From positions 1 to 64,000 of the forward strand of contig JAIQGH010000005.1 in assembly GCA_020072655.1 (NCBI GenBank): a stretch of DNA of 64,000 bases, given 5' to 3'. Source of the stretch: Terriglobia bacterium (GTDB taxonomy: Bacteria > Acidobacteriota > Terriglobia > UBA7540). Every line of letters begins with the position of its first letter. Within the stretch, counting starts at the first letter, position 1. Positions 1 to 64,000 of the stretch are shown piece after piece. The notes under the pieces are model-generated. The model worked only from the letters and a program-made list of their open reading frames with translations, was not told where the DNA came from and made no database searches. Both the position numbers and the translations under genes were made by a program.

Positions 1-138
1 CGCTCCGTCCTCGACCTGGTGAGCAAGATCCTGAGCTACGTGCGGCTCTACAACCGCAACGCCCAGCCCTTTCGCTGGACCTACCGCAACCCGCGAAAGC
101 GAATTCATGTTTCACCTATTTCGGTAACGCGACACTAG
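1..138 (+). pseudogene. IS630-family transposase, C-terminal fragment
   Basis: An open frame runs from the window edge to TAG at 136-138 and encodes 45 residues containing the block YVRLYNRNAQPFRWTYRNP. That block is typical of the C-terminus of IS630/Tc1-mariner-type DDE transposases, where the last helix is followed by a W-T-Y segment. The remainder, including the DDE residues, would lie to the left of the window, so it cannot be decided whether the element is intact. No inverted repeat was recognised to its right, and the next gene is a chromosomal-type oxidoreductase on the other strand. Confidence 0.7.
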
Positions 139-220
139 CGCCGGGTGCCGGCTCCGAAATCTATGATGATTGCCTTGCGGTTCTTACCCTAAGCCCTCGC
201 AGTTCGATAGCCCCGTATTC

Positions 221-248
221 CATCTACCGCATGCCGCCTACCGCTTTC
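221..248. repeat. short heptamer-periodic array
   Basis: Four consecutive 7-bp units (CATCTAC, CGCATGC, CGCCTAC, CGCTTTC) end exactly at the stop codon of the neighbouring SDR gene. The unit type resembles CATCTAC-like units at 48571-48592. This is a weak single-sided example of the heptamer arrays found elsewhere in the window. Confidence 0.4.
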
Positions 249-992
249 TCACGGAATGGACTTCCCGCCGTCCACAGCGATGACTTGGCCAGTGATGTAA
301 TCAGCGTGTGTCACCAAGAAGAGAACCGCCGCAGCGATATCCTCAGGGCGGCCGGCTTTCTGAAGAGGCGTGGTCTTGAGGACGTTCTCGGTCCAGGGGC
401 CGCGCTCTTCTCCCGGAAAGAGGATCGAGCCGGGCGCCACACTGTTTACTCGGATGTGGGGGGCCAGCGCTTTCGCCAGGCAGCGCGTCGCCATGATGAG
501 CCCGGCCTTCGAGGCGCAGTAGTGCGTGTAACTGGGCCAGGCTTCGAGCCCTCCGAGCGACGAGATATTAATGATTGTGCCGCTCTTCTGGCGCATCATG
601 AGGCGCGCCGCCGCCTGGGCACAGAAGAACGGCCCCTTTAGGTTGATGCCCAGAACGCGGTCCCAATCCTTCTCTGAGAGTTCATGCCATTTGCGCTCGA
701 AGAAAACCCCCGCATTGTTGACGAGGATGTCGAGGCGAGCGAACTCCTTTTCGACTGCGCGGAACATGGCGCGGATCTGCGGAGGCTTGGCGACATCCGC
801 GCGGATAGCGAGTGAATCGACTCCCAGTGCCCGGATTTCCCGCACCGTCTCGAGCGCCTTCGCCCGAGACTGATGGTAGTTCACTACCACATTCGCTCCG
901 GCGCGCGCGAGCGTCAGCGCAATGACCCGCCCCATCCGCCGTCCGCCGCCCGTCACGAGGGCCACTTGACCATGCAAGGGTGAATCGCTCAT
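249..992 (-). CDS. SDR family NAD(P)-dependent oxidoreductase
   Basis: This 247-residue protein is a classical short-chain dehydrogenase/reductase. The Rossmann cofactor motif TGGGRRMG is at residues 14-21, NNAG at 92-95, and the catalytic Ser (about 145), Tyr158 and Lys162 (YCASK) are all present. The C-terminal ITGQVIAVDGG segment is also typical. The arginines after the glycine motif hint at NADP(H) preference, as in FabG- or pteridine-reductase-like SDRs, but the substrate cannot be inferred. The gene stands alone on the minus strand and its stop abuts a short heptamer array. A cytosolic homotetramer is usual for the family. Confidence 0.88.
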   Translation of the reverse strand: MSDSPLHGQVALVTGGGRRMGRVIALTLARAGANVVVNYHQSRAKALETVREIRALGVDSLAIRADVAKPPQIRAMFRAVEKEFARLDILVNNAGVFFERKWHELSEKDWDRVLGINLKGPFFCAQAAARLMMRQKSGTIINISSLGGLEAWPSYTHYCASKAGLIMATRCLAKALAPHIRVNSVAPGSILFPGEERGPWTENVLKTTPLQKAGRPEDIAAAVLFLVTHADYITGQVIAVDGGKSIP

Positions 993-1023
993 AGCATAGG
1001 AATTGATATCACGATCTCACGGA

Positions 1024-1058
1024 ATTGAAAATTGAAGATTGATAATTGATAATTGGGG
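1024..1058. repeat. left heptamer array flanking the S23-family gene
   Basis: Five tandem 7-bp units of the form ATTGNNN (ATTGAAA, ATTGAAG, ATTGATA, ATTGATA, ATTGGGG) occur without a break. The reverse-complement array lies at 1480-1514, so the S23-family gene sits between inverted arrays. Confidence 0.75.
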
Positions 1059-1106
1059 GCTCCGCTGCTCTGCCGCTACATTTGAGCCGAGGCTCGGGAG
1101 AGGTCA

Positions 1107-1469
1107 TTGCCGGTAAACGCCGAACAGCTCAAAGCGAGAACAAAGGCCTTTGCGCTCCGGGTGATCAAGATGGCAGGGGCACTCCCCCGCCAGCCCGCCG
1201 CGCGAGTGATTGGAGACCAGATTGTTCGCTCGGCAACGTCCGTCGGTGCGAACTACCGGGGCGCCTGTCGAGCGCAGTCACGGGCAATGTTCGCAGCGAA
1301 GCTCGCAATCGTCGAAGAAGAAGCAGACGAGACCCTCTACTGGTTGGAACTGCTGGCAGAATCGGGACTCATCAAGCCGGCGCGCTTGCAGGCGCTCATG
1401 GATGAGGCGCGCCAGATCGTGGCAATCGTTACGGCCTCCCGAAAAACGACCCAAACGCGTGGAAGCTAG
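1107..1469 (+). CDS. four helix bundle protein (23S rRNA intervening-sequence / S23 family)
   Basis: The 120-residue product matches the S23/IVP four-helix-bundle family, with the landmarks IGDQIVRSATSVGANYRGACRAQS at about 36-58 and EADETLYWLELLAESG at about 73-88. Relatives are encoded inside 23S rRNA intervening sequences or stand alone, and the Avd protein of diversity-generating retroelements has the same fold and binds nucleic acid. No reverse transcriptase or 23S rRNA gene is near, so it is a stand-alone copy. The start chosen is TTG at 1107, preceded by GGGAGAGG at 1096-1103; the next Met would cut off helix 1. The gene is bracketed by inverted heptamer arrays, suggesting a small mobile cassette. 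Function is unproven. Confidence 0.85.
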   Translation: MPVNAEQLKARTKAFALRVIKMAGALPRQPAARVIGDQIVRSATSVGANYRGACRAQSRAMFAAKLAIVEEEADETLYWLELLAESGLIKPARLQALMDEARQIVAIVTASRKTTQTRGS

Positions 1470-1479
1470 CCGTGCGGTG

Positions 1480-1514
1480 ATCAATCTTCAATTGGCAATC
1501 ATCAATCATCAATG
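1480..1514. repeat. right heptamer array flanking the S23-family gene
   Basis: Five 7-bp units of the form NNCAATN (ATCAATC, TTCAATT, GGCAATC, ATCAATC, ATCAATG) are the reverse complement class of the array at 1024-1058. The last unit contains an ATG in frame with bshB1, which is one reason to place the bshB1 start further down at 1533. Confidence 0.75.
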
Positions 1515-1532
1515 CGCGATACCGGAGAGATC

Positions 1533-2246
1533 ATGGAACTGGACCTGTTGTCGATCGCTGCTCATCCCGACGACACCGAGCTCACTTGCGGGGGCACGGT
1601 CATCAAGATGGCGGAAGCGGGCTACAAGGTGGGTGCCCTGGATCTGACTGCAGGCGAGACGGGCACACGCGGGAATGCCGCCCTTCGCGAACGCGAGGCT
1701 GCGGAAGCCGCGAAGGTGATGGGCCTCGTGCATCGCGAGAACCTTCATCTTCCGGACGCGGGCGTCGAGGACCGACGCGAGTACAAACTGAAAATTGCGC
1801 AGCGCATTCGGGCCTTGCGGCCGCGCACGGTGATTCTGCCGTATTGGGACGGCCGCCACCCGGATCATTACACCGCCGGCCGGATTGGCTACGAGGCTTG
1901 CTTCCTCGCCGGGCTGGCTCGGCTCTCGCTGGAGGGTCGTCCGCACCGGCCGCTTAAGATCATCTACTCGACCCTCTATGTCCCCGCGGTCACACCCACC
2001 TTCGTTGTGGATATCACGCCCCAGCTCAACAAGAAGCTGAAGGCCATCCTCTGCTATTCGTCGCAGTTCTCGTCGCCCAAGGACATGCAGAACCTCTTCC
2101 CTGCCCGCGCCGACCTGCGCGAACGCGTCGCATCCTTGGCCCGCCACTTCGGCCTCATGATCGGCGTCCGCTACGGTGAGCCTTTCGTTACCCGAGAACC
2201 CGCCCAGGTGGAGGACGTCGTCAATATGCCGGTCAGATCGATTTAG
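1533..2246 (+). CDS. bshB1: bacillithiol biosynthesis deacetylase BshB1
   Basis: The 237-residue protein belongs to the PIG-L/LmbE zinc deacetylase family and closely follows the BshB1 pattern. AHPDD (residues 10-14) supplies zinc ligands and the catalytic Asp, and HPDHYTAG (109-116) supplies the third ligand. BshB1 hydrolyses N-acetylglucosaminyl-malate to glucosaminyl-malate, the second step of bacillithiol synthesis, in the cytosol. ATG 1533 is preferred because GGAGAG lies just upstream and MELDLLSIAAHPDD matches normal family N-termini; the earlier ATG at 1512 lies in a repeat array. BshA and BshC are not in this window. Confidence 0.87.
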   Translation: MELDLLSIAAHPDDTELTCGGTVIKMAEAGYKVGALDLTAGETGTRGNAALREREAAEAAKVMGLVHRENLHLPDAGVEDRREYKLKIAQRIRALRPRTVILPYWDGRHPDHYTAGRIGYEACFLAGLARLSLEGRPHRPLKIIYSTLYVPAVTPTFVVDITPQLNKKLKAILCYSSQFSSPKDMQNLFPARADLRERVASLARHFGLMIGVRYGEPFVTREPAQVEDVVNMPVRSI

Positions 2247-2316
2247 GCGGGCCGGACTGCTTAGGAGGAACACCTCGCTGCCACCAATGGCCGACTCCCA
2301 TTTCTCTGCCCCCGGG

Positions 2317-2409
2317 AAGGCTGAAAGCTGGGCGCTGAGGCTACGTTAGGTGTTGACGAATCTTGACCTGCGAGTTTCTAATTCCCAATTTCCAGTTTCA
2401 AAGTTCCCC
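2317..2409. repeat. two heptamer-periodic stretches between bshB1 and dedA
   Basis: Units ending in GCTG (AAGGCTG, AAAGCTG, GGCGCTG) occupy 2317-2337, and units of the TTTCCAA type occupy 2375-2409 (TTTCTAA, TTCCCAA, TTTCCAG, TTTCAAA, GTTCCCC). They fill the space between convergent bshB1 and dedA. No other feature was seen there. Confidence 0.5.
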
Positions 2410-2412
2410 ATC

Positions 2413-3036
2413 CTAGGCCGCGCCGAGGCGGTTCTTCCACCGATTGTGAACGAACCAGATGGCGCCGATGACCAGCACAATCCCCAGGACCGAATCGAAG
2501 CGGTGGAAGTAGTCGCGGAGTCGAGGCCAGTGCTCGCCGAGCTGCAGGCCGGCGTAAGCAAGCGCAAAACACCAGGGCAGCGACCCGAGGAACGTGAAGA
2601 GATGGAAGCGGAAAACGTTCATGCGCGCAATGCCCGCCGGCAGCGCGATAAAAGTGCGGACGACGGGCAGTAATCGCGCGATGAAAACTGCCCACTCTCC
2701 GTAGCGCGCAAAAAACCGGTCCGCCATCTTCAGGTCGTGGCGTGTAATGAGGACGTAGCGGCCGTAACGCTCGATGAGCGGCCTGCCACCCCAAGAGCCG
2801 AGGTAATAAGCCACCAGCGAGCCGAGATTGCAGCCCACCGCCCCGGCCACCGCAACCCAAGCCAGTTTGAAGCGTCCCAGGAAAACCAGATAGCCGGAAA
2901 ACGGCATGATCACTTCCGAGGGTAGCGGAACGCACGCCGACTCGATCGCCATTAGAAGGACGATCCCGAAGTAGCCCGTACCGCCAATGAAGGTCGTAAT
3001 AAAGTGGGCGAGAAACTCCAGGATGGATGTAACCAT
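2413..3036 (-). CDS. DedA family (VTT domain) inner membrane protein
   Basis: The 207-residue polytopic protein has the DedA/VTT hallmarks: an N-terminal membrane segment, the E(S)ACVPLPSEVIMPFSGYL motif at about 32-50, a central G-x-Y-L-G-S-W region, the FxRLLPVVRTFIALPAGIARM block at about 118-139, and a C-terminal membrane helix with a basic end. DedA proteins act in membrane homeostasis; some members flip polyprenyl phosphate or phosphatidylethanolamine. Which lipid is used here cannot be read from the sequence. It is convergent with bshB1 and separated from it by heptamer repeats. Confidence 0.88.
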   Translation of the reverse strand: MVTSILEFLAHFITTFIGGTGYFGIVLLMAIESACVPLPSEVIMPFSGYLVFLGRFKLAWVAVAGAVGCNLGSLVAYYLGSWGGRPLIERYGRYVLITRHDLKMADRFFARYGEWAVFIARLLPVVRTFIALPAGIARMNVFRFHLFTFLGSLPWCFALAYAGLQLGEHWPRLRDYFHRFDSVLGIVLVIGAIWFVHNRWKNRLGAA

Positions 3037-3126
3037 GCAGTGGTCGCAGCTTGGCAGCCTTGAAAAACCGCGTCGAGAGGGGGTTCAGCTGCCCCCCATC
3101 GTGCCGCGGTGCAAGGTGCAGGCGCC

Positions 3127-3348
3127 CTAAAACGCCTCCGCTTCCTGAGCGAAGACAAACCCCGGGAGGGTCACCCCGTCACCCGCCTTGTCCACTTTGA
3201 CGCGCCGGAGGTCCGCGTCGCCCCCACCCACCTTGCGAAGCACCGCATAGGAGGCAAACACTTCTGAGTAGACCTTAGTGACCAACCACGTATCGCCCGT
3301 CTCGTTGAACTTCCAGAGTTGACCCAACTGAATCGAGGAAACCGCCAC
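3127..3348 (-). CDS. small conserved-looking hypothetical protein, GTG start
   Basis: This 73-residue ORF encodes a compact domain with the segments IQLGQLWKFNETGDTWLVTKVY and YAVLRKVG...RRVKV, alternating hydrophobic strands suggestive of a small beta-barrel. The frame is open up to 3465, but GTG at 3348 is preferred because AAGGAG lies 9 bases upstream at the expected spacing. It is divergent from the M48 protease gene and close to dedA. No function is assigned. I have the impression of similar short proteins in related genomes but cannot verify this. Confidence 0.55.
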   Translation of the reverse strand: MAVSSIQLGQLWKFNETGDTWLVTKVYSEVFASYAVLRKVGGGDADLRRVKVDKAGDGVTLPGFVFAQEAEAF

Positions 3349-3589
3349 GGGTCTCAACTCCTTGATTAGATTCGGTCGTGCCACCAGCCGGCCCAAGCTG
3401 CGCCCAGCCGGATTCCCATACCAAAGGCTGCGCGCTACTCTATCCGGGGCGGGAAGCGCAGTCAATAGCGGTGGGCACCGAGCATTTTACCTGGCAGAGG
3501 TTCGCGAGATGAAGGATTGCCCAGATGCCCCATCTTTCCCCCCGCCTCTGGAGTATAATCAGGCGGAACTCGCTCGCAGGAGTACTGAC

Positions 3590-4591
3590 ATGAAAGCACG
3601 CACGTCGGCCTTGCTGCTGGTATTGGCCCTGTTCGGGTCAAGCCTGCCCGTCCTGGCGCAAAGTAAAGACAAAAAGCATGACGTGGACGCCATCGGCGAC
3701 CGGCGGGTGGCCCATCGCAGCATCATCTCCCAGGAAAAAGAGATCGCCATGGGAAAGCAGTACGCGACGGAGATCGACCACTCGGCGAAAATGATCACGG
3801 ACCCGATGGTCACCGAGTTCGTGAACCGCCTGGCCCAGAATGTCGCGCAAAACTCTGACCTGACGATCCCCCTCACCGTGAAGGTGATTGATTCGCCCGA
3901 ATTGAACGCCTTCGCGCTGCCCGGGGGATTCCTCTACGTCAACAGCGGGCTGATTCTGGCCGCCGACGAGGAAGCGCAGGTGGCGGGAGTGGTCGCGCAT
4001 GAGATCGCCCACGTGGCGGCGCGCCATTGGGCGTCCCAGATGACCAAGGCCTCCCTGCTCCAGTACGCCATGATTCCGCTCATCTTCGTCCCTATGTCGT
4101 ATCCGGTGTATCTGGGCGCCGCGAACGCCCTCAACATCGGGATTCCCATCGCCTTCCTGAAATTCAGCCGGGGAGCGGAGGCCGAGGCGGACATGCTCGG
4201 CATCCAATACATGTACAAGGCAGGCTACGATCCCAGCGCGTATGTCTCGTTCTTCTCCAAGGTCATCGACCAGGAGCGCCATAGTCCGGGAAGTGTCCCC
4301 AAAATCTTCACCGACCACCCACCCACACCGGATCGGATCATTTCCTCGGAAAAAGAGATCCAAACGGTTCTTCCTCAACGCGAACAGTACCTAGTCTCGA
4401 GGTCCGAATTTGACGATGTGAAAACCCGGCTGCAAACGCTCCTTACGGTCAACCGGAGGGGCGAAAAGAAAGAGGGGCCAACGCTCCGCAAGCGCGAGCC
4501 CAGCGACCGGACCGATACCGACACTCAGACAACCACGGGCGACCAGAACAAGACGGAGGACAAACCACCCGTCTTGCGCCGGCGCGATTGA
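3590..4591 (+). CDS. M48 family metalloprotease, secreted/periplasmic
   Basis: From ATG 3590 (AGGAG at 3578-3582) the product has 333 residues. A Sec signal peptide (MKARTSALLLVLALFGSSLPVLAQ) is followed by a peptidase M48 domain with zinc motif HEIAH at 137-141 and the third-ligand region RGAEAEADMLG near residue 200. A basic, low-complexity tail rich in K/R/D/T follows. The architecture resembles BepA/LoiP-like periplasmic proteases that monitor outer-membrane proteins, but lacks the TPR domain of BepA. The frame is open 76 codons further upstream, but that part does not look coding and overlaps the divergent small gene. A TATAAT-like sequence lies near 3553-3558. Confidence 0.87.
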   Translation: MKARTSALLLVLALFGSSLPVLAQSKDKKHDVDAIGDRRVAHRSIISQEKEIAMGKQYATEIDHSAKMITDPMVTEFVNRLAQNVAQNSDLTIPLTVKVIDSPELNAFALPGGFLYVNSGLILAADEEAQVAGVVAHEIAHVAARHWASQMTKASLLQYAMIPLIFVPMSYPVYLGAANALNIGIPIAFLKFSRGAEAEADMLGIQYMYKAGYDPSAYVSFFSKVIDQERHSPGSVPKIFTDHPPTPDRIISSEKEIQTVLPQREQYLVSRSEFDDVKTRLQTLLTVNRRGEKKEGPTLRKREPSDRTDTDTQTTTGDQNKTEDKPPVLRRRD

Positions 4592-4875
4592 TCGGCGACG
4601 AACTCGTTTTCATTGACAGGCAGCCTGGGGGAATCCTGGAAATGTAGGGCCGCCCTTTCGGGCGGGATTCCGGGCCGAAGAGTCTGTGTGAAAACCGAGC
4701 GTTGGCGTCAGGGCGGGGTTTTAACCGTGCTGCAACGCGAGCGTTCTCAATATCCTTCTTGCGGCTTTAGCCGCTGCGGGGGGTAGTCTTCGTGCTTCTC
4801 CCACGGACGCGAACGCCCTGCGCTCCAAGCCTGCCGTCCGCCTTGGGATTCGCGAGGCTCTTGAGACGCGGAATA
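4592..4875. repeat. intergenic hairpin-rich repeat
   Basis: No gene was found in these 284 bases between the convergent M48 and DUF507 genes. The stretch holds several short hairpins: CCGCCC-TTTC-GGGCGG (about 4652-4667), a GGGGTTTTAACC segment (about 4717-4728) and GCGGCTTTAGCCGC (about 4760-4773). Such strings of GC hairpins with AAAGCCGC and GGTTAAAACC cores look like a dispersed intergenic repeat of the host, and may also help terminate both flanking transcripts. Confidence 0.4.
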
Positions 4876-5175
4876 CTAGGTGCGCGGTCCCGTGGCAGGC
4901 AGGATCCCCAGCTTGCGCAATTCGTCTGAGTAGTATTTGCGGTAGAGGATGTCCCACTCCGCGCCGCCCTCGGGGATCGTGCGCTTCTGCGAAGTGATGC
5001 GCTGGCGGACTCCTTCGTCGATCTTTTCTTCCTCGTGGAGGAGATCGTTGATGGCTTTGACGATTTCCTGGCGAATGTTGTTCGGCTCGTCGAAGATCTC
5101 GATTTCGTCAAGCTCGTCGAACGCCGCCATGACGCGGTGCGAAAGCTGGATGACCTTCTCGTGGGTCAGCTTCAT
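4876..5175 (-). CDS. DUF507 family protein (copy 2)
   Basis: The 99-residue protein is mostly helical and charged. It shares the DUF507 pattern of its upstream neighbour: a KVIQLSHRV-type N-terminal helix, a central EIVKAINDLLHEEEKIDEGVRQRI helix and a Y-YSDELRKLGIL ending. DUF507 proteins are small cytosolic proteins, usually encoded as adjacent pairs; their function is not known to me. The gene follows the other copy with a 15-base gap, so they probably form an operon. No clear ribosome binding site precedes the ATG. Confidence 0.78.
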   Translation of the reverse strand: MKLTHEKVIQLSHRVMAAFDELDEIEIFDEPNNIRQEIVKAINDLLHEEEKIDEGVRQRITSQKRTIPEGGAEWDILYRKYYSDELRKLGILPATGPRT

Positions 5176-5190
5176 ACCGGTTGAGAAAAC

Positions 5191-5469
5191 CTAGAGAATC
5201 ACCTTCCGCTCGCGGACGAGCTGTTTCTTCACTTTCTTGAACATCTCCTCGTAGGAAGCGCCCATTTGTTTCATTTCATCGCCGTGCTCCTCGAGGATTT
5301 GCCGGACCTCATCGTTGATGCGATCCTCAACCGTCAGCTCGTCAAGCATCACCTGTGATATAACTTCCGTAACGTATTCCGGCTGTTCGTATTGGACCAG
5401 CTTGGCCTCGCTGAGCCGCTTGAGGAGTTGCTTGGCCATGTAGGCCACATATTCGCGGGGCAAATGCAT
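5191..5469 (-). CDS. DUF507 family protein (copy 1)
   Basis: Translation from ATG 5469 gives 92 residues beginning MHLPREYVAYMAKQLLKRL, the usual DUF507 N-terminus, followed by VMLDELTVEDRINDEVRQILEEH and a lysine-rich C-terminal helix. The open frame extends 22 codons further up, but that extension does not resemble the family. It is first of a two-gene DUF507 operon upstream of which tRNA genes lie on the opposite strand. Function unknown; the acidic/basic helical pattern suggests a protein that dimerises or binds a partner (inference). Confidence 0.78.
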   Translation of the reverse strand: MHLPREYVAYMAKQLLKRLSEAKLVQYEQPEYVTEVISQVMLDELTVEDRINDEVRQILEEHGDEMKQMGASYEEMFKKVKKQLVRERKVIL

Positions 5470-5598
5470 AGAAAGGGAGCGCGTCCTTGACGCTTGAAAC
5501 ACCCTAGTGTATATTCTGAACTTTGGGAGTGTCAAGGTTGGAGCGCTGTCGGACCGGCCGTCCGCGACTTCCGCGCAGGCTGGGTTCGAACGGGACGG

Positions 5599-5675
5599 GG
5601 GCGGTTAGCTCAGTTGGTCAGAGCGTCTGCCTTACAAGCAGAAGGTCATCCGTTCGAGCCGGATACCGCCCACCA
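5599..5675 (+). tRNA. tRNA-Val (TAC anticodon)
   Basis: A full cloverleaf can be drawn: acceptor GGGCGGT/ACCGCCC, D-stem GCTC/GAGC, anticodon stem TCTGC/GCAGA with loop CTTACAA (anticodon TAC, reading Val GUA codons), and T-stem ATCCG/CGGAT with loop TTCGAGC. The CCA end is encoded (5673-5675). Confidence 0.96.
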
Positions 5676-5683
5676 AACGGATC

Positions 5684-5815
5684 GGGCCATTGAGCCCTTG
5701 AATCATTGGGTCATCTGAAGAAAGCGAAGGACACGCGTCATGGAGTCATGGCGAAGGCTTCGTTCAAGATGGAGACTCAATCGCTCCATGACCCGATCGC
5801 TCAATAGCTCAGTGG
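5684..5815. repeat. inverted heptamer-periodic arrays between the two tRNA genes
   Basis: 5684-5718 and 5774-5815 both show 7-bp phasing with words such as TTGAATC, ATTGGGT, GACTCAA, ATGACCC and GATCGCT; the second block carries the reverse-complement words of the first. Related words recur at 48660-48716. The arrays occupy nearly the whole spacer between tRNA-Val and tRNA-Asp. Confidence 0.5.
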
Positions 5816-5820
5816 CGTCA

Positions 5821-5897
5821 GGGGACGTAGTTCAGCTGGTTAGAACGCATGCCTGTCACGCATGAGGTCGCGGGTTCGAGTCCCGTCGTCCCCGCCA
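5821..5897 (+). tRNA. tRNA-Asp (GTC anticodon)
   Basis: Cloverleaf: acceptor GGGGACG/CGTCCCC, D-stem GTTC/GAAC, anticodon stem CATGC/GCATG with loop CTGTCAC (anticodon GTC), and T-stem GCGGG/CCCGT with one G-T pair and loop TTCGAGT. Discriminator G and an encoded CCA end at 5897. Both tRNAs lie on the plus strand and may be co-transcribed. Confidence 0.96.
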
Positions 5898-6415
5898 TTC
5901 TTTCCGCTAACTTGGCGTGAGCAAGCCTTTTCCGAAAAGTACAAGATGGTACAAGTTACATCGTCCATTGTTGTACGTCCCCAAAAACAGTGTCCTGCTG
6001 AACTTGAATCAGATTCCTCGACAGGATAACCATTATACTGCCTGAGCCTGGTCGACCGTCCCCCCGCAGGTGCAGATTTCTTGCACTTCCATTCCACGAC
6101 CTCATCGGTGGGTTTCACGCCCTCTTGATCCAGGATTCTTCGCCGAGAACGGCGATTGAAGGGCGACTTCGTGCGGGATCAAACCAGGATGGCGGGCTGA
6201 GAGATTCCCTTAGGCGGCGCGCCATGGTGGCGAAGCCGCTTCCGCCTCCACAGCAATAGTTGTTCACGCCGTGCGCTTCCATTTCTCGGAACTGGTGACA
6301 GATCTTGCGAACGACGTCCCTCTGCGGTAAATTGGAATGGCTGTAATCATGAGGTCGTCACCCCCGAGAGTTGCCGTACTGAGCCGACTGATTCTCGACG
6401 GGGAAGGGCTGAATT
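5898..6415. other. non-coding stretch between tRNA-Asp and sat
   Basis: No convincing gene was found in these 518 bases. Open frames here (for example antisense across tRNA-Asp) have no family resemblance, and no integrase was seen next to the tRNA. The interval lies downstream of sat on the minus strand and probably contains its transcription end, but no strong hairpin with a T-run was recognised. Confidence 0.4.
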
Positions 6416-7681
6416 CTATTCCTTCGCCTCTCCAGTGGCGAACTTGTTGAGTTTCACTTCCACCTTTTCTTCCAGGCTGTCGTAGTACTCCTTCAGAATC
6501 GCGATCACCTCCGGCTTGGAGAACTCCGAGGGCACAGGCTTGCCTTCGCTCATGAGTTTGCGGAGCATCGTGCCCGAGAGCAGCAAACGGGCTCCGCCCT
6601 TGTAGGCACCGTTCTCGTCGATGACTGCCTTGCTGTCGTGCGGGCAAGTCTTCATCGAAGCCATGGTGCCGCACTCGTAACAATAGAATGTCCAATCCAT
6701 GCAAAGCGGCCGCAGCACGAGCGCACCAGTGGGAATCTCATTGAAGATGTTCTGGGCGTCGAAGGGGCCGTAGTAGTCACCCACGCCCGCATGGTCGCGG
6801 CCCACGATTAGGTGCGAGCAGCCGTAGTTCTGTCGGAACACGGCGTGGAGCAGGGCCTCGCGGGGGCCGCCCTAGCGCATCTCCATCGGGTAGCCGCCTT
6901 GCACGACTCGGTCTCGCCGGAAGTACTTGTTGACGAGCGCCTCGATGGCTTTCACGCGCACTTCGGCCGGAATGTCACCCGGCTTGAGTTTGCCGACGAG
7001 TTGGTGGATATAAACACCATCGCAGACCTCGATGGCTACCCAGGCCAGATACGCGTGCGAACCGTGCATGGGATTGCGAAGTTGCAGCGCCGCCACCGTG
7101 CTCCAGCCGCGCTCCTCGAAGACCTTACGTGCCTCGTGGGGCCGCTGGTAAATCCCCTTGAACATCTCCGGATAGTAGGACTCCGAGACCACCTTAACCG
7201 GGCCCGCGAGGTTCACCGGGCCTTGCTCCAAAACCTTCAGGACACCCGGGTGTGCCGAGTCGGTGGTTCGGAAGATTTGTTTGCACTCATATTCCTTGTC
7301 GATGCCATATTTCTCAGTGACTCTCATGGTCCCCATGGTGGATTCTGTCTCGATGTCCCACAGGGCCACTTCCTCGCCGAGATGAATGGATCTGGCCAGG
7401 TCCTCCGTCGTGGAGAGAGTGATGGGGATCGGCCAGAACAGGCCGCGCTTGCTCGGCATGCTGTAAGTCTCGCAGCACGCTGACCAGTCCTCTCTCCCCA
7501 TGAAACCGTCGAGCGGAGTGAATGCCCCGATTCCCATCATGATCAGGTCGCTGGTCTCACGGCTGGTCATGGGAACCTTTTTCATGGTCTGCGCTCTCTT
7601 GAGCTCCGCGTCGCGGGCTGCACCCTCAAGAAGGAGCGGCTTCAACGAAGACCCGCCATGTGGTGGAACCAATTTGCTCAT
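6416..7681 (-). CDS. sat: sulfate adenylyltransferase (ATP sulfurylase, dissimilatory type), interrupted by one in-frame TAG
   Basis: ATP sulfurylase interconverts sulfate plus ATP with APS plus PPi. The N-terminal part (7681-6875) begins [10 protein letters not shown] and contains the nucleotide-binding block [14 protein letters not shown]. The C-terminal part (6841-6416) contains [28 protein letters not shown]. Both halves are in one frame and are separated only by TAG at 6872-6874, where relatives read M-R-Y-A-G-P-R-E; here it reads M-R-stop-G-G-P-R-E with all flanking residues conserved. One base change from TAC/TAT explains it. The C-terminal half has a CxxC...C-P-H zinc-ribbon-like segment typical of dissimilatory Sat. 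Total length would be about 421 residues. GGGGAGG at about 7690-7696 precedes ATG 7681. Last gene of the aprB-aprA-sat cluster. It may be a recent nonsense mutation, a sequencing error or a read-through codon. Confidence 0.85.
6872..6874 (-). other. in-frame amber codon within sat
   Basis: The minus-strand reading is ATG CGC TAG GGC GGC CCC CGC GAG. The stop stands at a conserved aromatic position between the two halves of Sat, and no frameshift is involved. Confidence 0.85.
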
Positions 7682-7806
7682 AAGCACGCCTCCCCAGATG
7701 AAGTTGGGGGTTCTCTATGGAGAGTTCATGGTTTGCTCAGCAGATATACCAGTCTGATAAGATGATACGGGGTAATGACTCCGATCCGCAGCCCCCTCAA
7801 GGTTCA

Positions 7807-9735
7807 TCAACCGCCGAGCAGTTCCTCCTCCTCGCCCTGCGGGAAGATATGAAGGATCGGCCGTTTGATCATCTGCCATTCAGCGGTTTTCGGATCGTAC
7901 TTACAATTGGCGAAGACGTGCCATTTCTCTTCGTCCATCGCCGGTCGGTCGGCCCGGAAGTAGTAACCTGGCCAGCGGGTTTCTTCACGAAAGAGCATGG
8001 TGCGGACATGCGCCTCGGCCTGCCACAGCCGATGCACATTCTCCCAACAACGCATCAGTTCATGCTGGCTCGCCGCCCCCAACTTGGTGGAGTCTTCCCG
8101 GAGGAAGTCCAACAGTTCGAGCGCCCTCTTCAACTGCATCTCGTTCGTGGTGAATTGCGAACTGACCCCGCCAGCGTACTCATCCATGATCTTCTGCAGA
8201 CGAAACATGAACATGCGGGGCTTGAGGTAATTAGGGTTGACGTCTGGATCAGTGCTGGCGTTCTTGTGCTCTTCGAAGAGTTCCAGTGGCTTGAAGATCT
8301 CTGTCTTCAGGGTGTCGACCACCGCCGCATCGACCTGGGGCAGCGAATTGTGTTCAAGAATGAAGCGCATGGCCGATTTAGCGGCAATGCGCCCCTCGAC
8401 GTGCGATCCGGATGAGAATTTGTGGCTGGAAGCGCCGGAGGCATCGCCCGCGCAGAACAGACCTTTCACCGTGGACATGTTCGCGTAGCCCCAGAAATAT
8501 TCCGGACGGGTCTCATCGGTCTGAAGGTCTTCCTCGCCGCTGACCCACGCCCCCGAGGCCCCCGAGTGCGAACCGATGAAGTAGGGCTCGGCGGGTGCGA
8601 TCTCGGAACCCTTTTCCTCCGGCTGCACGTTGGTACTGGCCCATAGCATCGCCTGGGAAATCGTCATGTCGAGGAAGTCTTCCCAAGCTTCCGACTCAAG
8701 TTCCCTCATTTTATTCTCATGGGCCTTTTCGTCGTCCTTGTACTGGGCGGCGATTTTCTGTATAGCCTTATCAGTCCGCAGGAAGATCGGCCCCTTACCA
8801 TCCATCACGTCGAGCATACCGAGGTAGTTCCGGAGATTGGCTGGAATCGGTTTAGCGTGGCCGTAGGGCGCCCACTTTTCGAGCTCGGCCTTGCGCTCAG
8901 CCATGTAGTTGCCACCCGTGGCGTTCGCAACACGTGATTTGAACAGCAGGAACCACGCTCCCACGGGGCCGTAAGCATCCTTGAAGCGCACAGGGATGAA
9001 CCGCACTTCCTGGCAGGTCATTTCGGCGCCGGCTCGGAGCGTGAAATATGCCGAGGAACCGGCGTTCCAGGGAGGATACCAAGCGCGCCCCATGCCCTCG
9101 CCAGAACTGCGTGGCTTGAAGACGTGCACGGCTCCGCCCATAGCCACCAGTGTCGCCTTGGCCTTGAAAACGTAGAATTTGTTATCGCGGACCGAAAAGC
9201 CGACGGCCCCCGCGCAACGGTCGCCATCCATCAAGGGTCCAACGATGAAGATGCGCTCGAAAATCTCTCCCACGCCGTTCGCCAGCAGGGCGTTTCTCGC
9301 TGCTTCGGCAACGATCACTTTGTAGGATTCTCCGTGGATCATCACTTGCCAGCGGCCCTCATGCACGTACCTGCCATTCTCATCCTTCCAGATCGGCAGA
9401 CCCCATTTCTCGAACAGGTGCACCGTGGAGTCCACATGCCGGGCGATGTTGGCCACTAGGTCTTCGCGGGTCACTCCCATCAGGTCGTTCCGCACATAGT
9501 CCACGTAATCTTGAACGCTGTTGGCGGCGTCTTTCAGGCCGACGTAGAGGTTGATCGCAGACAAGCCCATGGCCACAGCCCCAGAACGGTCCACAGCGGC
9601 TCTATCCACCATCGTTACTTTCAATCCGTTTTGCCTGGCCCAGTAGGCTGCTTCCACTGCTGCCCCACAAGCGGCCATGCCGCCCCCGAGGATTAGCAAG
9701 TCGGTTTCGACCACAACGTTGTCAAAAGTTGGCAT
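7807..9735 (-). CDS. aprA: adenylylsulfate (APS) reductase subunit alpha
   Basis: The 642-residue flavoprotein carries the AprA signature: an N-terminal FAD-binding motif (LLILGGGMAACGAAVEAAYWA, about 13-33), RSGAVAMGLSAINLYVG near 50-66, TCQEVRFIPVRFKDAYGPVGAW in the middle, and FIGSHSGASGAWVSGEEDLQ near 387-406. AprA binds FAD, where APS is reduced to sulfite and AMP, or sulfite is oxidised in the reverse reaction; electrons pass through AprB. It is cytosolic and follows aprB by 13 bases with an AAGGA ribosome binding site. Length equals typical AprA. Whether the enzyme runs reductively or oxidatively cannot be decided without qmo/dsr/sox genes, none of which is in the window. Confidence 0.96.
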   Translation of the reverse strand: MPTFDNVVVETDLLILGGGMAACGAAVEAAYWARQNGLKVTMVDRAAVDRSGAVAMGLSAINLYVGLKDAANSVQDYVDYVRNDLMGVTREDLVANIARHVDSTVHLFEKWGLPIWKDENGRYVHEGRWQVMIHGESYKVIVAEAARNALLANGVGEIFERIFIVGPLMDGDRCAGAVGFSVRDNKFYVFKAKATLVAMGGAVHVFKPRSSGEGMGRAWYPPWNAGSSAYFTLRAGAEMTCQEVRFIPVRFKDAYGPVGAWFLLFKSRVANATGGNYMAERKAELEKWAPYGHAKPIPANLRNYLGMLDVMDGKGPIFLRTDKAIQKIAAQYKDDEKAHENKMRELESEAWEDFLDMTISQAMLWASTNVQPEEKGSEIAPAEPYFIGSHSGASGAWVSGEEDLQTDETRPEYFWGYANMSTVKGLFCAGDASGASSHKFSSGSHVEGRIAAKSAMRFILEHNSLPQVDAAVVDTLKTEIFKPLELFEEHKNASTDPDVNPNYLKPRMFMFRLQKIMDEYAGGVSSQFTTNEMQLKRALELLDFLREDSTKLGAASQHELMRCWENVHRLWQAEAHVRTMLFREETRWPGYYFRADRPAMDEEKWHVFANCKYDPKTAEWQMIKRPILHIFPQGEEEELLGG

Positions 9736-9748
9736 ATGAATCCTTGCC

Positions 9749-10189
9749 CTACCGTTTTAGGCTGAAGACTCTCGGCAGCCCTAGCGAGGCCGGCTCAGTG
9801 AAAAGTTCGCACCCCCGCAGCTCACCCAGGCTCGGGTAGTTTCCGTCCGGGACTGCCGAGCCTTCCGGGGTCGAGCGAATGGGAAACTCGAAGCGTTTGA
9901 TCGTCCCATTGCGGAACTTCACGGTCCACTTGATGGAGTCCGCTGAGCGCAGGGGTGTGACCGAAGCGCCCATGGGAACGAAGTCGGCGTACCCTCGGAC
10001 CTCAATCGCCTGGGTGGGACAGATTTTGACGCAACTGTAGCACTCCCAGCACATCGAGGCGTCGCGGTTGTAGGCCTTCATCCTTTCCTCGTCCAAGACC
10101 ATCAGGTCGTTCGGGCAGATGTGTTGACAGGCGCTCTTGTCCAGCGCTTTGCACCCGTCACATTTCTCAGGACTCACGAAACTTGGCAT
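9749..10189 (-). CDS. aprB: adenylylsulfate (APS) reductase subunit beta
   Basis: The 146-residue iron-sulfur subunit has eight cysteines in two [4Fe-4S] sites: C10, C13, C21, C25 (CDGCKALDKSACQHICP) and C47, C50, C53, C57 (CWECYSCVKICP). The usual beta-rich centre (WTVKFRNGTIKRFEFPIRSTPEG) and a C-terminal tail that wraps AprA follow. It passes electrons between the membrane side and the FAD of AprA. First gene of the aprB-aprA-sat cluster; ATG at 10189 is preceded by a near-perfect AAGGAGG (10194-10200), suggesting high expression. No frame disruption is seen in aprB or aprA, which argues that the cluster is maintained. Confidence 0.96.
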   Translation of the reverse strand: MPSFVSPEKCDGCKALDKSACQHICPNDLMVLDEERMKAYNRDASMCWECYSCVKICPTQAIEVRGYADFVPMGASVTPLRSADSIKWTVKFRNGTIKRFEFPIRSTPEGSAVPDGNYPSLGELRGCELFTEPASLGLPRVFSLKR

Positions 10190-10598
10190 CGGACCTCCTT
10201 ACCCGCTCGCTAACCTGGCAAGACTTCCTGATTGTACAACCCCTTGCTGCCGCACTGGTGGGTCGTGGAAGCAACTACACTCGCAAGGTTTCCGAAACGG
10301 ACATCTTTCCCGATACTAGGTGTGCTGCTGACCGCACCGCCCCTGAGGAATCCCCGCCTACGCTTGGCTTCCGTGTTGGAAAGCCAATCCAACACCTCCG
10401 CAGTGTGTTGTCGGAATGCTCGTCCAGGATCTCGACCGGCCGGGCGTCAAGGGCTAGTTCGTAATCGTGCACTTGGCAGGATCCGCCCGCTATGCGAGGT
10501 CAGTTCGCCGAGATTTGTTGCCATCCACTCTAGAGCAAAACAAGCGCGGAGGATTATACGCCCGGAGCCTACCCCCGCGCGCCGGGCAGGGTGGCGCC
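10190..10598. other. intergenic region upstream of aprB
   Basis: These 409 bases lie between the MFS gene and aprB, both on the minus strand. Apart from the aprB ribosome binding site, no convincing coding frame or hairpin-T terminator was found. The length suggests that aprBA-sat has its own promoter here, but no clear -35/-10 pair could be assigned by eye. Confidence 0.4.
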
Positions 10599-11969
10599 TC
10601 AGCGCAGCACCTCGCCTTCGGTCTCGTGGAGGAAGAGGGTGAGAATGACGGTGGCGACGAGAAAGGCAGAAATGAAGGAGACCGTGGCGGCAAAGCTCGC
10701 TCGGCGGGCCAGGAGCACCCCGATGACGACCGGGGCAAGGGCGTTCGCGACGCGCTGCAAAGTGAGGCCGACACTATAGCCTACGCCGCGCACGTCGGTG
10801 GGATAGAGCTCCCCCATCCACGTGTCCCAGACTCCCCAAGCGCCCTGGTTGAAGAAGTAGAGGCCGAAACTCCAGAGGTACATCTGCGCCAGCGTGGCGG
10901 ACTGGGCGAACAAGAACCCGAAGATCGCCGCGAGGCTCACAAAGCTCACCATGATCTTTTTGCGTCCAAAGCGATGCGTGAGCCACGAGGCGGACATGTA
11001 GCCGGGAAACATGATGAGCGCCGTGAGCGCCATGAACTCATTCCCTTCTGGCACGGACAACCCTTTTTTCGCGAGCAGCAAGGGCATCCAGGTGGCGAGT
11101 GCCCAGTACCCCCAGCAGAAACAGAAGTTGAGCAGGGATTGAAGCGTGGTGACCACCCGCAGCTTGCGACGAAAAAGCTCTAAGAACGAGCCCTGTTTGT
11201 ATTCCTCCACGACCAGCTCGACTTGGGCGAGATCAATCTTCAACCGGCCTTGCGAGAGCTGCTCGAGGCCTTGTTTGGCGAGCGCCTGCTCACCTTTACC
11301 TGCGGCCCAGTAGGGCGATTCAGGCGCCCACTTCCAAACCACCAAGGCCCACCAGCCGGCGAGTGAGCTGGCGGCCAGAACCCAGTGCCAGCTTGTGTTC
11401 CGCAGCGCGTGCGTGACGCCGATCGCGAGCAGCATGCCGAGCGGCCAGCCGGAAGCCAGATAGACCGTCGCGCGCCCGCGGATCTTCACCGGCAGTAGCT
11501 CCTCGAAATAGATGAACGCGGAGACGAGAACGCCCGCAAGAGCGACTCCCGAGACAAAGCGTGTCCCCCACAGAATCCAGTAGGTCGGCGAAAAGGAGCT
11601 GGCCAAGGAAATCACGCCGTACGTCGCGAGGCTGGCCACCATCGATTTCTTGCGCCCGATGCGGTCCGTGATCTTGCCCCACAGCAGGCAGCCGGGAATC
11701 ATGCCGAGATAGATCGAACCCATCAGGGAGCCGAGCCGCGCTTCCCTAAGCTGGAAGTCGCGCGCGATCATGCCGCTCGCCATGATGATGATCATCATTT
11801 CCCAGGCTTCGATGACGAAGGAGAAGAAGAGCGCGATGCCCGCTTTCCAATGCTCGCGCGTGAGCGGCATGTCGGCAAAGAGCTCGCCAACGGAAATGGT
11901 GGAGGGTTGTGGGATCTTCACGATGGTTGTCGGGTGCGATTTCTGGTGGAGCGCCGCTACAGTGCACAA
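10599..11969 (-). CDS. MFS transporter (sugar/acid:proton symporter type)
   Basis: This protein of up to 456 residues has 12 predicted membrane helices and the MFS signature between helices 2 and 3 (WGKITDRIGRKKSM), repeated in the second half (THRFGRKKIM). PESPYW after helix 6 and ELYPTDVRGVGY after helix 10 are typical of the sugar-porter/aromatic acid symporter branch. The start is uncertain: TTG 11969, GTG 11921 or ATG 11870 are possible. The longer forms keep the SVGELFADMPLTREHW lead-in that precedes helix 1 in relatives. It overlaps the 3' end of hyuB, so it probably imports the substrate of the HyuAB-type enzyme (inference). Confidence 0.87.
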   Translation of the reverse strand: MCTVAALHQKSHPTTIVKIPQPSTISVGELFADMPLTREHWKAGIALFFSFVIEAWEMMIIIMASGMIARDFQLREARLGSLMGSIYLGMIPGCLLWGKITDRIGRKKSMVASLATYGVISLASSFSPTYWILWGTRFVSGVALAGVLVSAFIYFEELLPVKIRGRATVYLASGWPLGMLLAIGVTHALRNTSWHWVLAASSLAGWWALVVWKWAPESPYWAAGKGEQALAKQGLEQLSQGRLKIDLAQVELVVEEYKQGSFLELFRRKLRVVTTLQSLLNFCFCWGYWALATWMPLLLAKKGLSVPEGNEFMALTALIMFPGYMSASWLTHRFGRKKIMVSFVSLAAIFGFLFAQSATLAQMYLWSFGLYFFNQGAWGVWDTWMGELYPTDVRGVGYSVGLTLQRVANALAPVVIGVLLARRASFAATVSFISAFLVATVILTLFLHETEGEVLR

Positions 11970-13699
11970 CTCGCACGCAGCGCGGCGGTTGCGGCGATGT
12001 CGACCTCAAACCTTCCCGGCGGAAGCACGACGCCATAGACCTCGCGGGCTCTCTCGCGGGTCATCAGTTCCGCCCGCACGTCCTCCACGACGCGCGCGGG
12101 GTCGCGCTCCAGGGGAGCGCCCCAGCCGCCTCCCGCGCCGGTGCGAATGCTCACCACATCCCCGCGCTCCAGCCGGTGCGCCGAAATCTTCCGCACCCGT
12201 AGCGGCGCCTTCCCCGCCCCGCTGATGACGATGTGGTTGAGCGTGCCCACGCCCCCGCCTTCCATGCTCCAGGGGGGGACCACCGCGCGGTTAATATCGG
12301 TCGTCAGTTCAGCTCGACTATTCACGATGCGGTAGTCCTTGATGATGCCGAAGCCGCCACGATGCTTACCGTCGCCGACGCCCGCCTCGGGGTTGAACGC
12401 GTAACGTTCCACGACAATCGGATAGCGCGTCTCGATCACCTCCACGCTCGAGGCGAACGTTTCACCGTCGGCAAAACTGACCAGGCCGCTTTCGCCGTCT
12501 TTATCGGGGCCGGCGCCCCAGCCGCCCGGATTGGGCTCGACGAGCGCGAAGCCCTCGCGGGTCTGGTCGTGGACGCCCGCGACAATCAACCCCACCACGC
12601 TCAGGAAATGCCCGGCGGTGAGCCGGTCAGGCGCGTGCGGCGCGAGCGCCTTCCAGACCAGGTCGGCAGCGTAGGTCAGCACCTCCCAGTAAACGGAGAC
12701 GGCGGCAGGCCGCACGGCATGGAAGATGCTTCCTTCATCCGCAATCACCTTCAAGGGCGCGGTCAGTCCCTGGTTGTAGCGCGCGTGGGGGTCGATGAGC
12801 GCCATGTAAACCACCCGCACTGCCGCCACCGTGCCGGGATAAGTGTTATTCAGCGAAAAGGGGAGCTGCGAGGCGTTGCCGCGGAAGTCCACCTTGAATT
12901 CGTCGTCGGTGATTTCGACTTCCACGTGCACAGGCAGAGGGGTCTCGCCCTCGCCGCCTTCATCGAGAAAATCTTCGGCCCGGAATCGGCCTTTGGGCAG
13001 CTCCTGCAAGCGCCGGCGGGCTATCTCCTCGCCCGTCCGGTGGATGTGCTCGACGGTCGCGAAATAGGTCGCCAGGCCGTACTTGGCGATGAGCTTCTCG
13101 ACGCGCCGCGCCGCTACGCGCAGGCCGGCAACCTGCGCCTCCAGGTCGCCGATGCACATTTCAGGAATGCGTGAGTTGGATTTAATGATCTCCAGAATAT
13201 CTATATTTTCCTTGCCCTCCGAAAAGAGCTTGCAGGGCGGAATTTGTAGTCCTTCCTGGTAAATCTCGGTGCGGCCCGGCCCCCAGCTCCCGAAGGTGAT
13301 GCCGCCGATGTCATTCCAGTGGCCCTTGCTCGCGCCGAATCCGACGAGCGTGTCGCCCCAGAATAAGGGCATGACCACCGCCACGTCGTTCAAGTGCGTG
13401 CCGGAGAGGTAAGGATCGTTGAGGATAATGACGTCACCGGGGCGCAGCCCGGCGCGACCGTACTTCGCCAGAATCCCTTTCACAGTGAAGTCGAGTACCC
13501 CGACGAACACCGGCACGGCGACGGCCTGGGCGGTGACGTTGCCCTCGGGGTCCGTGAGGGCCGTGGAAAAATCCAGCACGTCGTAAATGATGGGACTTTT
13601 TGCGGTGCGCGCCGTCACCGTGAACATCTCCTCGCTCGCGGAGAGCAAGGCGTTGTGAATGATGTTCATGGTGAACGCATCCGCGTCGTTCGGCGTCAT
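11957..13699 (-). CDS. hydantoinase B / oxoprolinase family protein
   Basis: Translation from ATG 13699 (preceded by GGAGAGGAAA) gives 580 residues of the hydantoinase B/oxoprolinase family. Landmarks are ASEEMFTVTARTAKSPIIYD near the N-terminus, GDVIILNDPYLSGTHLNDV with probable metal-binding D and H, GHWNDIGG, and the C-terminal GAGGGWGAPLERDP. Family members pair with a HyuA-type subunit to make ATP-dependent 5-oxoprolinase, N-methylhydantoinase or acetone/acetophenone carboxylase. The start codon lies one base after the hyuA stop, so the two are translationally coupled. The substrate is not evident from the sequence. Confidence 0.9.
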   Translation of the reverse strand: MTPNDADAFTMNIIHNALLSASEEMFTVTARTAKSPIIYDVLDFSTALTDPEGNVTAQAVAVPVFVGVLDFTVKGILAKYGRAGLRPGDVIILNDPYLSGTHLNDVAVVMPLFWGDTLVGFGASKGHWNDIGGITFGSWGPGRTEIYQEGLQIPPCKLFSEGKENIDILEIIKSNSRIPEMCIGDLEAQVAGLRVAARRVEKLIAKYGLATYFATVEHIHRTGEEIARRRLQELPKGRFRAEDFLDEGGEGETPLPVHVEVEITDDEFKVDFRGNASQLPFSLNNTYPGTVAAVRVVYMALIDPHARYNQGLTAPLKVIADEGSIFHAVRPAAVSVYWEVLTYAADLVWKALAPHAPDRLTAGHFLSVVGLIVAGVHDQTREGFALVEPNPGGWGAGPDKDGESGLVSFADGETFASSVEVIETRYPIVVERYAFNPEAGVGDGKHRGGFGIIKDYRIVNSRAELTTDINRAVVPPWSMEGGGVGTLNHIVISGAGKAPLRVRKISAHRLERGDVVSIRTGAGGGWGAPLERDPARVVEDVRAELMTRERAREVYGVVLPPGRFEVDIAATAALRASCAL

Positions 13700-13700
13700 G

Positions 13701-15770
13701 CTATTTCCTCTCCACAATGAGATTGCCCAGCTCGTCCACGACGGCCATAAACGCCGCGGGAACGACGATGGTCGTTGTGGGCTCCTCGATAATCAGCGGG
13801 CCGCTCAGCCGGGCCCGCGGCGCCAACTGCTCGCGCCGATAAATCGGGGTGGCCTGGCGCCCCTGATCACCCCAGTACACCGGGCGTTCCCCGATGGGGG
13901 AGGCCGGCGCGCCCGGGGTCGGCAGCGGCGCCTTGGGGGTCGGCTTGCCCATCCGCACCACGCCCGTGACGCGCAGGTTGACCAGTTCGGCAGGACTCTC
14001 CAGACAGAACCCGTATTCGCGTTGGTGATGATCATTGAAGGTGGAAATTAGTTCGCCGACTTCTTTTTCCCCGAACGTTCCGGGGATGACCGGCACCGTG
14101 ATGGTATGCTCCTGGCCGCTATAACGGAAGTCGGCGGTCCGCTCGAGCTCGACAGGCTGGGCGATGCCTTCTTCCCGGTAAAGCCCGCGCACACTTTCTT
14201 CCAAGACGCCGTAGTGTGCGTTGAGCAGGCTGGCGGAGTCCCGCACGTCGATGCGGCGCACAAGGGTCTGCACCAGCGTGTGGCGCAAGTCACTCATCAG
14301 CAATCCCCAGGCGGAGAAATTGCCGGGCGGAACCGCGGGGATGACGATCCTGGGAATCTCCAGTTCCTCCGCGATAAAAGGTGCGATCATCGGCCCCGAG
14401 CCACCATAGGCGACTAGGGTGAAGTCCCGCGGGTCGTAACCGCGCTGGACAGAGATAAGCCGCAACAGTTGGGCTGCGTTGTCGTTGGCGATGCGCAGCA
14501 CCGCCAAGGCCGCTTCATCCAGCGAGATCTGGAAGTGATCGGCAAGGCTGGAGAGGGCGCGCTGGGCCAGGTCCGGATGGACGCGCAGCGCCCCGCCGAG
14601 AAAATAAGCGGGGTTGAGGAACCCCGCTTGGAGGTAAGCGTCCGTGAGCGTCGGCCGCGTGCCGCCCAGTCCGTAGCACGCCGGACCGGGGTCAGCGGCG
14701 GCGTTCAGAGGGCCGACCTTCAAGGTGCCCAGGTCGTCGAGCCAGGCGATGCTTCCGCCACCGATGCCGATCTCGTTGATGTCCACCACGGGCACTTTGA
14801 TCGGATAGCCGGGCCGGTACTCATCGCGCTCCACGGCGTACTGGGTCGTGAACTTCATCTCCAGGTCATGCACCAGGCTCGCCTTGGTGGTGGTGCTGCC
14901 GCCATCCATCGCGATGATGTTGCGTGCGCCCACCCATTCTGCCACCGCCAATGCCCCGACGACGCCCGCCACCGGCCCCGATTCCACCGTCTCAATCGGA
15001 AACTTCGCCGCGTAGTCAAAGGTGGCCACACCGCCCCCGGAGAGCATCATGTAAAGCGTGCCCTGCATCCCCAATCGCCGGAATTCGCTCGTCAGCTTGC
15101 GCAGGTACCGGTCCACCAGCGGCATCACGTAAGCGTTCAGCACGCACGTGTTCGTCCGTTCGTATTCGCGCCACTCGCGCGAGAGGTCGCTGGAGATGCA
15201 AATGAAGGGCACCCGTTGGAACTCCATCTCGCGGCTGAAGCCGCGGATGAGTTCTCGCGCGCAGGCTTCGTTGGCGGGATTCGTGTAGCTGTTGAGGAAG
15301 CTGATGGCAATGCCCTCGACGTTTTCTTCCAGCAAGGCGCGGTAGGCATCGCGAAGAGATTTCGCGTCAACAGGGCGCTCTAGCGTCCCATCGGCGAGTG
15401 TGCGCTCATCCACCTCCCGCCGCAGGTGGCGCGGCACGAACGGCTCGGGCTTGCGGTAGCGCAAATTAAAGATGTCGCGCCGGTTGCCGCGTTGCAGCGC
15501 GAGGATATCGCGGAAACCCTTCGTGGTAATCAGCCCGACCTTCGCGCCGCTGCGTTCGAGGATGGTGTTGATGACCAGGGTCTGGCCGTGCAGGAGTTGG
15601 CTGACCGCGGCCGCATTGACGTGGCTCAGGTCGAAGACGTCCTGGACGCAGCGGCTCAAATCGTCCGGCGTCGTTCGCGCCTTCGACCACACCATCTCGC
15701 TCGTCTGCTCGTCGACGGCCACCAGATCCACAAATCCCCCGCCAATATCAATCGCTCCCCGCACCGCCAT
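13701..15770 (-). CDS. hydantoinase A / oxoprolinase family protein (ATP-binding subunit)
   Basis: From ATG 15770 (GGGAGG just upstream) the protein has 689 residues. It has the actin/ASKHA-type fold of HyuA: phosphate-1 motif AIDIGGGFVDLV at about 5-16, the central AMDGGSTTTKASL motif, and VAYGGSGPM in the last third. The subunit phosphorylates or activates the substrate amide/carbonyl with ATP while HyuB completes hydrolysis or carboxylation. The frame is open for 17 more codons, but the ribosome binding site and homology favour 15770. It forms an operon hyuA-hyuB-MFS. In canonical N-terminal motifs the first glycine is followed by G-T-F; here G-G-F replaces it, a small deviation. Confidence 0.9.
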   Translation of the reverse strand: MAVRGAIDIGGGFVDLVAVDEQTSEMVWSKARTTPDDLSRCVQDVFDLSHVNAAAVSQLLHGQTLVINTILERSGAKVGLITTKGFRDILALQRGNRRDIFNLRYRKPEPFVPRHLRREVDERTLADGTLERPVDAKSLRDAYRALLEENVEGIAISFLNSYTNPANEACARELIRGFSREMEFQRVPFICISSDLSREWREYERTNTCVLNAYVMPLVDRYLRKLTSEFRRLGMQGTLYMMLSGGGVATFDYAAKFPIETVESGPVAGVVGALAVAEWVGARNIIAMDGGSTTTKASLVHDLEMKFTTQYAVERDEYRPGYPIKVPVVDINEIGIGGGSIAWLDDLGTLKVGPLNAAADPGPACYGLGGTRPTLTDAYLQAGFLNPAYFLGGALRVHPDLAQRALSSLADHFQISLDEAALAVLRIANDNAAQLLRLISVQRGYDPRDFTLVAYGGSGPMIAPFIAEELEIPRIVIPAVPPGNFSAWGLLMSDLRHTLVQTLVRRIDVRDSASLLNAHYGVLEESVRGLYREEGIAQPVELERTADFRYSGQEHTITVPVIPGTFGEKEVGELISTFNDHHQREYGFCLESPAELVNLRVTGVVRMGKPTPKAPLPTPGAPASPIGERPVYWGDQGRQATPIYRREQLAPRARLSGPLIIEEPTTTIVVPAAFMAVVDELGNLIVERK

Positions 15771-15914
15771 GCTTACGCCTCCCGATCGCTGGCCAAGAAA
15801 GGAATGCGTCGTTTGCCCCACCGGGGATTTCCGCTTTCATTTCCCAGCCGACCGCCAAATGCATGGGTGACCGCTTGACACCGCCCAGTTCGTGCAGAAC
15901 CACGCGCGACCGCG

Positions 15915-17795
15915 TCAGGGGCCGCCCTCTTTTGCCCGCTCCAACGCCTCACGGCCGATAGCATCCTCGGGGAAAAGGGTCACATAGCGTTTCAGAGCGT
16001 CCCGCGCATGTTCGACGCGATCCAGGGCCATATAACGCAACACCAGCGCCTGCTGGATCTCCGGCGAGAACGGCCAAGCGGCGACGCCCTGCTCCAGGAC
16101 TTTGGCGGACTCTTCGATCTGGCCGATCTTCGCCAGCGCCTCGCTGAGGTCGAGGTACGTAGTGTCGTAATCCGCGCCTTTTTCGAGCGCACGGGTCAGG
16201 TATTGTACCGCCTTCGCATTGTCCCCATCAGACAGAGCTTTGCGCCCCAGCGAGACCAGCACAAGGGGTTCATCGGGTGCGGACTTCCGAAGTTCCTCCA
16301 AGAGCTCGAGGTAATATCGGGCCATGCCAGGCCTCTTGGCGAGCATGGCTTCGTTGTATGCCAGAAGCTTGACGACAGGGGGAATCGGTTGGGTCGCATC
16401 TTCTGCTCGCCGGTCGATGCACACCAAGCCCGGCAGGTCCGGGTCGCTCTGTTCGAAGGCGTAGTCGGGGTACGGCTGCCCCACCCGACGCACGATGCGA
16501 TGGTTCGTATCATCGGAGTGCGGGATGCCTGCCACCCCCTTCCGCGGCATGTGGCAGCCAACGCAGTCATTCGCCGGTTCCTGCCGCGAACGCTCCAGGA
16601 GGGAAAGTTTGCAGCTCTCGTTGGTGTGGCAGGTGAAACACCTCGCGCGGTAATAAGCCACTTTGTTCCCCGCGTTGGGGGGATCGTGGATGATATGGCA
16701 GGTGATACAGGTGAGCCGGCCCCGGCTATCATGAAAGCACCGGCTCATGGCCATCAAAGAGTGCTTGAACCACATCGGGGTGGAGACCGTCCCTTTGGCC
16801 GGAGGAAGTGATTCCAGGCGCTCCAACTCTGCGCGTTGATCGCTCGTTATGGGAACCTTGAACAAAGCTACCGTCTCGTAAAGGGGTGTCCCTGGCCGAA
16901 AATCCAATTCGGTTTTGCCGGGCTGCAAAACGCGCGCCGCCCAGCCCTCGTGGCACTTCAAGCAGATGTCATCCGCCAGGCGAGGCGAAAGCCTTGCCGG
17001 GTTGACAATAGTGGGATCCAACTTGCCGTGCCGCCCCTTGGGATGCTTGCCCAGTTCCTGGAGGTGCAGTTGACCGGGGCCGTGACAGACCTCACAACCG
17101 ATGCCAAATTCCATGAACCGGAAGGGAGGGTCGCGGTACACTCCCGCCCGGTTCGGCACCACCTCCGGCTGTCCATTGTGACAATAAGGGCAGAGCGAGA
17201 TGGGCCGGCTAAATGGATGGGGGGCGCCCTCGTAGCCCGGGGCGAGGTCCCACCGGCTCGGTCGCAAATAGTAAGAGACCGGAGCCTGGAAAAGGTACTG
17301 ACCCCAACGCATCACAAAGATGTTGCCGGTCAGGTGTCCCCCGATCCGATAGTCAAGCTTGTGCGCAGAGGAGAAGATTCGGTTGCCGCTCGCGTCCAGT
17401 TGGTATTGGGTTTGATAAAGGTCGGAGCCGGTTTGGGTCACCTCATAGTAGCGATCGGCCTTCTGGTCATAGACCGTGACGCGATGGGGGGCTTTGGCGA
17501 GTTCGGAGGGGACGTTGGCGGGGCCCATGGAACTGCCGTGCGGTGTTTGATAATAGCCGCGGCAGAGTTCCTCGTGGCAGCCCGCGCCCTCACACGACTT
17601 CGAGCCCGTAAAAGCTACTCCCGGGGCCGCGTTTCGGTACTTGGCAGCCCTCTGCTTCGAACCCCAGGCGAGCGCTGAGACCCCCAGTGCCAAAAGGATG
17701 AGGCCCTGCAGCGGAATCTTCACCACGGCCGCAGAGGGACCCCGTGAAGTCACGTGGCAGATGAACCATCGGACTCTCTGCCCAAGAGAACTCAT
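15915..17795 (-). CDS. multiheme cytochrome c with C-terminal TPR domain
   Basis: From ATG 17795 the product has 626 residues. One N-terminal hydrophobic segment (about 28-45) serves as signal/anchor. Seven c-type heme motifs follow: an unusual CX4CH (CEGAGCH, 68-74), then CPYCH (202), CEVCH (234), CLKCH (278), CITCH (363), CFTCH (386) and CVGCH (411). Residues from about 490 form TPR-like helical repeats. This layout is like the cytochrome c554/NrfA-related TPR-multiheme proteins of Acidobacteria and related phyla, thought to be extracytoplasmic electron carriers or reductases; the acceptor is unknown. ATG 17795 overlaps the stop of the upstream small gene in ATGA. The frame is open upstream to 18215 but that part is non-coding in character. 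Confidence 0.85.
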   Translation of the reverse strand: MSSLGQRVRWFICHVTSRGPSAAVVKIPLQGLILLALGVSALAWGSKQRAAKYRNAAPGVAFTGSKSCEGAGCHEELCRGYYQTPHGSSMGPANVPSELAKAPHRVTVYDQKADRYYEVTQTGSDLYQTQYQLDASGNRIFSSAHKLDYRIGGHLTGNIFVMRWGQYLFQAPVSYYLRPSRWDLAPGYEGAPHPFSRPISLCPYCHNGQPEVVPNRAGVYRDPPFRFMEFGIGCEVCHGPGQLHLQELGKHPKGRHGKLDPTIVNPARLSPRLADDICLKCHEGWAARVLQPGKTELDFRPGTPLYETVALFKVPITSDQRAELERLESLPPAKGTVSTPMWFKHSLMAMSRCFHDSRGRLTCITCHIIHDPPNAGNKVAYYRARCFTCHTNESCKLSLLERSRQEPANDCVGCHMPRKGVAGIPHSDDTNHRIVRRVGQPYPDYAFEQSDPDLPGLVCIDRRAEDATQPIPPVVKLLAYNEAMLAKRPGMARYYLELLEELRKSAPDEPLVLVSLGRKALSDGDNAKAVQYLTRALEKGADYDTTYLDLSEALAKIGQIEESAKVLEQGVAAWPFSPEIQQALVLRYMALDRVEHARDALKRYVTLFPEDAIGREALERAKEGGP

Positions 17796-18085
17796 GATGA
17801 CAGGTCGGCAAGAGTATACCGGCCTCGCACTCGTTTCAACCGAGATCCAGACTTCCGAATCCCGAACACTCCGGCCACATCCCGCCGCGAGAAACCCCAC
17901 GACTCCGCCGGACGTGAGCTGGCTCGCACGGGGACTGGGTGCAACTTCGCGTAGGGTGGCTCGTCGAGGCAGATGACGCCCCGGTGTCGCCAGCCGTCGT
18001 CGCCCAAGGCCGGCCCCACCCAAACAGACATTAGGAAAGCACAGGTGGGCAGTAGTGCAAATCCAATGCGGGACGCGCGTTTCAT
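17792..18085 (-). CDS. small secreted hypothetical protein coupled to the cytochrome gene
   Basis: The 97-residue ORF begins with a good Sec signal peptide (MKRASRIGFALLPTCAFLMSVWVGPALG) and is preceded by GAGGCGG 6 bases before ATG 18085. Its stop overlaps the cytochrome start by four bases (ATGA), the usual sign of translational coupling. The mature part is short, rich in Arg/Ser and has one Cys; no domain was recognised. Alternatively it could be the remnant 5' end of a longer cytochrome gene after a frameshift, since the signal peptide would suit the cytochrome well. Confidence 0.45.
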   Translation of the reverse strand: MKRASRIGFALLPTCAFLMSVWVGPALGDDGWRHRGVICLDEPPYAKLHPVPVRASSRPAESWGFSRRDVAGVFGIRKSGSRLKRVRGRYTLADLSS

Positions 18086-18292
18086 AAAAGCCGCCTCGAG
18101 TTGCCGCTCGGGGGCGACAGCATAATCTCGCCTTGGACGGTCGCCGATCCCCCGCGAACGTATCAGAAGCCCCGCGCCTTCGCGCTAAACGCGGCGATGA
18201 TCGGTCCGAGACCACTTCGCGCTCTTGCGATTTCCACGCCCGAAGCTTGCCACGAGCGTCTCACCCTCACGCGAGCTTCTCGGCGCCCCGTT

Positions 18293-20095
18293 TCAGCGGA
18301 TGTTCGCGCGTTCTCTGGCCTTGCGAATGACCGCCGCCATCAGGTCGCGATATCGGTCGAAGGTATCATCCACCACGTTGAGAGTCGGAATCTGGAATTC
18401 ATTGAGCGAGAGAGTGGCGGTGTCGAAGCGCTGGAAGCCGAACTCGTGAACTCCCGTACTGCCGCGCCCGGGCGCGGGATGGCTCAAGTGCTGGAACGCG
18501 CGCGCGTACTTCTTGAAACCATCAGGATACGCCCGTTGAGTGAAGACGTGATAGAGGGGAATCACGGAGAGCAGCGCGTCGTAGGACATCTCCCCGCAGG
18601 CGACCACTCGCGGGTCGCGGGCGCGTAGGTCGGCCACCAAGCGGCGCGTGCCTTCGTGCATGTCCGCCTTGGTGTTGTCCATCCAGCCGCCCACGATGTC
18701 CAGAAAGTACGCGTCCACTCGGTACTTCTCGATGATATCGGCGATGCGGCCGGTCAGCCATTCGCGCCAGGAGTCGACGCCCAGATTCATATAGGAAATC
18801 CCGCCGTCCTGGTGGCGGTCGTTGTCCCAATCAACGTAGTTGAGGTCGAAGCGATCGCCGTCAATCTGCGCCGTCGCGGCGTCGGCGACGTGCGCATAGA
18901 TGGCGTGCCGCTGATGGGCGGCGTTGGCGCCGAACATCGGCATCAGCTTGAACCCCAGGCTTTGCCCTTTCTGGATGAGGGCGCGAAACCCCGCTTCCCC
19001 TCCCATGCGCTCGTCGGGCTGGTAAAGCGGATAGTTCCAGTAATAGCGGCCATCCCAGGCGGCGATGAAAGCGAGCACGCGCGAGGCAGGGATCTGGGTG
19101 GCAACCCACTCCAGGATTTTGGCCATCCGCGCGTAGTCGTTGAAGATGTATCCCGTCCAGGCCATACCGTGCAGGGTCACAGCGAGGGCCGTCTCGCGCA
19201 GCCACGCGGGCACGTCCTCGCGCGTTTCCCAGGCGGGAAGCCGAAAGGCGCGTTCCAGATGCTCGTAGTGGGGCCGCGCCGCTTCGGCAATGGTCGATGC
19301 CTTGCCCACCCGCCACACCGGGGACTCGAGCCGGCGCTCGTTGAGCCAGCCTTCCTTTTCGAACACGAGCTCCACCCGGTAAGTCTTCTCCCCGGGCTGG
19401 AAGTAGAAGCGCTTGGCGCGCACCTTGTCATCGAGGCACGACAAGAAAAAGAAATCCCGATCGCCGCTCTGGATGATGGCCAGGGGGGTTTCCATGCTCC
19501 AGGCCTCGTTAGGGCCGAACAGGCCGCCCGCGGCAAAGGGATAGCCGAGCAGCACCTCGTCGTCTTTCGGATCAATGAAATCCCCCGCGGAGTTTGAGAG
19601 CTTGCCACGCGGCACGCCGCGTAGGACGGTGGCCAGCGACTTGATCCGCTGGGGGGCCTCGGCGCTGGCGCTCCACTCGATGTAGGAGCCGTTCTTGCGC
19701 AGCCGCGCCGTCAATTGCCCGGGAGCCTTCTCCTGCCCGCCCGCCCACACGAGCTGAGAGCAGCGAACCTCCAGCGCGCCGCCTTTCTCCTCGACCGTTA
19801 TCTCCTCGCGGTCGAGGCCGTAGGCGTTTTCATACGTGTAGATACGAAACCCGAACCGCAGGCCCTCGAACTCCACCGAAGGCTCGGGAAAATCGTAGCT
19901 GAACTTCATGAAGGCGCGGCCGGGCGTGGAAATCAGGACTTCGCTCGTGGAGGTCAATGGGAGGATTTGGCTTGCCGGTGCGTGAGGACGTGCGGCGGGA
20001 GCCGTCAGGGGGGAACTGCCGCGCGCGCCCGCCGGGAGGATCATCGCGGCGCCGGCGTTCTTAAGCAACTCGCGTCGAGAAATTCTCTTGATCAA
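18293..20095 (-). CDS. Tat-exported putative glycoside hydrolase (TIM-barrel, DUF6259-like)
   Basis: The 600-residue protein starts with a twin-arginine signal (ISRRELLKNAGAAMILPAG). A beta-rich N-terminal region is followed from about 300 on by a (beta/alpha)8-like region with acidic strand ends: NYPLYQPDERMGGEAGF, DLNYVDWDNDRH, VDAYFLDIVGGWMDN and ACGEMSYDAL. These are the kind of Asp/Glu positions that serve as nucleophile and acid/base in clan-D-like glycosidases. Exact family and substrate are uncertain. Its position next to a TonB-dependent receptor suggests a role in glycan or glycoside degradation outside the cytosol (inference). A terminator separates it from the receptor, so the two are separate transcripts. 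Confidence 0.65.
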   Translation of the reverse strand: MIKRISRRELLKNAGAAMILPAGARGSSPLTAPAARPHAPASQILPLTSTSEVLISTPGRAFMKFSYDFPEPSVEFEGLRFGFRIYTYENAYGLDREEITVEEKGGALEVRCSQLVWAGGQEKAPGQLTARLRKNGSYIEWSASAEAPQRIKSLATVLRGVPRGKLSNSAGDFIDPKDDEVLLGYPFAAGGLFGPNEAWSMETPLAIIQSGDRDFFFLSCLDDKVRAKRFYFQPGEKTYRVELVFEKEGWLNERRLESPVWRVGKASTIAEAARPHYEHLERAFRLPAWETREDVPAWLRETALAVTLHGMAWTGYIFNDYARMAKILEWVATQIPASRVLAFIAAWDGRYYWNYPLYQPDERMGGEAGFRALIQKGQSLGFKLMPMFGANAAHQRHAIYAHVADAATAQIDGDRFDLNYVDWDNDRHQDGGISYMNLGVDSWREWLTGRIADIIEKYRVDAYFLDIVGGWMDNTKADMHEGTRRLVADLRARDPRVVACGEMSYDALLSVIPLYHVFTQRAYPDGFKKYARAFQHLSHPAPGRGSTGVHEFGFQRFDTATLSLNEFQIPTLNVVDDTFDRYRDLMAAVIRKARERANIR

Positions 20096-20236
20096 TTCGG
20101 TTCACCTATCAGATTCGATTGAGCCCCGGGTGGAGCGTTGCGTCGGCGCTGAAATCCCGCCTGCGTCCAAGGCGCGTACGCGAGAATCCCCCATAGCCCA
20201 CAGGCCAGCTCTGCTGCGAGGGATTCACTCGGGCAG

Positions 20237-20278
20237 AAGAAAACCCCAGCACCCGGGATTTCCAGGTGCTGGGGTTCG
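20237..20278 (-). terminator. intrinsic terminator downstream of the TonB-dependent receptor
   Basis: A perfect 10-bp stem CCCCAGCACC (20244-20253) / GGTGCTGGGG (20265-20274), extended by two A-T pairs, has an 11-base loop. Read on the minus strand it is followed by TTTTCTT. It lies 17 bases after the receptor stop codon. Confidence 0.9.
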
Positions 20279-20294
20279 GTCATGTTGGCGGGCT

Positions 20295-23200
20295 TCAGAA
20301 AATGAGCTTGAGCCCGAACTGGATGTTTCTTGCCGGGAAAACACTCGTGGACCGGCCGAAGGTTCCGGACGTCAAGCTCCCATCCGGGTTCTGCAGGTTC
20401 ACGCGGTTGAACAGGTTGAAGAACTCGGCCCGGAACTGGATCTTCGCAGCCTCGTCTTTCCAGAGCCACGGAATATTCGTGTTCTTGACAAGGTTGAAGT
20501 CCGTGTTTGCATAGCCTGGACCAATGTACGTGTTGCGACTGAGGTTTCCTTCTTGACCCAGGCTAGGCGCTGGAAAATCGGACGCCTTGAAGATGCCACT
20601 CAGGAAGTCTTGTTTGGATCCGGTCTTGAAGGTCCCGAACGCGGGCTCCATGGGGAAGTCGTAGTTAAATCCGTCCGCGTTGTAATCGCAGCCGCTGGCG
20701 AAATTGTTCGTACAACGGACGGTGTAAGGAAGGCCTTTCTGTAGGATCACGACGGCGCCGGCCTGCCAGCCGCCACCCAGCTTGCCCACGAACCCAGTCC
20801 TCTTCGGACCAGGGATATCGTACACGAAGCTGGCGGCGATCTTATGCCGGACGTCGAAGTCGGAAAGGCCGTAGTTTAGCGCCAGGTTGGACATATCCAC
20901 CACGTTCAAGCCTGTGCCAAAACTGCTGGCGGTATCATGGGCCTTGCCAACCGTGTAAGCTGCCTGGAAATCCAGGCCACGGCTGAATCGCTTTTTCACA
21001 GTGAGGTTAGCACCGTGATAGTATGACTTGCCATTGGACTGGCCGTAATCGATGCTGGCGAAGCTCGGATTCAGCCGATCCAATGTGCCGTCGAGCAGGT
21101 CGCCGTCGAAACGGTTGACGTCATAGCCTTGGTACAGCTTGCGGCCACTCGAACCGACGTAATTGCCCTCCACCGTCCAGTTGTTGGTAAATGCGTACTG
21201 CAGACCAACGAACCAGTTCTCAGAATACTGAGTGCGGAGGTTCGGATTCCACGGTGAGATACCGGACTTCGCCCCAATCAAGCCCCCGTGGGAGTCCAGC
21301 CCGAATGTGATGCCGGTCATCGGCGGGTATCCGTAGGGTGCAGAGGTCGACGTGCCCAAGCCGAAAACGGGTTGCGGCCCAGCGGGCACGTTCTTGCTGG
21401 CCTGGATGATCCCGAATACCGGGAGCTGGGTACAGCAGTCGTGGAAGAACTGGCCGGCGGCCCGGTCGTAAAAGATCCCCGCACCCGCCCGGACCGACAT
21501 CTTGCCTTTGCCGGTGGGGTCCCAGGCAATGCCTAGACGCGGAGCAAAGTTGTTTAAGTCCTTGCTGGCCAGTGGGCTCGCCTGGATGATCGAGGCATTC
21601 GAAATCATCGAGTTCCAGTCGCTGCCGCTTCCGAGCACCAGGCGCGAGAAGAGGCTCTTGGGTTTGTGTTGCTCGTACGGGATGAAGAAGTACTCCCAGC
21701 GGAGTCCTAGGGTTATGGTTAGGTTAGATTTTGCCTTCCATTCGTCCTGGGCGAAGAATCCCAAGCGCTGAAAGACCGGGAGGAAGCTCGGCCCGTATTG
21801 CTTGCCGGTCTTCGGATCGAACCCGTAGTTACTCTCCGAGAAGGGATCGTCAAGAGCAAGATCGTACATGTTGTTGAAACCGTAAAAGTAGCGGGTCCAC
21901 TCCGGGCCGAAAGCAACGCCGCTTCCCCAGCCATCGTCATGCCCGAAGTTTCCGCCGAATTTGAAGGCGTGCCTTCCCCGGTTCCAGCTCAGGACATTCC
22001 GCCACTCGCCGTTGGTCTGCAAGAACGTCGGGCCGCTGAATCCCATCCCGTACGAGGTGATCCCGGGAACGTTGACCTGCGGAATAGTGGGGTGAGCTAC
22101 CGACACATCCACATCTCCGCGCACCCGAGTCATCGTCACCCCCCCTTCGTAAAGCAGCGAGGGCGAGAAGAGGTGCGTATAGTTGATATTGAGGTAATCG
22201 GAGTACTCCGGCTCCGGCATCGTGAATGCCGGGTAGATCGAGGTTGAGAAGGTTGCTTGCCGGCTCGTCCGGTACCAGTTGCCGTAGAGGCGGTCCTTGC
22301 CGTTGGCCCAGTTCTGATCCAGCCGGATGTTCCACTGCAGCCCGTTGCGCGGAATCGTCTGGCTGGATGAGATGTCCTGCGCGACCGGGAAGTTGCACGG
22401 CAGTGTCCCGATGGGGGTGGAGATCGGCGTGCTGCCGGTGCAAGTGCTTTTGGACACACCCCCGATGGTGGTGTTAACGTTCCCCCGGTCCCCCACGGGC
22501 AGGAAGCTCTTCATGATGAAGGTGGAGATGTTATTGGGGTAGTTCGTCGTCATGTAATTGATGAAATCCGGCGTCAGCACGCTGGCGAAGGAGGTTGAGC
22601 CCGCACCCGACCGCAAGAAATCCATCGAACCGAAGAAGAATGTGCGGTCCTTCCGGATGGGCCCGCCCAAGCTCCAGTTGCCTTCATTCCGGCGAAAGAC
22701 GGGAATCTTGTCTTTCGAGCCGTCGTAGCGCTGGATGGTTTGATGCTGGAAAATGTTGCCGGCCGTCAGGCGATTGCCGGTATAGTAATAGCCGACGGTG
22801 CCGTGCACGTCATTGCTCCCCGACTTGGTGACCACGTTGGTCACGGATGAGGAGTTGCGTCCGTATTCGGCCGAGAAGTTGTTAACCGCCACGCGCAGCT
22901 CCTGGACTGAATCGGCGTTGGGATTGATGTTGACGACGCCCCCGCGCGGGCTGCCATTGGCGCTCGCCGAATCGATCAGATAGCTGTTCGATTCCGGACG
23001 CTGGCCATTGGCCTGGATGCTGACGCCGTACTCGGCGTTGAAGATATCGGCCGTAGCCTGCGCGTAAGCTTGACCGCCGCCCGAAGGCAAACCAATGATG
23101 CCCGCCGTCAGAACGACGAGGGAATAGAAGTTCCTGGCGACCAGGGGCAGGTTCTCCACGCGCGATTCGTTGATTTGCGAGGAGACCCGGGCCTCGGAGG

Positions 23201-23591
23201 TCTCGATAGCGGGCGGAGCCGCACTAACCGTGACTTCCGTCGCGGTGGTGCCCAGTTCCAGGGTGACATTGACCGACTTAGTCTCGTTGCCCTGCAACCG
23301 GATATTTTCTTGAACGGTGGTCTTGAATCCCGGCGCAGTTATAGTAATCGTGAACAAGTGAGCGGGGAGCGAAGGAATACGGTAGTTCCCCGCCGAGCTT
23401 GTTTGTACCGTTCGCGTGACACCCGTTCCCACGTCCTTAGCCGTCACTGTGGCGTTGGGCACCACGGCACCCGAGGGGTCGGTCACCGTTCCCTCGATGG
23501 CGCTTTCGAACTGTGCCCAGGCGCTCAGGGAAGTGAAGACCAGGAGAAGCAACAGGCCTGCGAGCCCAAAGAAGGCTCTTCGTATACTCAT
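20295..23591 (-). CDS. TonB-dependent receptor with carboxypeptidase-regulatory-like N-terminal domain (Oar-like)
   Basis: From ATG 23591 (GAGAGGAGG upstream) the protein has 1,098 residues. A Sec signal peptide ending at ...SAWA is followed by a CarboxypepD_reg-like domain (IEGTVTDPSGAVVPNATVTAKDVGTG), a plug region (VENLPLVARNFYSLVVLTAG) and a very long beta-barrel ending in aromatic residues (NIQFGLKLIF), the outer-membrane insertion signal. It belongs to the expanded Oar-like receptor family common in Acidobacteriota; ligands are generally unknown but often carbohydrate or peptide. No TonB/ExbBD is nearby. Two perfect dyads lie in the long upstream region and it ends in a strong terminator, consistent with single-gene, regulated transcription. 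Confidence 0.93.
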   Translation of the reverse strand: MSIRRAFFGLAGLLLLLVFTSLSAWAQFESAIEGTVTDPSGAVVPNATVTAKDVGTGVTRTVQTSSAGNYRIPSLPAHLFTITITAPGFKTTVQENIRLQGNETKSVNVTLELGTTATEVTVSAAPPAIETSEARVSSQINESRVENLPLVARNFYSLVVLTAGIIGLPSGGGQAYAQATADIFNAEYGVSIQANGQRPESNSYLIDSASANGSPRGGVVNINPNADSVQELRVAVNNFSAEYGRNSSSVTNVVTKSGSNDVHGTVGYYYTGNRLTAGNIFQHQTIQRYDGSKDKIPVFRRNEGNWSLGGPIRKDRTFFFGSMDFLRSGAGSTSFASVLTPDFINYMTTNYPNNISTFIMKSFLPVGDRGNVNTTIGGVSKSTCTGSTPISTPIGTLPCNFPVAQDISSSQTIPRNGLQWNIRLDQNWANGKDRLYGNWYRTSRQATFSTSIYPAFTMPEPEYSDYLNINYTHLFSPSLLYEGGVTMTRVRGDVDVSVAHPTIPQVNVPGITSYGMGFSGPTFLQTNGEWRNVLSWNRGRHAFKFGGNFGHDDGWGSGVAFGPEWTRYFYGFNNMYDLALDDPFSESNYGFDPKTGKQYGPSFLPVFQRLGFFAQDEWKAKSNLTITLGLRWEYFFIPYEQHKPKSLFSRLVLGSGSDWNSMISNASIIQASPLASKDLNNFAPRLGIAWDPTGKGKMSVRAGAGIFYDRAAGQFFHDCCTQLPVFGIIQASKNVPAGPQPVFGLGTSTSAPYGYPPMTGITFGLDSHGGLIGAKSGISPWNPNLRTQYSENWFVGLQYAFTNNWTVEGNYVGSSGRKLYQGYDVNRFDGDLLDGTLDRLNPSFASIDYGQSNGKSYYHGANLTVKKRFSRGLDFQAAYTVGKAHDTASSFGTGLNVVDMSNLALNYGLSDFDVRHKIAASFVYDIPGPKRTGFVGKLGGGWQAGAVVILQKGLPYTVRCTNNFASGCDYNADGFNYDFPMEPAFGTFKTGSKQDFLSGIFKASDFPAPSLGQEGNLSRNTYIGPGYANTDFNLVKNTNIPWLWKDEAAKIQFRAEFFNLFNRVNLQNPDGSLTSGTFGRSTSVFPARNIQFGLKLIF

Positions 23592-24294
23592 ATTAATTCC
23601 TCCTCTCAAAACTGCTTGGTGGGACGTTTTGAACCAGCCCGGGGGAAAAGGCAAGAACTGTTCCCGGCCCAGTCCGGCAGTGGAGTCATCTCGTCGTTGC
23701 ATAGCTACAACGATTCATCGTGACCGACAGTGCTAACTGTCGAGATCAACGTTTCGGTCGCGAGGAGTTACGACCCAACACGCAACGCCAAGATGTGAGG
23801 CCGGTCCTGGTGCGTTGCAGGACCGTCAACCGCGTAAGGAACTGCAAGAACCCGACGAATAGCAAACAAATTGAATTCGTTCAATACCTAAGTCCGGACC
23901 ACAGCCACCCGTGACACGTTAACCAAAAGTACGAGCACCCGTGAATACGCCACACACGCATTCTGTCGCCATTTCAGGATGGCGAAGGGCTCTGTAGGTT
24001 TCTTTTCGCACCCCCACGCCCCTCCTCAGGAGCGCTAGCCCTCTCCTTGGCGACGAAATACTACTCATCTAGCGACAACCTAGGGCCTTTCTTTGTCACT
24101 TGTCAAGGTATCATGCTGTTTGGTACAGTTAGGTCGGCCCGTCGTGGCGCAGCAATGCCGAAGTTTGGCTGTAACCGGCCATGGTGACGCGGGCGGGTCT
24201 GCGAGTGGCCACGTTAGGAGGTTCTGCTCAACGGCCTGCGGGACACAGGGCCGGGGAAGCGTAACGAACGGGCCGTGGCAGCGAGGTAACAGCC
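23592..24294. promoter_or_regulatory. divergent intergenic region with two perfect dyads
   Basis: This 703-base region separates the divergent TonB-dependent receptor and the membrane-anchored regulator-like gene, and no gene was found in it. It holds CGACAGT-GCTA-ACTGTCG (23725-23742, 7-bp arms) and ATTGAA-TTCG-TTCAAT (23870-23885, 6-bp arms), both suited to dimeric repressors. The GAGG ribosome binding site for the right-hand gene is near 24283. Promoters could not be assigned confidently. Confidence 0.45.
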
Positions 24295-25596
24295 ATGCAA
24301 GCAAGATCCGAGTCAGACCGGACAGTTAGTCCACAAAAAGAATCCTTACCCTTTGTCGAACCTCAGAAAGCGGCAATACTCCGTGAGCTGGAAGGAATCC
24401 TTAAGAGTCCCTCTTTTCGGACCAGCAAGCGATGTCAACAATTCCTTTCCTACGTGGTCCAGCACAGCCTGGAAGGGCACCCAGAACTCCTGAAAGAGCG
24501 AAGCATCGGAGCTGAACTCTTTCAGCGCCCCATTGGTTACGCCACCGGGGAAGACGGAGTGGTCCGCGTGCTGGCAAGCGAGGTGCGCAAGCGGCTGGCA
24601 CAACACTATCACGAGCGGGCGGGGTCGTCCCCGCTGCGTATTGAACTTCCGGTGGGGTCCTATGTGGCGGAGTTCCATAGCAACCCGGAAGTGCCTCCGA
24701 AGGATCTCGAAACACCCCGCCCGGCCGAGAATCGCAACAAGTTCCGCCTTCTAGCTGGGATAGCGCTCGCCCTCTGCCTTGTGCTGGGCTTGGTGGTTTT
24801 CGCAACCCGCACCCATTCCGGAAGGCCACCGGCATCGGCGCTCGACCAATTCTGGGCGCCCGTTTTTTCCACTTCGCAGCCCGTGCTGATCTGCTTGGCC
24901 AAGCCTGTGCTTTATCGGCCCTCACCGGACCTTTACCGCAGGTTCGCAAAGACGCACCCAGAGGCTTTCCAAACCGAAGTGGAGCGGTGGAACGCACCGC
25001 TCTCCCTGGATCCAAATGAGAAGCTGCTCTGGAGGGACATAATTCCCTTCCCGGAATTCGGTGTGGCCGTGGGGGACGCCCATGCGGCGGCACGGCTTTC
25101 CGCCCTGTTTGCACAGATCAACAAGCCCAGCCAAGTCAGGATCGGCAACAATTACTCGTTTGAAGACCTTCGCAACTCCCCCGCTGTGCTGGTAGGAGCC
25201 TTCAACAACCGATGGACGCTGCAGATGACGGCCAATTTGCACTTCGCGTTCTTGGAGCCCGACAGCCATGGGCCCTTCCGGATTCAGGAGCAGGGCCCCT
25301 CCGGAAGGATGTGGTTCCCTCGCTGGGCGAGCGCTGGCCTGGCCACCGAGGACTTCGGGATCGTCACCAGGTTGCTGGACTCCAAGACGGGTCAGTTGCT
25401 AATCGCCGCGGCGGGAGTCGCCGGCAACGGCACGCAAGCGGCGGGCGAGTTCCTTTCCTCCCCAGACCTTTTGGCGCAGTGCTTCCGGGCCGCTCCACCA
25501 GACTGGCAGAAGAAGAACCTTCAGGTGGTCATCGAGACCACCGTGACGGACACCGTCGCTGGCCCCCCTCGCGTCGTCGCCACCTACTTTTGGTAA
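24295..25596 (+). CDS. membrane-anchored protein with regulator-like N-terminal domain
   Basis: The 433-residue protein has a conserved N-terminal domain (about 22-128) with FRTSKRCQQFLSYVVQHSLEG, KERSIGAELFQRPIGYATGEDGVVRVLASEVRKRLAQHY and IELPVGSYVAEF. This domain is frequent in Acidobacteria, often fused to adenylate-cyclase- or TPR-type outputs, and looks like a DNA- or ligand-binding helical domain. A single membrane helix lies at about 151-170, followed by an extracytoplasmic domain of about 260 residues with no recognised family. By layout it resembles ToxR-like one-component membrane regulators (inference). It is divergent from the TonB-dependent receptor and may sense something for it. 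Confidence 0.6.
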   Translation: MQARSESDRTVSPQKESLPFVEPQKAAILRELEGILKSPSFRTSKRCQQFLSYVVQHSLEGHPELLKERSIGAELFQRPIGYATGEDGVVRVLASEVRKRLAQHYHERAGSSPLRIELPVGSYVAEFHSNPEVPPKDLETPRPAENRNKFRLLAGIALALCLVLGLVVFATRTHSGRPPASALDQFWAPVFSTSQPVLICLAKPVLYRPSPDLYRRFAKTHPEAFQTEVERWNAPLSLDPNEKLLWRDIIPFPEFGVAVGDAHAAARLSALFAQINKPSQVRIGNNYSFEDLRNSPAVLVGAFNNRWTLQMTANLHFAFLEPDSHGPFRIQEQGPSGRMWFPRWASAGLATEDFGIVTRLLDSKTGQLLIAAAGVAGNGTQAAGEFLSSPDLLAQCFRAAPPDWQKKNLQVVIETTVTDTVAGPPRVVATYFW

Positions 25597-25803
25597 TCGT
25601 GCCCAGGGGCTCGGAGAAAGCCCCCTCCTTGTTCCACGCGCGGCTTGATGGCATGTTCCTCCATCGAACGATCCATGGCGGCTATGGGGGCAGCGCCACA
25701 AGGAATTGGTCCAGCAACCAGTTCGCGCGCCCTCTTGATATTTGCCCCGGCATTGTGCATCCTAAATTGAACTTGCGCGAAGACCGCGGCAGGAAACTTT
25801 ACT

Positions 25804-27396
25804 GTGTGTTTTCCGAAAGCTTGCTTATTCGACAGAAGATACTTGGAAACGACCCTGCTCCTCATCTTGCTCGCAGGGCCAGCCTTCCCGCAATCTCGCG
25901 GGCCTCTGCCAGCGCTGAAGCAGGCTGAGTCTTACCTGAGGCAGCAGCAGTACCGCCCCGCAGCCACGCTCCTCCAACAGGTCCTGAAGAAATCGCCCCG
26001 AAACCCTCTGGCTCAAAACTTAATGGGCCTTGCGCTCACGGGGCTGGGAAAGCCGGAAGAAGCCAACATTCACTTCCAGGCGGCCGTGAAATCGAATCCC
26101 AAGTTCTACCCGGCCTGGAAGAACCTGGCCTTGAACGAACTGGCGATGAGGCGCTGGGAAGAGGCGAGAGGTCATTTCCAACAGGTGCTAACGTATGCAC
26201 CCGATGACGCGGTGGCTCATCTGTCGCTCGGCGAGATCCACTACATGCAACGCGAATTCGGGCCAGCCGTTGACGAATACCTGAAAAGTGAGGGCCTGTT
26301 CCTCCGGGACCCGCGGCTCGTCCTCAATTTCGCTCGAAGCTGTTTCGAATCCAACCAGCCTCAAAAGGCCGCCGGCGCGCTGGAGATTCTGGGGCCCGAG
26401 GCCGATGGGCAAGCCCACTTCCAGGCGGGATTGATGCTGGCTCAGATGGAGAAATACGCTGCGGCCGCTCACCAATTTGAACTCGCCACCAAAGACTACC
26501 CCGACCCCTACGAAGCGGGTTTCAACCTGACCCTGGCTTATGTGCGAAGCCAGAACTATTCGGCGGCGATTCAAGCTGCGCAAAAGCTGATTGCTCAGAA
26601 CTACCGAAATGCCGAGTTATACAACCTCCTGGCGGAGGCGTACGAGCACAACAATCAGACCATCGAAGCGTACAACGCGTTGCGGACGGCCACCCAGCTT
26701 GATCCCAAAGACGAGAATAATTACCTCGACCTGATGGCCCTGGGGGTGGACCACGCCAACTACGAATTGGCCCTCGACATCGCCAACATCGCTCTCAACA
26801 ACATCCCCAACTCCTTTCGACTGATTATGCAGCGCGGCGCGGTCCTCGCCTTTCAAGGCCGGCTGACCCCCGCGCTCGAAGACTTCGATCGCGCGGCCCA
26901 ACTGGACCCGCAAAGCAACCTGCCTTACTTCGCCATGTGTATGGCGCCGATGCAAACGGCCCAGGTGCCCCGGGCGCTGGAGATTCTGCGCAAGAGATTG
27001 GCCGCCCGTCCGGACGACTACCTGCTGCTCTACGCGCTGGGGGAGAGCGCAGATCGGTCGGCAGGATCCGGCCTCGTCTCTCAGGATGAAGCCCTGCGGG
27101 CGCTCGAGAAATCCGTACAGGCGAACCCCAATCTGTCCACCTCGCGGATTGCGTTAGGGAGGATTTATCTCCGGCGCAACGAGGTCGACCTTGCCATCCC
27201 TCAGCTCCAGAGAGCCCTCGAGCTCGATCCCACCGACCTTTCGCCCTGCTATCAACTCGCCCAGGCCTATCTTCGAAAAGGCGATAAGCAGCGAGCCGAG
27301 GATCTCATGGCCAAATTCACGAAGTTTAGGGACGAGGATAGGGAGAGGCACATCAATCGCAACTTGCTCAAGCTTCTCCGCGAAGGTGAGAAGTAG
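25804..27396 (+). CDS. secreted TPR-repeat protein
   Basis: The 530-residue protein starts at GTG 25804 with AGGAAA upstream, or possibly at TTG in the following signal-like segment LETTLLLILLAGPAFPQ. After the signal peptide it consists almost entirely of about a dozen 34-residue TPR units with the usual W/L-G-Y-A-F-A-P spacing, for example NPLAQNLMGLALTGLGKPEEANIHFQAAVKSNP. TPR solenoids bind protein partners; no catalytic part is present. It is followed after 68 bases by a second TPR gene, probably in one operon, downstream of the membrane-anchored regulator-like protein. In Acidobacteria such proteins often accompany ASPIC/UnbV-domain proteins, but none is present here. Confidence 0.8.
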   Translation: MCFPKACLFDRRYLETTLLLILLAGPAFPQSRGPLPALKQAESYLRQQQYRPAATLLQQVLKKSPRNPLAQNLMGLALTGLGKPEEANIHFQAAVKSNPKFYPAWKNLALNELAMRRWEEARGHFQQVLTYAPDDAVAHLSLGEIHYMQREFGPAVDEYLKSEGLFLRDPRLVLNFARSCFESNQPQKAAGALEILGPEADGQAHFQAGLMLAQMEKYAAAAHQFELATKDYPDPYEAGFNLTLAYVRSQNYSAAIQAAQKLIAQNYRNAELYNLLAEAYEHNNQTIEAYNALRTATQLDPKDENNYLDLMALGVDHANYELALDIANIALNNIPNSFRLIMQRGAVLAFQGRLTPALEDFDRAAQLDPQSNLPYFAMCMAPMQTAQVPRALEILRKRLAARPDDYLLLYALGESADRSAGSGLVSQDEALRALEKSVQANPNLSTSRIALGRIYLRRNEVDLAIPQLQRALELDPTDLSPCYQLAQAYLRKGDKQRAEDLMAKFTKFRDEDRERHINRNLLKLLREGEK

Positions 27397-27464
27397 GGCC
27401 TCGCGAGGCAGCCCCTAGTTGATCCCCGCGAGATCCGACGGCGCGTTGCTCTAACGAGCGATCT

Positions 27465-29174
27465 ATGTCGGTCACAGGGACAGCGAAATCGAGCCTGTCG
27501 CCTGCCGCGGTCAGGAGTCCCGCACTGGTGCCCTGCCTCATCCTCCTTGTCCTGACGCCGGCTCCGGCGGTTCCTCAGCAAGGGACGACGGAATCGAACC
27601 AAGCTGCGGCGTTGGCAGAGCGCTATCGGCGGGAGGGCATCGGTCTTCTCCAGCAGCGAAAAATGCAGGAGGCTCTCGCGCAGTTCCGCTCGGCTGTGGA
27701 GGTCGACCCGCTGGACGCCTTTTCCCATGACTACATGGGGGTGATCCTCGGCGATCAGGGCCTCACCGCGGGGGCGATTACGGAATTCCAGAGAGCGATC
27801 GAGATCGATCCGGACCTTTACCTGCCTCATTACCATCTGGCTGTGGCTTACGGTCGAAGTGATCGCACCTCCAATGCGATCGAGGAATTTCAGCAGGCCC
27901 TGAGCCTCAAGCCAGACTTCCTCGAGGCCCGCTTCGGTTTGAGCGCCGCGTGCTGGAAGTTGGGAGACCTGGACGGAGCCATCCGGCTATTGCAGGAAAT
28001 TGCGGTGGCGAATCCCCAATTTTGGGAGGCGCAGTACAACCTGGGGCTGGCCCTTTGGCAACGATATCGCGACCCGGGAAAGCTTCCGCGAAAAGCCGAC
28101 CTCGACGAGGCCATCCTACAACTCCGCGGGGCCGCCCACGAGCAGCCCGAGCAACCCAAGATCTCCCTGGCGCTTGGTCAGATCCTGGCCGAAACGGAAG
28201 ACGCCTCGGGAGCCATCGACATCCTCGGCAAGGCGGCCGCCTTGGCTCCGAAGGACCCTGCGTATGGCTACAACCTTGGGGTCGCCCTGCGCATGAAAGG
28301 CGACCTCGATGGTGCGGAGGCCGAGTTCCGCAAGGCACTTCAACTGGACCCCCAATATGCGCTGGCCCGACGGGCGCTGGGGCAGGTGCTGCGGCAAAAA
28401 GGGGACTTCCCCATGGCGGCCGCCGAGCTGCGACGTGCCGCCAGCCAACTGTCCAACGACGCCGAGGTCCGGCACAACCTGGGCTCGGTGCTGCTCGGGA
28501 TGAATGACCTCAGCGGCGCCATCGATGAGCTCCGCCAAGCCGTGAGCCTCGATCTGTATTACTCGGAAGCCCGCCTGACGCTTGCCCAAGCCCTGCAAAA
28601 GGCTGGGCAGGCTGAAGAAGCTCAAAGGCAGCGGGCGGAGGCCCGGCGGATTGATTCTCTCCGCTCCAGCCGCGGCCGCGCCGTGGTCTTGTTGCAGGCG
28701 GCGGACGGCCTGATGCAAGCCGGCGAAACGGCCAAGGCGCTCGTGGAATTTCGCGAGGCGGTCGATTCGAGTCCCGATTTTCCCGAAGCCAATTTCCAAC
28801 TGGCGCTCGCCCTCGACCGCTCTTCGGCGTCGCCGGATGAAATCGCCGGCGCGCTGCGCAAGGTGATTGAGCTTGAGCCCGAGCACGCGCGTGCCCACTA
28901 CGAGCTCGGCCGGGTACTGGAGAGGCAGGGCCAGAAATCCGCGGCCCTGCAGGAATTCCACCGGGCAGCGGAGTTGGCACCCAGTCTCATTGAAGCGCGC
29001 CGGGCCCTGGGGAGCGCGGCGCTCGCGGCGCGGGACTGGGCCACCGCGGCTGCCGAGTTCGGATGCGTCCTGGCGTGGGATCCTGACGACGCCGAATCGC
29101 GGCGAGCCTTGGAGGCGGCGCGAGCCCAGCAGCGCGGAGCGGCCAAGCAAGGATCCGTGCCTCCCTCACCATAG
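27465..29174 (+). CDS. secreted TPR-repeat protein
   Basis: The 569-residue protein has a signal peptide (ALVPCLILLVLTPAPAVPQ, about 20-38) and about thirteen TPR units covering residues 45-555, such as AFSHDYMGVILGDQGLTAGAITEFQRAIEIDP and ARAHYELGRVLERQGQKSAALQEFHRAAELAP. One segment (about 345-400) is charged and lies between two TPR blocks, suggesting two solenoid halves. It shares architecture, not close sequence identity, with the upstream gene and is probably its operon partner. A scaffold role outside the cytoplasm is likely; the partner is unknown. Confidence 0.8.
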   Translation: MSVTGTAKSSLSPAAVRSPALVPCLILLVLTPAPAVPQQGTTESNQAAALAERYRREGIGLLQQRKMQEALAQFRSAVEVDPLDAFSHDYMGVILGDQGLTAGAITEFQRAIEIDPDLYLPHYHLAVAYGRSDRTSNAIEEFQQALSLKPDFLEARFGLSAACWKLGDLDGAIRLLQEIAVANPQFWEAQYNLGLALWQRYRDPGKLPRKADLDEAILQLRGAAHEQPEQPKISLALGQILAETEDASGAIDILGKAAALAPKDPAYGYNLGVALRMKGDLDGAEAEFRKALQLDPQYALARRALGQVLRQKGDFPMAAAELRRAASQLSNDAEVRHNLGSVLLGMNDLSGAIDELRQAVSLDLYYSEARLTLAQALQKAGQAEEAQRQRAEARRIDSLRSSRGRAVVLLQAADGLMQAGETAKALVEFREAVDSSPDFPEANFQLALALDRSSASPDEIAGALRKVIELEPEHARAHYELGRVLERQGQKSAALQEFHRAAELAPSLIEARRALGSAALAARDWATAAAEFGCVLAWDPDDAESRRALEAARAQQRGAAKQGSVPPSP

Positions 29175-29281
29175 TCTCATCAGGTCTCTTCCTGCCAACC
29201 GCGCACTCGCATCTAGCCTGACCGCGCGGAACTCCATTCAAACTCGGACACTACCAGCCGGCGGAAGGACTTGACTTCGGA

Positions 29282-29302
29282 AAATTGTATGCTAAATTGT
29301 AT
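29282..29302 (+). promoter_or_regulatory. candidate GntR operator: direct repeat AAATTGTAT
   Basis: The 9-mer AAATTGTAT occurs at 29282-29290 and again at 29294-29302, one helical turn (12 bp) apart; the second copy runs into a GTATAC palindrome. The site lies about 90 bases upstream of the FadR/GntR-type regulator, whose family binds AT-rich TTGTA-type half-sites. Autoregulation is inferred. Confidence 0.45.
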
Positions 29303-29393
29303 ACGAAATTGCCGCAGGCTCGACGACGGATGAGCCGAGGCCCAACGAGCGACGACCGTAGGTCGACCGCTTTCCGTCGTGGACGTTGGCGTC

Positions 29394-30140
29394 ATGACGC
29401 GATACCGACCAATTAAGGCCAAGTTGCGCAAGGACAAAAGCGCGACAGCAGAGCGGGGCAATCGTGTCCGGTCCGCGTATCAGCAGCTTCGCGAACTGAT
29501 CGTACACGGACGACTGGCTCCCGGGAGTAGGATTATTGAGGCAGACTTGTCGCATCGCTTGGGCGTCAGCCGCACGCCTGTACGGGATGCCCTCCGTTGG
29601 TTGCAGCAAGAAGGCTTTGTGGCCGGCAACTCTCGAACGGGCGTGAAGTCTCGGCTGGTCGTGGCTCCCCTCACCAAAGAAGATGCGCGGGAGCTTTACT
29701 GGATTGTCGGCCGGATCGAAGGCCTAGCGGCACGCAAGGCCGCTGAGCTCGAGCCGTCTGCTCGCGCCGCTCTGGCCAAGAGGCTGCGCACCTTGAGCGA
29801 CCGGCTCCGCGGAATGGCGCGGACCGGCCGTCGAGACCCCAAGCGGGTGTTTGAACTGGACCGGAGCTTCCACCGGAACATCGTGGAGGCCAGCGCCGGC
29901 CCTCGACTATTGGCGCTCCACAATGCCATCCAGCCGCAAGCCGAGCGTTACTGGCGCTTGTACGCCAGCGCCATTGTGGACCAGCTTGCAACTTCCGTGG
30001 CTGAGCACGCTCGAATAATCCGCGCCATCGCGGGCGGCGACGGCGACGCCGCTGAACACGGGGTCGAGGTTAACTGGCAGAATGGCGCGCAACGGTTGGG
30101 TAGCGTCATTGATACCTTGGGCGAGCGCGGGAGCTGGTAA
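29394..30140 (+). CDS. GntR family transcriptional regulator (FadR/FCD subfamily)
   Basis: The protein has 248 residues from ATG 29394 (GTG 29379 is the alternative). A winged helix-turn-helix at about 25-90 shows the GntR signature: QQLRELIVHGRLAPGSRIIEADLSHRLGVSRTPVRDALRWLQQEGFV. The C-terminal all-helical FCD domain has the metal/effector positions (ELDRSFHRNIVEASAG and ...AEHARIIRAIAGGD). FCD regulators usually respond to organic acids or amino-acid-derived effectors. It lies directly upstream of the activase-hypD pair on the same strand, so control of hydroxyproline catabolism is a reasonable inference. Confidence 0.88.
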   Translation: MTRYRPIKAKLRKDKSATAERGNRVRSAYQQLRELIVHGRLAPGSRIIEADLSHRLGVSRTPVRDALRWLQQEGFVAGNSRTGVKSRLVVAPLTKEDARELYWIVGRIEGLAARKAAELEPSARAALAKRLRTLSDRLRGMARTGRRDPKRVFELDRSFHRNIVEASAGPRLLALHNAIQPQAERYWRLYASAIVDQLATSVAEHARIIRAIAGGDGDAAEHGVEVNWQNGAQRLGSVIDTLGERGSW

Positions 30141-30192
30141 TCGGGCGCTTTTCGCCATCGTCCGTTGAAGTAGCTCTGCCGCCGCGATCTTG

Positions 30193-31161
30193 ATGGGCAT
30201 CCGAGGCCGCGTGAGCGTCGCAACCTCCAGCACACCCGCAACGGCCCGATCTGCCGCGGAGACGGCCGGTTTCGTATTCGACATCCGGCATTACTCTGTG
30301 CACGACGGGCCGGGCATCCGGACGACAGTTTTCTTCAAGGGATGCCCTCTCACCTGTTGGTGGTGCCACAATCCTGAAGGACGTAGTGCCCAACCGAACT
30401 TGGTTCTCTTTGGGGACCGCTGCGTGGATTGCGGCCAATGCCTTGCGGCCTGTCCCCATGGCGCGATCGTGCGGGAGGAAGGGACGATTCGCACGCTTCC
30501 CGCGGCTTGTCGGGCTTGCGGCACCTGCGTCGAGACTTGTCCAAGCGGCGCGCGGCAATTGGCCGGCCGCTGGATGACCGTGGCCGCCGTCCTTCGTGAG
30601 ATCGAAAAAGACGTCGTCTTTTACGACGAATCGGGTGGGGGCGTCACTTTTTCCGGCGGGGAGCCCCTGGCGCAGCCGCGTTTCCTTGACGCTCTTCTGG
30701 AAGCGTGCGTGGCCCGGCGCATTCATACCGTGGTGGACACCTGCGGCCTCGCGGAGAAGAACCTGTTGCTCCATCTCAGTGAAAAGGTGGATTTGTTCCT
30801 TTACGATTTCAAATTGTCTGATCCCAACCGGCACCAGAAATATACGGGCGTCTCCAATGCCCCCATTCTGGATAACCTGGAGACCTTGGCGCGAAGAAAG
30901 AAATCCGTCGTCATTCGTTTCCCGATTATTCCCGGCATTAATGACGGGACTGAAGACCTTCGTCAGATGATAGCGTTCCTGTCTCGTCTCGGGCTCAGGC
31001 GAATCGATTTATTGCCGTATCATGGCACCGGTCGAGAGAAATATCGGCGCGTGGCAATGGAGTACCGACTAGAGGACCTCGAAGCTCCTTCGCCGGAGCA
31101 CGTGCGGCGAATCGCCCAGCAGTTGGAGCGAGAGGGTTTCACGGTCAGAATCGGAGGTTGA
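30193..31161 (+). CDS. glycyl-radical enzyme activating protein (radical SAM), HypD activase
   Basis: The 322-residue activase has the family N-terminus FDIRHYSVHDGPGIRTTVFFKGCPLTCWWCHNPEG, where CX3CX2C (C-P-L-T-C-W-W-C) binds the SAM [4Fe-4S] cluster. An inserted ferredoxin-like domain with two more clusters (CVDCGQCLAACP and CRACGTCVETCP) follows, then GGVTFSGGEPLAQP and the TIM-barrel rest. It generates the glycyl radical on its partner. The start is ATG 30193. The stop is one base before the hypD ATG, and its last codons carry the GGAGG used by hypD, so the two are coupled. Oxygen-sensitive chemistry implies anaerobic expression. Confidence 0.93.
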   Translation: MGIRGRVSVATSSTPATARSAAETAGFVFDIRHYSVHDGPGIRTTVFFKGCPLTCWWCHNPEGRSAQPNLVLFGDRCVDCGQCLAACPHGAIVREEGTIRTLPAACRACGTCVETCPSGARQLAGRWMTVAAVLREIEKDVVFYDESGGGVTFSGGEPLAQPRFLDALLEACVARRIHTVVDTCGLAEKNLLLHLSEKVDLFLYDFKLSDPNRHQKYTGVSNAPILDNLETLARRKKSVVIRFPIIPGINDGTEDLRQMIAFLSRLGLRRIDLLPYHGTGREKYRRVAMEYRLEDLEAPSPEHVRRIAQQLEREGFTVRIGG

Positions 31162-31162
31162 G

Positions 31163-33520
31163 ATGAACGAACGCGTGGCCCAATTGCGCGAGCAGAGCCT
31201 GACGACTGCGCCTTGGCTGTCCATCGAACGGGCAAGACTCATCACCGATTTTTATCAGAACTCCCGCATCGCCTCGGCGCCGTTACGCCGCGCCTGCGCT
31301 CTCCAGTATTTGACGGAGCATAAGACCATCTACATTGGCAAGGACGAGCTGATCGTCGGCGAGCGAGGGCCTGCCCCCAAGGGCACCCCCACGTACCCGG
31401 AGATCTGCTGCCATAGTCCGGAGGACCTGGAAATCCTCAACTCCCGCGAGAAGATCGCCTACGGAGTCCCCGAAGAGGCTCGAACCACCCAATGCCAAGT
31501 GATCATTCCCTTCTGGCGAGGCCGCTCGCTGCGTGACCTCCTGTTTCAGGAAATGAGCTCGGAATGGAAGGATGCCTATGAGGCGGGAGTCTACACGGAG
31601 TTCATGGAGCAGCGTGCCCCGGGTCACACGGTGCTGGGTGATGTGATCTACCGCCACGGGCTGCTTGACTTGAAGGCTGACATCGCGGCCAGCCTCAAGC
31701 AGCTGGACTTCCTGAACGACCCGGAGGCTTACAACAGGCAGCAGGAGCTAAACGCGATGGCCGTGGCCGCTGACGCCCTCATCTGTTTTGCTGAGCGGCA
31801 TGCCCAGAAAGCCGAGGAAATGGCGGCGGGAGAGGCGAACCCACGCCGGCAAGCTGAACTGAGAAGGATTGCGGATGTGTGCCATCAAGTGCCGGCGCAT
31901 GCGCCCCGAGATTTTTGGGAGGCCTTGCAAGCGTACTGGTTTGTCCACCTGGGCGTCATCACGGAGCTCAACACGTGGGACTCCTTCTCCCCCGGCCGCC
32001 TGGATCAACATCTCTACCCTTTCTATGAAAAGGGGCTGGCAGAGGGGACGCTTACGCGGGGCCAAGCGAAGGAACTTCTGCAGTGCTTGTGGGTGAAGTT
32101 CAACAATCAGCCTGCGCCACCCAAGGTGGGCGTGACGGCGGCGGAGAGTGGCACCTACACAGATTTCGCCAATATCAACAACGGTGGCCTGAAGCCGGAT
32201 GGTTCCGACGGCGTTAACGAGGTCACAGACTTGATCCTCGACGTGGTGGACGAGATGCGGCTGGTGCAGCCCTCCTCCAACTTGCAGCTTAGTAAGAAGA
32301 ATCCCGACCGCTTCCTGAAGCGGGGCCTGGAGATCGTTCGCAAAGGCTGGGGGCAGCCTTCGATCTTCAATGCCGATCTCGTGGTCGAGGAGCTCCTGCG
32401 TCAGGGAAAATCGGTTGAGGATGCGCGGGCCGGGGGAACCTCCGGCTGCGTGGAGACGGGCGCCTTCGGCAATGAAGCCTATATCCTCACCGGCTATTTC
32501 AACCTCCCCAAGGTCCTCGAGATCACCCTCAACAATGGCCTGGACCCTCGCACCGGAAAGCGCATCGGACTCGAGACGGGGGATCCGCGAGGCTTCCTCT
32601 CTTACGCCGAACTGTTCTCGGCCTACCGCAAGCAGTTGCACCACTTCATCGATATCAAAGTGCGGGGGAACAACGTTATCGAGCGCCTGTACGCGCAGCA
32701 TTTGCCGGCCCCCTTCCTGTCCCTGTTCGTCAAGGACTGTATCGCGAAGGGCAAGGACTACAATGACGGCGGCCCGCGGTATAACTCCACCTACATCATG
32801 GGGGTGGGACTGGGCAGTTGCACGGATAGCCTGGCAGCCATCCGCTATCACGTTTTCGATCAAAAGCGCCTAGGGATGGCGGAATTGCTCGAAGCCCTCG
32901 CGGGCGATTTCCAGGGGCGTGAAACGGTTCGCCAGTGGCTGTGGAATAAGACCCCCAAGTACGGCAACGACGACGATTATGCCGATGGCATTCTGGTGGA
33001 CGTGTTCAACGCCTTTTACGATGAGGTGAATGGGCGGAGGAATACGAAAGGCGGCCAGTACCGGGTCAATTACCTTTCGACGACCTGCCATGTGTATTTC
33101 GGCGCGGTGACCGGGGCAACGCCCGATGGGCGAAAGGCCTGGGAGCCCCTCTCGGATGGCATCTCGCCGGTCCAGGGAGCAGATCGCCGCGGCCCGACGG
33201 CGGTGCTGAAATCCGTCGCCAAGATGGATCATGGGCGGACCGGCGGTACGCTATTGAATCAGAAATTCACCCCGCAATTGCTGGAGGGCGAAGAAGGCAT
33301 CGACAAGCTGGCGCACCTGGTACGGTCGTACTTCAAGCTCGACGGGCACCACATTCAGTTCAACGTTGTGACGGCGGAAACGCTGCGGGCCGCACAGGCT
33401 GAGCCCGAGAAGTACCGCGACCTGATCGTCCGCGTGGCCGGCTACAGCGACTATTTCTGTGACTTGGGCCAGGTCTTGCAGAACGAGATCATTGCTCGTA
33501 CTGAGCAGAAGAGCATTTGA
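31163..33520 (+). CDS. hypD: glycyl radical enzyme, trans-4-hydroxy-L-proline dehydratase
   Basis: The 785-residue enzyme carries the thiyl-radical motif TSGCVETG (Cys429, Glu431) and the glycyl-radical motif RVAGYSD (Gly760). From memory of Clostridioides difficile HypD, the catalytic and substrate-contact residues F152, H160, D339, C434, E436, Y450 and T645 all appear here at a constant offset of five: F147, H155, D334, C429, E431, Y445, T640. TYPEICCH and YTDFANIN blocks also match. HypD dehydrates trans-4-hydroxy-L-proline to pyrroline-5-carboxylate, which ProC reduces to proline; no proC is present in the window. Directly downstream of its activase and a GntR regulator. Other GRE dehydratases are less likely given these residues. 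Confidence 0.85.
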   Translation: MNERVAQLREQSLTTAPWLSIERARLITDFYQNSRIASAPLRRACALQYLTEHKTIYIGKDELIVGERGPAPKGTPTYPEICCHSPEDLEILNSREKIAYGVPEEARTTQCQVIIPFWRGRSLRDLLFQEMSSEWKDAYEAGVYTEFMEQRAPGHTVLGDVIYRHGLLDLKADIAASLKQLDFLNDPEAYNRQQELNAMAVAADALICFAERHAQKAEEMAAGEANPRRQAELRRIADVCHQVPAHAPRDFWEALQAYWFVHLGVITELNTWDSFSPGRLDQHLYPFYEKGLAEGTLTRGQAKELLQCLWVKFNNQPAPPKVGVTAAESGTYTDFANINNGGLKPDGSDGVNEVTDLILDVVDEMRLVQPSSNLQLSKKNPDRFLKRGLEIVRKGWGQPSIFNADLVVEELLRQGKSVEDARAGGTSGCVETGAFGNEAYILTGYFNLPKVLEITLNNGLDPRTGKRIGLETGDPRGFLSYAELFSAYRKQLHHFIDIKVRGNNVIERLYAQHLPAPFLSLFVKDCIAKGKDYNDGGPRYNSTYIMGVGLGSCTDSLAAIRYHVFDQKRLGMAELLEALAGDFQGRETVRQWLWNKTPKYGNDDDYADGILVDVFNAFYDEVNGRRNTKGGQYRVNYLSTTCHVYFGAVTGATPDGRKAWEPLSDGISPVQGADRRGPTAVLKSVAKMDHGRTGGTLLNQKFTPQLLEGEEGIDKLAHLVRSYFKLDGHHIQFNVVTAETLRAAQAEPEKYRDLIVRVAGYSDYFCDLGQVLQNEIIARTEQKSI

Positions 33521-33694
33521 AGACCTTCCGGCTTGCGCCTGGCGTGGCGCCTGGCCGAAAGTGAAGATTCCAGGCAGAAGTCGGTTGATGAGAAAAAGTC
33601 AGTTGTGCGATGATAGGCGCCCGCGGAAAGCAGGCCGGTTGTGGCGGGACGCGTCTTTACGCACGTCCGGCCTCTCTTGGGCTGGAGGGGGAAC

Positions 33695-34843
33695 ATGGAT
33701 CATCTCTTCTATCGGAGGGTACTAATGGCAACATTTGGACTGATCTTGACTGCTGCGGCGGGTTTTGGCGGGCAAGGGGCAAAATCCGGTATACAGAAAA
33801 GTACGTTTGGGAAAATGCCCGACGGGCAGAGCATTGAACTCTACACGCTCACAAACCGCAAGGGGATGCAGGTGGCGATCACCAATTACGGTGGGACGGT
33901 AGTGAACCTGATCGTCCCTGACCGGAACGGCAAGATGGCGGATGTGGTTTTCGGCTTTGACAGCTTGGAAGGGTATCTTGGAACCGAGCCTTACTTTGGG
34001 GCTCTCATTGGCCGTTACGCAAACCGCATCGGCAATGCGCGCTTCACCTTAGACGGGGCCGAGTACAAACTGGAGGCGAATGACGGCAAGAACAGTTTGC
34101 ATGGCGGCTCGCACGGCTTCGATAAGAGGGTCTGGAAGGCGAAGGAGATCGCGGGGGTCGAGCCGGGGCTCGAGCTGACCTACCTCAGCAAGGATGGTGA
34201 GGAAGGCTATCCCGGCAACCTCACCGCCACCGTGGTCTACACGCTCACCAACAATAACGAGATCAAGATCGATTACAAAGCCGTCACCGATCGGCATACC
34301 GTCGTTAACCTGACGAATCACTCTTACTTCAACCTAGCGGGACAAGGAAATGGGGATATCCTGAAAACCTTGTTGATGATCAATGCCGCCGAGTGCACGC
34401 CCGTTGACGCGACGCTGATTCCGACCGGCGAACTCCGCAAAGTGGAGGGAACGCCGCTGGATTTTCGCCAGCCCACGGCCATCGGCGCGCGGATCAATGC
34501 GGATGACGAGCAGTTGAAGTTCGGAAAGGGCTACGATCACAATTTCGTTCTGACCCGCAAGGGCCGCGGCTTGGTTCTGGCGGCGCGGGCCGTCGACCCG
34601 GATTCCGGACGTCAACTCGAGGTCTACACCACGGAGCCGGGACTACAGTTCTACAGTGGAAATTTCCTGGATGGCTCGGTGAAGGGCAAGGGGGGCGTCG
34701 CTTACGGGCACCGTTCGGGCTTTTGCCTGGAAACTCAGCATTTCCCCGATTCGCCCAACAAACCGAACTTCCCCCCGACCGACCTGAAGCCCGGCAAGAC
34801 TTATCACGAGGTTGCCGTCTTCAAGTTCTCGGTCGCGAAGTGA
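33695..34843 (+). CDS. galM: aldose 1-epimerase (galactose mutarotase), probably exported
   Basis: From ATG 33695 (GGAGGGGG upstream) the protein has 382 residues; ATG 33725, which also has a good GGAGGG site, is an alternative. The longer form has a signal-like N-terminus with a basic patch and hydrophobic core (MDHLFYRRVLMATFGLILTAAAGFG). The epimerase core shows ITNYGGTVVNLIVPDRNG, GRYANRIGNARF, LHGGSHGFDKRVW, LTNHSYFNLAG with the catalytic His, and the C-terminal SGFCLETQHFPDSPN with the catalytic Glu. It interconverts alpha and beta anomers of hexoses. A periplasmic location fits polysaccharide use; a link to the preceding hypD gene is not evident. Confidence 0.9.
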   Translation: MDHLFYRRVLMATFGLILTAAAGFGGQGAKSGIQKSTFGKMPDGQSIELYTLTNRKGMQVAITNYGGTVVNLIVPDRNGKMADVVFGFDSLEGYLGTEPYFGALIGRYANRIGNARFTLDGAEYKLEANDGKNSLHGGSHGFDKRVWKAKEIAGVEPGLELTYLSKDGEEGYPGNLTATVVYTLTNNNEIKIDYKAVTDRHTVVNLTNHSYFNLAGQGNGDILKTLLMINAAECTPVDATLIPTGELRKVEGTPLDFRQPTAIGARINADDEQLKFGKGYDHNFVLTRKGRGLVLAARAVDPDSGRQLEVYTTEPGLQFYSGNFLDGSVKGKGGVAYGHRSGFCLETQHFPDSPNKPNFPPTDLKPGKTYHEVAVFKFSVAK

Positions 34844-35001
34844 GCTTTTCCTCATCCGTGTAGGCAGGGGGGACAGGAGTCATTGGGAAAGTGCAGCCCT
34901 TTAACTCCGCTCCCCCCGCGAGTTTACACCGAACTGATTGATCAAACTCGGCTTAGCTGCAGTCTCGAAGGGCTGCCATCGGAGGTTGCGGTGGGAGTTA
35001 G

Positions 35002-35062
35002 GGACACTTTTGCTTGCATGAGAGGGACGAAGTGTCCTAGTATATCGGTAATTATATCGGTC
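35002..35062. repeat. inverted repeat plus direct repeat upstream of the CBS gene
   Basis: GGACACTT (35002-35009) and AAGTGTCC (35030-35037) form a perfect 8-bp dyad with a 20-base loop. It is followed by two copies of the 9-mer TATATCGGT (about 35040-35062) immediately before the CBS gene. The combination could be an operator or the end of a small mobile element. Confidence 0.4.
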
Positions 35063-35075
35063 TAGGAGATCTCCC

Positions 35076-35510
35076 ATGAACGTTGCCGACCTCGTTGCTT
35101 TCCGTGAAGAAGTCTATTCCCTGCCCGACTCCGCCACGGTCCATGACGCGGCGCGCTTCCTGCGTGACAAGGGGGTGCGCTCAGCGGGTGTATTCGACTC
35201 CGCGGGAAATCTTGTAGGCGTGGTCTCCCAAAGTGATGTTTCCGACAAGGTGGCGGCGGAGAACAAGTGCCCGGCATGGATGCGCGTCGCCGAGATTATG
35301 AGCAAGAACCCCGTCACCGTCTCTCCGCAAACCTCCCTCGAAGAATGCGCGCGTTTAATGGACAGGCACGGAATCTTCCATCTCGCCGTCGTCGATCCCG
35401 AGAAAGGATTTCGAGGGTTGATCTCGGTCCAGGATCTGCTTAAGGTGATCGCTTCCGATCACAAGGCGCGGGCGGATATGCTCGAAGCCTACATGTTTCC
35501 CCAACGGTAG
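35076..35510 (+). CDS. CBS domain-containing protein
   Basis: The 144-residue protein is made of a tandem CBS pair (Bateman module): the first around residues 10-60 (SATVHDAARFLRDKGVRSAGVFDSAGNLVGVVSQSDV) and the second around 70-130 (VAEIMSKNPVTVSPQTSLEECARLMDRHGIFHLAVVD...GLISVQDLL). Such stand-alone modules bind adenosine nucleotides and act as energy or redox sensors for a partner protein. No partner is fused or obvious. AGGAG lies at 35065-35069, and a dyad and direct repeat precede it. Confidence 0.88.
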   Translation: MNVADLVAFREEVYSLPDSATVHDAARFLRDKGVRSAGVFDSAGNLVGVVSQSDVSDKVAAENKCPAWMRVAEIMSKNPVTVSPQTSLEECARLMDRHGIFHLAVVDPEKGFRGLISVQDLLKVIASDHKARADMLEAYMFPQR

Positions 35511-35701
35511 GAGGTCCCGCCGCCGCAGATAGGCTGCTCGGACTTGCGCTCGCGCGTCTATTCTCGTTCACCCCAACTCGACTCCCAAAGCGCAATCAGA
35601 TTCCCGTCACCTGACCGATCCGGCGCTGGCTGGATTGACGACCCGAGGCGGCGGCTTATAATGAATTGATTCGTGCCAATTCCGGATATCGGAGAGTGTC
35701 C

Positions 35702-36148
35702 ATGCACACCCGTCACGAGTTGGAGCTGCAGTCCTCGCCATTAGCCCCGCTCCGCGCCGCCGGTTGCTCGATCGTCATAAGCCTTTGCACCCTGTGGCTA
35801 ACCAGTCCGGCATTTTCAGGTACGCAAGGCCAGACACCCGAAATCCCCGTCGTCAGGGCCGACGCGGGCCCTTGCTCCGCCGACTTCAGCATAAGCGACA
35901 GTGACCACAAGCCCCTGTACGACGCAAAGATCCAAGTGCAGGTGCGCTACGGGTTCATGAGCAAACGGAAAACCGATCTCGAGGTCGGGACGAACAGCGA
36001 CGGCAAGGCGAGAATCGAAGGCCTGCCGGAGAGAGCGCGCAAGCCTCTGGAGTTTCGCATCCATCACGGGGACAGGCAGAAATCCGTCAGCCAAGACCCG
36101 TCGAGCGAGTGCCACGCCAAGTTCACGGTCGTCCTTGCCGCGCAGTAG
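35702..36148 (+). CDS. secreted hypothetical protein
   Basis: From ATG 35702 (GGAGAG upstream) the protein has 148 residues with a signal peptide (core AGCSIVISLCTLWLTSPAFSG, about 19-39). The mature part has the beta-rich pattern SADFSISDSDHKPLYDAKIQVQVRYGF...TNSDGKARIEGLP, similar to carboxypeptidase-regulatory-like/Ig-like folds that bind outer-surface partners. Two cysteines could form a disulfide. The frame extends 12 codons upstream without support. No close family was recognised. Confidence 0.65.
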   Translation: MHTRHELELQSSPLAPLRAAGCSIVISLCTLWLTSPAFSGTQGQTPEIPVVRADAGPCSADFSISDSDHKPLYDAKIQVQVRYGFMSKRKTDLEVGTNSDGKARIEGLPERARKPLEFRIHHGDRQKSVSQDPSSECHAKFTVVLAAQ

Positions 36149-36376
36149 CCCGCCGCGGGGCGCGTCTAACGGCCCGCAGGTTGGCGAGCCGTTCAGCCAA
36201 TCGTGTTTGCGCACAGGCAGCCACTCCGCATTTCGAATCGGATGGCGGGGGGAGCGTCCTGGAACGGGTACTGGTCACCTGTAGGGCCAAGTCGGCGAAC
36301 TGCGGTGACCAGCGAAAGTAAAGCGAAGATGCCACGGCCGTACCCATGAAAGGCTGGCGGAAGCATGATGTCGGCG

Positions 36377-36404
36377 GTTGACATCACCCCGCATTTTGGT
36401 CAAC
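36377..36404. promoter_or_regulatory. dyad GTTGAC-N16-GTCAAC upstream of the MEDS gene
   Basis: Perfect 6-bp arms at 36377-36382 and 36399-36404 lie ten bases before the MEDS-domain start. The left arm contains TTGACA, but no -10 element at proper spacing was found, so an operator is more plausible than a consensus promoter. Confidence 0.3.
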
Positions 36405-36414
36405 ATAAGACTAT

Positions 36415-36948
36415 ATGGGTCTCGATTCGCTTCCCTCTGACGCCGGTTTGCCGGCGCCCTACCGCTGCCGATTCGTGGTTCGAAAGGAACGAGGGCCAGC
36501 AGAAGTGGTGCAGTTCGTAGCCTCAGGGCTCGAAATGGGTCAGCAGGTCGTCGTGGTGGCCGGTCCCGGGTGCCTCAAGGACCTGGCGCGCAGCCTGACC
36601 GAAAGCGGATTCCGCCCCGAGGCAATGCTTCGTAACGGGCGCCTGGTCTTCCTGACGGCGCCGGATTGCCTTTCGCAGCTTGAGGATCCTGAGAAGATTC
36701 TGCAGCGCGGACCGCTACGCCGCTCGATGTCCGTCGTGCGCTGGGTCACGGATTGGTCATGGGCCTATGCGGACGGCGCCGATACCTCGACGATCCTCGA
36801 CTACCAGCGGCGGGTGCACAGCTTCGCGCGCTCGCTGACCGCCCTGTCGCTCTGCACAGTCCACTGCACCAAGATGGCGCGCGGTTCCCTGCTGGCGATG
36901 CTGGCGGACCATCGCCGCGCCTTGCGCTTAGACAACCTGCCTGCTTGA
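36415..36948 (+). CDS. MEDS (DcmR-type sensory) domain protein
   Basis: The 177-residue protein is a single MEDS domain, as in DcmR and similar sensors. Features are the early FVxxxxE block, a P-loop-like RecA-related fold with VVVVAGPGCLKDLARSLTESGF, and the hydrophobic strand SVVRWVTDWSWAY followed by a YQRRVHSFARSL helix. MEDS domains sense small molecules, probably hydrocarbon derivatives, or regulate histidine kinases. No HTH or kinase is fused. The gene lacks a clear ribosome binding site and may be leaderless. Its position next to the pilus operon (opposite strand) gives no functional hint. Confidence 0.7.
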   Translation: MGLDSLPSDAGLPAPYRCRFVVRKERGPAEVVQFVASGLEMGQQVVVVAGPGCLKDLARSLTESGFRPEAMLRNGRLVFLTAPDCLSQLEDPEKILQRGPLRRSMSVVRWVTDWSWAYADGADTSTILDYQRRVHSFARSLTALSLCTVHCTKMARGSLLAMLADHRRALRLDNLPA

Positions 36949-37055
36949 GCTCCCTCCCCCATCAACACCGCTTGTAAGGCGCCCGGCTGCAGGTGAATAG
37001 CTCCGAAACTGCTTTTGCGGTGTTCAGCGTGTCGGATGCCCTTCAGCTTGAGACG

Positions 37056-37841
37056 TTATGGTGGTGATTGATCAATCAGGGGCGGAGTGGGCGGAAAACC
37101 TGGCATCCCACCGGGCCGACCGGTAGGAAAGGCGGAAGGCGGGGTACTCGGCTGGACGGGTCCCTGCGGCTGAGCACCCAGCGCGGGGACTCCGGCCGAG
37201 GAGTTGAGTTCCACGCCCAGAAATTCCCACTCGTTGTAATGGGTCTTGTTGTTCAGGACGCGAATGGATTTCCTCTTGCTCGTGCTCGCTACGCCGACGA
37301 TGAAAGCCCCCTGCATTTCCTTGTTATCTCCGAAGAACGCTGATTTTCCGCTGGATTTCTGTTCAGTTCCGGCGGCGGGAGCGCCCGCCGTCTGGTCCGA
37401 GCCGGAGCTTCCTCCCACCAGCGGCTTCGGGGCGGTTGGTTTGGCGAAAGTCAACGAGTCCAGCGGCGTGCCGTTCGCGTCGGCATGAATGAAGCGCCAC
37501 TTCCGGTCCTTGCTCATAGGGTCGGGATACTCGTGGCGCAAGAAGCGCATGCTGTTCGTCTGCAACAGTTCCTTGACCGACGTTGGGTATCTCTGGAACT
37601 GCCGACGGAAGAGGGCAATCGCGCGGGCATACTGATTGCCGCGAAAAATCAGCTCCTCCTCCTTCTCACGCTGCCCCTCGGTGTAAACGCTCGGCAGGGC
37701 CGCGGTCAGCGAAATCAGCAGCACCACCGCCAACATCATGACGATGAGGAGGGCGAAGCCGCCGGCGGAGGCTTCGGTCCGCAAGCCGCCCCGCGGCTTA
37801 CTGCGGGACCGGAAGCCGGATATTTTGGCGTGTGGTCTCAT
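37056..37841 (-). CDS. pseudopilin-like protein of the pilus/secretion operon
   Basis: The 261-residue protein has a basic leader followed by GG-FALLIVMMLAVVLLISLTAALP, a type-IV-pilin-like N-terminal helix in which the canonical Glu at +5 is replaced (A-L-L-I-V), as in minor pseudopilins such as GspK or GspX-like proteins. A helical segment with REKEEELIFRGNQYARAI resembles GspG-like proteins of bacterial MSHA/T2SS clusters. The C-terminal third is Pro/Gly-rich and probably disordered. It is the last gene of the 12-gene operon and overlaps the preceding gene by 44 bases. Confidence 0.7.
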   Translation of the reverse strand: MRPHAKISGFRSRSKPRGGLRTEASAGGFALLIVMMLAVVLLISLTAALPSVYTEGQREKEEELIFRGNQYARAIALFRRQFQRYPTSVKELLQTNSMRFLRHEYPDPMSKDRKWRFIHADANGTPLDSLTFAKPTAPKPLVGGSSGSDQTAGAPAAGTEQKSSGKSAFFGDNKEMQGAFIVGVASTSKRKSIRVLNNKTHYNEWEFLGVELNSSAGVPALGAQPQGPVQPSTPPSAFPTGRPGGMPGFPPTPPLIDQSPP

Positions 37842-38355
37842 CGCTAATCTCGACTTGCGAGGGCGAAATCTTCAGCACGTGGTAGCGTTTGGCAAAGCTC
37901 TCGCCGTCGTGAACGACATAGAGCTGATCTTCATCGGTGACGACAGCCTCGGGCGGGCCCCCGGCCCGCTCGGTGTACCCCAAGACCTTCAGGGGAGGCG
38001 GTGGCGGCGGGGGAGGAGGCGCGGCCGCCGCAGCGGTCGTACCGGGCGCAGCCGCCTGCTTCGGGACTTCGCGCGGGGGATACTCGAAAGGATTGCGCGC
38101 GAGCTCCGGGAGCGGCCGGCTCCCCGACTCCTGCAATTGCTGCAAGTTGATCCTGGGATCATAGCGAGCCAACTGATCGGGCTTCCCCGAGGCGGCCGCG
38201 CGGCTATGCGTCTCGCCCGAAGCGGCGGCGAGCGCTGCTGAGCGTGGACTCCCCGCGCGCCCCCTGCCCCGCACCACCAGGTTCAGAACCAACAGCGCGC
38301 AGACGACCGCCAGGAACGCGGTTGCCCACTTCTCGAATTGGAGTTTTCCGGTCAT
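37798..38355 (-). CDS. PilP/GspC-like protein (copy in pilMNOP block)
   Basis: The 185-residue protein has one N-terminal membrane helix (ATAFLAVVCALLVLNLVV), an Ala/Pro linker including ten consecutive prolines, and a C-terminal small beta-domain (LKVLGYTERAGGPPEAVVTDEDQLYVVHDGESFAKRYHVLKISPSQVEI). The domain matches the PilP/GspC homology region that links the inner-membrane complex to the secretin. Two other proteins of this operon carry the same domain. Its start overlaps the pilO-like stop by 4 bases. Confidence 0.7.
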   Translation of the reverse strand: MTGKLQFEKWATAFLAVVCALLVLNLVVRGRGRAGSPRSAALAAASGETHSRAAASGKPDQLARYDPRINLQQLQESGSRPLPELARNPFEYPPREVPKQAAAPGTTAAAAAPPPPPPPPPLKVLGYTERAGGPPEAVVTDEDQLYVVHDGESFAKRYHVLKISPSQVEISDETTRQNIRLPVPQ

Positions 38356-38900
38356 GGCGTCAGATAGAGGTCCGCCCCCACATTCAGCACCAGCGTGTGC
38401 CCTTCAACAGGCTGGATAGACAAATCGCGGAGGGCAATGAAATAGTCTGCGGTCTCCAGGGCGTGGGCAAAATTTAGCAGGTTCGAAAACGGCCCCTCGA
38501 CCGCGACTTCCAGCCCCAGCCGCTCCAGCGGCTCATCTTTTTCCTTGTCGAGCTTGTAGGTGATCCCGGTCATTTGCAGACCGGTCTGGTCCGTCAAGCG
38601 CCGAATCAGTCGGGCAGCTCGCGAGTATCCCTGGCGGCGCGGCGGGAGATGGCCTTTCATGAAGGCGGCCATCTGCTCCTCCGCGTCGGGAAGCGCCGCC
38701 TTGAATTTCTCCAGCCGTGCCACGCGGGCTCGCCCTTCTCGCATCTGGTCGCGCGCCGAAGCGTACTCAGCCTCTTTCGAAGCTCGCAGGGCGCGCAAGG
38801 GTCTCACCAGCGCGAGATAGAGGACCAAGTCGAGCGCCACCAGCCCCACAGCTGCGCCTTCCAGCACGCGCATCAGAGTTTTTCGCCGGCTTCTACTCAT
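38352..38900 (-). CDS. PilO-like inner membrane assembly protein
   Basis: From ATG 38900 there are 182 residues. A short basic N-terminus, one membrane helix (VLEGAAVGLVALDLVLYLALV), a coiled coil (ALRASKEAEYASARDQMREGRARVARLEKF) and a ferredoxin-like fold with LGLEVAVEGPFSNLLNFAHALETADYFIALRDLSIQP follow. This is the layout of PilO/GspM, which heterodimerises with PilN in the inner membrane. The frame is open upstream to 39116 but that part overlaps pilN. No obvious partner loss. Confidence 0.75.
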   Translation of the reverse strand: MSRSRRKTLMRVLEGAAVGLVALDLVLYLALVRPLRALRASKEAEYASARDQMREGRARVARLEKFKAALPDAEEQMAAFMKGHLPPRRQGYSRAARLIRRLTDQTGLQMTGITYKLDKEKDEPLERLGLEVAVEGPFSNLLNFAHALETADYFIALRDLSIQPVEGHTLVLNVGADLYLTP

Positions 38901-38916
38901 GCTGCTTTGCGCCGCC

Positions 38917-39492
38917 TCACTGCGGCACGCCACCCAGGTAACGAGCCCCACAGGAAATGGCCACGGGCTCGCTTTCCGTCCCTTGCTTGGCAAAACCCTG
39001 GCTAAGGATCGCCACATCCGCAAAATCAGCAGAGTCTTCGAGGTTGGCCAGGAACTTTTCCATCGCTTCCTCGCTTTTGCCCACCACCACGAAGCGCACC
39101 TGTCGGTCACCACCACTGTGCGTCAGAACCAGGCCAGACAGTCGCACATCCGGGGGAAGGAGCGGCGCCACTTTTTCGAAAAGGTCGGTGACCGAAAACT
39201 GCTTGCGGTCGATCAAGATGTTGACGAACTGCGCCTGGCGGTACATGTCGCGAAGCTGGGGCCGCTCCAGCTCTCGCCGAAGCGCCGATTCCTGCTCACG
39301 AACTTGCGCTTCTGTGCGCTGCAGTTCGACGACCGAGCGACGGACCGCCCGATACCGCCGGAAATCTCGCACCCCGACGCCGACGAGCAGGGCCAGCACC
39401 GCCAAACCGAGGACGATGGTCGGCACAGTCCACGCCAGCGCGTACCGCTCGCGCGCCCCGGGCATCCTCGATAGATTGAGAGTAATCCTCAT
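38917..39492 (-). CDS. PilN-like inner membrane assembly protein
   Basis: The 191-residue protein begins MRITLNLSRMP, which matches the PilN N-terminus (I-N-L-I-P) that docks onto PilM. One membrane helix (VPTIVLGLAVLALLVGVGV), a coiled coil and a ferredoxin-like domain (FVNILIDRKQFSVTDLFEKVAPLLPPDVRLSGLVL) follow. It overlaps the pilM-like gene by 4 bases and is followed closely by pilO. It belongs to the alignment complex of type IV pili or the GspL/M equivalents of T2SS. Confidence 0.8.
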   Translation of the reverse strand: MRITLNLSRMPGARERYALAWTVPTIVLGLAVLALLVGVGVRDFRRYRAVRRSVVELQRTEAQVREQESALRRELERPQLRDMYRQAQFVNILIDRKQFSVTDLFEKVAPLLPPDVRLSGLVLTHSGGDRQVRFVVVGKSEEAMEKFLANLEDSADFADVAILSQGFAKQGTESEPVAISCGARYLGGVPQ

Positions 39493-40463
39493 GATGCCGA
39501 TCCGGCATTCGAGACCAGCCCAGCCACCGGCGCGCCGAACTGCTCGAAAAGCCTCCGCTCTTCCGCGCGGAGGATCGAAGCTATCTCGGCCCGCGGCTTG
39601 AGCACTTGCACTTCCTGCGAGGTAGCTTCCGCGAGGGCGTGAACCATCTCCGGGCTGGCCGCGGGACGCGCGCAGAGCCAGGTCTCGCCGAGATCCGGAT
39701 GCAGCCGGTCGCGCGCGCTGGCGAGAATGCGCATTGCTTCGGCCGCCACTTCGCGGGCCACATCGCCCTCCGCGCCCCCGAGGTCCCGAGTTCTCCAGAT
39801 GCAGGGGCGCCCGGCGAAGACTACGACGGTCGTAACCCAGCGCGAGCAGACATGCAGCAGGAGATGTCCGCGCCGATCGTCTGCCGGGAGCAAGGGCAGC
39901 AACGTCAACGTCGCCGGAAGAATCAGACCGGCGCCACCGTTGCCGGAGTCAAACGCTGCTTCGTACTCCGCGAGCACGGCCATGCGCGCCGCCACCGCCA
40001 GGACTTCGACCTGGCCCGGCTCGCGCGCCAGAACCTGAAAGGACACGAGGGCTTCCTCCGGAGGATAAGGAAGTTTCTCCTTCATCCGCCAGCGGATAAG
40101 CGCCTCGGCCTCGGAGGCGTTGTCGGGCAGGGTCTCAAAAGTCAAGATGCCCACGCGGGCCGCGCCGTCGGGCAGCACCAGCCCGTAGCTGCCGCTGTTC
40201 CCGACTCCCGCGGCGACGCTCGCGAGGGCGCGGCGGAGCTCGTCGCTGTTGGCGACATTCGCCCGGGCCAGATGAGGCTCGATGCTGTGCGGCGCAACCG
40301 GCGCCATCCCCACGTGCCGCAAACGGCGCGCGTGGCGCCCCAAACCTTCCAGGCGCGCCCCGAGCACAAACTCCGGCTCGATCTCGAAGAGCACCGCCGG
40401 CAACTTGAATCGCGCCGTGCCGCGAGCCGAAAACAGCCGTTTGCTCCACCCTTGCCAGTCCAT
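39489..40463 (-). CDS. PilM-like cytoplasmic assembly protein
   Basis: The 324-residue protein resembles PilM, an actin-like (ASKHA-fold) cytoplasmic protein. It has SELRRALASVAAGVG-type helices, GLVLPDGAARVGILTFETLP, the conserved EALIRWRMKEKLPYPPEEALVSFQVL segment used by PilM/GspL, and a second half with LLLHVCSRWVTTVVVFAGRPCIWRTRDLGG. The canonical nucleotide-binding glycines are weak, as in divergent PilM/GspL proteins. It lies between gspE and pilN and overlaps the latter, as in pilMNOP operons. Confidence 0.75.
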   Translation of the reverse strand: MDWQGWSKRLFSARGTARFKLPAVLFEIEPEFVLGARLEGLGRHARRLRHVGMAPVAPHSIEPHLARANVANSDELRRALASVAAGVGNSGSYGLVLPDGAARVGILTFETLPDNASEAEALIRWRMKEKLPYPPEEALVSFQVLAREPGQVEVLAVAARMAVLAEYEAAFDSGNGGAGLILPATLTLLPLLPADDRRGHLLLHVCSRWVTTVVVFAGRPCIWRTRDLGGAEGDVAREVAAEAMRILASARDRLHPDLGETWLCARPAASPEMVHALAEATSQEVQVLKPRAEIASILRAEERRLFEQFGAPVAGLVSNAGSAS

Positions 40464-40468
40464 GGCCT

Positions 40469-42076
40469 CTACTCGACGAACGTCACCTTATTGATCTCGC
40501 GCAGCGTCGTAACGCCCAGCCGGACCTTCTCGAGCGCTGCCTCTCGCAAGGTTACCATGCCTTCCTGGCGCGCCACGCGGCGAATTTCCGCGGTCGGCCG
40601 CTTGTCCAGGATCAATTCCCGGATGTGATCCGACAGCGCCAGCAACTCGCCGATCGCCGTGCGGCCGCGGAACCCCGTCTGGTTGCAATTCGGGCAGCCC
40701 GCTCCTTCATAGAACTCCACTCCCGCCCAGGCCTGGCGGTCGAGCCCGGATTCCTCGAGCAGTTCCGGCGGAGCCTCGGCGGGACGCTTGCAGGCCTCGC
40801 AAATCGTCCTCACCAGGCGCTGGGCAAGAATGCAGTTCAGCGCCGAGACAAAGTTGTAAGGCTCCACGCCCATGTTCAGGAAGCGGCTCAGCACGTCCAC
40901 GACGTTGTTGGCGTGGACGGTCGTGAACACCAGGTGGCCGGTCAGCGCCGACTGGATGGCGATCTGCGCCGTCTCGTTGTCGCGGATCTCGCCCACCATG
41001 ATCTTGTCCGGGTCGTGGCGGAGGATGGAGCGCAGCCCGCGCGCGAAGGTGAGGCCCTTTTTCTCATTGACGGGAATCTGCGTGATGCCGCGGAGCTGGT
41101 ACTCGACCGGGTCTTCGATGGTAATGATTTTATCTTCGTCGGTCTTGATCTCGGAGAGGGCCGCATAGAGCGTGGTGGTCTTGCCACTGCCGGTGGGCCC
41201 GGTGACGAGCACCATGCCGTAGGGCTCGCGGATAAACCGCCGCAGCCGCTTCAACTCGCGGTCGGAGATGCCCAGCACGTAGAGCCGCAACTGGCGGAAC
41301 TTTTCGTGCAGCGATTCCTTGTCGAGGATGCGGAGGACCGCGTCCTCGCCGTGGATGGAGGGCATGATCGATACGCGGAAGTCGATGGGGCGGCCGCGAT
41401 AGCGGACGCGGAAGCGGCCGTCCTGCGGCACGCGCCGCTCGGCGATATCGAGCTCCGCCATGACTTTGATGCGCGTGATGAGGTTCGACTGGAACTCACG
41501 CGCCAGGGGCGTCATGGCCTGCTGGAGCACGCCATCGATGCGGTACTTCACGACCACCGCATTGTCACGGCTTTCGATATGGATGTCGCTCGCCCGCTGT
41601 TCGAGCCCGGCGAAGATGATGGTGTCCACGAGGCGGATCATGGGGCTCTGGGCGCGCTCCTCGACCAGTTGCTCGAGGGAGAGTCCCTCGTCGTTGCTCT
41701 CCTCGTCGCGGATCACGTCCAGCCGGAATTCTTCCGTCGCCTCCTCGAGCACGCGCTGCGAAGGCTCCGTCTTGCGGAGGAATTCCCGCACCTGGCTCGC
41801 CGCGGCCACGCGCACAATCAACTGGCGGTCGAGCTTCATCTCGAGCTCGTCGAGGCGGGCGAGGTCCGACGGATCGCCGACCACGATTTCGAGCTGGTGG
41901 TCGTGGGCGCCGAGCGGCAGAAACTCGTAGCGCACCATCAGTTCGAGGGGAATCGTGCGCAGGAGGTCAATGTCGGGGCGAGAGTCGCGCAAGTCCACGA
42001 ATTCGAACTGGTAGCGCGCCGCCAACTGGCGCGCCTGTTCCATTTCCGCCTTTAGGTCAACCGCCGTATCTGCCAT
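40469..42076 (-). CDS. GspE/PilB family assembly ATPase
   Basis: The 535-residue hexameric ATPase powers pilus assembly or type II secretion. An N-terminal GspE_N/MshEN domain (about 20-110) precedes the ATPase. The latter has ASDIHIE, Walker A GPTGSGKTTTLYAAL, the Asp box IITIEDPVEYQLRGITQIPVN, Walker B region LRHDPDKIMVGEIRD and His box TGHLVFTTVHANN. A four-cysteine zinc element (CEACKRP...CPNCNQTGFRGR) typical of GspE/PilB extension ATPases follows. PilT-type retraction ATPases lack this zinc element. GGGAGA precedes ATG 42076. Confidence 0.95.
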   Translation of the reverse strand: MADTAVDLKAEMEQARQLAARYQFEFVDLRDSRPDIDLLRTIPLELMVRYEFLPLGAHDHQLEIVVGDPSDLARLDELEMKLDRQLIVRVAAASQVREFLRKTEPSQRVLEEATEEFRLDVIRDEESNDEGLSLEQLVEERAQSPMIRLVDTIIFAGLEQRASDIHIESRDNAVVVKYRIDGVLQQAMTPLAREFQSNLITRIKVMAELDIAERRVPQDGRFRVRYRGRPIDFRVSIMPSIHGEDAVLRILDKESLHEKFRQLRLYVLGISDRELKRLRRFIREPYGMVLVTGPTGSGKTTTLYAALSEIKTDEDKIITIEDPVEYQLRGITQIPVNEKKGLTFARGLRSILRHDPDKIMVGEIRDNETAQIAIQSALTGHLVFTTVHANNVVDVLSRFLNMGVEPYNFVSALNCILAQRLVRTICEACKRPAEAPPELLEESGLDRQAWAGVEFYEGAGCPNCNQTGFRGRTAIGELLALSDHIRELILDKRPTAEIRRVARQEGMVTLREAALEKVRLGVTTLREINKVTFVE

Positions 42077-42144
42077 ATTCCATCTCCCGGACTACACCGC
42101 CAAGGGAAGACGACGAGCCCGCGTCCCGGTCTTCGCCTCGGCGC

Positions 42145-43347
42145 TCAGTGCACTTGCGCCGCCATCGAAAACAGCGGCAGATAGAACGCGATCAGGATGA
42201 ACGCCACCACCACCGCGATCGACGCAATCATCAAGGGATCCACCAGCGCCACGAGGGTGGCGAGATCAATATTCACATCCTCTTCGAAGAACTCGGCGAG
42301 GCCTTCGAGCATCGAGGGCAGCGCCCCGGTGGTCTCTCCGACCTCCAGCATGTCAAGGGCGACCTCCGGGAAAAATCCCGTTCCCTTCAAACTGGCGCTG
42401 AGCGAGCGGCCGGTGGTGACCTCTGCCTGCGCCTGTCCAATCGCCCGCGCGAGCAAGGGGCTCGAGACTGAATCCCGCGCGGTCTCGAGGGCGGAGACGA
42501 TGGGGATGCCCCCCTGCAGCAGCGTGGCGAGGGTCCGCGCAAACTCCGCAACCGAGAACTTCAGCAGCAGCTTGCCCACCACGGGCAGCCGCAACTTGAC
42601 GCGGTCCCACCCCAGCCGCGTGGCCGGCGAACTCCAGGCGGCGCGCAGCAGCAGGGCGGCGCCCACGATGGCCGCCAGGATGACGGGCCCCAGCCGCTTC
42701 ACTCCCAGCGAGAATTCGATGACGAACCGCGTCAGAGCCGGAAGCTCCACCCCCAGGTCGGAATAAAGCAGCGCGAACCGCGGCACAATAAACGTAATGA
42801 CGAAAGCGATCAGGCCCGACAGGAAAACCAGGAGAAACGCCGGATAGATCAGCGCGGAAAGAAACTTCTTGCGGAAACTGCGCGTGGCCTTCTGATAAGT
42901 GATGTATTGCCCCAGCACGCGGTCGAGGTTGCCACTGCGCTCGCCCGCGCGCAGGCTGGCGGAGTAAATCTTGGGGAATTGGCCAATCTCTTCAAAAGCC
43001 TCCGACAGCAAGTCGCCGGCCCGCACGCGCTCGCGGATGTCCTCGAGCGCCACTCGCAGCTCCTCGCTGCGCGTCTGCCGCGCCAGCATGTCGAGCGACT
43101 TCTGAAGCGGCAGCCCCGACTTCGAAAGGGTCAGGAATTGCTGGTTGAAAACCAGGAAGTCGTCCGGCCGGATGCGCCGCCGCCGCATCCCCCGCAGCCG
43201 CGCGCGCAGCAATTCCTTGGGCTCGATCGAGAAGACGTAATAGCCCGCCGCCTGCAGGCGCTGCCGCAACTCCGCCTCGGAAAGAGCCTCCTCGGTCTGA
43301 TTCAGAACCCGGCCCGCCGCCGTTCCGATTTTGCAGAGGAATTCCAT
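42145..43347 (-). CDS. GspF/PilC family inner membrane platform protein
   Basis: From ATG 43347 the protein has 400 residues with two GspF domains of four-helix type separated by membrane helices. Domain 1 has FNQQFLTLSKSGLPLQKSLDMLARQ (about 75-99) and domain 2 has EFARTLATLLQGGIPIVSALETARDSV. Three membrane segments lie at about 175-200, 215-240 and 370-395. The frame is open upstream to 43689, but that region antisense-reads the pseudopilin gene and a heptamer array, so it is excluded. It is the rotating platform that couples the ATPase to pilin extraction. Confidence 0.92.
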   Translation of the reverse strand: MEFLCKIGTAAGRVLNQTEEALSEAELRQRLQAAGYYVFSIEPKELLRARLRGMRRRRIRPDDFLVFNQQFLTLSKSGLPLQKSLDMLARQTRSEELRVALEDIRERVRAGDLLSEAFEEIGQFPKIYSASLRAGERSGNLDRVLGQYITYQKATRSFRKKFLSALIYPAFLLVFLSGLIAFVITFIVPRFALLYSDLGVELPALTRFVIEFSLGVKRLGPVILAAIVGAALLLRAAWSSPATRLGWDRVKLRLPVVGKLLLKFSVAEFARTLATLLQGGIPIVSALETARDSVSSPLLARAIGQAQAEVTTGRSLSASLKGTGFFPEVALDMLEVGETTGALPSMLEGLAEFFEEDVNIDLATLVALVDPLMIASIAVVVAFILIAFYLPLFSMAAQVH

Positions 43348-43353
43348 TTTGAG

Positions 43354-43443
43354 TTGTCCCTTGTCCTTTGTCCCTTGTCCGGGGTCTGAACTGAGAGCTG
43401 CGCTAACCCGCCGACCAAGGACAATGGACAAATGACCAGGGAC
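43354..43443. repeat. inverted heptamer arrays between pseudopilin and gspF genes
   Basis: 43354-43380 consists of four near-identical tandem 7-mers TTGTCCY. 43419-43443 has the inverse type (GGACAAT, GGACAAA and similar). They fill the gap of about 100 bases between the pseudopilin stop and the gspF start. Confidence 0.75.
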
Positions 43444-43450
43444 GTCAACC

Positions 43451-43834
43451 TCACCAACTGCTATACGGCGTCCCGTCCAGTGACGTTTCTTCCGAGCCGC
43501 TGTGGACGTCCACGATGCCGGGAACGCCCTGGCTCGATCCCGGGATGGGGACATCCTCGAGATCCACCTGCCACGTCTGATTCGACCGCGTGAAAGGATC
43601 CGCCGGCAGGCCTCCCCGCAGGTAGCCCGCCTCGACCAGCTCGTCCAACGACTGGGGAGGACGCTGCTTGTCGAGCGTGAACTGGTCAATCAGAGAGCGC
43701 ATCGTGTACAGATCGTCCCGCAGCACGGCTTCCCGAGCCCGGACGATCGCCACCTGATATGTCGGAAACGCGAAAGAGGCGAGAATGAGAATCAGCGTCA
43801 GGACCACCATCAGCTCGAGAAGCGTGAAGCCCAT
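43451..43834 (-). CDS. type II secretion/type IV pilus pseudopilin
   Basis: The mature sequence starts FTLLELMVVLTLILILASFAFPTYQVAIVRAREAV, a classical class-I pilin helix with Glu at +5, followed by LYTMRSLIDQFTLDKQRPPQSLDELVEAGYLRGGLPADPFT, typical of GspG major pseudopilins. The prepilin peptidase site is G|FTLLE. The start is problematic: ATG 43834 leaves a two-residue leader (M-G), whereas a longer leader beginning at MKWTGAKG or MRSLLMKW (about 43930-43948) would include a heptamer array that has apparently been inserted. GspG-like proteins polymerise into the secretion pseudopilus. Confidence 0.8.
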   Translation of the reverse strand: MGFTLLELMVVLTLILILASFAFPTYQVAIVRAREAVLRDDLYTMRSLIDQFTLDKQRPPQSLDELVEAGYLRGGLPADPFTRSNQTWQVDLEDVPIPGSSQGVPGIVDVHSGSEETSLDGTPYSSW

Positions 43835-43845
43835 TGGGCTCGCGC

Positions 43846-43909
43846 CCTTCGTCACTGGTCCTTCGTCCCTTGTCCTCTGCAAATGCCGGGGGACGAGGGA
43901 CAAGGGACG
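43846..43909. repeat. heptamer array with perfect 12-bp inverted repeat in a pseudopilin leader
   Basis: CGTCCCTTGTCC (43864-43875) and GGACAAGGGACG (43898-43909) are perfect reverse complements separated by 22 bases. Further 7-bp units of the xxxGTCC type precede the left arm. The array lies just upstream of, or within, the leader of the pseudopilin gene. Confidence 0.8.
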
Positions 43910-43958
43910 CCAGCCTTTCGCGCCGGTCCACTTCATCAGGAGCGACCTCATGACTGAA

Positions 43959-44444
43959 TTACCAGTCCCCATACTTAGTTCCATCCAGGGCCGTCCCGAA
44001 GCTTTTCGAATAGACGTCGAAGACGTTCCCACCGCCCCAACTCCGCGAATCGGGGTCGTCCTGCATGGAGCGAAGGCCCCAGTCCACCTCGCCCGTCATC
44101 GGGTCCACGGGGATGCGCCGCAGGAATTTGTATTTGGCGGTGGCGGCTCCCTTCAGGGTCACGCCTTTCACGAGCGTCTCCAAATCGGGTGGATAGCCGA
44201 AGCTATCCGCGTTCGTCGGAATCATCCCCCGATCAGCAAAGTCCTTGTACCGGTCAATCGCCTGGCGCAGGTCGCGGAGATCACGGCGCAGTTCCGTCTC
44301 TTTTGTGCGCTGGACCTGAAGACGCGCCATGGGTAAGGCGACAGCGGTCAAGATCAACAGAATGGTAATGGCCGCAATCAACTCGACGATCGTGAAGCCG
44401 TCCCCGCGGCGGCGTCCGGTCGTGCTGGAGACCCTGGCGTTCAT
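43959..44444 (-). CDS. type II secretion/type IV pilus pseudopilin
   Basis: The 161-residue prepilin has a basic leader MNARVSSTTGRRRGDG, cleavage site G|FTIVELIAAITILLILTAVALP with Glu at +5, and a GspG-like globular part (LRDLRQAIDRYKDFADRG...YPPDLETLVKGV...FLRRIPVDPMTGEVDWGLRSMQDD). The DP..G..W....Y block is the calcium-binding or beta-loop region of major pseudopilins. It overlaps the secretin stop by 4 bases, so the pair is co-translated. It is the better-preserved of the two GspG-like proteins here. Confidence 0.9.
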   Translation of the reverse strand: MNARVSSTTGRRRGDGFTIVELIAAITILLILTAVALPMARLQVQRTKETELRRDLRDLRQAIDRYKDFADRGMIPTNADSFGYPPDLETLVKGVTLKGAATAKYKFLRRIPVDPMTGEVDWGLRSMQDDPDSRSWGGGNVFDVYSKSFGTALDGTKYGDW

Positions 44445-46312
44445 TGCGGCTGGCCTGGCGGCTCCGGCGGCGTTTCAGGACCCTGGGGCGCCTCGGGGCC
44501 GGAGGGAGGGATCGGCACCTGAGCGGGCGTGGGGATGGTGGGAGGTGCTATGCCGGCGGCGGGGACCGAAACTCCAGCGCCAGCTTCGCCGGCAAACTCC
44601 GGCAGGCGGATGACGCGCGGCGTCAGCATCACCAAGACTTCCGTGTCCTCCAAATCGCGGTGCTCGCTGGAGAAGAGATACCGCAACACGGGAATCTGTC
44701 CGAGGAAGGGGATGCCGGTGACCGACTGCGTGATGTTCGTCTGGATAAGTCCACCCAAAAGGTTCACTTCGCCCTCTTTGAGGCGGATGTCGTGTTCGAT
44801 CTTGCGCTGGCCAAAGGTCGGCTGGCTGAACCCCCCGATCGAGATGGGTTGCCCAAGCGAAGAGATTTCCACCGTCGCGTGCAGGGCCACTTCACCGTTC
44901 GACATAAGGTGCGGCGTAATGTCGAGGTTCACGCCCACATCCTGGTACTGGAACTGCGTGCTGGCGAGCAGTCCGAAGTTGCCAGACGTACCGGTGCTCA
45001 CGGTCCCGAGGGAGGGCAAGAAACTGCCCGTCGCATAGGGAATGCGCGTCCCAATTCGCAGCTTCGCGGTTTGCCCGTCGGTCACGCGGACTTGGGGATT
45101 CTGCAAGACGTGCGAGTGGGAGTCACTCATCAAAGCATTCGCCACGGCGCCCGGCATCACGATGCCGAAATCGTGGCTGGTGATCTTACCCAAGAGAAGA
45201 TCTCCGAGTGACACTGCCGGGATGGTTGTCGCCGTGCTTCCAGTCCCCGTGACAATCGGCGAGCGGGGGTTGAATCCGATGCCCAAGACGTTCGACCCCG
45301 AAAGCGGAGAGGTGGGGACCAGTTGCATGCCGAGGTCACGAATGCGGCTGCGATCGGCTTCCACGACCGCGACATCTAAGAGGATTTCGGCCTTCCCCCG
45401 GTCGAGATCGTTGATCATCTTTTCCGCCGCCGCCACCTTGTCGGGAGTGTCGCGAATGATGATAGCGTTCGCGTCCGGATTGTCCACAATGCGCTGCAAA
45501 CCCAGCACTTGCTTGAGGGCGGTGGTAATCGCCGTTCGATCAGCGGGGGCGAGAGGATTGCTGATGAAGATCGTCTTCAGAACCTCTTCCTGGTAATCCC
45601 GCCGGTTGGTGGGATTGTCAGTAATAACCAAAATCGTGTTGGGCGTCAGCGGCCGCCAGAACGTTTTGGTTTGGTAGGAAACGATGCGCAGCGCGTCCTC
45701 AATCTTCACGTTCGTCAAGTCCACGGAAACCGGCCGGGGCTGGAAATCGGAAGTGAAGGCCACATTCAAATTGGCGAGCTTGGCCAGAGTCTGATAGACC
45801 TTGTCACTTGAGGCCGAAACCCGGAAGTGCGCCAACGGTTCGGCCGGCAAAGGATTGAGCTCGACGGCTCCGGCCTTCCCGGAAACGGCCGCCGGCTTTT
45901 CGCGCGCCTTGAGGGCCTGCTGGAGGGATTCCTCACGCTGACGCTTCGCCGCAGCCTGCACAGCCACAATGCGAGCCAGTTCCTGCGACGCCGCCTCGTT
46001 GGTGGGATCGATGCCGACCGCCTTTTGAAATTCCCCCGCGGCGTCGTCGGTGCGGCCGCCTGCCAGCAGCCTGCGGCCCTGCCGGAGGTGGAAATCTGCC
46101 GCCCGGGCTCGGGCATTCCGTTCGTGGATTTGATACCGGGGGTTTTCTGGCTCGGCCTGCAGAGCCTTTTCGTAGTTGACTAGCGCCGTGTCCCAATCCT
46201 TGTGAGCCTCCGCCCGGCGCCCCACACGATACGCCGTGCTCCCCCCGCCGCAGCCTAGACAGGCGACAAGTCCTGCGACCACTGTCAGTTGACTGAGCCT
46301 CTTACCCAGCAT
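44441..46312 (-). CDS. secretin (GspD/PilQ family) lipoprotein with N-terminal TPRs
   Basis: The 623-residue protein begins with a lipoprotein signal (...VACLGC, lipobox Cys at about 21). TPR-like repeats (25-115) are followed by a secretin N0/STN-like domain (VYQTLAKLANLNVAFTSDFQPRPVSVDLTNVKIEDALRIVS), an N1-type domain (VLGLQRIVDNPDANAIIIRDTP) and the secretin core with VRVTDGQTAKLRIGTRIPY and EGEVNLLGGLIQ...GIPFLGQIPVLRYLFSS. A Pro-rich C-terminal tail ends it. The secretin forms the outer-membrane pore. The fused TPRs may replace a separate pilotin (inference), as in several delta-proteobacterial and acidobacterial systems. Confidence 0.93.
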   Translation of the reverse strand: MLGKRLSQLTVVAGLVACLGCGGGSTAYRVGRRAEAHKDWDTALVNYEKALQAEPENPRYQIHERNARARAADFHLRQGRRLLAGGRTDDAAGEFQKAVGIDPTNEAASQELARIVAVQAAAKRQREESLQQALKAREKPAAVSGKAGAVELNPLPAEPLAHFRVSASSDKVYQTLAKLANLNVAFTSDFQPRPVSVDLTNVKIEDALRIVSYQTKTFWRPLTPNTILVITDNPTNRRDYQEEVLKTIFISNPLAPADRTAITTALKQVLGLQRIVDNPDANAIIIRDTPDKVAAAEKMINDLDRGKAEILLDVAVVEADRSRIRDLGMQLVPTSPLSGSNVLGIGFNPRSPIVTGTGSTATTIPAVSLGDLLLGKITSHDFGIVMPGAVANALMSDSHSHVLQNPQVRVTDGQTAKLRIGTRIPYATGSFLPSLGTVSTGTSGNFGLLASTQFQYQDVGVNLDITPHLMSNGEVALHATVEISSLGQPISIGGFSQPTFGQRKIEHDIRLKEGEVNLLGGLIQTNITQSVTGIPFLGQIPVLRYLFSSEHRDLEDTEVLVMLTPRVIRLPEFAGEAGAGVSVPAAGIAPPTIPTPAQVPIPPSGPEAPQGPETPPEPPGQPQ

Positions 46313-46333
46313 CCCCTTCTCCCGCTGCGCCGG

Positions 46334-47470
46334 TCAGCGTCGGTCCTTAGGATTATCCGGCATTAGCGCCTGTCTGTGCAAGTCGAACCCCGATCCTTGT
46401 TGCCAGACGACAAGCTTCCGTCTGTCAACCTCGACGCCTCGGGAACGGGATTTGTCCATTTTCCGCACTCCGGCCCGTCGAGCAAGCACGGGCCGCGAGA
46501 TGCCAAAATCCTCCACAACCTCAACCGATTCAGGCGACGCACTAAGCACTCGGTAACGGTTCGCGAGCACATCGCCCTGTCGCACCAGATACACTTCATC
46601 CCCGCTTACAACAATTGCTTTTATTTGCCCACTCGCCAACTCCACGTACCCTATGGGCTTGAGCGTGGCACGGGACGGGCATGCCTGAGTGTCGGAGGCT
46701 ACATCCAGACATGTCTTACTCTTACTGGCTACCAATTTTGGCGACGCTGCTCTAGGGGAGGGGCCATCATCCGGCAACGCTTCGATCACCTCCACCGAGT
46801 ACGGCGACACCTTGACGGCTCGGTATCGGTCGGCAAAGGTTTCACCTTCGCGGACAAGATAGACGGTTTCTCCCAAGCCCAAGACGGCCTGGACTTGGCC
46901 GTCGAGCCCCTCGATATAGCCGAGCCTTCGAGGGATCAATGGGGCGTTGTCTGGCGGCACATTCTGCTCCTGAGACAAAACCATAACTCGGGAAGGGCCA
47001 GACTCAGCCAGTGGTTTGGTTTCAGAGGAGCCAGACGCGGGAAGGGTGTGAGAAGTCGGCTGCAATTGCGGTGTCCACGCTGGCGGACCAGTGTAGTGTG
47101 CCAGCAGTACCGGCTGGGGGATTCTCACTGCTTGCCATTCATATCCGGAGGATTGCTTCTTCCGGACTAGGCTCCTTCGGGTTCCGGTCCCCGAAACAGC
47201 GGTTGCTGTGGCTGTAGCCTTCTTTGCCAACCCTTTCCGTCGCGTCGCTTGGAGTGTCGAAGACATTGAACTTGTCATCCCCGGGTCTTTCCAAGACGAG
47301 CCGACCAATAGATTATCGTTGGTGAAGACCTTGACGGGTTTCGTTGCTTCCCTCGCACGTCTCTCCCGCTCCGCGCGAGCTATGTCGCCCAAGCTTTGAG
47401 CGGTCCCCAAGGAGGTTGCCAGCGTCAAGATCAATCCTATGACTGCCCCTATCAGAATCTTAGTTCTCAT
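46334..47470 (-). CDS. exported protein with two PilP/GspC-like domains
   Basis: From ATG 47470 (GAGGGGA upstream) the protein has 378 residues. A signal peptide (MRTKILIGAVIGLILTLATSLGTAQ) is followed by a Ser/Thr-rich linker and two copies of a domain of about 50 residues: RLGYIEGLDGQVQAVLGLGETVYLVREGETFADRYRAVKVSPYSVEVIE and PIGYVELASGQIKAIVVSGDEVYLVRQGDVLANRYRVLSASPESVEVVED (each written in part here as G-Y-I/V-E-x-x-x-G-Q core). The same domain occurs in the PilP-like protein at the other end of the operon. Tandem duplication is unusual for GspC/PilP. It directly precedes the secretin gene and may contact it. Confidence 0.6.
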   Translation of the reverse strand: MRTKILIGAVIGLILTLATSLGTAQSLGDIARAERERRAREATKPVKVFTNDNLLVGSSWKDPGMTSSMSSTLQATRRKGLAKKATATATAVSGTGTRRSLVRKKQSSGYEWQAVRIPQPVLLAHYTGPPAWTPQLQPTSHTLPASGSSETKPLAESGPSRVMVLSQEQNVPPDNAPLIPRRLGYIEGLDGQVQAVLGLGETVYLVREGETFADRYRAVKVSPYSVEVIEALPDDGPSPRAASPKLVASKSKTCLDVASDTQACPSRATLKPIGYVELASGQIKAIVVSGDEVYLVRQGDVLANRYRVLSASPESVEVVEDFGISRPVLARRAGVRKMDKSRSRGVEVDRRKLVVWQQGSGFDLHRQALMPDNPKDRR

Positions 47471-47506
47471 GTCCCCTCGCTTGTGACTCGTGTTCGTGAA
47501 CACACA

Positions 47507-48358
47507 CTACGTTTTCAATCTTCCCTCGCGCACAAAGCAACGACGTCTTGGTCTCTTCGCCTCTTGGCTGGCATATCGGAAACCCCGGATCTGGGATCCT
47601 GCTCTATGGTCCCTGCCCTCCAACTCCTTGATGCCTAGCCCAAAAGTCTTGACCCCGAATCCTGTCCCGGCGATTCCAACCTGCGCGGAGTCTTCGCCTT
47701 GAGGTCCGGGCTCGGGCGGCTGCGGCGGAGGAGAACCGGATGCGGCCAGCGAACGGCCAGCACGCTCAGGTCCCTTCGTCCGGGACAGCGCACGCGTCTC
47801 ACGCGCAGAAGCGACCTCGACATAAGGGGCGACCTCCGCTGCCGCCGGGAAGGTCTTTGCCGGCCGTTCCCCTTCCGTAGCAAATTGAATCCATTCGCCT
47901 TGCTGGACGATGGTCTCTACTCGCCCATCGGCCATCTCGACATAGCCGAGCGGCTGGAGGACCTCCGAGCCCGCTGACGCAGTGTGGCTTTTTGGGACAC
48001 TTTCGCCGGGATCGTCGCGGTGGCTCAGTGAAGCTTCCAGCCTCGCGCGATTTCGGTCTGCGGGCATTTTGTCGGTGAGTGGTCCGATGCGACCGGAGTC
48101 GGCACGAGAGGGTACAAGCTCAGCGAACTTCGGCGCGCCGCGATCAACATACCGCTTCTCAGCGGTTGCACCCGACCCGTCGTCGCGCAGCCCTGGGTCC
48201 GCCGTGGCTGCCGCAGTCTCGTCGGCGGAGGGGCGGCGCTCGGCGGTGACATTCTGAGGAGGCGGGGGCAGCAAATTCAGCGCCACGAGCGCCAGGCACG
48301 CCGCGGCCAGGATGCCGCTCGCCCACCTCCACACGTGATGACTCTGCTGCATCTTCAC
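47507..48358 (-). CDS. membrane-anchored protein with degenerate PilP/GspC-like domain
   Basis: The 283-residue protein has an N-terminal anchor (ASGILAAACLALVALNLLPPPP), a long low-complexity linker, and one partial copy of the operon's PilP/GspC-like domain (LGYVEMADGRVETIVQQGEWIQFATEGE). The domain is shorter than in its paralogues, because the R-Y-R-V-x-x-x-S-P part is replaced by an Ala-rich segment. The C-terminal 70 residues are basic and probably disordered. It is the first gene of the operon, and its N-terminus resembles that of the PilP-like protein at 37798-38355, so a duplication is likely. Confidence 0.6.
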   Translation of the reverse strand: MKMQQSHHVWRWASGILAAACLALVALNLLPPPPQNVTAERRPSADETAAATADPGLRDDGSGATAEKRYVDRGAPKFAELVPSRADSGRIGPLTDKMPADRNRARLEASLSHRDDPGESVPKSHTASAGSEVLQPLGYVEMADGRVETIVQQGEWIQFATEGERPAKTFPAAAEVAPYVEVASARETRALSRTKGPERAGRSLAASGSPPPQPPEPGPQGEDSAQVGIAGTGFGVKTFGLGIKELEGRDHRAGSQIRGFRYASQEAKRPRRRCFVREGRLKT

Positions 48359-48360
48359 GC

Positions 48361-48918
48361 TCAGAGTCTAGCTCGGTGACGCAGGTTGCCTGCCTGAAAC
48401 AACTTCTCTAGCGATGTTATATCACGATTAACCCCGCCGCGATAGATGTAACGAGACGAAATTCTCTATCAAGCGTCCTCTGTCCTAGCTTTCGCGCGCC
48501 GCGCGCGCCTCCGCGCCTCTCCCCCGACTTTCTCCGGGGTTCGGGGTTGGGAACTCGGAGTTCGGCCCCCGTCTACCATCTACCATCTACCGACTTCTGG
48601 CGAGCCGTGACGAGTGACGAGCCGGGAATTCTGGCGACCTGGGAATCGGGAACGAGTGAGCGATTGAATCATCGACTCGGTGGCCCAATGACTCAATCAC
48701 CCGATCACTCAATCGCACAATTCTGCGATTCGCCCCTCCCGCTCCCTTGTCTAGCCCCTAGTCCCCAGCCCCTAGTCCCTGCTCTTCCGGCCCCGACTGC
48801 CGACTCGCCACTCCCGCCTCTGTCTTCCCAGGTCCCCGGCGCCTAGCACCTAGGAAATGGGTAATGGGGTCTTTTGGCTTGAAAGACTCTCTTGCTCTAA
48901 CGCCAACATGCCGATAGT
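48361..48918. repeat. low-complexity intergenic island of mixed 7-bp arrays
   Basis: No gene was found in these 558 bases. From about 48571 to 48860 the sequence is a succession of short 7-bp-phased arrays with different units: CCATCTA (48571-48592), GTGACGA (about 48605-48619), GGGAATC-like (about 48645-48659), ACTCAAT/CCCGATC-like (48660-48716) and TAGTCCC/TAGCCCC (48749-48785), ending with a CCTAGCACCTAGG palindrome near 48842. It lies between the pilus operon and the restriction-modification genes, which are divergent. Confidence 0.65.
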
Positions 48919-49788
48919 ATGGGCATGATGAACGTCGGCACCGTTTCTGCGCCCATCATGAAGCACGTCATACATAAGGGGGACGCCAGGGACATAGACT
49001 GGATAGACTCTGGGTCCGTCCACCTTGTAGTCACATCCCCGCCTTATTGGACGCTCAAGGAGTACCCTGAAAACCCCTCGCAACTTGGAGCAATAGAAGG
49101 CTACGAAGACTTCCATCGGGAGCTCGAGAGAGTCTGGACTCATTGTTTCCGCGTTCTGGTTCCAGGCGGCAGGCTTTGCTGTGTCGTCGGGGATGTCTGT
49201 ATCGCTCGGAGACGCAACCGCGGTCGCCATATGGTACTTCCCCTGCACGCTGATATTTCGGTCAGGTGCAGGCGGGTCGGCTTTGACTACCTGACTCCTA
49301 TCCTGTGGCACAAAATCGCAAACGCTAGCTACGAGGTTGAGAACGGTTCGTCTTTCCTTGGGAAGCCTTACGAGCCGAACGCGATCATCAAGAACGATGT
49401 CGAGTATATCCTCATGCTGCGCAAGCCCGGAGGTTATCGCCAGCCCACGGAGGAACAACGCCGTGAGTCACGGCTTAGCAAGGAAGAGCATGGCGCATGG
49501 TTCCGCTCTTTTTGGGCCGACGTTCCAGGCGAATCCACCCGCTATCATCCTGCCCCTTTTCCAGAGGAACTGGCATTCCGCCTCGTCAGAATGTTTTCTT
49601 TTGTTGGAGATACGGTTCTGGACCCCTTCATGGGGACTGGGACCACCCTCTTAGCAGCAGCACGATGCCGCCGCAATAGTATAGGAGTTGAAATTGAGCC
49701 TAGTTACGTGGCGATGGCCAAAAGGCGACTAGAGGCCGAGACCGATAGTCTTTTTGAGCGAGATAAACCCGCCGTTCTTATTCGCTAA
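48919..49788 (+). CDS. DNA methyltransferase, class beta (probable N4-cytosine), of a type II R-M system
   Basis: The 289-residue protein has motif IV TSPPYW (39-44) ahead of motif I DPFMGTGTT (235-243), the beta-class order. The S-P-P-Y form points to N4-cytosine methylation, though some N6-adenine enzymes share it. FVGDTVLDPFMGTGTTLLAAARCRRNSIGVEIEPSYV is the AdoMet-binding region. The start is uncertain between ATG 48919 and ATG 48958. The gene converges with the downstream endonuclease-like gene and their ends overlap by 4 bases. It lies next to low-complexity repeats, and its base composition is less GC-rich than that of its neighbours, which fits horizontal acquisition. Confidence 0.87.
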   Translation: MGMMNVGTVSAPIMKHVIHKGDARDIDWIDSGSVHLVVTSPPYWTLKEYPENPSQLGAIEGYEDFHRELERVWTHCFRVLVPGGRLCCVVGDVCIARRRNRGRHMVLPLHADISVRCRRVGFDYLTPILWHKIANASYEVENGSSFLGKPYEPNAIIKNDVEYILMLRKPGGYRQPTEEQRRESRLSKEEHGAWFRSFWADVPGESTRYHPAPFPEELAFRLVRMFSFVGDTVLDPFMGTGTTLLAAARCRRNSIGVEIEPSYVAMAKRRLEAETDSLFERDKPAVLIR

Positions 49789-50471
49789 AACCGCTGAGAC
49801 CAAAGCTTCCCGATCCTTGCGATAAAACACTCGTAGTAGATCGCTTCGTTGACCTGAGGAGCGGGCGGCTCTCTTACCAACTTGGCTGGACTGGTTCCAT
49901 CGTAATCCACGACTATCACCGCGAGGGCTTCTGGCCGATCACGTGGGTCGGCAGACTCGTTCCTCGTGGGGATACTCGCGAATATTCCGATGGTATCCCT
50001 AACCACCTTTTCCATGTCGAACTTCGGTCTCTTCAAACCCTTTGCGAACTGGTCAGGGTTCTCGTAGGTGGGAGAAACATTTATCACGACGATTGCGCCA
50101 GCGATGCAATCCTGCCGATGATTGTGCATGTGATTCGAGTAAGCGATGACGTCTCCGTATCTGTTCTTCCTAGCCTTTCCGTGCGCCGCCATGATGGCCT
50201 TGTTTTCTATCGACACGGATACAGAAATCAATGGGAGCTTCGCTTTCTCGAAGATAACTAGGTCAACAGTTCTGACAGCGCTGGAGGTTTTTACTTGGGA
50301 GTTTTTCTTAGGAACCAAGGTCTCAGACCTGATGGCCGCTCCCATTTCTGGGCAACTCATCATCAGGTCGTTAACAACGAAATCCGAGAGCGCGTTGGAG
50401 TTTTGCTGCGCCCTTGGGTTGAACCCAATGTGTTCACTCATCCATCGGACGTAAGCTTCCGGTGCTCTCAT
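49785..50471 (-). CDS. putative type II restriction endonuclease (PD-(D/E)xK-like)
   Basis: The 228-residue protein has no family I can name, but Asp70 (VDLVIF) and Glu89-x-Lys91 (SIENKAIM), separated by about 19 residues between hydrophobic strands, fit the PD-(D/E)xK nuclease core. A downstream KARKNRYGDVIAYSNHMHNHRQD helix is rich in basic residues. Convergent overlap with a type II methyltransferase makes a restriction role likely. The recognition site is unknown. Its GC content appears lower than that of the core genes, consistent with an acquired R-M pair. Confidence 0.65.
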   Translation of the reverse strand: MRAPEAYVRWMSEHIGFNPRAQQNSNALSDFVVNDLMMSCPEMGAAIRSETLVPKKNSQVKTSSAVRTVDLVIFEKAKLPLISVSVSIENKAIMAAHGKARKNRYGDVIAYSNHMHNHRQDCIAGAIVVINVSPTYENPDQFAKGLKRPKFDMEKVVRDTIGIFASIPTRNESADPRDRPEALAVIVVDYDGTSPAKLVREPPAPQVNEAIYYECFIARIGKLWSQRF

Positions 50472-50515
50472 GGGCGGCGCATCTTATCACAGCGCGGTTG
50501 ATGAGTGAACCCCTT

Positions 50516-50540
50516 GGCTGGCGCAGAGCGCAGCTCTGCG
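50516..50540 (+). repeat. REP hairpin 1 (outer left)
   Basis: The head GGCTGG is followed by a 7-bp stem CGCAGAG/CTCTGCG with a 5-base loop. It is the inverse orientation of REP hairpin 4. Confidence 0.7.
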
Positions 50541-50629
50541 TTTCGGCGTTATACTCCGCGACATGACCCGGCCCGCGCGCTATTTTCATCCGGGACAACT
50601 GCAATTCATCACTTCGAGCACGTATCGCG

Positions 50630-50663
50630 GGCTGGCGCAGACCCTAGCCCCTGAGGGTCTGCG
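50630..50663 (+). repeat. REP hairpin 2 (inner left, inside the transposase frame)
   Basis: GGCTGG head plus a perfect 10-bp stem CGCAGACCCT/AGGGTCTGCG with an 8-base loop. Confidence 0.8.
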
Positions 50664-50744
50664 ATCTCGCGCAGCGATTTTTGGCCATGAGCTTGAAGCC
50701 CACGGAATCGAGGATAGAAGCGAGGACGCCTCCCTCCGGGAAAA

Positions 50745-50780
50745 CGCAGACCCCCCCCAAAGCGGGGGTCTGCGCCAGCC
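50745..50780 (-). repeat. REP hairpin 3 (inner right, inside the transposase frame)
   Basis: 11-bp stem CGCAGACCCCC/GGGGGTCTGCG followed by CCAGCC, the reverse complement of the head of hairpin 2. Hairpins 2 and 3 form an inverted REPIN-like pair 151 bases long. Confidence 0.8.
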
Positions 50781-51006
50781 GGGCCGTTACCGGGTTTGGC
50801 AGCGGAGGTTTTACCCTTTCAACGTCTACAGCGACAGGAAGCGGCTCGAGAAACTCCATTACATGCATGGCAATCCCGTCCAGCGCGGCCTGGTGAGTTC
50901 GCCCGACCAGTGGCCCTGGTCGAGCTTCAGGTATTATCACCTGAACGATGCTTCGGTTCTGGCAATGGACCGACTCGGTTGAGTGCACGTTCTGCTCGAC
51001 AGAGAT

Positions 51007-51031
51007 CGCAGAGCTTCGCTCTGCGCCAGCC
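51007..51031 (-). repeat. REP hairpin 4 (outer right)
   Basis: 8-bp stem CGCAGAGC/GCTCTGCG with a 3-base loop followed by CCAGCC. It shares its stem sequence with hairpin 1 and lies in inverse orientation on the far side of the transposase remnant. Confidence 0.75.
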
Positions 51032-51056
51032 GACGTGGCTACCCACTACCCGCTAT

Positions 51057-51536
51057 TCACTTCGAGAAGGAGAGGTTCACGACGGACGGGTATTTCTCCT
51101 GGGTCTCCGGCTTGGAGGGGAGATTCGCCTTGCGGCTTGGCGAATCTCCGCCGGGCGAAGAAATGCAGGGCTCGGACTGCGCTCCAGCCTTCGCTTTCTT
51201 GTCGGCGGTTTGCGCGTCGCTGGGACTGCAGATAACCTCGATACCACCGGCAGACTCCATCGTTGGGGTCTTCGCCGGAACGGGGCGATAGCCTGCAACT
51301 CGGCTGGGCTGACGGCTGGCTTGCCGCGATTGCTCAGTGGGTTTTGCCAACTTCTGCTGAAGGCGTCCGGAGAGCTGCCGCGTGGCCTTGTCCAGCGCCG
51401 AGCCGGCCTTGACCGTCGCCGAGGCCGCGTGGGAGCTGCCGATAGAGTATTCCGCCGAACCTTGGCAGAGGCCATCTGCCGGGAACGGCCCGAGAGACAG
51501 CATTAGGGCCGTTGCCAGGAAAATCTCTTTCTCCAT
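51057..51536 (-). CDS. secreted hypothetical protein
   Basis: From ATG 51536 the product has 159 residues with a signal peptide (MEKEIFLATALMLSLGPFPADGLC). The mature part is basic, Ser/Ala/Lys-rich and predicted to be largely disordered (SRQASRQPSRVAGYRP, TADKKAKAGAQSEP), with two cysteines. No domain was recognised. An in-frame extension to 51602 has no support. The protein may be extracytoplasmic or cell-wall associated; function unknown. Confidence 0.5.
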   Translation of the reverse strand: MEKEIFLATALMLSLGPFPADGLCQGSAEYSIGSSHAASATVKAGSALDKATRQLSGRLQQKLAKPTEQSRQASRQPSRVAGYRPVPAKTPTMESAGGIEVICSPSDAQTADKKAKAGAQSEPCISSPGGDSPSRKANLPSKPETQEKYPSVVNLSFSK

Positions 51537-51623
51537 TTCCGTTCCCCCCGAATAAGCTCGGTCTTGGTCCAGACTAAGTCGACAAGCCCTGAGAGTCAAC
51601 ACGTAAACCCAACAAATGAGGAA

Positions 51624-52643
51624 TCACTTCTGGGGAGGTGCGGAAGCCTCCTTAGGCGGCTGGACGTGCTGCTCGGTATCGACGTGGAAGATTTGGTAGT
51701 CAGAATAACGGTGGCGGTTCTGGAACAGCGTGCCCCGGAACTCGACCGTCACCTCGACCTCTTGGGGCAGCCACAGCACGGCGGGCGACTGGCGAAAGGT
51801 GACCTGATGAAGCTGCACGATCGTGCTCTCCTGGCGAAGGCCCATATCCGTCTGCGGGGCCAGCAGGTCCGTGCGCATGCGCACGACCTGGTAGGTTTCG
51901 GCATCGATCCAAGCGACCCCTTGAAGAATGACCGGGATGGACTCTCCGGTCGAGAGCCGGAAGGAAACCACGACCGCGGCGGGCATGGGACGCTCCGCGA
52001 AAGCGAGGACGTACGTCGGGCGACCGTTCACCACCTGCGAGCCGAGATAGCGGAAGCTCGACAAGGGCTGGTGGTCTCGGTCCAGCAACAACAGCAGCGA
52101 GGCGAAGCCGCTGGTCTGGAGAAAGCCGGCGACCGGGAGGTCGGCGGACCGATCTTGCCCCTCGATGTCGGTGCGATACTCAGCCAGGCGGCGTGGCGCG
52201 CCGGCTTCGAGCAGCATCAGGTAGCGGAAGCGTTGGTGGATGAAATCGTGGGTGAAGCGGGCGGTCTGGTCGCCCCGGATGACCCCGGGAAACAGTTCGG
52301 TCGGGTCGCCCGTGCCGCCGCCGCGACGCGACTCGTCAATTTCCTCCCGCGAGGTGGTGTTGACGAAGTCTTTCAGGAACAAGTCCAGGTTCTCGGCCAC
52401 CCGGCTGAGGATGTCGGGCAGAGACGACTGGTCGTCGGAGGGTTCGAGCTTCTTAAGTTCCGGAATGTCCTTGCGAAGCTTTTCAATGGGGTGGTTCGTA
52501 ATCGGGTCCGCTTGGACGTAAGAAGAGAGGTCGAACACTTGGGTATCGGGTTGAGGCGCCGCCACGGTCAGCACGAAGCTGGGCGACAGGAGGGCGCCCA
52601 GGAGCGCGCAGCCGCGAACCCACCAAATCCTGCCGCCAACCAT
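51624..52643 (-). CDS. secreted hypothetical protein (outer-membrane lipoprotein-sorting-like fold possible)
   Basis: From ATG 52643 there are 339 residues, starting with a signal peptide (MVGGRIWWVRGCALLGALLSPSFVLTVAA). The mature part has a helical first half and a beta-rich second half with YVLAFAERPM, GVAWIDAETYQVVRMRTDLL and LWLPQEVEVTVEFRGTLFQNRHRYSDYQIF. The second half resembles the meandering half-barrel of LolA/LolB-like proteins that hold hydrophobic ligands, an impression I cannot test here. Similar proteins seem common in Acidobacteria. It stands alone on the minus strand. Confidence 0.6.
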   Translation of the reverse strand: MVGGRIWWVRGCALLGALLSPSFVLTVAAPQPDTQVFDLSSYVQADPITNHPIEKLRKDIPELKKLEPSDDQSSLPDILSRVAENLDLFLKDFVNTTSREEIDESRRGGGTGDPTELFPGVIRGDQTARFTHDFIHQRFRYLMLLEAGAPRRLAEYRTDIEGQDRSADLPVAGFLQTSGFASLLLLLDRDHQPLSSFRYLGSQVVNGRPTYVLAFAERPMPAAVVVSFRLSTGESIPVILQGVAWIDAETYQVVRMRTDLLAPQTDMGLRQESTIVQLHQVTFRQSPAVLWLPQEVEVTVEFRGTLFQNRHRYSDYQIFHVDTEQHVQPPKEASAPPQK

Positions 52644-52795
52644 ACTATTAAGGATGCGCCAAAATGTCACACTTGGCAAGCAGAGGCGGCTTCACGCCAC
52701 CAAGCTGGAAGCGCCCTCTGGACTCACGGCTTTTCAAGGAATAAGAAAGCCGTCCCAATCAAGTACATCGGAGCGCTGCCTCCTCCGCTAGCGGG

Positions 52796-54007
52796 TTAGT
52801 GGAAGAAGAGGACCTTCGGGCGGACCCACCGCCCGCTCCTCTCAACATCCTTGGCGACAATCCGATAGGAAGGCTGAGCCTGGGCGACCACGCGAGGAAT
52901 CACCTGCGGGTCGTCCCGCAAGTGGTACACGCAGATGGCCATGCGCGGCTTGAATCGCCGCAGGGTCTGCGCCGCCCCGCGCAAAGCATGGCGTTCCGAT
53001 CCCTCGATATCCATTTTGATGAAGTCGACGCGATCCAGGCGCAGTTGGGAGACGATGTCATCGAGCGGCATCACTGGAATACCCGGAAGGGTTCTGCCTC
53101 CGGGGACCTTGAAGACAAAGCTGTCCTCTGCCGAACTCCAACCAGCTTCTTCGGAAAGGGCGAGATTGGTCTTGCTATCCCAAACCCCCACCTTGACCAA
53201 CATGACCCCACCGTCCTGAATCATCTCGGCGAAGTTCTTTTCAAAACACACCAGGTTGATCGGGTCAGGTTCAATGGCCACCACCCGGCGGGCACCCCGA
53301 AGCAGGGCGATGCGGGTAAATGTTCCGACATGCGCGCCGCAGTCGATAACCGTGTCCCCCGGTCGCACGGCCACATCCCCGTCGTCATAGTCATGTTGCA
53401 CGGTCAGTTCCCAGAGCAAAAGGCACAGCAGCCCTTTGCCTGGCGCACCGATCCAGAAATCTCCCCATATGGTCCGATAAAGCTCTAGTTCGCGCCCCCC
53501 GACCCTCATCCCGCCGGTCTTGGTGACGTGGGACTGAATATTGGGGTCAGACGAACCTACACAAGGCTGGAACACCGCTCGGCCAGCATCTTTCCAAGGA
53601 AGGTAGGGGAAACTGCCCACCAGCTTGTGCTCCAAGGTCACCGCCCTCCACCATATCGAGCAGCCACTTTGGTCAAACCAAGACCAAAGCAGTCCCGCGC
53701 AGACGACGGGCACCGCGAGCGCGCGTGTCCACCCCCGCTCGCCGGCGCAAGCCAGCCAGACGCCGCCGATCAGGCACGCGACAAGAATCGCGTTAAGGGA
53801 CCAGACAAGTCCTCCGGCAGCGACAATCAGGGCCGCCAGAAACCAAGCGTTGAGGTCGCGCCACGACCAAATCAATCCAGCGGCGGCGACCATGGACGCC
53901 AGGGCGAAGGCTCCTGCCACGGACCAGAACCCCCCCGTAAGGACGATCATGGCCGCAACGATGAGTGGCCATTTCTTGCGATCCAAGATGTTTATTCTAG
54001 GTAGCAT
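52796..54007 (-). CDS. FkbM family methyltransferase with N-terminal membrane region
   Basis: The 403-residue protein from ATG 54007 has about five hydrophobic segments in residues 10-110, in which the motif A-(A/G)-G-L-(I/V)-W-S-(W/L) recurs three times, like an internal repeat. The cytosolic methyltransferase follows with SAM motif GDTVIDCGAHVGTFTRIAL, acidic strand VVAIEPDP and the FkbM signature DRVDFIKMDIEGSERHALRGA. FkbM enzymes O-methylate sugars or polyketides. A membrane-tethered form would act on lipid-linked glycans or membrane metabolites (inference). GGAGG directly abuts the ATG, so the true start may be slightly different. The frame upstream to 54265 looks non-coding. Confidence 0.75.
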   Translation of the reverse strand: MLPRINILDRKKWPLIVAAMIVLTGGFWSVAGAFALASMVAAAGLIWSWRDLNAWFLAALIVAAGGLVWSLNAILVACLIGGVWLACAGERGWTRALAVPVVCAGLLWSWFDQSGCSIWWRAVTLEHKLVGSFPYLPWKDAGRAVFQPCVGSSDPNIQSHVTKTGGMRVGGRELELYRTIWGDFWIGAPGKGLLCLLLWELTVQHDYDDGDVAVRPGDTVIDCGAHVGTFTRIALLRGARRVVAIEPDPINLVCFEKNFAEMIQDGGVMLVKVGVWDSKTNLALSEEAGWSSAEDSFVFKVPGGRTLPGIPVMPLDDIVSQLRLDRVDFIKMDIEGSERHALRGAAQTLRRFKPRMAICVYHLRDDPQVIPRVVAQAQPSYRIVAKDVERSGRWVRPKVLFFH

Positions 54008-54315
54008 CCTCCGAACCTCGGTCGGGTGGCGAGGAGCCTTGGCCTGCGGGGTCCGCGATTTGCGTAGGGACCTGTTTTGACCATGATTCTGGATTCGGCA
54101 GGCTTCGATGACGTGGTACCCAGTCGCTCCCCGAGATCGCAGGTGGTTCAGAGCAACGATCTGCGCCGGGCGGTGAGAGCACAGCTTGGCGAGATGTGAA
54201 GAAGATCCAATCCGTGACGCGCGGGCGACGGAGGTTGGACATCGCCCAACAATATCACGTTCCAAGGCACACGGTCACCGGTACCCTGGCCGTAGACCCC
54301 CGTCCGGCGCGCGGT
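54008..54315. other. intergenic stretch between FkbM and XRE genes
   Basis: About 310 bases without a supported gene. It should hold the promoter of the FkbM gene and the end of the XRE transcript, but no clear element was recognised. Confidence 0.3.
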
Positions 54316-54699
54316 TCAGCGAAAGGCCAACTTCCGGGCGAGCGAGAGCAGGACCTCGCGGTCAGACTCGCGGATGCTGCCCAGGAGGCTGCGGACTTTG
54401 AGGAGGAAGCGAGCTTCCGACCCCGGTTCGCCGGCCTGCTCGGCCAGCTCCTCAAGCGTCAGCCGAGCGCTCAGTTGGGGAGTCGCAGGCGCGCCATTTC
54501 CCTCATAAAAGAGCTGGTAGAGCGGGACGCCGAGGGCGCTCGCGAACCTTTCCAGCGTTTCCAGTGCGGGAACGGTGTGGCCGTTCTCCACGCGGGAAGT
54601 GTAGCAACGCAAGAGGCCGCTGGCGCGTTCGATGTCTCCTTGCGAGAGTCCCTTCTCCGTGCGCAGAGTACGAATTCGTTCGCCAATCAACATTGCCAT
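54316..54699 (-). CDS. XRE family helix-turn-helix transcriptional regulator
   Basis: From ATG 54699, which has AAGGAG four bases upstream, the protein has 127 residues. The N-terminal Cro/CI-type HTH (GERIRTLRTEKGLSQGDIERASGLLRCYTSRVENGHTVPALETLERFASALGVPLYQLFY) is typical, followed by a charged helical tail (LTLEELAEQAGEPGSEARFLLKVRSLLGSIRESDREVLLSLARKLA). A longer form from ATG 54774 is possible but has a poorer site. Targets are unknown; a GCCCCGAT dyad lies about 220 bases upstream. Confidence 0.87.
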   Translation of the reverse strand: MAMLIGERIRTLRTEKGLSQGDIERASGLLRCYTSRVENGHTVPALETLERFASALGVPLYQLFYEGNGAPATPQLSARLTLEELAEQAGEPGSEARFLLKVRSLLGSIRESDREVLLSLARKLAFR

Positions 54700-55077
54700 T
54701 TTCTCCTTCGCGCTGAAGGCGCGGGTTTTCGGGCGCGCCGCCGATGAAGGTGAGCTTGCGGACTTGGGGACCATCGCTCCCTCCCGTGGCGGTGCTGGCG
54801 GCGCGGCCCCGATGCCTGGCCTCGGGCCCGCCCGCAGGATGATGAATGCATGCAGGGCGGAGCGGGCCGTCACCGACCATCCGAATTGCCCGTCGGTTCC
54901 GCGGAGCGAGCCCACCGCCCCGATGAGCTTTATCGGGGCTCCCGCCCCGCCCTGCCACCCGCCTCCCTGTTCAGTCACTTCCCCACTGCAACCACGCAAC
55001 GCCGGAGGCGGGGACCTAACACAAAACAAACTGACGTTTTCGAGGCACGTACAAAAGCTGCCCGATCAATCGGGGCG
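54700..55077. other. intergenic region with GCCCCGAT-type dyads
   Basis: No gene was assigned in these 378 bases, although the XRE frame stays open through them. GCCCCGAT (54917-54924) / ATCGGGGC (54932-54939) forms a hairpin. A related CCCGAT-CA-ATCGGG palindrome lies at 55061-55074, directly after the PilZ gene stop. Confidence 0.45.
55051..55075 (-). terminator. probable terminator of the PilZ gene
   Basis: The palindrome CCCGAT-CA-ATCGGG (55061-55074) lies 4 bases after the PilZ stop. On the minus strand it is followed by CAGCTTTT, a short T-run. Confidence 0.5.
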
Positions 55078-55422
55078 CTACGCGCCGCGCACGAAGGTGT
55101 ACTCCAGAATCCGCGCGGCGAGCACCTTCCTGTCGTCCTCTGCCGGCGGCAGGATCGCGCGCACGACCTCGCCGCAACAGATCACCTGGGCGCCGGGCTC
55201 GCCGCCGAACTCCGCCGGTAGCTCAAAGCGCATCAGGATGGTCGTCGAAACCGGCAGGCCCTTCTCGCCCCGGAAAATGACCCCGCTGCGGCTGATGTTT
55301 TCGATCTGGCCATTCAGCCAAACGAGGTCCTCCAGCGCCCGATATTGAATCGGCATGGCGAGCGGGAAACGCGGGGCGCGCCGTGAGCTGTCCAGGGAGG
55401 GGTCCGCCCAGCGCTTGCTCAT
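55078..55422 (-). CDS. PilZ domain protein
   Basis: From ATG 55422 (GGAGG upstream) the protein has 114 residues. The PilZ c-di-GMP binding motif is partly present: SSRRAPRFPLAMPIQYR (RxxxR-like R-R-A-P-R) followed by IENISRSGVIFRG, matching (D/N)xSxxG. A six-stranded barrel is expected from the rest. It binds c-di-GMP to regulate a partner, perhaps the type IV pilus-like system or exopolysaccharide. It is located next to an XRE gene and a NarL-type system, but spacing suggests its own transcript. Confidence 0.85.
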   Translation of the reverse strand: MSKRWADPSLDSSRRAPRFPLAMPIQYRALEDLVWLNGQIENISRSGVIFRGEKGLPVSTTILMRFELPAEFGGEPGAQVICCGEVVRAILPPAEDDRKVLAARILEYTFVRGA

Positions 55423-55630
55423 CGGTCCTCCATCCGCCGACCGTGCCCGGGACCGGCGTCGCCAATGCGACCGTACCCGGCCCGCGCACAAATCCAGCGC
55501 AAGAATAGCAGTGTCAGGAAAAGTGCCAATGGCCCAGCGGTAGGGCTAGCCTGGCACCTAGGTGCCACCGGCTGGAGGGGGATTTTTTGTGGCAGATCAC
55601 AGATTCAAAATTCCGGAAGCCCTCGGCGGG

Positions 55631-55655
55631 CGCCCCGATGACGCGCATCGGGGCG
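55631..55655 (-). terminator. strong hairpin downstream of the two-component operon
   Basis: A perfect 10-bp stem CGCCCCGATG/CATCGGGGCG with loop ACGCG lies 12 bases after the response-regulator stop. There is no T-run, so termination may be weak or factor-assisted. It shares the GCCCCGAT core with dyads at 54917 and 55061. Confidence 0.45.
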
Positions 55656-55666
55656 TTCGGGCCGAC

Positions 55667-56338
55667 TCAGGCAGCTTCTTCAAAGAGGTGGTGGTTGACG
55701 GCGAAAAGGGCCAGCTCCAAGCGGTTGGAGACGCCCAGCTTGTCGAAGATGTTGGTGAGGTGATGCTTGACTGTTTGCTCGCTGATGGAGAATTTTTGTG
55801 CGATGTCCTTGTTCGTGTAGCCAGCCACGATGACGGAGATGATTTCGAGCTCGCGCGGGGTGAGGCCGAAGGTTTTCTTGCGCGCCTCCTCACCCGCCGG
55901 CGTCAACAGGTCGCGCAGGGTGGCGACGAGATCGGAAACGCTCTCCCGGCCCACCCAGTACTGGCCCGCCATCACGCTGCGGATGCTCTTGAGGAGCGCC
56001 TCGGTCGCGGACTCCTTCATCACAATGCCGCGCGCGCCGAGTTGCAGCGCTTCGACAATCTGCGCGCGCTCGATGGCGGCGGTGAGCACAATGGTGCGCA
56101 CGGGCGTCGGCGCCTTCGCCAGTTCCGCCAAGGCTTCGAGCCCCGGCACGCGGGGCATGTTGAGATCGAGCAGCAGAATCTCCGGCTTGAGCTGGCGCGC
56201 CAGCTTGACGGCCTCGCCGCCGTCGGCGGCTTCGCCAATCACCCGGAAGCCCGGCTCAGCTTCCAGCAGGCCGCGCAGGCCGTCGCGAAAAATGGGATGA
56301 TCGTCGGCAATCAGAATGCGAATCGTCGTCTTATCCAT
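55667..56338 (-). CDS. NarL/FixJ family response regulator
   Basis: The 223-residue regulator has a receiver domain (1-125) with acidic pocket ADDHP, phospho-acceptor Asp58 (LLLDLNMPRVPGLEAL), and the conserved T and K of the switch. A LuxR-type HTH (LTPRELEIISVIVAGYTNKDIAQKFSISEQTVKHHLTNIFDKLGVSNR) is at about 150-205. It is the partner of the histidine kinase encoded directly upstream, whose stop overlaps this start by 8 bases. Targets are unknown. NarL-type regulators control respiration or surface functions. Confidence 0.93.
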   Translation of the reverse strand: MDKTTIRILIADDHPIFRDGLRGLLEAEPGFRVIGEAADGGEAVKLARQLKPEILLLDLNMPRVPGLEALAELAKAPTPVRTIVLTAAIERAQIVEALQLGARGIVMKESATEALLKSIRSVMAGQYWVGRESVSDLVATLRDLLTPAGEEARKKTFGLTPRELEIISVIVAGYTNKDIAQKFSISEQTVKHHLTNIFDKLGVSNRLELALFAVNHHLFEEAA

Positions 56339-58106
56339 GAGTCCTCTGTGGGAAGGTAATCTCCAGGCGCGCGCCCTTTCCCGGCCCCGATTCTACCGAG
56401 AGTTCGCCGCCAATGGAACGGACACGTTCCTTGATGACCAGCGGGCCTTTGCGCGCCGCGTCGAGTTCGGCCTGGGTCAGCCGCCCGGTGAAATCGAAGC
56501 CGCGGCCGTCGTCGTCAATCACCAGGCGCCAGAAGCCGTTCTGGGAGTCGAAGCGTACCATGACCTTTTGCGCTTCGCTATGCTTGCGGACGTTGGCGAG
56601 CGCCTCCTGGACGATGCGCGCCACCTCCGTCGCCACGCGGGGCGAGACCGCGACTTCATCGAGCGGCGAAATGAAGCGCGCCGAGATCCCCGCGTCCCGC
56701 CCGAACTTGTCCACCGTGATGGCGAGAAAGTCCAGGAGCTTTCTCGGGCCGAGGTCCAGCGGCTTCATCTGCTGCATCACTTCGCGGAGGTTGAGGATTT
56801 CCTTGCGCAGAAGCTGTTGGATGCGGGTCATCCCTTCGGCCAGCTTGCCGGTCATCGTGGGCTGGCGGCGCAGCACGTCCACCTGCATCTCCAGGCCGAT
56901 CAGTGATTGAATGACGCCGTCGTGCAGTTCGCGCGCCACTCGCGCCCGCTCCACCGCGCCCACCCGCGTGCGCAAACGCCGCATCAAGAACACGCCGTAA
57001 AGCACCGGGCCGACCTGCCGCACGATGGTCTGGAAGAAAGGCACGGCCATTTCCGGCGTGCCCGCCTGCGGATCAATCAGGAAGAGCTGGCCGGCCCATT
57101 CGTTCCCGGCGCTGAGCGACATCGCCAGGATGGAGCCGAAGGGTTCGGCCGCCTGCAGCGACTCCGGCGGGATCCAGGAAACATCTGAGAGGCGCGTCCC
57201 CTTTTCGCTCACCACGTAAAGCTCGTAGCGGTGCCCCCGGCGCAGCGAGGTCTGCCGCGCCGCATGCCAGGTCTCGCCCGGAGGCTCGAAAAGGTAGATC
57301 GCGCGCCGGTCGGGATCGAGCTCGACATTGGAGATGGCCACTTCCCGGCTTCTTTCCTCCCGCGCCGCAATCCACAGGTAGGCGCGGCCCGACTTCACTT
57401 CCTCCAGAGCCAGCACCGCCCGCGTGGATTGGAACAGGTTCAGGATTTCCTCGAGCACCACGCGCAGCGAGGCGCGCAGTCCCACTTCGCTCTGGGCGCG
57501 GGAAATGATCCGGGTAATGGCGGCGGACTCCGTGCGCAGGCGCTTCTGCTCTTCGCCGAGGTAGCCGAGCAGATAGCCCGTAATCAGCAGGAACAGGCCG
57601 CGCAGAATGAAGCGGTTCGCCCCGAACTCGCCTTCCACGAAGGCTCGTATGGCCGGGCGGCTCGACGCCAGAAAAATGGCCTGAGAAAAATAGAGCACGA
57701 TCGCGCCCGCCGCCGTGGCCATGGTTTCCGTGAAGCCCCAGCGGTAAGCCGCCGCCAGCAGCGCGAAAATACTGAACGCGAAAAACGGGCTGCTTGGGTC
57801 GGCGCTGTAAAGGGAAATCAACGCCGGCCAAATCACGTCCACGGCGTGCACGCCCAGGCGAAACCCGGCCGACGATTCCTTGCGGATTTGCACCAGCACG
57901 AGAATCAGCAGGCTGTGGATGGCATAGATGAGCAGCAGGCCGTAGGCCCGCCGCGAGAAAGTCACGGCTTCGGTGGGATTAAGCCCGATCGCCACCAGTG
58001 AGCTGATGGCGAGGAAGGCGCGCGCCGTAGCGAGAATCCGCTCGATGCGCTGCGTCTCCCCCAGGATAACAACGGCCCCAAATCTGGCTCGGAACTTCTG
58101 CAGCAT
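56331..58106 (-). CDS. membrane histidine kinase (NarX/DesK type, HisKA_3)
   Basis: The 591-residue kinase from ATG 58106 begins with about six membrane helices (residues 25-190). A GAF-like domain (about 215-400) with LRASLRVVLEEILNLFQSTRAVLALEEV follows. The HisKA_3 dimerisation segment carries the phospho-accepting His (VARELHDGVIQSLIGLEMQ), and the ATPase domain has EALANVRKHSEAQKV, DDDGRGFDF and the GPGKGARLEITFP end. The RxLHDxxxQ pattern is that of NarX/DesK kinases paired with NarL-type regulators, as here. The frame extends to 58346 but that overlaps the divergent DUF1059 gene. The ligand is unknown. Confidence 0.9.
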   Translation of the reverse strand: MLQKFRARFGAVVILGETQRIERILATARAFLAISSLVAIGLNPTEAVTFSRRAYGLLLIYAIHSLLILVLVQIRKESSAGFRLGVHAVDVIWPALISLYSADPSSPFFAFSIFALLAAAYRWGFTETMATAAGAIVLYFSQAIFLASSRPAIRAFVEGEFGANRFILRGLFLLITGYLLGYLGEEQKRLRTESAAITRIISRAQSEVGLRASLRVVLEEILNLFQSTRAVLALEEVKSGRAYLWIAAREERSREVAISNVELDPDRRAIYLFEPPGETWHAARQTSLRRGHRYELYVVSEKGTRLSDVSWIPPESLQAAEPFGSILAMSLSAGNEWAGQLFLIDPQAGTPEMAVPFFQTIVRQVGPVLYGVFLMRRLRTRVGAVERARVARELHDGVIQSLIGLEMQVDVLRRQPTMTGKLAEGMTRIQQLLRKEILNLREVMQQMKPLDLGPRKLLDFLAITVDKFGRDAGISARFISPLDEVAVSPRVATEVARIVQEALANVRKHSEAQKVMVRFDSQNGFWRLVIDDDGRGFDFTGRLTQAELDAARKGPLVIKERVRSIGGELSVESGPGKGARLEITFPQRTHG

Positions 58107-58345
58107 TGCTGGCTGGGTCCCCCACCGTCCCGCGGCGAGGAACTGGGTCACCCCGCATCTTATCACCCCTCCCGCGGAGAGAGACCAAAAATCTCGGAGC
58201 GCCGCGATGCGGATTTCACGGGGTGAGAAATCCTCGAAACCGTCATCCTTGCCGGCTGGCGCGCGTGCTTCGAGAGAATCGCCACGCTCTGGAAGCACGC
58301 GGATGATACAATGTCGTACAATCCGCAAGAAGTTGGGAGGGCTCA

Positions 58346-58528
58346 ATGGCGAAGGTGCTGCGCTGCAAGGATCTGGGGATGGGCTGCACGAAGGAGCTTC
58401 GCGCCGAAACGGAAGAGGAACTCCTCAAGCTCGCCGCCGAGCACGCCGAGAAAGACCACGGCATCCAGGCCTCCAGCATTCCCCCTTCCATCCTGGCCAT
58501 GGTGAAAGCTGCCATTCGAGACGAGTAG
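58346..58528 (+). CDS. DUF1059 family small protein
   Basis: The 60-residue protein MAKVLRCKDLGMGCTKELRA...HAEKDHGI has the DUF1059 pattern: Cys7 and Cys14 plus His41 or His50-type residues that look like a small metal site, and a helix ending ...MVKAAIRDE. DUF1059 proteins are widespread, short and of unknown role. GGGAGGG lies 5-6 bases upstream of ATG. It is divergent from the histidine kinase gene. Confidence 0.85.
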   Translation: MAKVLRCKDLGMGCTKELRAETEEELLKLAAEHAEKDHGIQASSIPPSILAMVKAAIRDE

Positions 58529-58726
58529 AGGCGATCTTATATCGCCATGAGCAGGTAGCGCGACGAGTGACGCATACGTGCCGTTGCGTGGCATGTGTGC
58601 GGCTTCCGGTTGCAGAATGCCCGCGTTGGTCGCACACCCCTACACGTCGGGGTATGCGCCACCCGCGGAACGTGGATAATGGAAATTCCGGGTAATTCGG
58701 AAGATGAGCCCAGATTAGGGGGAACC

Positions 58727-59845
58727 ATGAGCGAACCCCGCTTTCCAGACCGCAACCTGGCAATGGCGAGCGTCGTGGCCGGGAGCGTGCTCTCGCTTGC
58801 CCTGCTTGCCCAAGAGGCGGTGCCGACCAAGGACGGCGACGCCCATCTCGAACACGGCAGACAACTGTATGCGATGCACTGCCAGCGTTGCCACGGCTCC
58901 AACGGCGACGATTTCACTTGTTCTGGAGATATGACACCCCTGGCCGGCCTGGGCCGGCGGCCGCGGGTGGACCTGGTAGGGCAGGTTATGTCGCCGTCCT
59001 ATTTCCTCAGGGGCGTGGCCTATCAAGGAGCGGACGCGCGCGATCTCACTGGCTTTCTTCTCAGCCTCAAGGGCGAGAAGGAAATCGATGACCCGGGCCT
59101 CCTGTGTCTACCTAGGTTGCTCAGCAAAAGGTGGGGCCTCCTGGATTACTACCGCGTCATCGATCTCCGGGGCGGGGCGGCCTACGCTAAGGGACACATT
59201 CCGAACGCCACGCGCTGGCCCGGCCTCGAGGAAGGCGGCGAGTGCCGAGCTTGCGCAGCCGACGTCGTGGCACAGAAGCTCGGTTTGCTCGCGGTCCGGC
59301 CCGAAATGACCGTCGTTATCTACGACGATACCCTGACGCCGGCATCCGCCTTGTTATGGTGGGATCTCGTTCGCGCCGGACAGAAGAATGTCGCCATCTT
59401 GGACGGAGGATTCCGGCGGTGGGTTGAAGAGGAGAACCAGGTCACAACTGTGGTTACGCCCTTGACACCCGTTACGTACACTTCCCCGGGAGCGGCGGAA
59501 GTTGCGCCGGGCCCTGAGGGCCGGGACCATCCCGTACTCCGCCTCAGCGCAGGATTGCGCCAGCCATCCGCAGGCGTATTCGACTGGGAACGCACCCTCA
59601 GCGACGGGCGCCTGCGAACCGCCGGCGAGATTCGGGAGTATCTCAATCGCAGCGACGTCAGATTCCCCGGCGCGTACCGCCTGGAGGGAAGCGACGCCGA
59701 GGCCGCCTATCTGGTCTACGTGCTCCGCCTCCTCGGCTTCCACCGAGCCCACTACGATCCCATCGGCAAGTTGCTAGCCGTTGATAGTTCCAACCTGCCC
59801 GCGTCAGAGTCTCGAACCCACCTCACAGCACCACTACAACCCTGA
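58727..59845 (+). CDS. cytochrome c fused to two rhodanese-like domains lacking the catalytic Cys
   Basis: From ATG 58727 (AGGGGG upstream) the protein has 372 residues. A signal/anchor (MASVVAGSVLSLALLAQEA) is followed by a monoheme cytochrome c domain (CQRCH at 52-56, probable axial Met69 in MTPLAG). The rest looks like a tandem rhodanese of the thiosulfate/3-mercaptopyruvate sulfurtransferase kind: YYRVIDLRGGAAYAKGHIPNATRWPG, VVIYDD...LWWDLVRAGQKNVAILDGGFRRW, and a second half with FDWERTLSDGRLRTAGEIREYL...YVLRLLGF. The active-site loop that should read C-x-x-G-x-R reads YDDTLTPAS in domain 1 (199-207) and RLEGSDAEAAY in domain 2 (318-328), so neither carries the sulfur-accepting Cys. A binding or electron-transfer role in periplasmic sulfur chemistry is inferred. 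Confidence 0.75.
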   Translation: MSEPRFPDRNLAMASVVAGSVLSLALLAQEAVPTKDGDAHLEHGRQLYAMHCQRCHGSNGDDFTCSGDMTPLAGLGRRPRVDLVGQVMSPSYFLRGVAYQGADARDLTGFLLSLKGEKEIDDPGLLCLPRLLSKRWGLLDYYRVIDLRGGAAYAKGHIPNATRWPGLEEGGECRACAADVVAQKLGLLAVRPEMTVVIYDDTLTPASALLWWDLVRAGQKNVAILDGGFRRWVEEENQVTTVVTPLTPVTYTSPGAAEVAPGPEGRDHPVLRLSAGLRQPSAGVFDWERTLSDGRLRTAGEIREYLNRSDVRFPGAYRLEGSDAEAAYLVYVLRLLGFHRAHYDPIGKLLAVDSSNLPASESRTHLTAPLQP

Positions 59846-60291
59846 GACTGGAATTCCCCGCTAAAGCCCGACGCTACAAAACCAAAATGCGTCGCTACCC
59901 CCGACTCGGCGTGTTTGACTCACTTTAACCCAACCGTTATAGTAATCCGACTTCAATACACATTCGGGCGCATTGAGGAGGGAGCGGATTTGGAAAAGGA
60001 AATCCCCCATAACATAGCCTCGGGGCGCGCCGGTAGGTGCTGGTGGTGATGAATCGCAGCAGGTAGCGCAGAGTGTCGTTTCGCAGAGACCCTGCGGCTC
60101 TTAGTCAGATCCGCGTGCTCTAGTCGCAGGGAACCAGTTTGGCTCGCCAAGTAGCGGCGTAAAGCCGCCCCGAGTTCCTAACCGTGGCTCTGGACAGCCG
60201 CGAGAGTTGCGGTAGAATACCGCCGCCCAATCGCCTTCCTAAGGCTCGCCCTCGATCAAGTGCATTGGGGCGGTGAACGCAGGACCTCGAG
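59846..60291. other. intergenic region upstream of the nucleotide-transporter fusion gene
   Basis: No coding region or strong structural element was recognised in these 446 bases. The promoter of the downstream gene is probably here. AGGA near 60281 may serve the GTG start at 60292. Confidence 0.35.
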
Positions 60292-63200
60292 GTGGCGTCG
60301 GTGGAACCTTCCCGTCTGAAGCAGTGGCTGACGCGCCTCGCCCCCGTATATCCGGGCGAGGGACCGGTGGTGGGGCTTTGCCTCGCGGTCAACCTGCTGA
60401 TGGTCGCGGGGATTATGTTCGGCCGCAACGCGCGCGACTCCCTCTTCCTCTCCAGCTTCGGCGTCCAATACCTGCCCTACATGTATTTCGCCAACGCCGT
60501 CGTGCTGGTGGTCGCCTCGCTGTTCTACACGGCGCTCGTGGACCGCATCGACCGGGGGAAATTTCTGGCCGGCATCTCGCTGATCTTCGTGGTGTCGTTA
60601 ATTGTCAGCCGCGTCATTCTGGCGGGCCAGCCGCGCTGGTTTTATCCCGTCCTCTACATTATCGCCCAGGCCGTATGGAATTTTTCTCTCCTGCAGTTCT
60701 GGACGTTCCTGGGAGACTTGTTCGACACGCGCCAGGCAAAGCGACTTTTCCCGCTCATTGCCGTCGGCAGCCTGTTGGGAATGATCGGGGTCGGCGTGAC
60801 GTCCGCGCCCGTGGTGAAGGCCCTCGGGACGGAGAACATTCTGCTGGTCTGGGCGGGCCTGATCGCGGCCTCGCTGATTCTGGGGGGAATCGTCTACACG
60901 CGCTACCCCCCGGAGAAATCCCTGCCCGCCAAGGACAAGGCCTCGCTGCCGCCGCCGCGCCAGCTTTCGGAATGGGACAAGTTCAAAGATGGCGCCGCGC
61001 ACGTCCGCCGCGAGCCGCTGCTGCGCAACATGGCGCTCATCACCTTCCTGCTTTGGACGGTTTTCACGGTCGTCGATTTCAACTTCAACAAAGTCATGAA
61101 GGACACCTATCCCAACAAGGACGTGCTCACCGCGTTCCTGGGCGGCTTCCGCGGCATCGCCGGCTTCCTCTGCCTGATCATCCAACTCTTCCTGACCTCG
61201 ACGCTGATTTCCCGCCTGGGAGTCGGCACGACGATTGCCTTTCATCCTTTCTACCTTTCGCTATCGACGCTCTGGATGAGTTTGAGCTTCGGCTATACCT
61301 CCGTGTATGCCGCCAAGCTCGGCGACCACGTCCTGCTCTATACATTCCAGGATTCATCCTTCCAGCTTCTTTACAGCCCGGTGCCGCTCGATCGGCGGGC
61401 GCGCATTCGCGGCTTCATCGACGGCTACATCAAGCCCCTCTCGATGGCCGCTGCCGGCGTGCTGCTCCTGCTGGGGATGCGTTATCTCCAACTGCGCCAG
61501 ATTGCCATGATCGGTTTTGTGCTGGCCTTCGCGTGGTTGCTCGTCGCGGTGACGACCCGGAACGGTTACATCCGCGCCTTGCTCGCCAATCTTCAGGCCG
61601 ACAGCCCCGCGCTCCGCCAAGCCGCGGCGAATGCCTTGCGCAAGATGGAAGATCCCGCCAGCCTGGCCATCATTGCCGACACCCTGCGCACCTCGAGCCC
61701 CGAGCGCGTGGTGGTGGCCATCCAATTCCTGGAACATTTCCCGGGCGAGCAGGCTGACGATTCCCTGGTCGCGCTGCTCGATCATGCTGATGGCCGAGTG
61801 CGCGCCACAGCCGTGAGCGCTTTGGGGCGCCGCGGTGGAGCGAGATTCGTTGACCGGCTGACGCCTCTCATCGCCGATCCCGACCCGCGCGTTCGAGCCA
61901 ACGTCGTCGAAGCGCTCGCCGCGACCGAAGACCCGGCGTTGGTCGAGAAGCTGCAACCCCTGCTCAAAGATCCTTCCCTGCGGGCGCGCATCAATACTGT
62001 CCTCACCATCGCCGCGATCCAGGGCGTCTCGACGGCGCTGGAATCGCTGCCGCTCATCCGCGAGCTGGCCCACGGAGACGAGAAGGCGCGCTCCACCGCC
62101 ACGTTCGCTCTCGGCCGGTTGCCGCTCGAAGATTCCATGGATCTGCTTGTCGAGCTGCTGAACGACCCGGACCTGCGCATTCGCTGCGAGGCCGCGCAGG
62201 CCCTCGGGCGGATTGGCACGGCGCGCGTCATCCCGCCGCTCATCGAAGCATTGGCGGGCCCGGCGGAATTGCGCCACGATGTGCGGCGCAGTCTCGCCGG
62301 CATCCTGAAAAAGTCGGGCGCGCCGTGCATCCAGGCCGCGGCGGAGACGGCGCTCCACACCGAGCGCGTGGAAATCCGCAGCGAGCTCGCCGACGTCCTG
62401 GGGCGCTTGAAAGAACCGCTGGTGATCGACCCTCTGGTCAAATTGCTGAAGGACCCCGAGTGGCGAGTCCGCTGGAAGGTGCTCAAGTCATTCGAGAAGG
62501 TGGCGCGTGATCTGAAGCTTCCCGAGACCGCGCGCACGGCGCTGTTCGATTACGCTCACTCGGAGCTCGGCGCCTTCCGCCACAGTGTGCTCTGCTCGCA
62601 CGCGCTGGTGCCCAAGCCCACCACCGACGCCGGGCGCCTGCTCTCCCTGGCCTTGGAGGAAGATCGCCTCAACATTCAGGAACGCGTCTTCCACATGCTG
62701 GGGATTCTCTGCGGGCGCGACCGCATGTTGGCGATCTTCCAGAAGCTGCAGTCGCCGGAGTCGCGCGTGCGCGCCGATGCGCTGGAGGCGCTGGAAACAC
62801 TCGCGCCCAAAGCGGTCGCGCGGGAGGTGCTGGGACTCCTCGAGCCCGTGCCGACGAAGTCCGCCGGGGCGGCAGCCGCTCCGGCTCAGCCGCTGCTCCA
62901 ATCCCTCGCCACGCACTCGAAGCCGTGGATGCGCGCCTGCCTCGCCTACTATCTGGGGGACCATCCGCAGGGCGACGGCGAGGGTTTCCTGAAGGCGCTG
63001 CTCACCGACCGCGCGCCGCTGGTCCGCGAAACCGCGCTTTACGCCGGCTGGAAAGGACTGCACGATGCCTGGCGAGCAGAGCTTGAGGCCGCGGCCGGAT
63101 CTTCCGACATCTCTTTTGCCGCGGCCGCGCGCAAGATTCGCGCCCGAGCCCCCAACGGAACCGCAGCATCTCCGCAGCCGACAGAAAGGGAGGAAGCCAT

Positions 63201-63669
63201 GCTTCTCTCCATCGAAAAAGCCGTCTTCCTGAAATCCGCGCCACTGTTTGCGGCCATCGAGGGCGAAGAACTCGCCGCCCTGGCCGACATCGCGCTCGAA
63301 CATGCCTTCCAGCCGGGCGAGATCATCTTCGAAGAAAACCAGACCCCACACCACCTCTATGTCATCGTGGAGGGCAAGGTCGAGATCTTCCGGCGGGTGG
63401 ATTCGACTGAACGCGCGCTGGCTTATCTGGGAGAAAAGGAATGTTTCGGGGAGATGGCCATCCTCGACGACCAGCCGCGGTCGGCCTCCGTGCGCGCCGC
63501 GGAGCCAACCACCGTCCTCAAGATCGACCGCGAGAGCTTCCGCGAACTCATCCTCGAACGCCCGAACATCGCTTTCGCGATTTTCAGAATCCTGAGTGGC
63601 CGCCTCCGCCACCAGAATCTGGAGGCCGACCATCCGCCCGCGGTCTATAGCGGAGGGCAGTACGCCTGA
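60292..63669 (+). CDS. NTT/TLC-family nucleotide transporter-like domain fused to HEAT repeats and a cyclic-nucleotide-binding domain
   Basis: The 1,125-residue protein starts at GTG 60292. Residues 20-425 form about 12 membrane helices related to ATP/ADP translocases (Npt1/Npt2 type), with FGRNARDSLFLSSFGVQYLPYMYFANAVV, FWTFLGDLFDTRQAKRLFPLIAVGSLLGMI and LLYTFQDSSFQLLYSPVP. Residues 440-960 are HEAT-type repeats with the pattern PDxRVRANVVEALAxxxDPALVEKL. Residues 985-1110 form a cNMP-binding/CRP-like domain (FQPGEIIFEENQTPHHLYVIVEGKVEIFRR, GEMAILDDQPRSASVRAAE). Such fusions appear in some free-living bacteria where nucleotide import makes little sense, so a regulated, possibly non-nucleotide, role is likely. 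Substrate not determinable. Confidence 0.85.
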   Translation: MASVEPSRLKQWLTRLAPVYPGEGPVVGLCLAVNLLMVAGIMFGRNARDSLFLSSFGVQYLPYMYFANAVVLVVASLFYTALVDRIDRGKFLAGISLIFVVSLIVSRVILAGQPRWFYPVLYIIAQAVWNFSLLQFWTFLGDLFDTRQAKRLFPLIAVGSLLGMIGVGVTSAPVVKALGTENILLVWAGLIAASLILGGIVYTRYPPEKSLPAKDKASLPPPRQLSEWDKFKDGAAHVRREPLLRNMALITFLLWTVFTVVDFNFNKVMKDTYPNKDVLTAFLGGFRGIAGFLCLIIQLFLTSTLISRLGVGTTIAFHPFYLSLSTLWMSLSFGYTSVYAAKLGDHVLLYTFQDSSFQLLYSPVPLDRRARIRGFIDGYIKPLSMAAAGVLLLLGMRYLQLRQIAMIGFVLAFAWLLVAVTTRNGYIRALLANLQADSPALRQAAANALRKMEDPASLAIIADTLRTSSPERVVVAIQFLEHFPGEQADDSLVALLDHADGRVRATAVSALGRRGGARFVDRLTPLIADPDPRVRANVVEALAATEDPALVEKLQPLLKDPSLRARINTVLTIAAIQGVSTALESLPLIRELAHGDEKARSTATFALGRLPLEDSMDLLVELLNDPDLRIRCEAAQALGRIGTARVIPPLIEALAGPAELRHDVRRSLAGILKKSGAPCIQAAAETALHTERVEIRSELADVLGRLKEPLVIDPLVKLLKDPEWRVRWKVLKSFEKVARDLKLPETARTALFDYAHSELGAFRHSVLCSHALVPKPTTDAGRLLSLALEEDRLNIQERVFHMLGILCGRDRMLAIFQKLQSPESRVRADALEALETLAPKAVAREVLGLLEPVPTKSAGAAAAPAQPLLQSLATHSKPWMRACLAYYLGDHPQGDGEGFLKALLTDRAPLVRETALYAGWKGLHDAWRAELEAAAGSSDISFAAAARKIRARAPNGTAASPQPTEREEAMLLSIEKAVFLKSAPLFAAIEGEELAALADIALEHAFQPGEIIFEENQTPHHLYVIVEGKVEIFRRVDSTERALAYLGEKECFGEMAILDDQPRSASVRAAEPTTVLKIDRESFRELILERPNIAFAIFRILSGRLRHQNLEADHPPAVYSGGQYA

Positions 63670-63758
63670 ATTGTCGATTGAGGATTGAAGATTGATGATT
63701 GAAAAAACACTGGCGGTGGGCGCCAGTCGGCAATCATCAATCGTCAATCATCAATTAT
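63670..63758. repeat. inverted heptamer arrays around a hairpin, between convergent genes
   Basis: Five ATTGNNN units (63670-63704) and four CAATNNT units (63731-63758) are inverted. Between them is a perfect hairpin ACTGGCG-GTGGG-CGCCAGT (63709-63727). The array begins right after the fusion-gene stop and its end overlaps the fur stop codon, so it may terminate both convergent transcripts. Confidence 0.75.
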
Positions 63759-64000
63759 TCCTGGCACTTATCGCAGTATCCGCCCGCCTCGACGCGCACC
63801 ACGGAGATGCGGAACCGCCGCTCGCGCTCGATCTGCCCTTTCAGCTTCTCGAAGAGTGAGCTTTCGAATTCCTGGATGCGCCCGCACTTTATGCAGGCCA
63901 GGTGGATGTGGTCGCGGGTGGTCCGCGCTTCGTAGTAATGGCGGGCGCTCTCGAGGTGCATGAGGTCGAGCTCGTCCACCAGGCGGTGCTTTTTCAGCAA
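63755..64000 (-). CDS. Fur family transcriptional regulator (partial, 5' end outside the window)
   Basis: The last 81 residues of a Fur-type protein are encoded. MHLESARHYYEARTTRDHIHLACIKCGRIQEFESSLFEKL is the dimerisation-domain region with regulatory metal ligands (HYYE, D-H-I-H-L) and the structural zinc CxxC (CIKC), and the end ESGG-like VEAGGYCDKCQ supplies a second Cys pair. The N-terminal winged helix lies to the right of the window. Whether it senses iron, zinc or peroxide (Fur, Zur, PerR) cannot be told from this part. Confidence 0.88.
   Translation of the reverse strand: MLKKHRLVDELDLMHLESARHYYEARTTRDHIHLACIKCGRIQEFESSLFEKLKGQIERERRFRISVVRVEAGGYCDKCQE

Follow-up and report, generated by a model that had tools for sequence, protein, structure and literature searches.

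Near the start of the 64,000-nucleotide window, which is the whole stretch of DNA analysed here, a short gene of the S23 family lies between two arrays of seven-base repeats that face each other in inverted orientation. This arrangement raises the question of whether the gene and the arrays belong to one element, and, if so, what the protein has to do with the repeats at its borders.

The focal cassette and the occurrence of its layout

The features of the cassette, together with a gene-less relative of its arrays at the other end of the window, are listed below.

1023-1513, plus strand: whole S23 cassette, about 490 bp, array-gene-array, absent from the orthologous region in four relatives
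1023-1055, plus strand: left (5') terminal array, AATTGAAAATTGAAGATTGATAATTGATAATTG, five ATTG-cored heptamers at 7-bp spacing, lag-7 score 19.4
1107-1469, plus strand: S23 (four-helix-bundle) gene, TTG start at 1107, stop at 1467-1469, PF05635 and TIGR02436
1480-1513, minus strand: right (3') terminal array, ATCAATCTTCAATTGGCAATCATCAATCATCAAT, five CAAT cores, inverse of the left unit family
63670-63758, no strand assigned: gene-less pair of inverted ATTGNNN arrays around a short hairpin spacer, focal unit family without an S23 gene

The initial annotation had described inverted ATTGNNN arrays around the S23 gene, and they proved to be real, with five cores on each side and the end of the cassette corrected to 1513. 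The two arms form inverted repeats of 36 nt (75%; sub-arms 90%). A candidate ribosome-binding sequence, GGAGAGG, stands immediately 5' of the gene. On one side the cassette is neighboured by a divergent SDR gene and on the other by a PIG-L gene. Translation of the latter probably starts elsewhere than at the ATG at 1512, since alignments with homologues begin at residue 6-8. A degenerate heptamer array was also seen 3' of the PIG-L gene (2375-2406). Between the focal arrays the only coding content was a single S23 reading frame of about 120 codons; neither a transposase with catalytic residues nor any other catalytic enzyme was found within the cassette. Its layout, an S23 frame within terminal inverted repeats over some 430-490 bp, is that of an intervening sequence (IVS). 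No rRNA gene was present near it, the focal copy is not inside a 23S rRNA gene, and no Rfam match was obtained within positions 1-3000. When folded as RNA, the cassette was not clearly more stable than its shuffled versions (z -1.4), and the arrays paired with each other in the minimum-energy fold.

The focal frame matched PF05635 (E 6.4e-18, 65.4 bits, cut-off 33.8) and TIGR02436 (E 2.9e-25, 88.6 bits, cut-off 24). Its AlphaFold2 model (pLDDT 94) was an up-down four-helix bundle and resembled most closely the family structures 2rld (TM 0.85) and 2gsc (TM 0.82). Since both of these known structures have five chains in the entry, the S23 protein is probably a pentameric ring. XCC0516, the protein of 2gsc, would be predicted to lie between GGGAATC arrays; no Xanthomonas-like genome was recognised in the sampled class, where the best identity was 59%.

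The seven-base period was specific in the window: seven lag-7 arrays scored at least 12, compared with 0.03 per locally shuffled window, while lags 4, 5, 10, 11 and 13 gave none and lag 8 gave one. The source genome (4.36 Mb, 96% complete) contains 17 S23 genes, of which 13 lay between two heptamer arrays and a further two had octamer arrays (own genome alone versus controls, Fisher p 1e-14). Arrays had been expected to be enriched beside S23 genes relative to other genes, and this held clearly: both sides carried them in 59 of the 67 S23 genes from this genome and its relatives, compared with 5 of 233 control genes from the same genome (Fisher p 2e-47). The own-genome background sample was chosen partly for holding arrays, so the bias runs against the enrichment. 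A multi-phylum set of 80 S23 loci covered Proteobacteria, Planctomycetota, Acidobacteriota, Chloroflexota, Bacteroidota, Clostridia, Fibrobacter, Cyanobacteria, CPR and one archaeal MAG; there, both-side arrays were found at lag 7 in 51 loci and at lag 8 in seven, and never at lags 5, 9, 10 or 11. At the archaeal locus a strong lag-7 array flanked the gene on just one side. Of the 228 S23 genes with full flanks that made up the final set, drawn from about 150 genomes in many phyla, 168 showed lag-7 arrays on both sides and 186 (82%) arrays of lag 7 or 8; lags 5, 10 and 11 again gave none. Chance or slippage beside an S23 gene was ruled out by this enrichment together with the lag specificity.

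The repeat unit and its coupling to the protein

The sequence of the unit differed among cassettes (AGTTNTC, AGGTGTC, GAGTGAC, AGGATTC, CGGGACT, GGGTGCT, AGGCAAT and others), and the two arrays of a cassette were almost always inverted versions of a unit peculiar to that cassette. The left unit resembled the reverse complement of the right unit with a similarity of 0.79, whereas permuted pairings gave 0.50 (maximum 0.55, 0 of 2000 reaching the observed value) and the direct orientation gave no match (0.46). When the units of 160 cassettes, with a median length of 485 bp, were aligned, an A (0.82) and a G (0.94) were followed by five variable positions. Arrays of four or five units were the most frequent. 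The order of the units in the two arrays was hardly complementary (mean z 0.18), which makes a perfect RNA stem a poor candidate for the selected feature and favours recognition of the unit itself. Units of 8 bp were observed at six loci (L015, L016, L072, L075, L141 and L181) and a 6-bp unit at one (L350), with the inverted layout unchanged; the repeat period itself can change.

Protein identity predicted unit similarity among pairs from different genomes, with a Mantel rho of 0.276 (permutation sd 0.023, maximum 0.063, 200 permutations). Mean unit similarity rose from 0.66 to 0.69 and 0.745 at protein identities of 0.60-0.65, 0.65-0.70 and 0.70-0.80, respectively, and was 0.45-0.50 for distant protein pairs. 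The multi-phylum set alone gave a rho of 0.05, which was not significant because most of its pairs lie below 55% identity, where the units have diverged. Shared descent of an intact element could account for part of the link between protein and unit. However, in pairs of 0.6-0.8 protein identity the fourfold-degenerate third positions stood at 0.28-0.31, compared with 0.26-0.27 in unrelated pairs; that the unit was kept while such synonymous sites were randomised points to selection maintaining the match between S23 protein and unit.

After regression on overall identity, the domain positions that predicted the unit match included 41, 42, 43 and 46, as well as 27, 51, 57 and 94. Positions 41-46 adjoin the NIAEG motif, within the loop that joins helices 2 and 3. 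The signal was mild (r reached 0.17, the 95% null being 0.10) and came from non-independent pairs; it is no more than suggestive of a link between the residues beside NIAEG and the choice of unit.

The stretch from array to array is what moves

The initial annotation had called for comparison with empty orthologous sites. In four relatives (G005, G010, G012 and G014) the region between the SDR and PIG-L genes had neither an S23 gene nor arrays. What the focal cassette itself shows is this absence, and the target duplications come from two related cassettes on plasmids, where the empty sites are precise. On plasmid C of Trichormus variabilis, compared with plasmid2 of Nostoc linckia (L213/L217), flanks 98% identical enclosed a 428-bp insertion that comprised the gene with its two arrays and was accompanied by the 5-bp target duplication GTAAT. 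In Scytonema this insertion was shorter by exactly two heptamers, and Nostoc C052 had a decayed remnant of it. A 417-bp insertion with the 5-bp duplication TTCTA was found on pNsp_a of Nostoc ATCC 53789 compared with pC052_B of C052 and pNsp_c (L231/L235, L236). These were the two clean target duplications, the remaining filled and empty pairs being too diverged to resolve one.

The same cassette was further found at three unrelated sites (L213, L231 and L232), with homology running exactly from array to array. Other cyanobacterial plasmid cassettes lay within CRISPR-Cas operons (L214, L228 and L230) of which relatives had versions without them; the insertion points were between cas6 and cas4 twice (Anabaena 90 and Pseudanabaena galeata) and between cmr2 and cmr3 once (Picosynechococcus PCC 7003 versus 7002). 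Further filled and empty pairs occurred within conjugation operons. The stretch from array to array is therefore what moves, and since no array is present at the clean empty sites, gene and arrays arrive together. Two other loci were of a different kind. On pNsp_c of Nostoc ATCC 53789 (L221), the site of a Nostoc edaphicum S23 cassette was occupied by a gene-less version, namely related arrays with about 140 bp of other sequence. At L236, a second and unrelated S23 cassette with GGGGAAAA-type arrays lay one gene away from the S23 cassette of the relatives in the same operon. Searches of viral contigs and phage records with single-protein queries returned no S23 relatives.

Cassettes were also found inside rRNA genes. 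In Azospirillum lipoferum 4B, an S23 cassette with heptamer arrays interrupted one 23S rRNA copy in the helix-45 region, and the other 23S rRNA copies of the strain were without it. The IVS of Coxiella burnetii lies in the same region; it is a 428-nt element with an S23 gene of about 120 codons, a 28-bp terminal stem of inverted repeats and three tandem GACAGAT heptamers before the S23 start, and the number of repeats, (GACAGAT)n, varies among strains of what was described as a selfish element (PMC4990558). On this evidence, the classical IVSs are members of the S23-array element family. However, IVSs have been described only inside rRNA genes, whereas the S23 cassettes studied here lie mostly outside them, are present in many copies per genome and have gene-less relatives; nor had the inverted repeats of IVSs been recognised as arrays of a protein-specific unit. 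The initial annotation was confined to a single cassette; beyond it, every cassette carries a unit of its own that varies with the protein, and the family takes in the classical 23S rRNA IVSs.

Gene-less arrays were abundant, at about 164 arrays per Mb in the sampled part of the source genome (a sample chosen partly for holding arrays), and many of them were inverted pairs with short spacers. Orphan arrays were more similar to the S23 units of their own genome (0.731) than to equal-sized sets from foreign genomes (0.668; 0 of 200). Among 200 genomes of the class, the S23 count correlated with the number of matches to one array pattern (Spearman 0.52, kinship ignored); the mean was 1.5 matches in genomes with no S23 gene, 10.8 in those with one to three and 64 in those with at least four, as expected of a proliferating element. 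Y1/RAYT transposases were rejected as owners of the arrays, for none of the six Y1 genes of the genome had lag-7 arrays alongside. In the window, the gene-less element at 63670-63758 had a counterpart in G001, a genome of the same genus; that copy shared the ATTG core, was shorter by one unit and had another hairpin. In G007 the element was missing at the corresponding site. Inverted TTGTCCC/GGGACAA heptamer arrays (43354-43380 and 43887-43908) surround a minus-strand gene that is prepilin-like and not S23, one of the few non-S23 genes placed between arrays. At 48560-48870, where heptamer arrays were scored over 48569-48868, several unrelated short arrays (TCTACCA, GTGACGA and CTAGTCC) cluster with a ATTGAGTG-like inverted pair of octamers, a graveyard of array elements.

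Mechanism, rival explanations and meaning

In our judgement the S23 cassette is likely a minimal mobile element whose sole protein specifically recognises its terminal arrays. The loop that follows NIAEG would make the contact between the protein and its own unit, and each unit would be held by roughly one subunit, since the arrays mostly have four or five units and the ring five subunits. Bound in this manner, the protein may flag both termini of the DNA or RNA that encodes it, which machinery acting in trans would then mobilise. The same S23 protein would mobilise or maintain the gene-less arrays as non-autonomous relatives, and the 23S rRNA IVSs would be insertions of the element into rRNA genes, with RNase III excising their RNA there.

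Alternatively, the S23 protein could act at the RNA level, binding array RNA in the 5' UTR of its own mRNA or in other transcripts and regulating or processing it, much as the TRAP ring binds repeated triplets, with mobility being incidental and owed to other mobile elements. Several observations agree with this: the polarity of the arrays, with the AG-rich strand 5' of the gene, fitted the common profile in 95 of 105 cassettes; the fold resembles that of Avd, which is part of an RNA-protein complex; the arrays of classical IVSs are transcribed and cut by RNase III (PMC4990558); and TAACTGA heptamers occur just 5' of start codons (MacGregor, 2015, PMC4679880). However, the arrays are symmetric at both ends and exactly contained in the inserted unit, and the weakly complementary unit order indicates that a perfect RNA stem is not maintained. 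We regard an action at the RNA level as unlikely, though it deserves to be kept in view.

It was also considered that S23 might assist a reverse transcriptase supplied in trans, in the manner of Avd, and that array RNA would thereby be copied back into DNA. After the S23 structures, the model indeed matched Avd and diversity-generating retroelement ribonucleoprotein chains (4dwl and 8ub7, TM 0.75-0.78), with the same four-helix fold. However, S23 differs from Avd in sharing 12% identity with it and in having no reverse transcriptase adjacent or elsewhere in the genome: the source genome, with all its S23 genes and at its high completeness, gave no match to PF00078 (RVT_1). Retro-mobility of this kind is quite improbable. 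The same holds for the idea that the arrays are older, independent repeats, such as slippage products or terminators, into pairs of which S23 genes recombine by homology. The commonness of gene-less inverted pairs would suit it, as would L221, where arrays lack S23 and relatives have the gene or nothing, but it is contradicted by the clean empty sites and by a unit that tracks the S23 protein. As for the small mobile or chromatin-like system proposed in the initial annotation, the mobile half stood, supported by the filled and empty sites and by the loss of homology beyond the arrays, whereas a chromatin-like or silencing role is very hard to credit, because array load follows S23 copy number and nothing tested favoured it, even though many orphan arrays across the genome match the genome's own S23 units.

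If the cassettes are mobile elements with protein-specific ends, they touch on repeats known from other bacteria. Heptamer repeats have been reported since at least the STRRs of Calothrix, and are still unexplained; they include the cyanobacterial STRR (Calothrix/Nostoc), TAACTGA (PMC4679880) and GGGAATC of Xanthomonas and Nostoc (PMC4692102). Like the arrays studied here, they are direct 7-bp arrays, mostly intergenic and typically of four units in Xanthomonas, with 70-75 convergent inverted pairs per genome and indels in 7-nt steps; they differ in that no protein or element has been assigned to them. For example, 186 GGGAATC arrays, with 70 inverted pairs, were reported in Xanthomonas campestris without an explanation (Rehm, 2015, PMC4692102). 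MacGregor (2015, PMC4679880) speculated that a repeat-binding protein might be the mobile element, and we propose that S23 is this protein. The S23 elements also share with MITEs and REP/RAYT systems the form of short non-coding inverted-repeat elements dispersed between genes; they are unlike them in that their ends are arrays of a unit that tracks the S23 protein and that the Y1 genes lack lag-7 arrays.

The literature treats IVSs, S23 proteins and heptamer repeats as separate subjects, with heptamers noted beside the Coxiella IVS gene. No paper stating a general link between S23 and arrays was found; subscription literature and preprints were outside the search, and an earlier report is possible. 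Three puzzles, namely the function of the S23 family, the origin of 23S rRNA IVSs and the abundance of heptamer repeats, are hereby brought into one testable system. What moves these elements has become approachable, now that their ends and empty sites are defined and a protein is named. A protein that tracks a tandem 7-base unit is in itself a natural specificity series, and possibly a designable repeat binder. The S23-array element may explain the long-puzzling 7-base repeats of bacteria. Tentatively, and rating it a little below an even chance, we suggest that S23 elements are a new, bacteria-wide class of minimal mobile elements, in which each element encodes one ring protein whose 'code' for a 6-8-bp tandem unit can evolve, and this protein mobilises both the element and gene-less arrays with that unit without a known transposase or reverse transcriptase; such a class would explain most bacterial heptamer repeats as well as IVSs.
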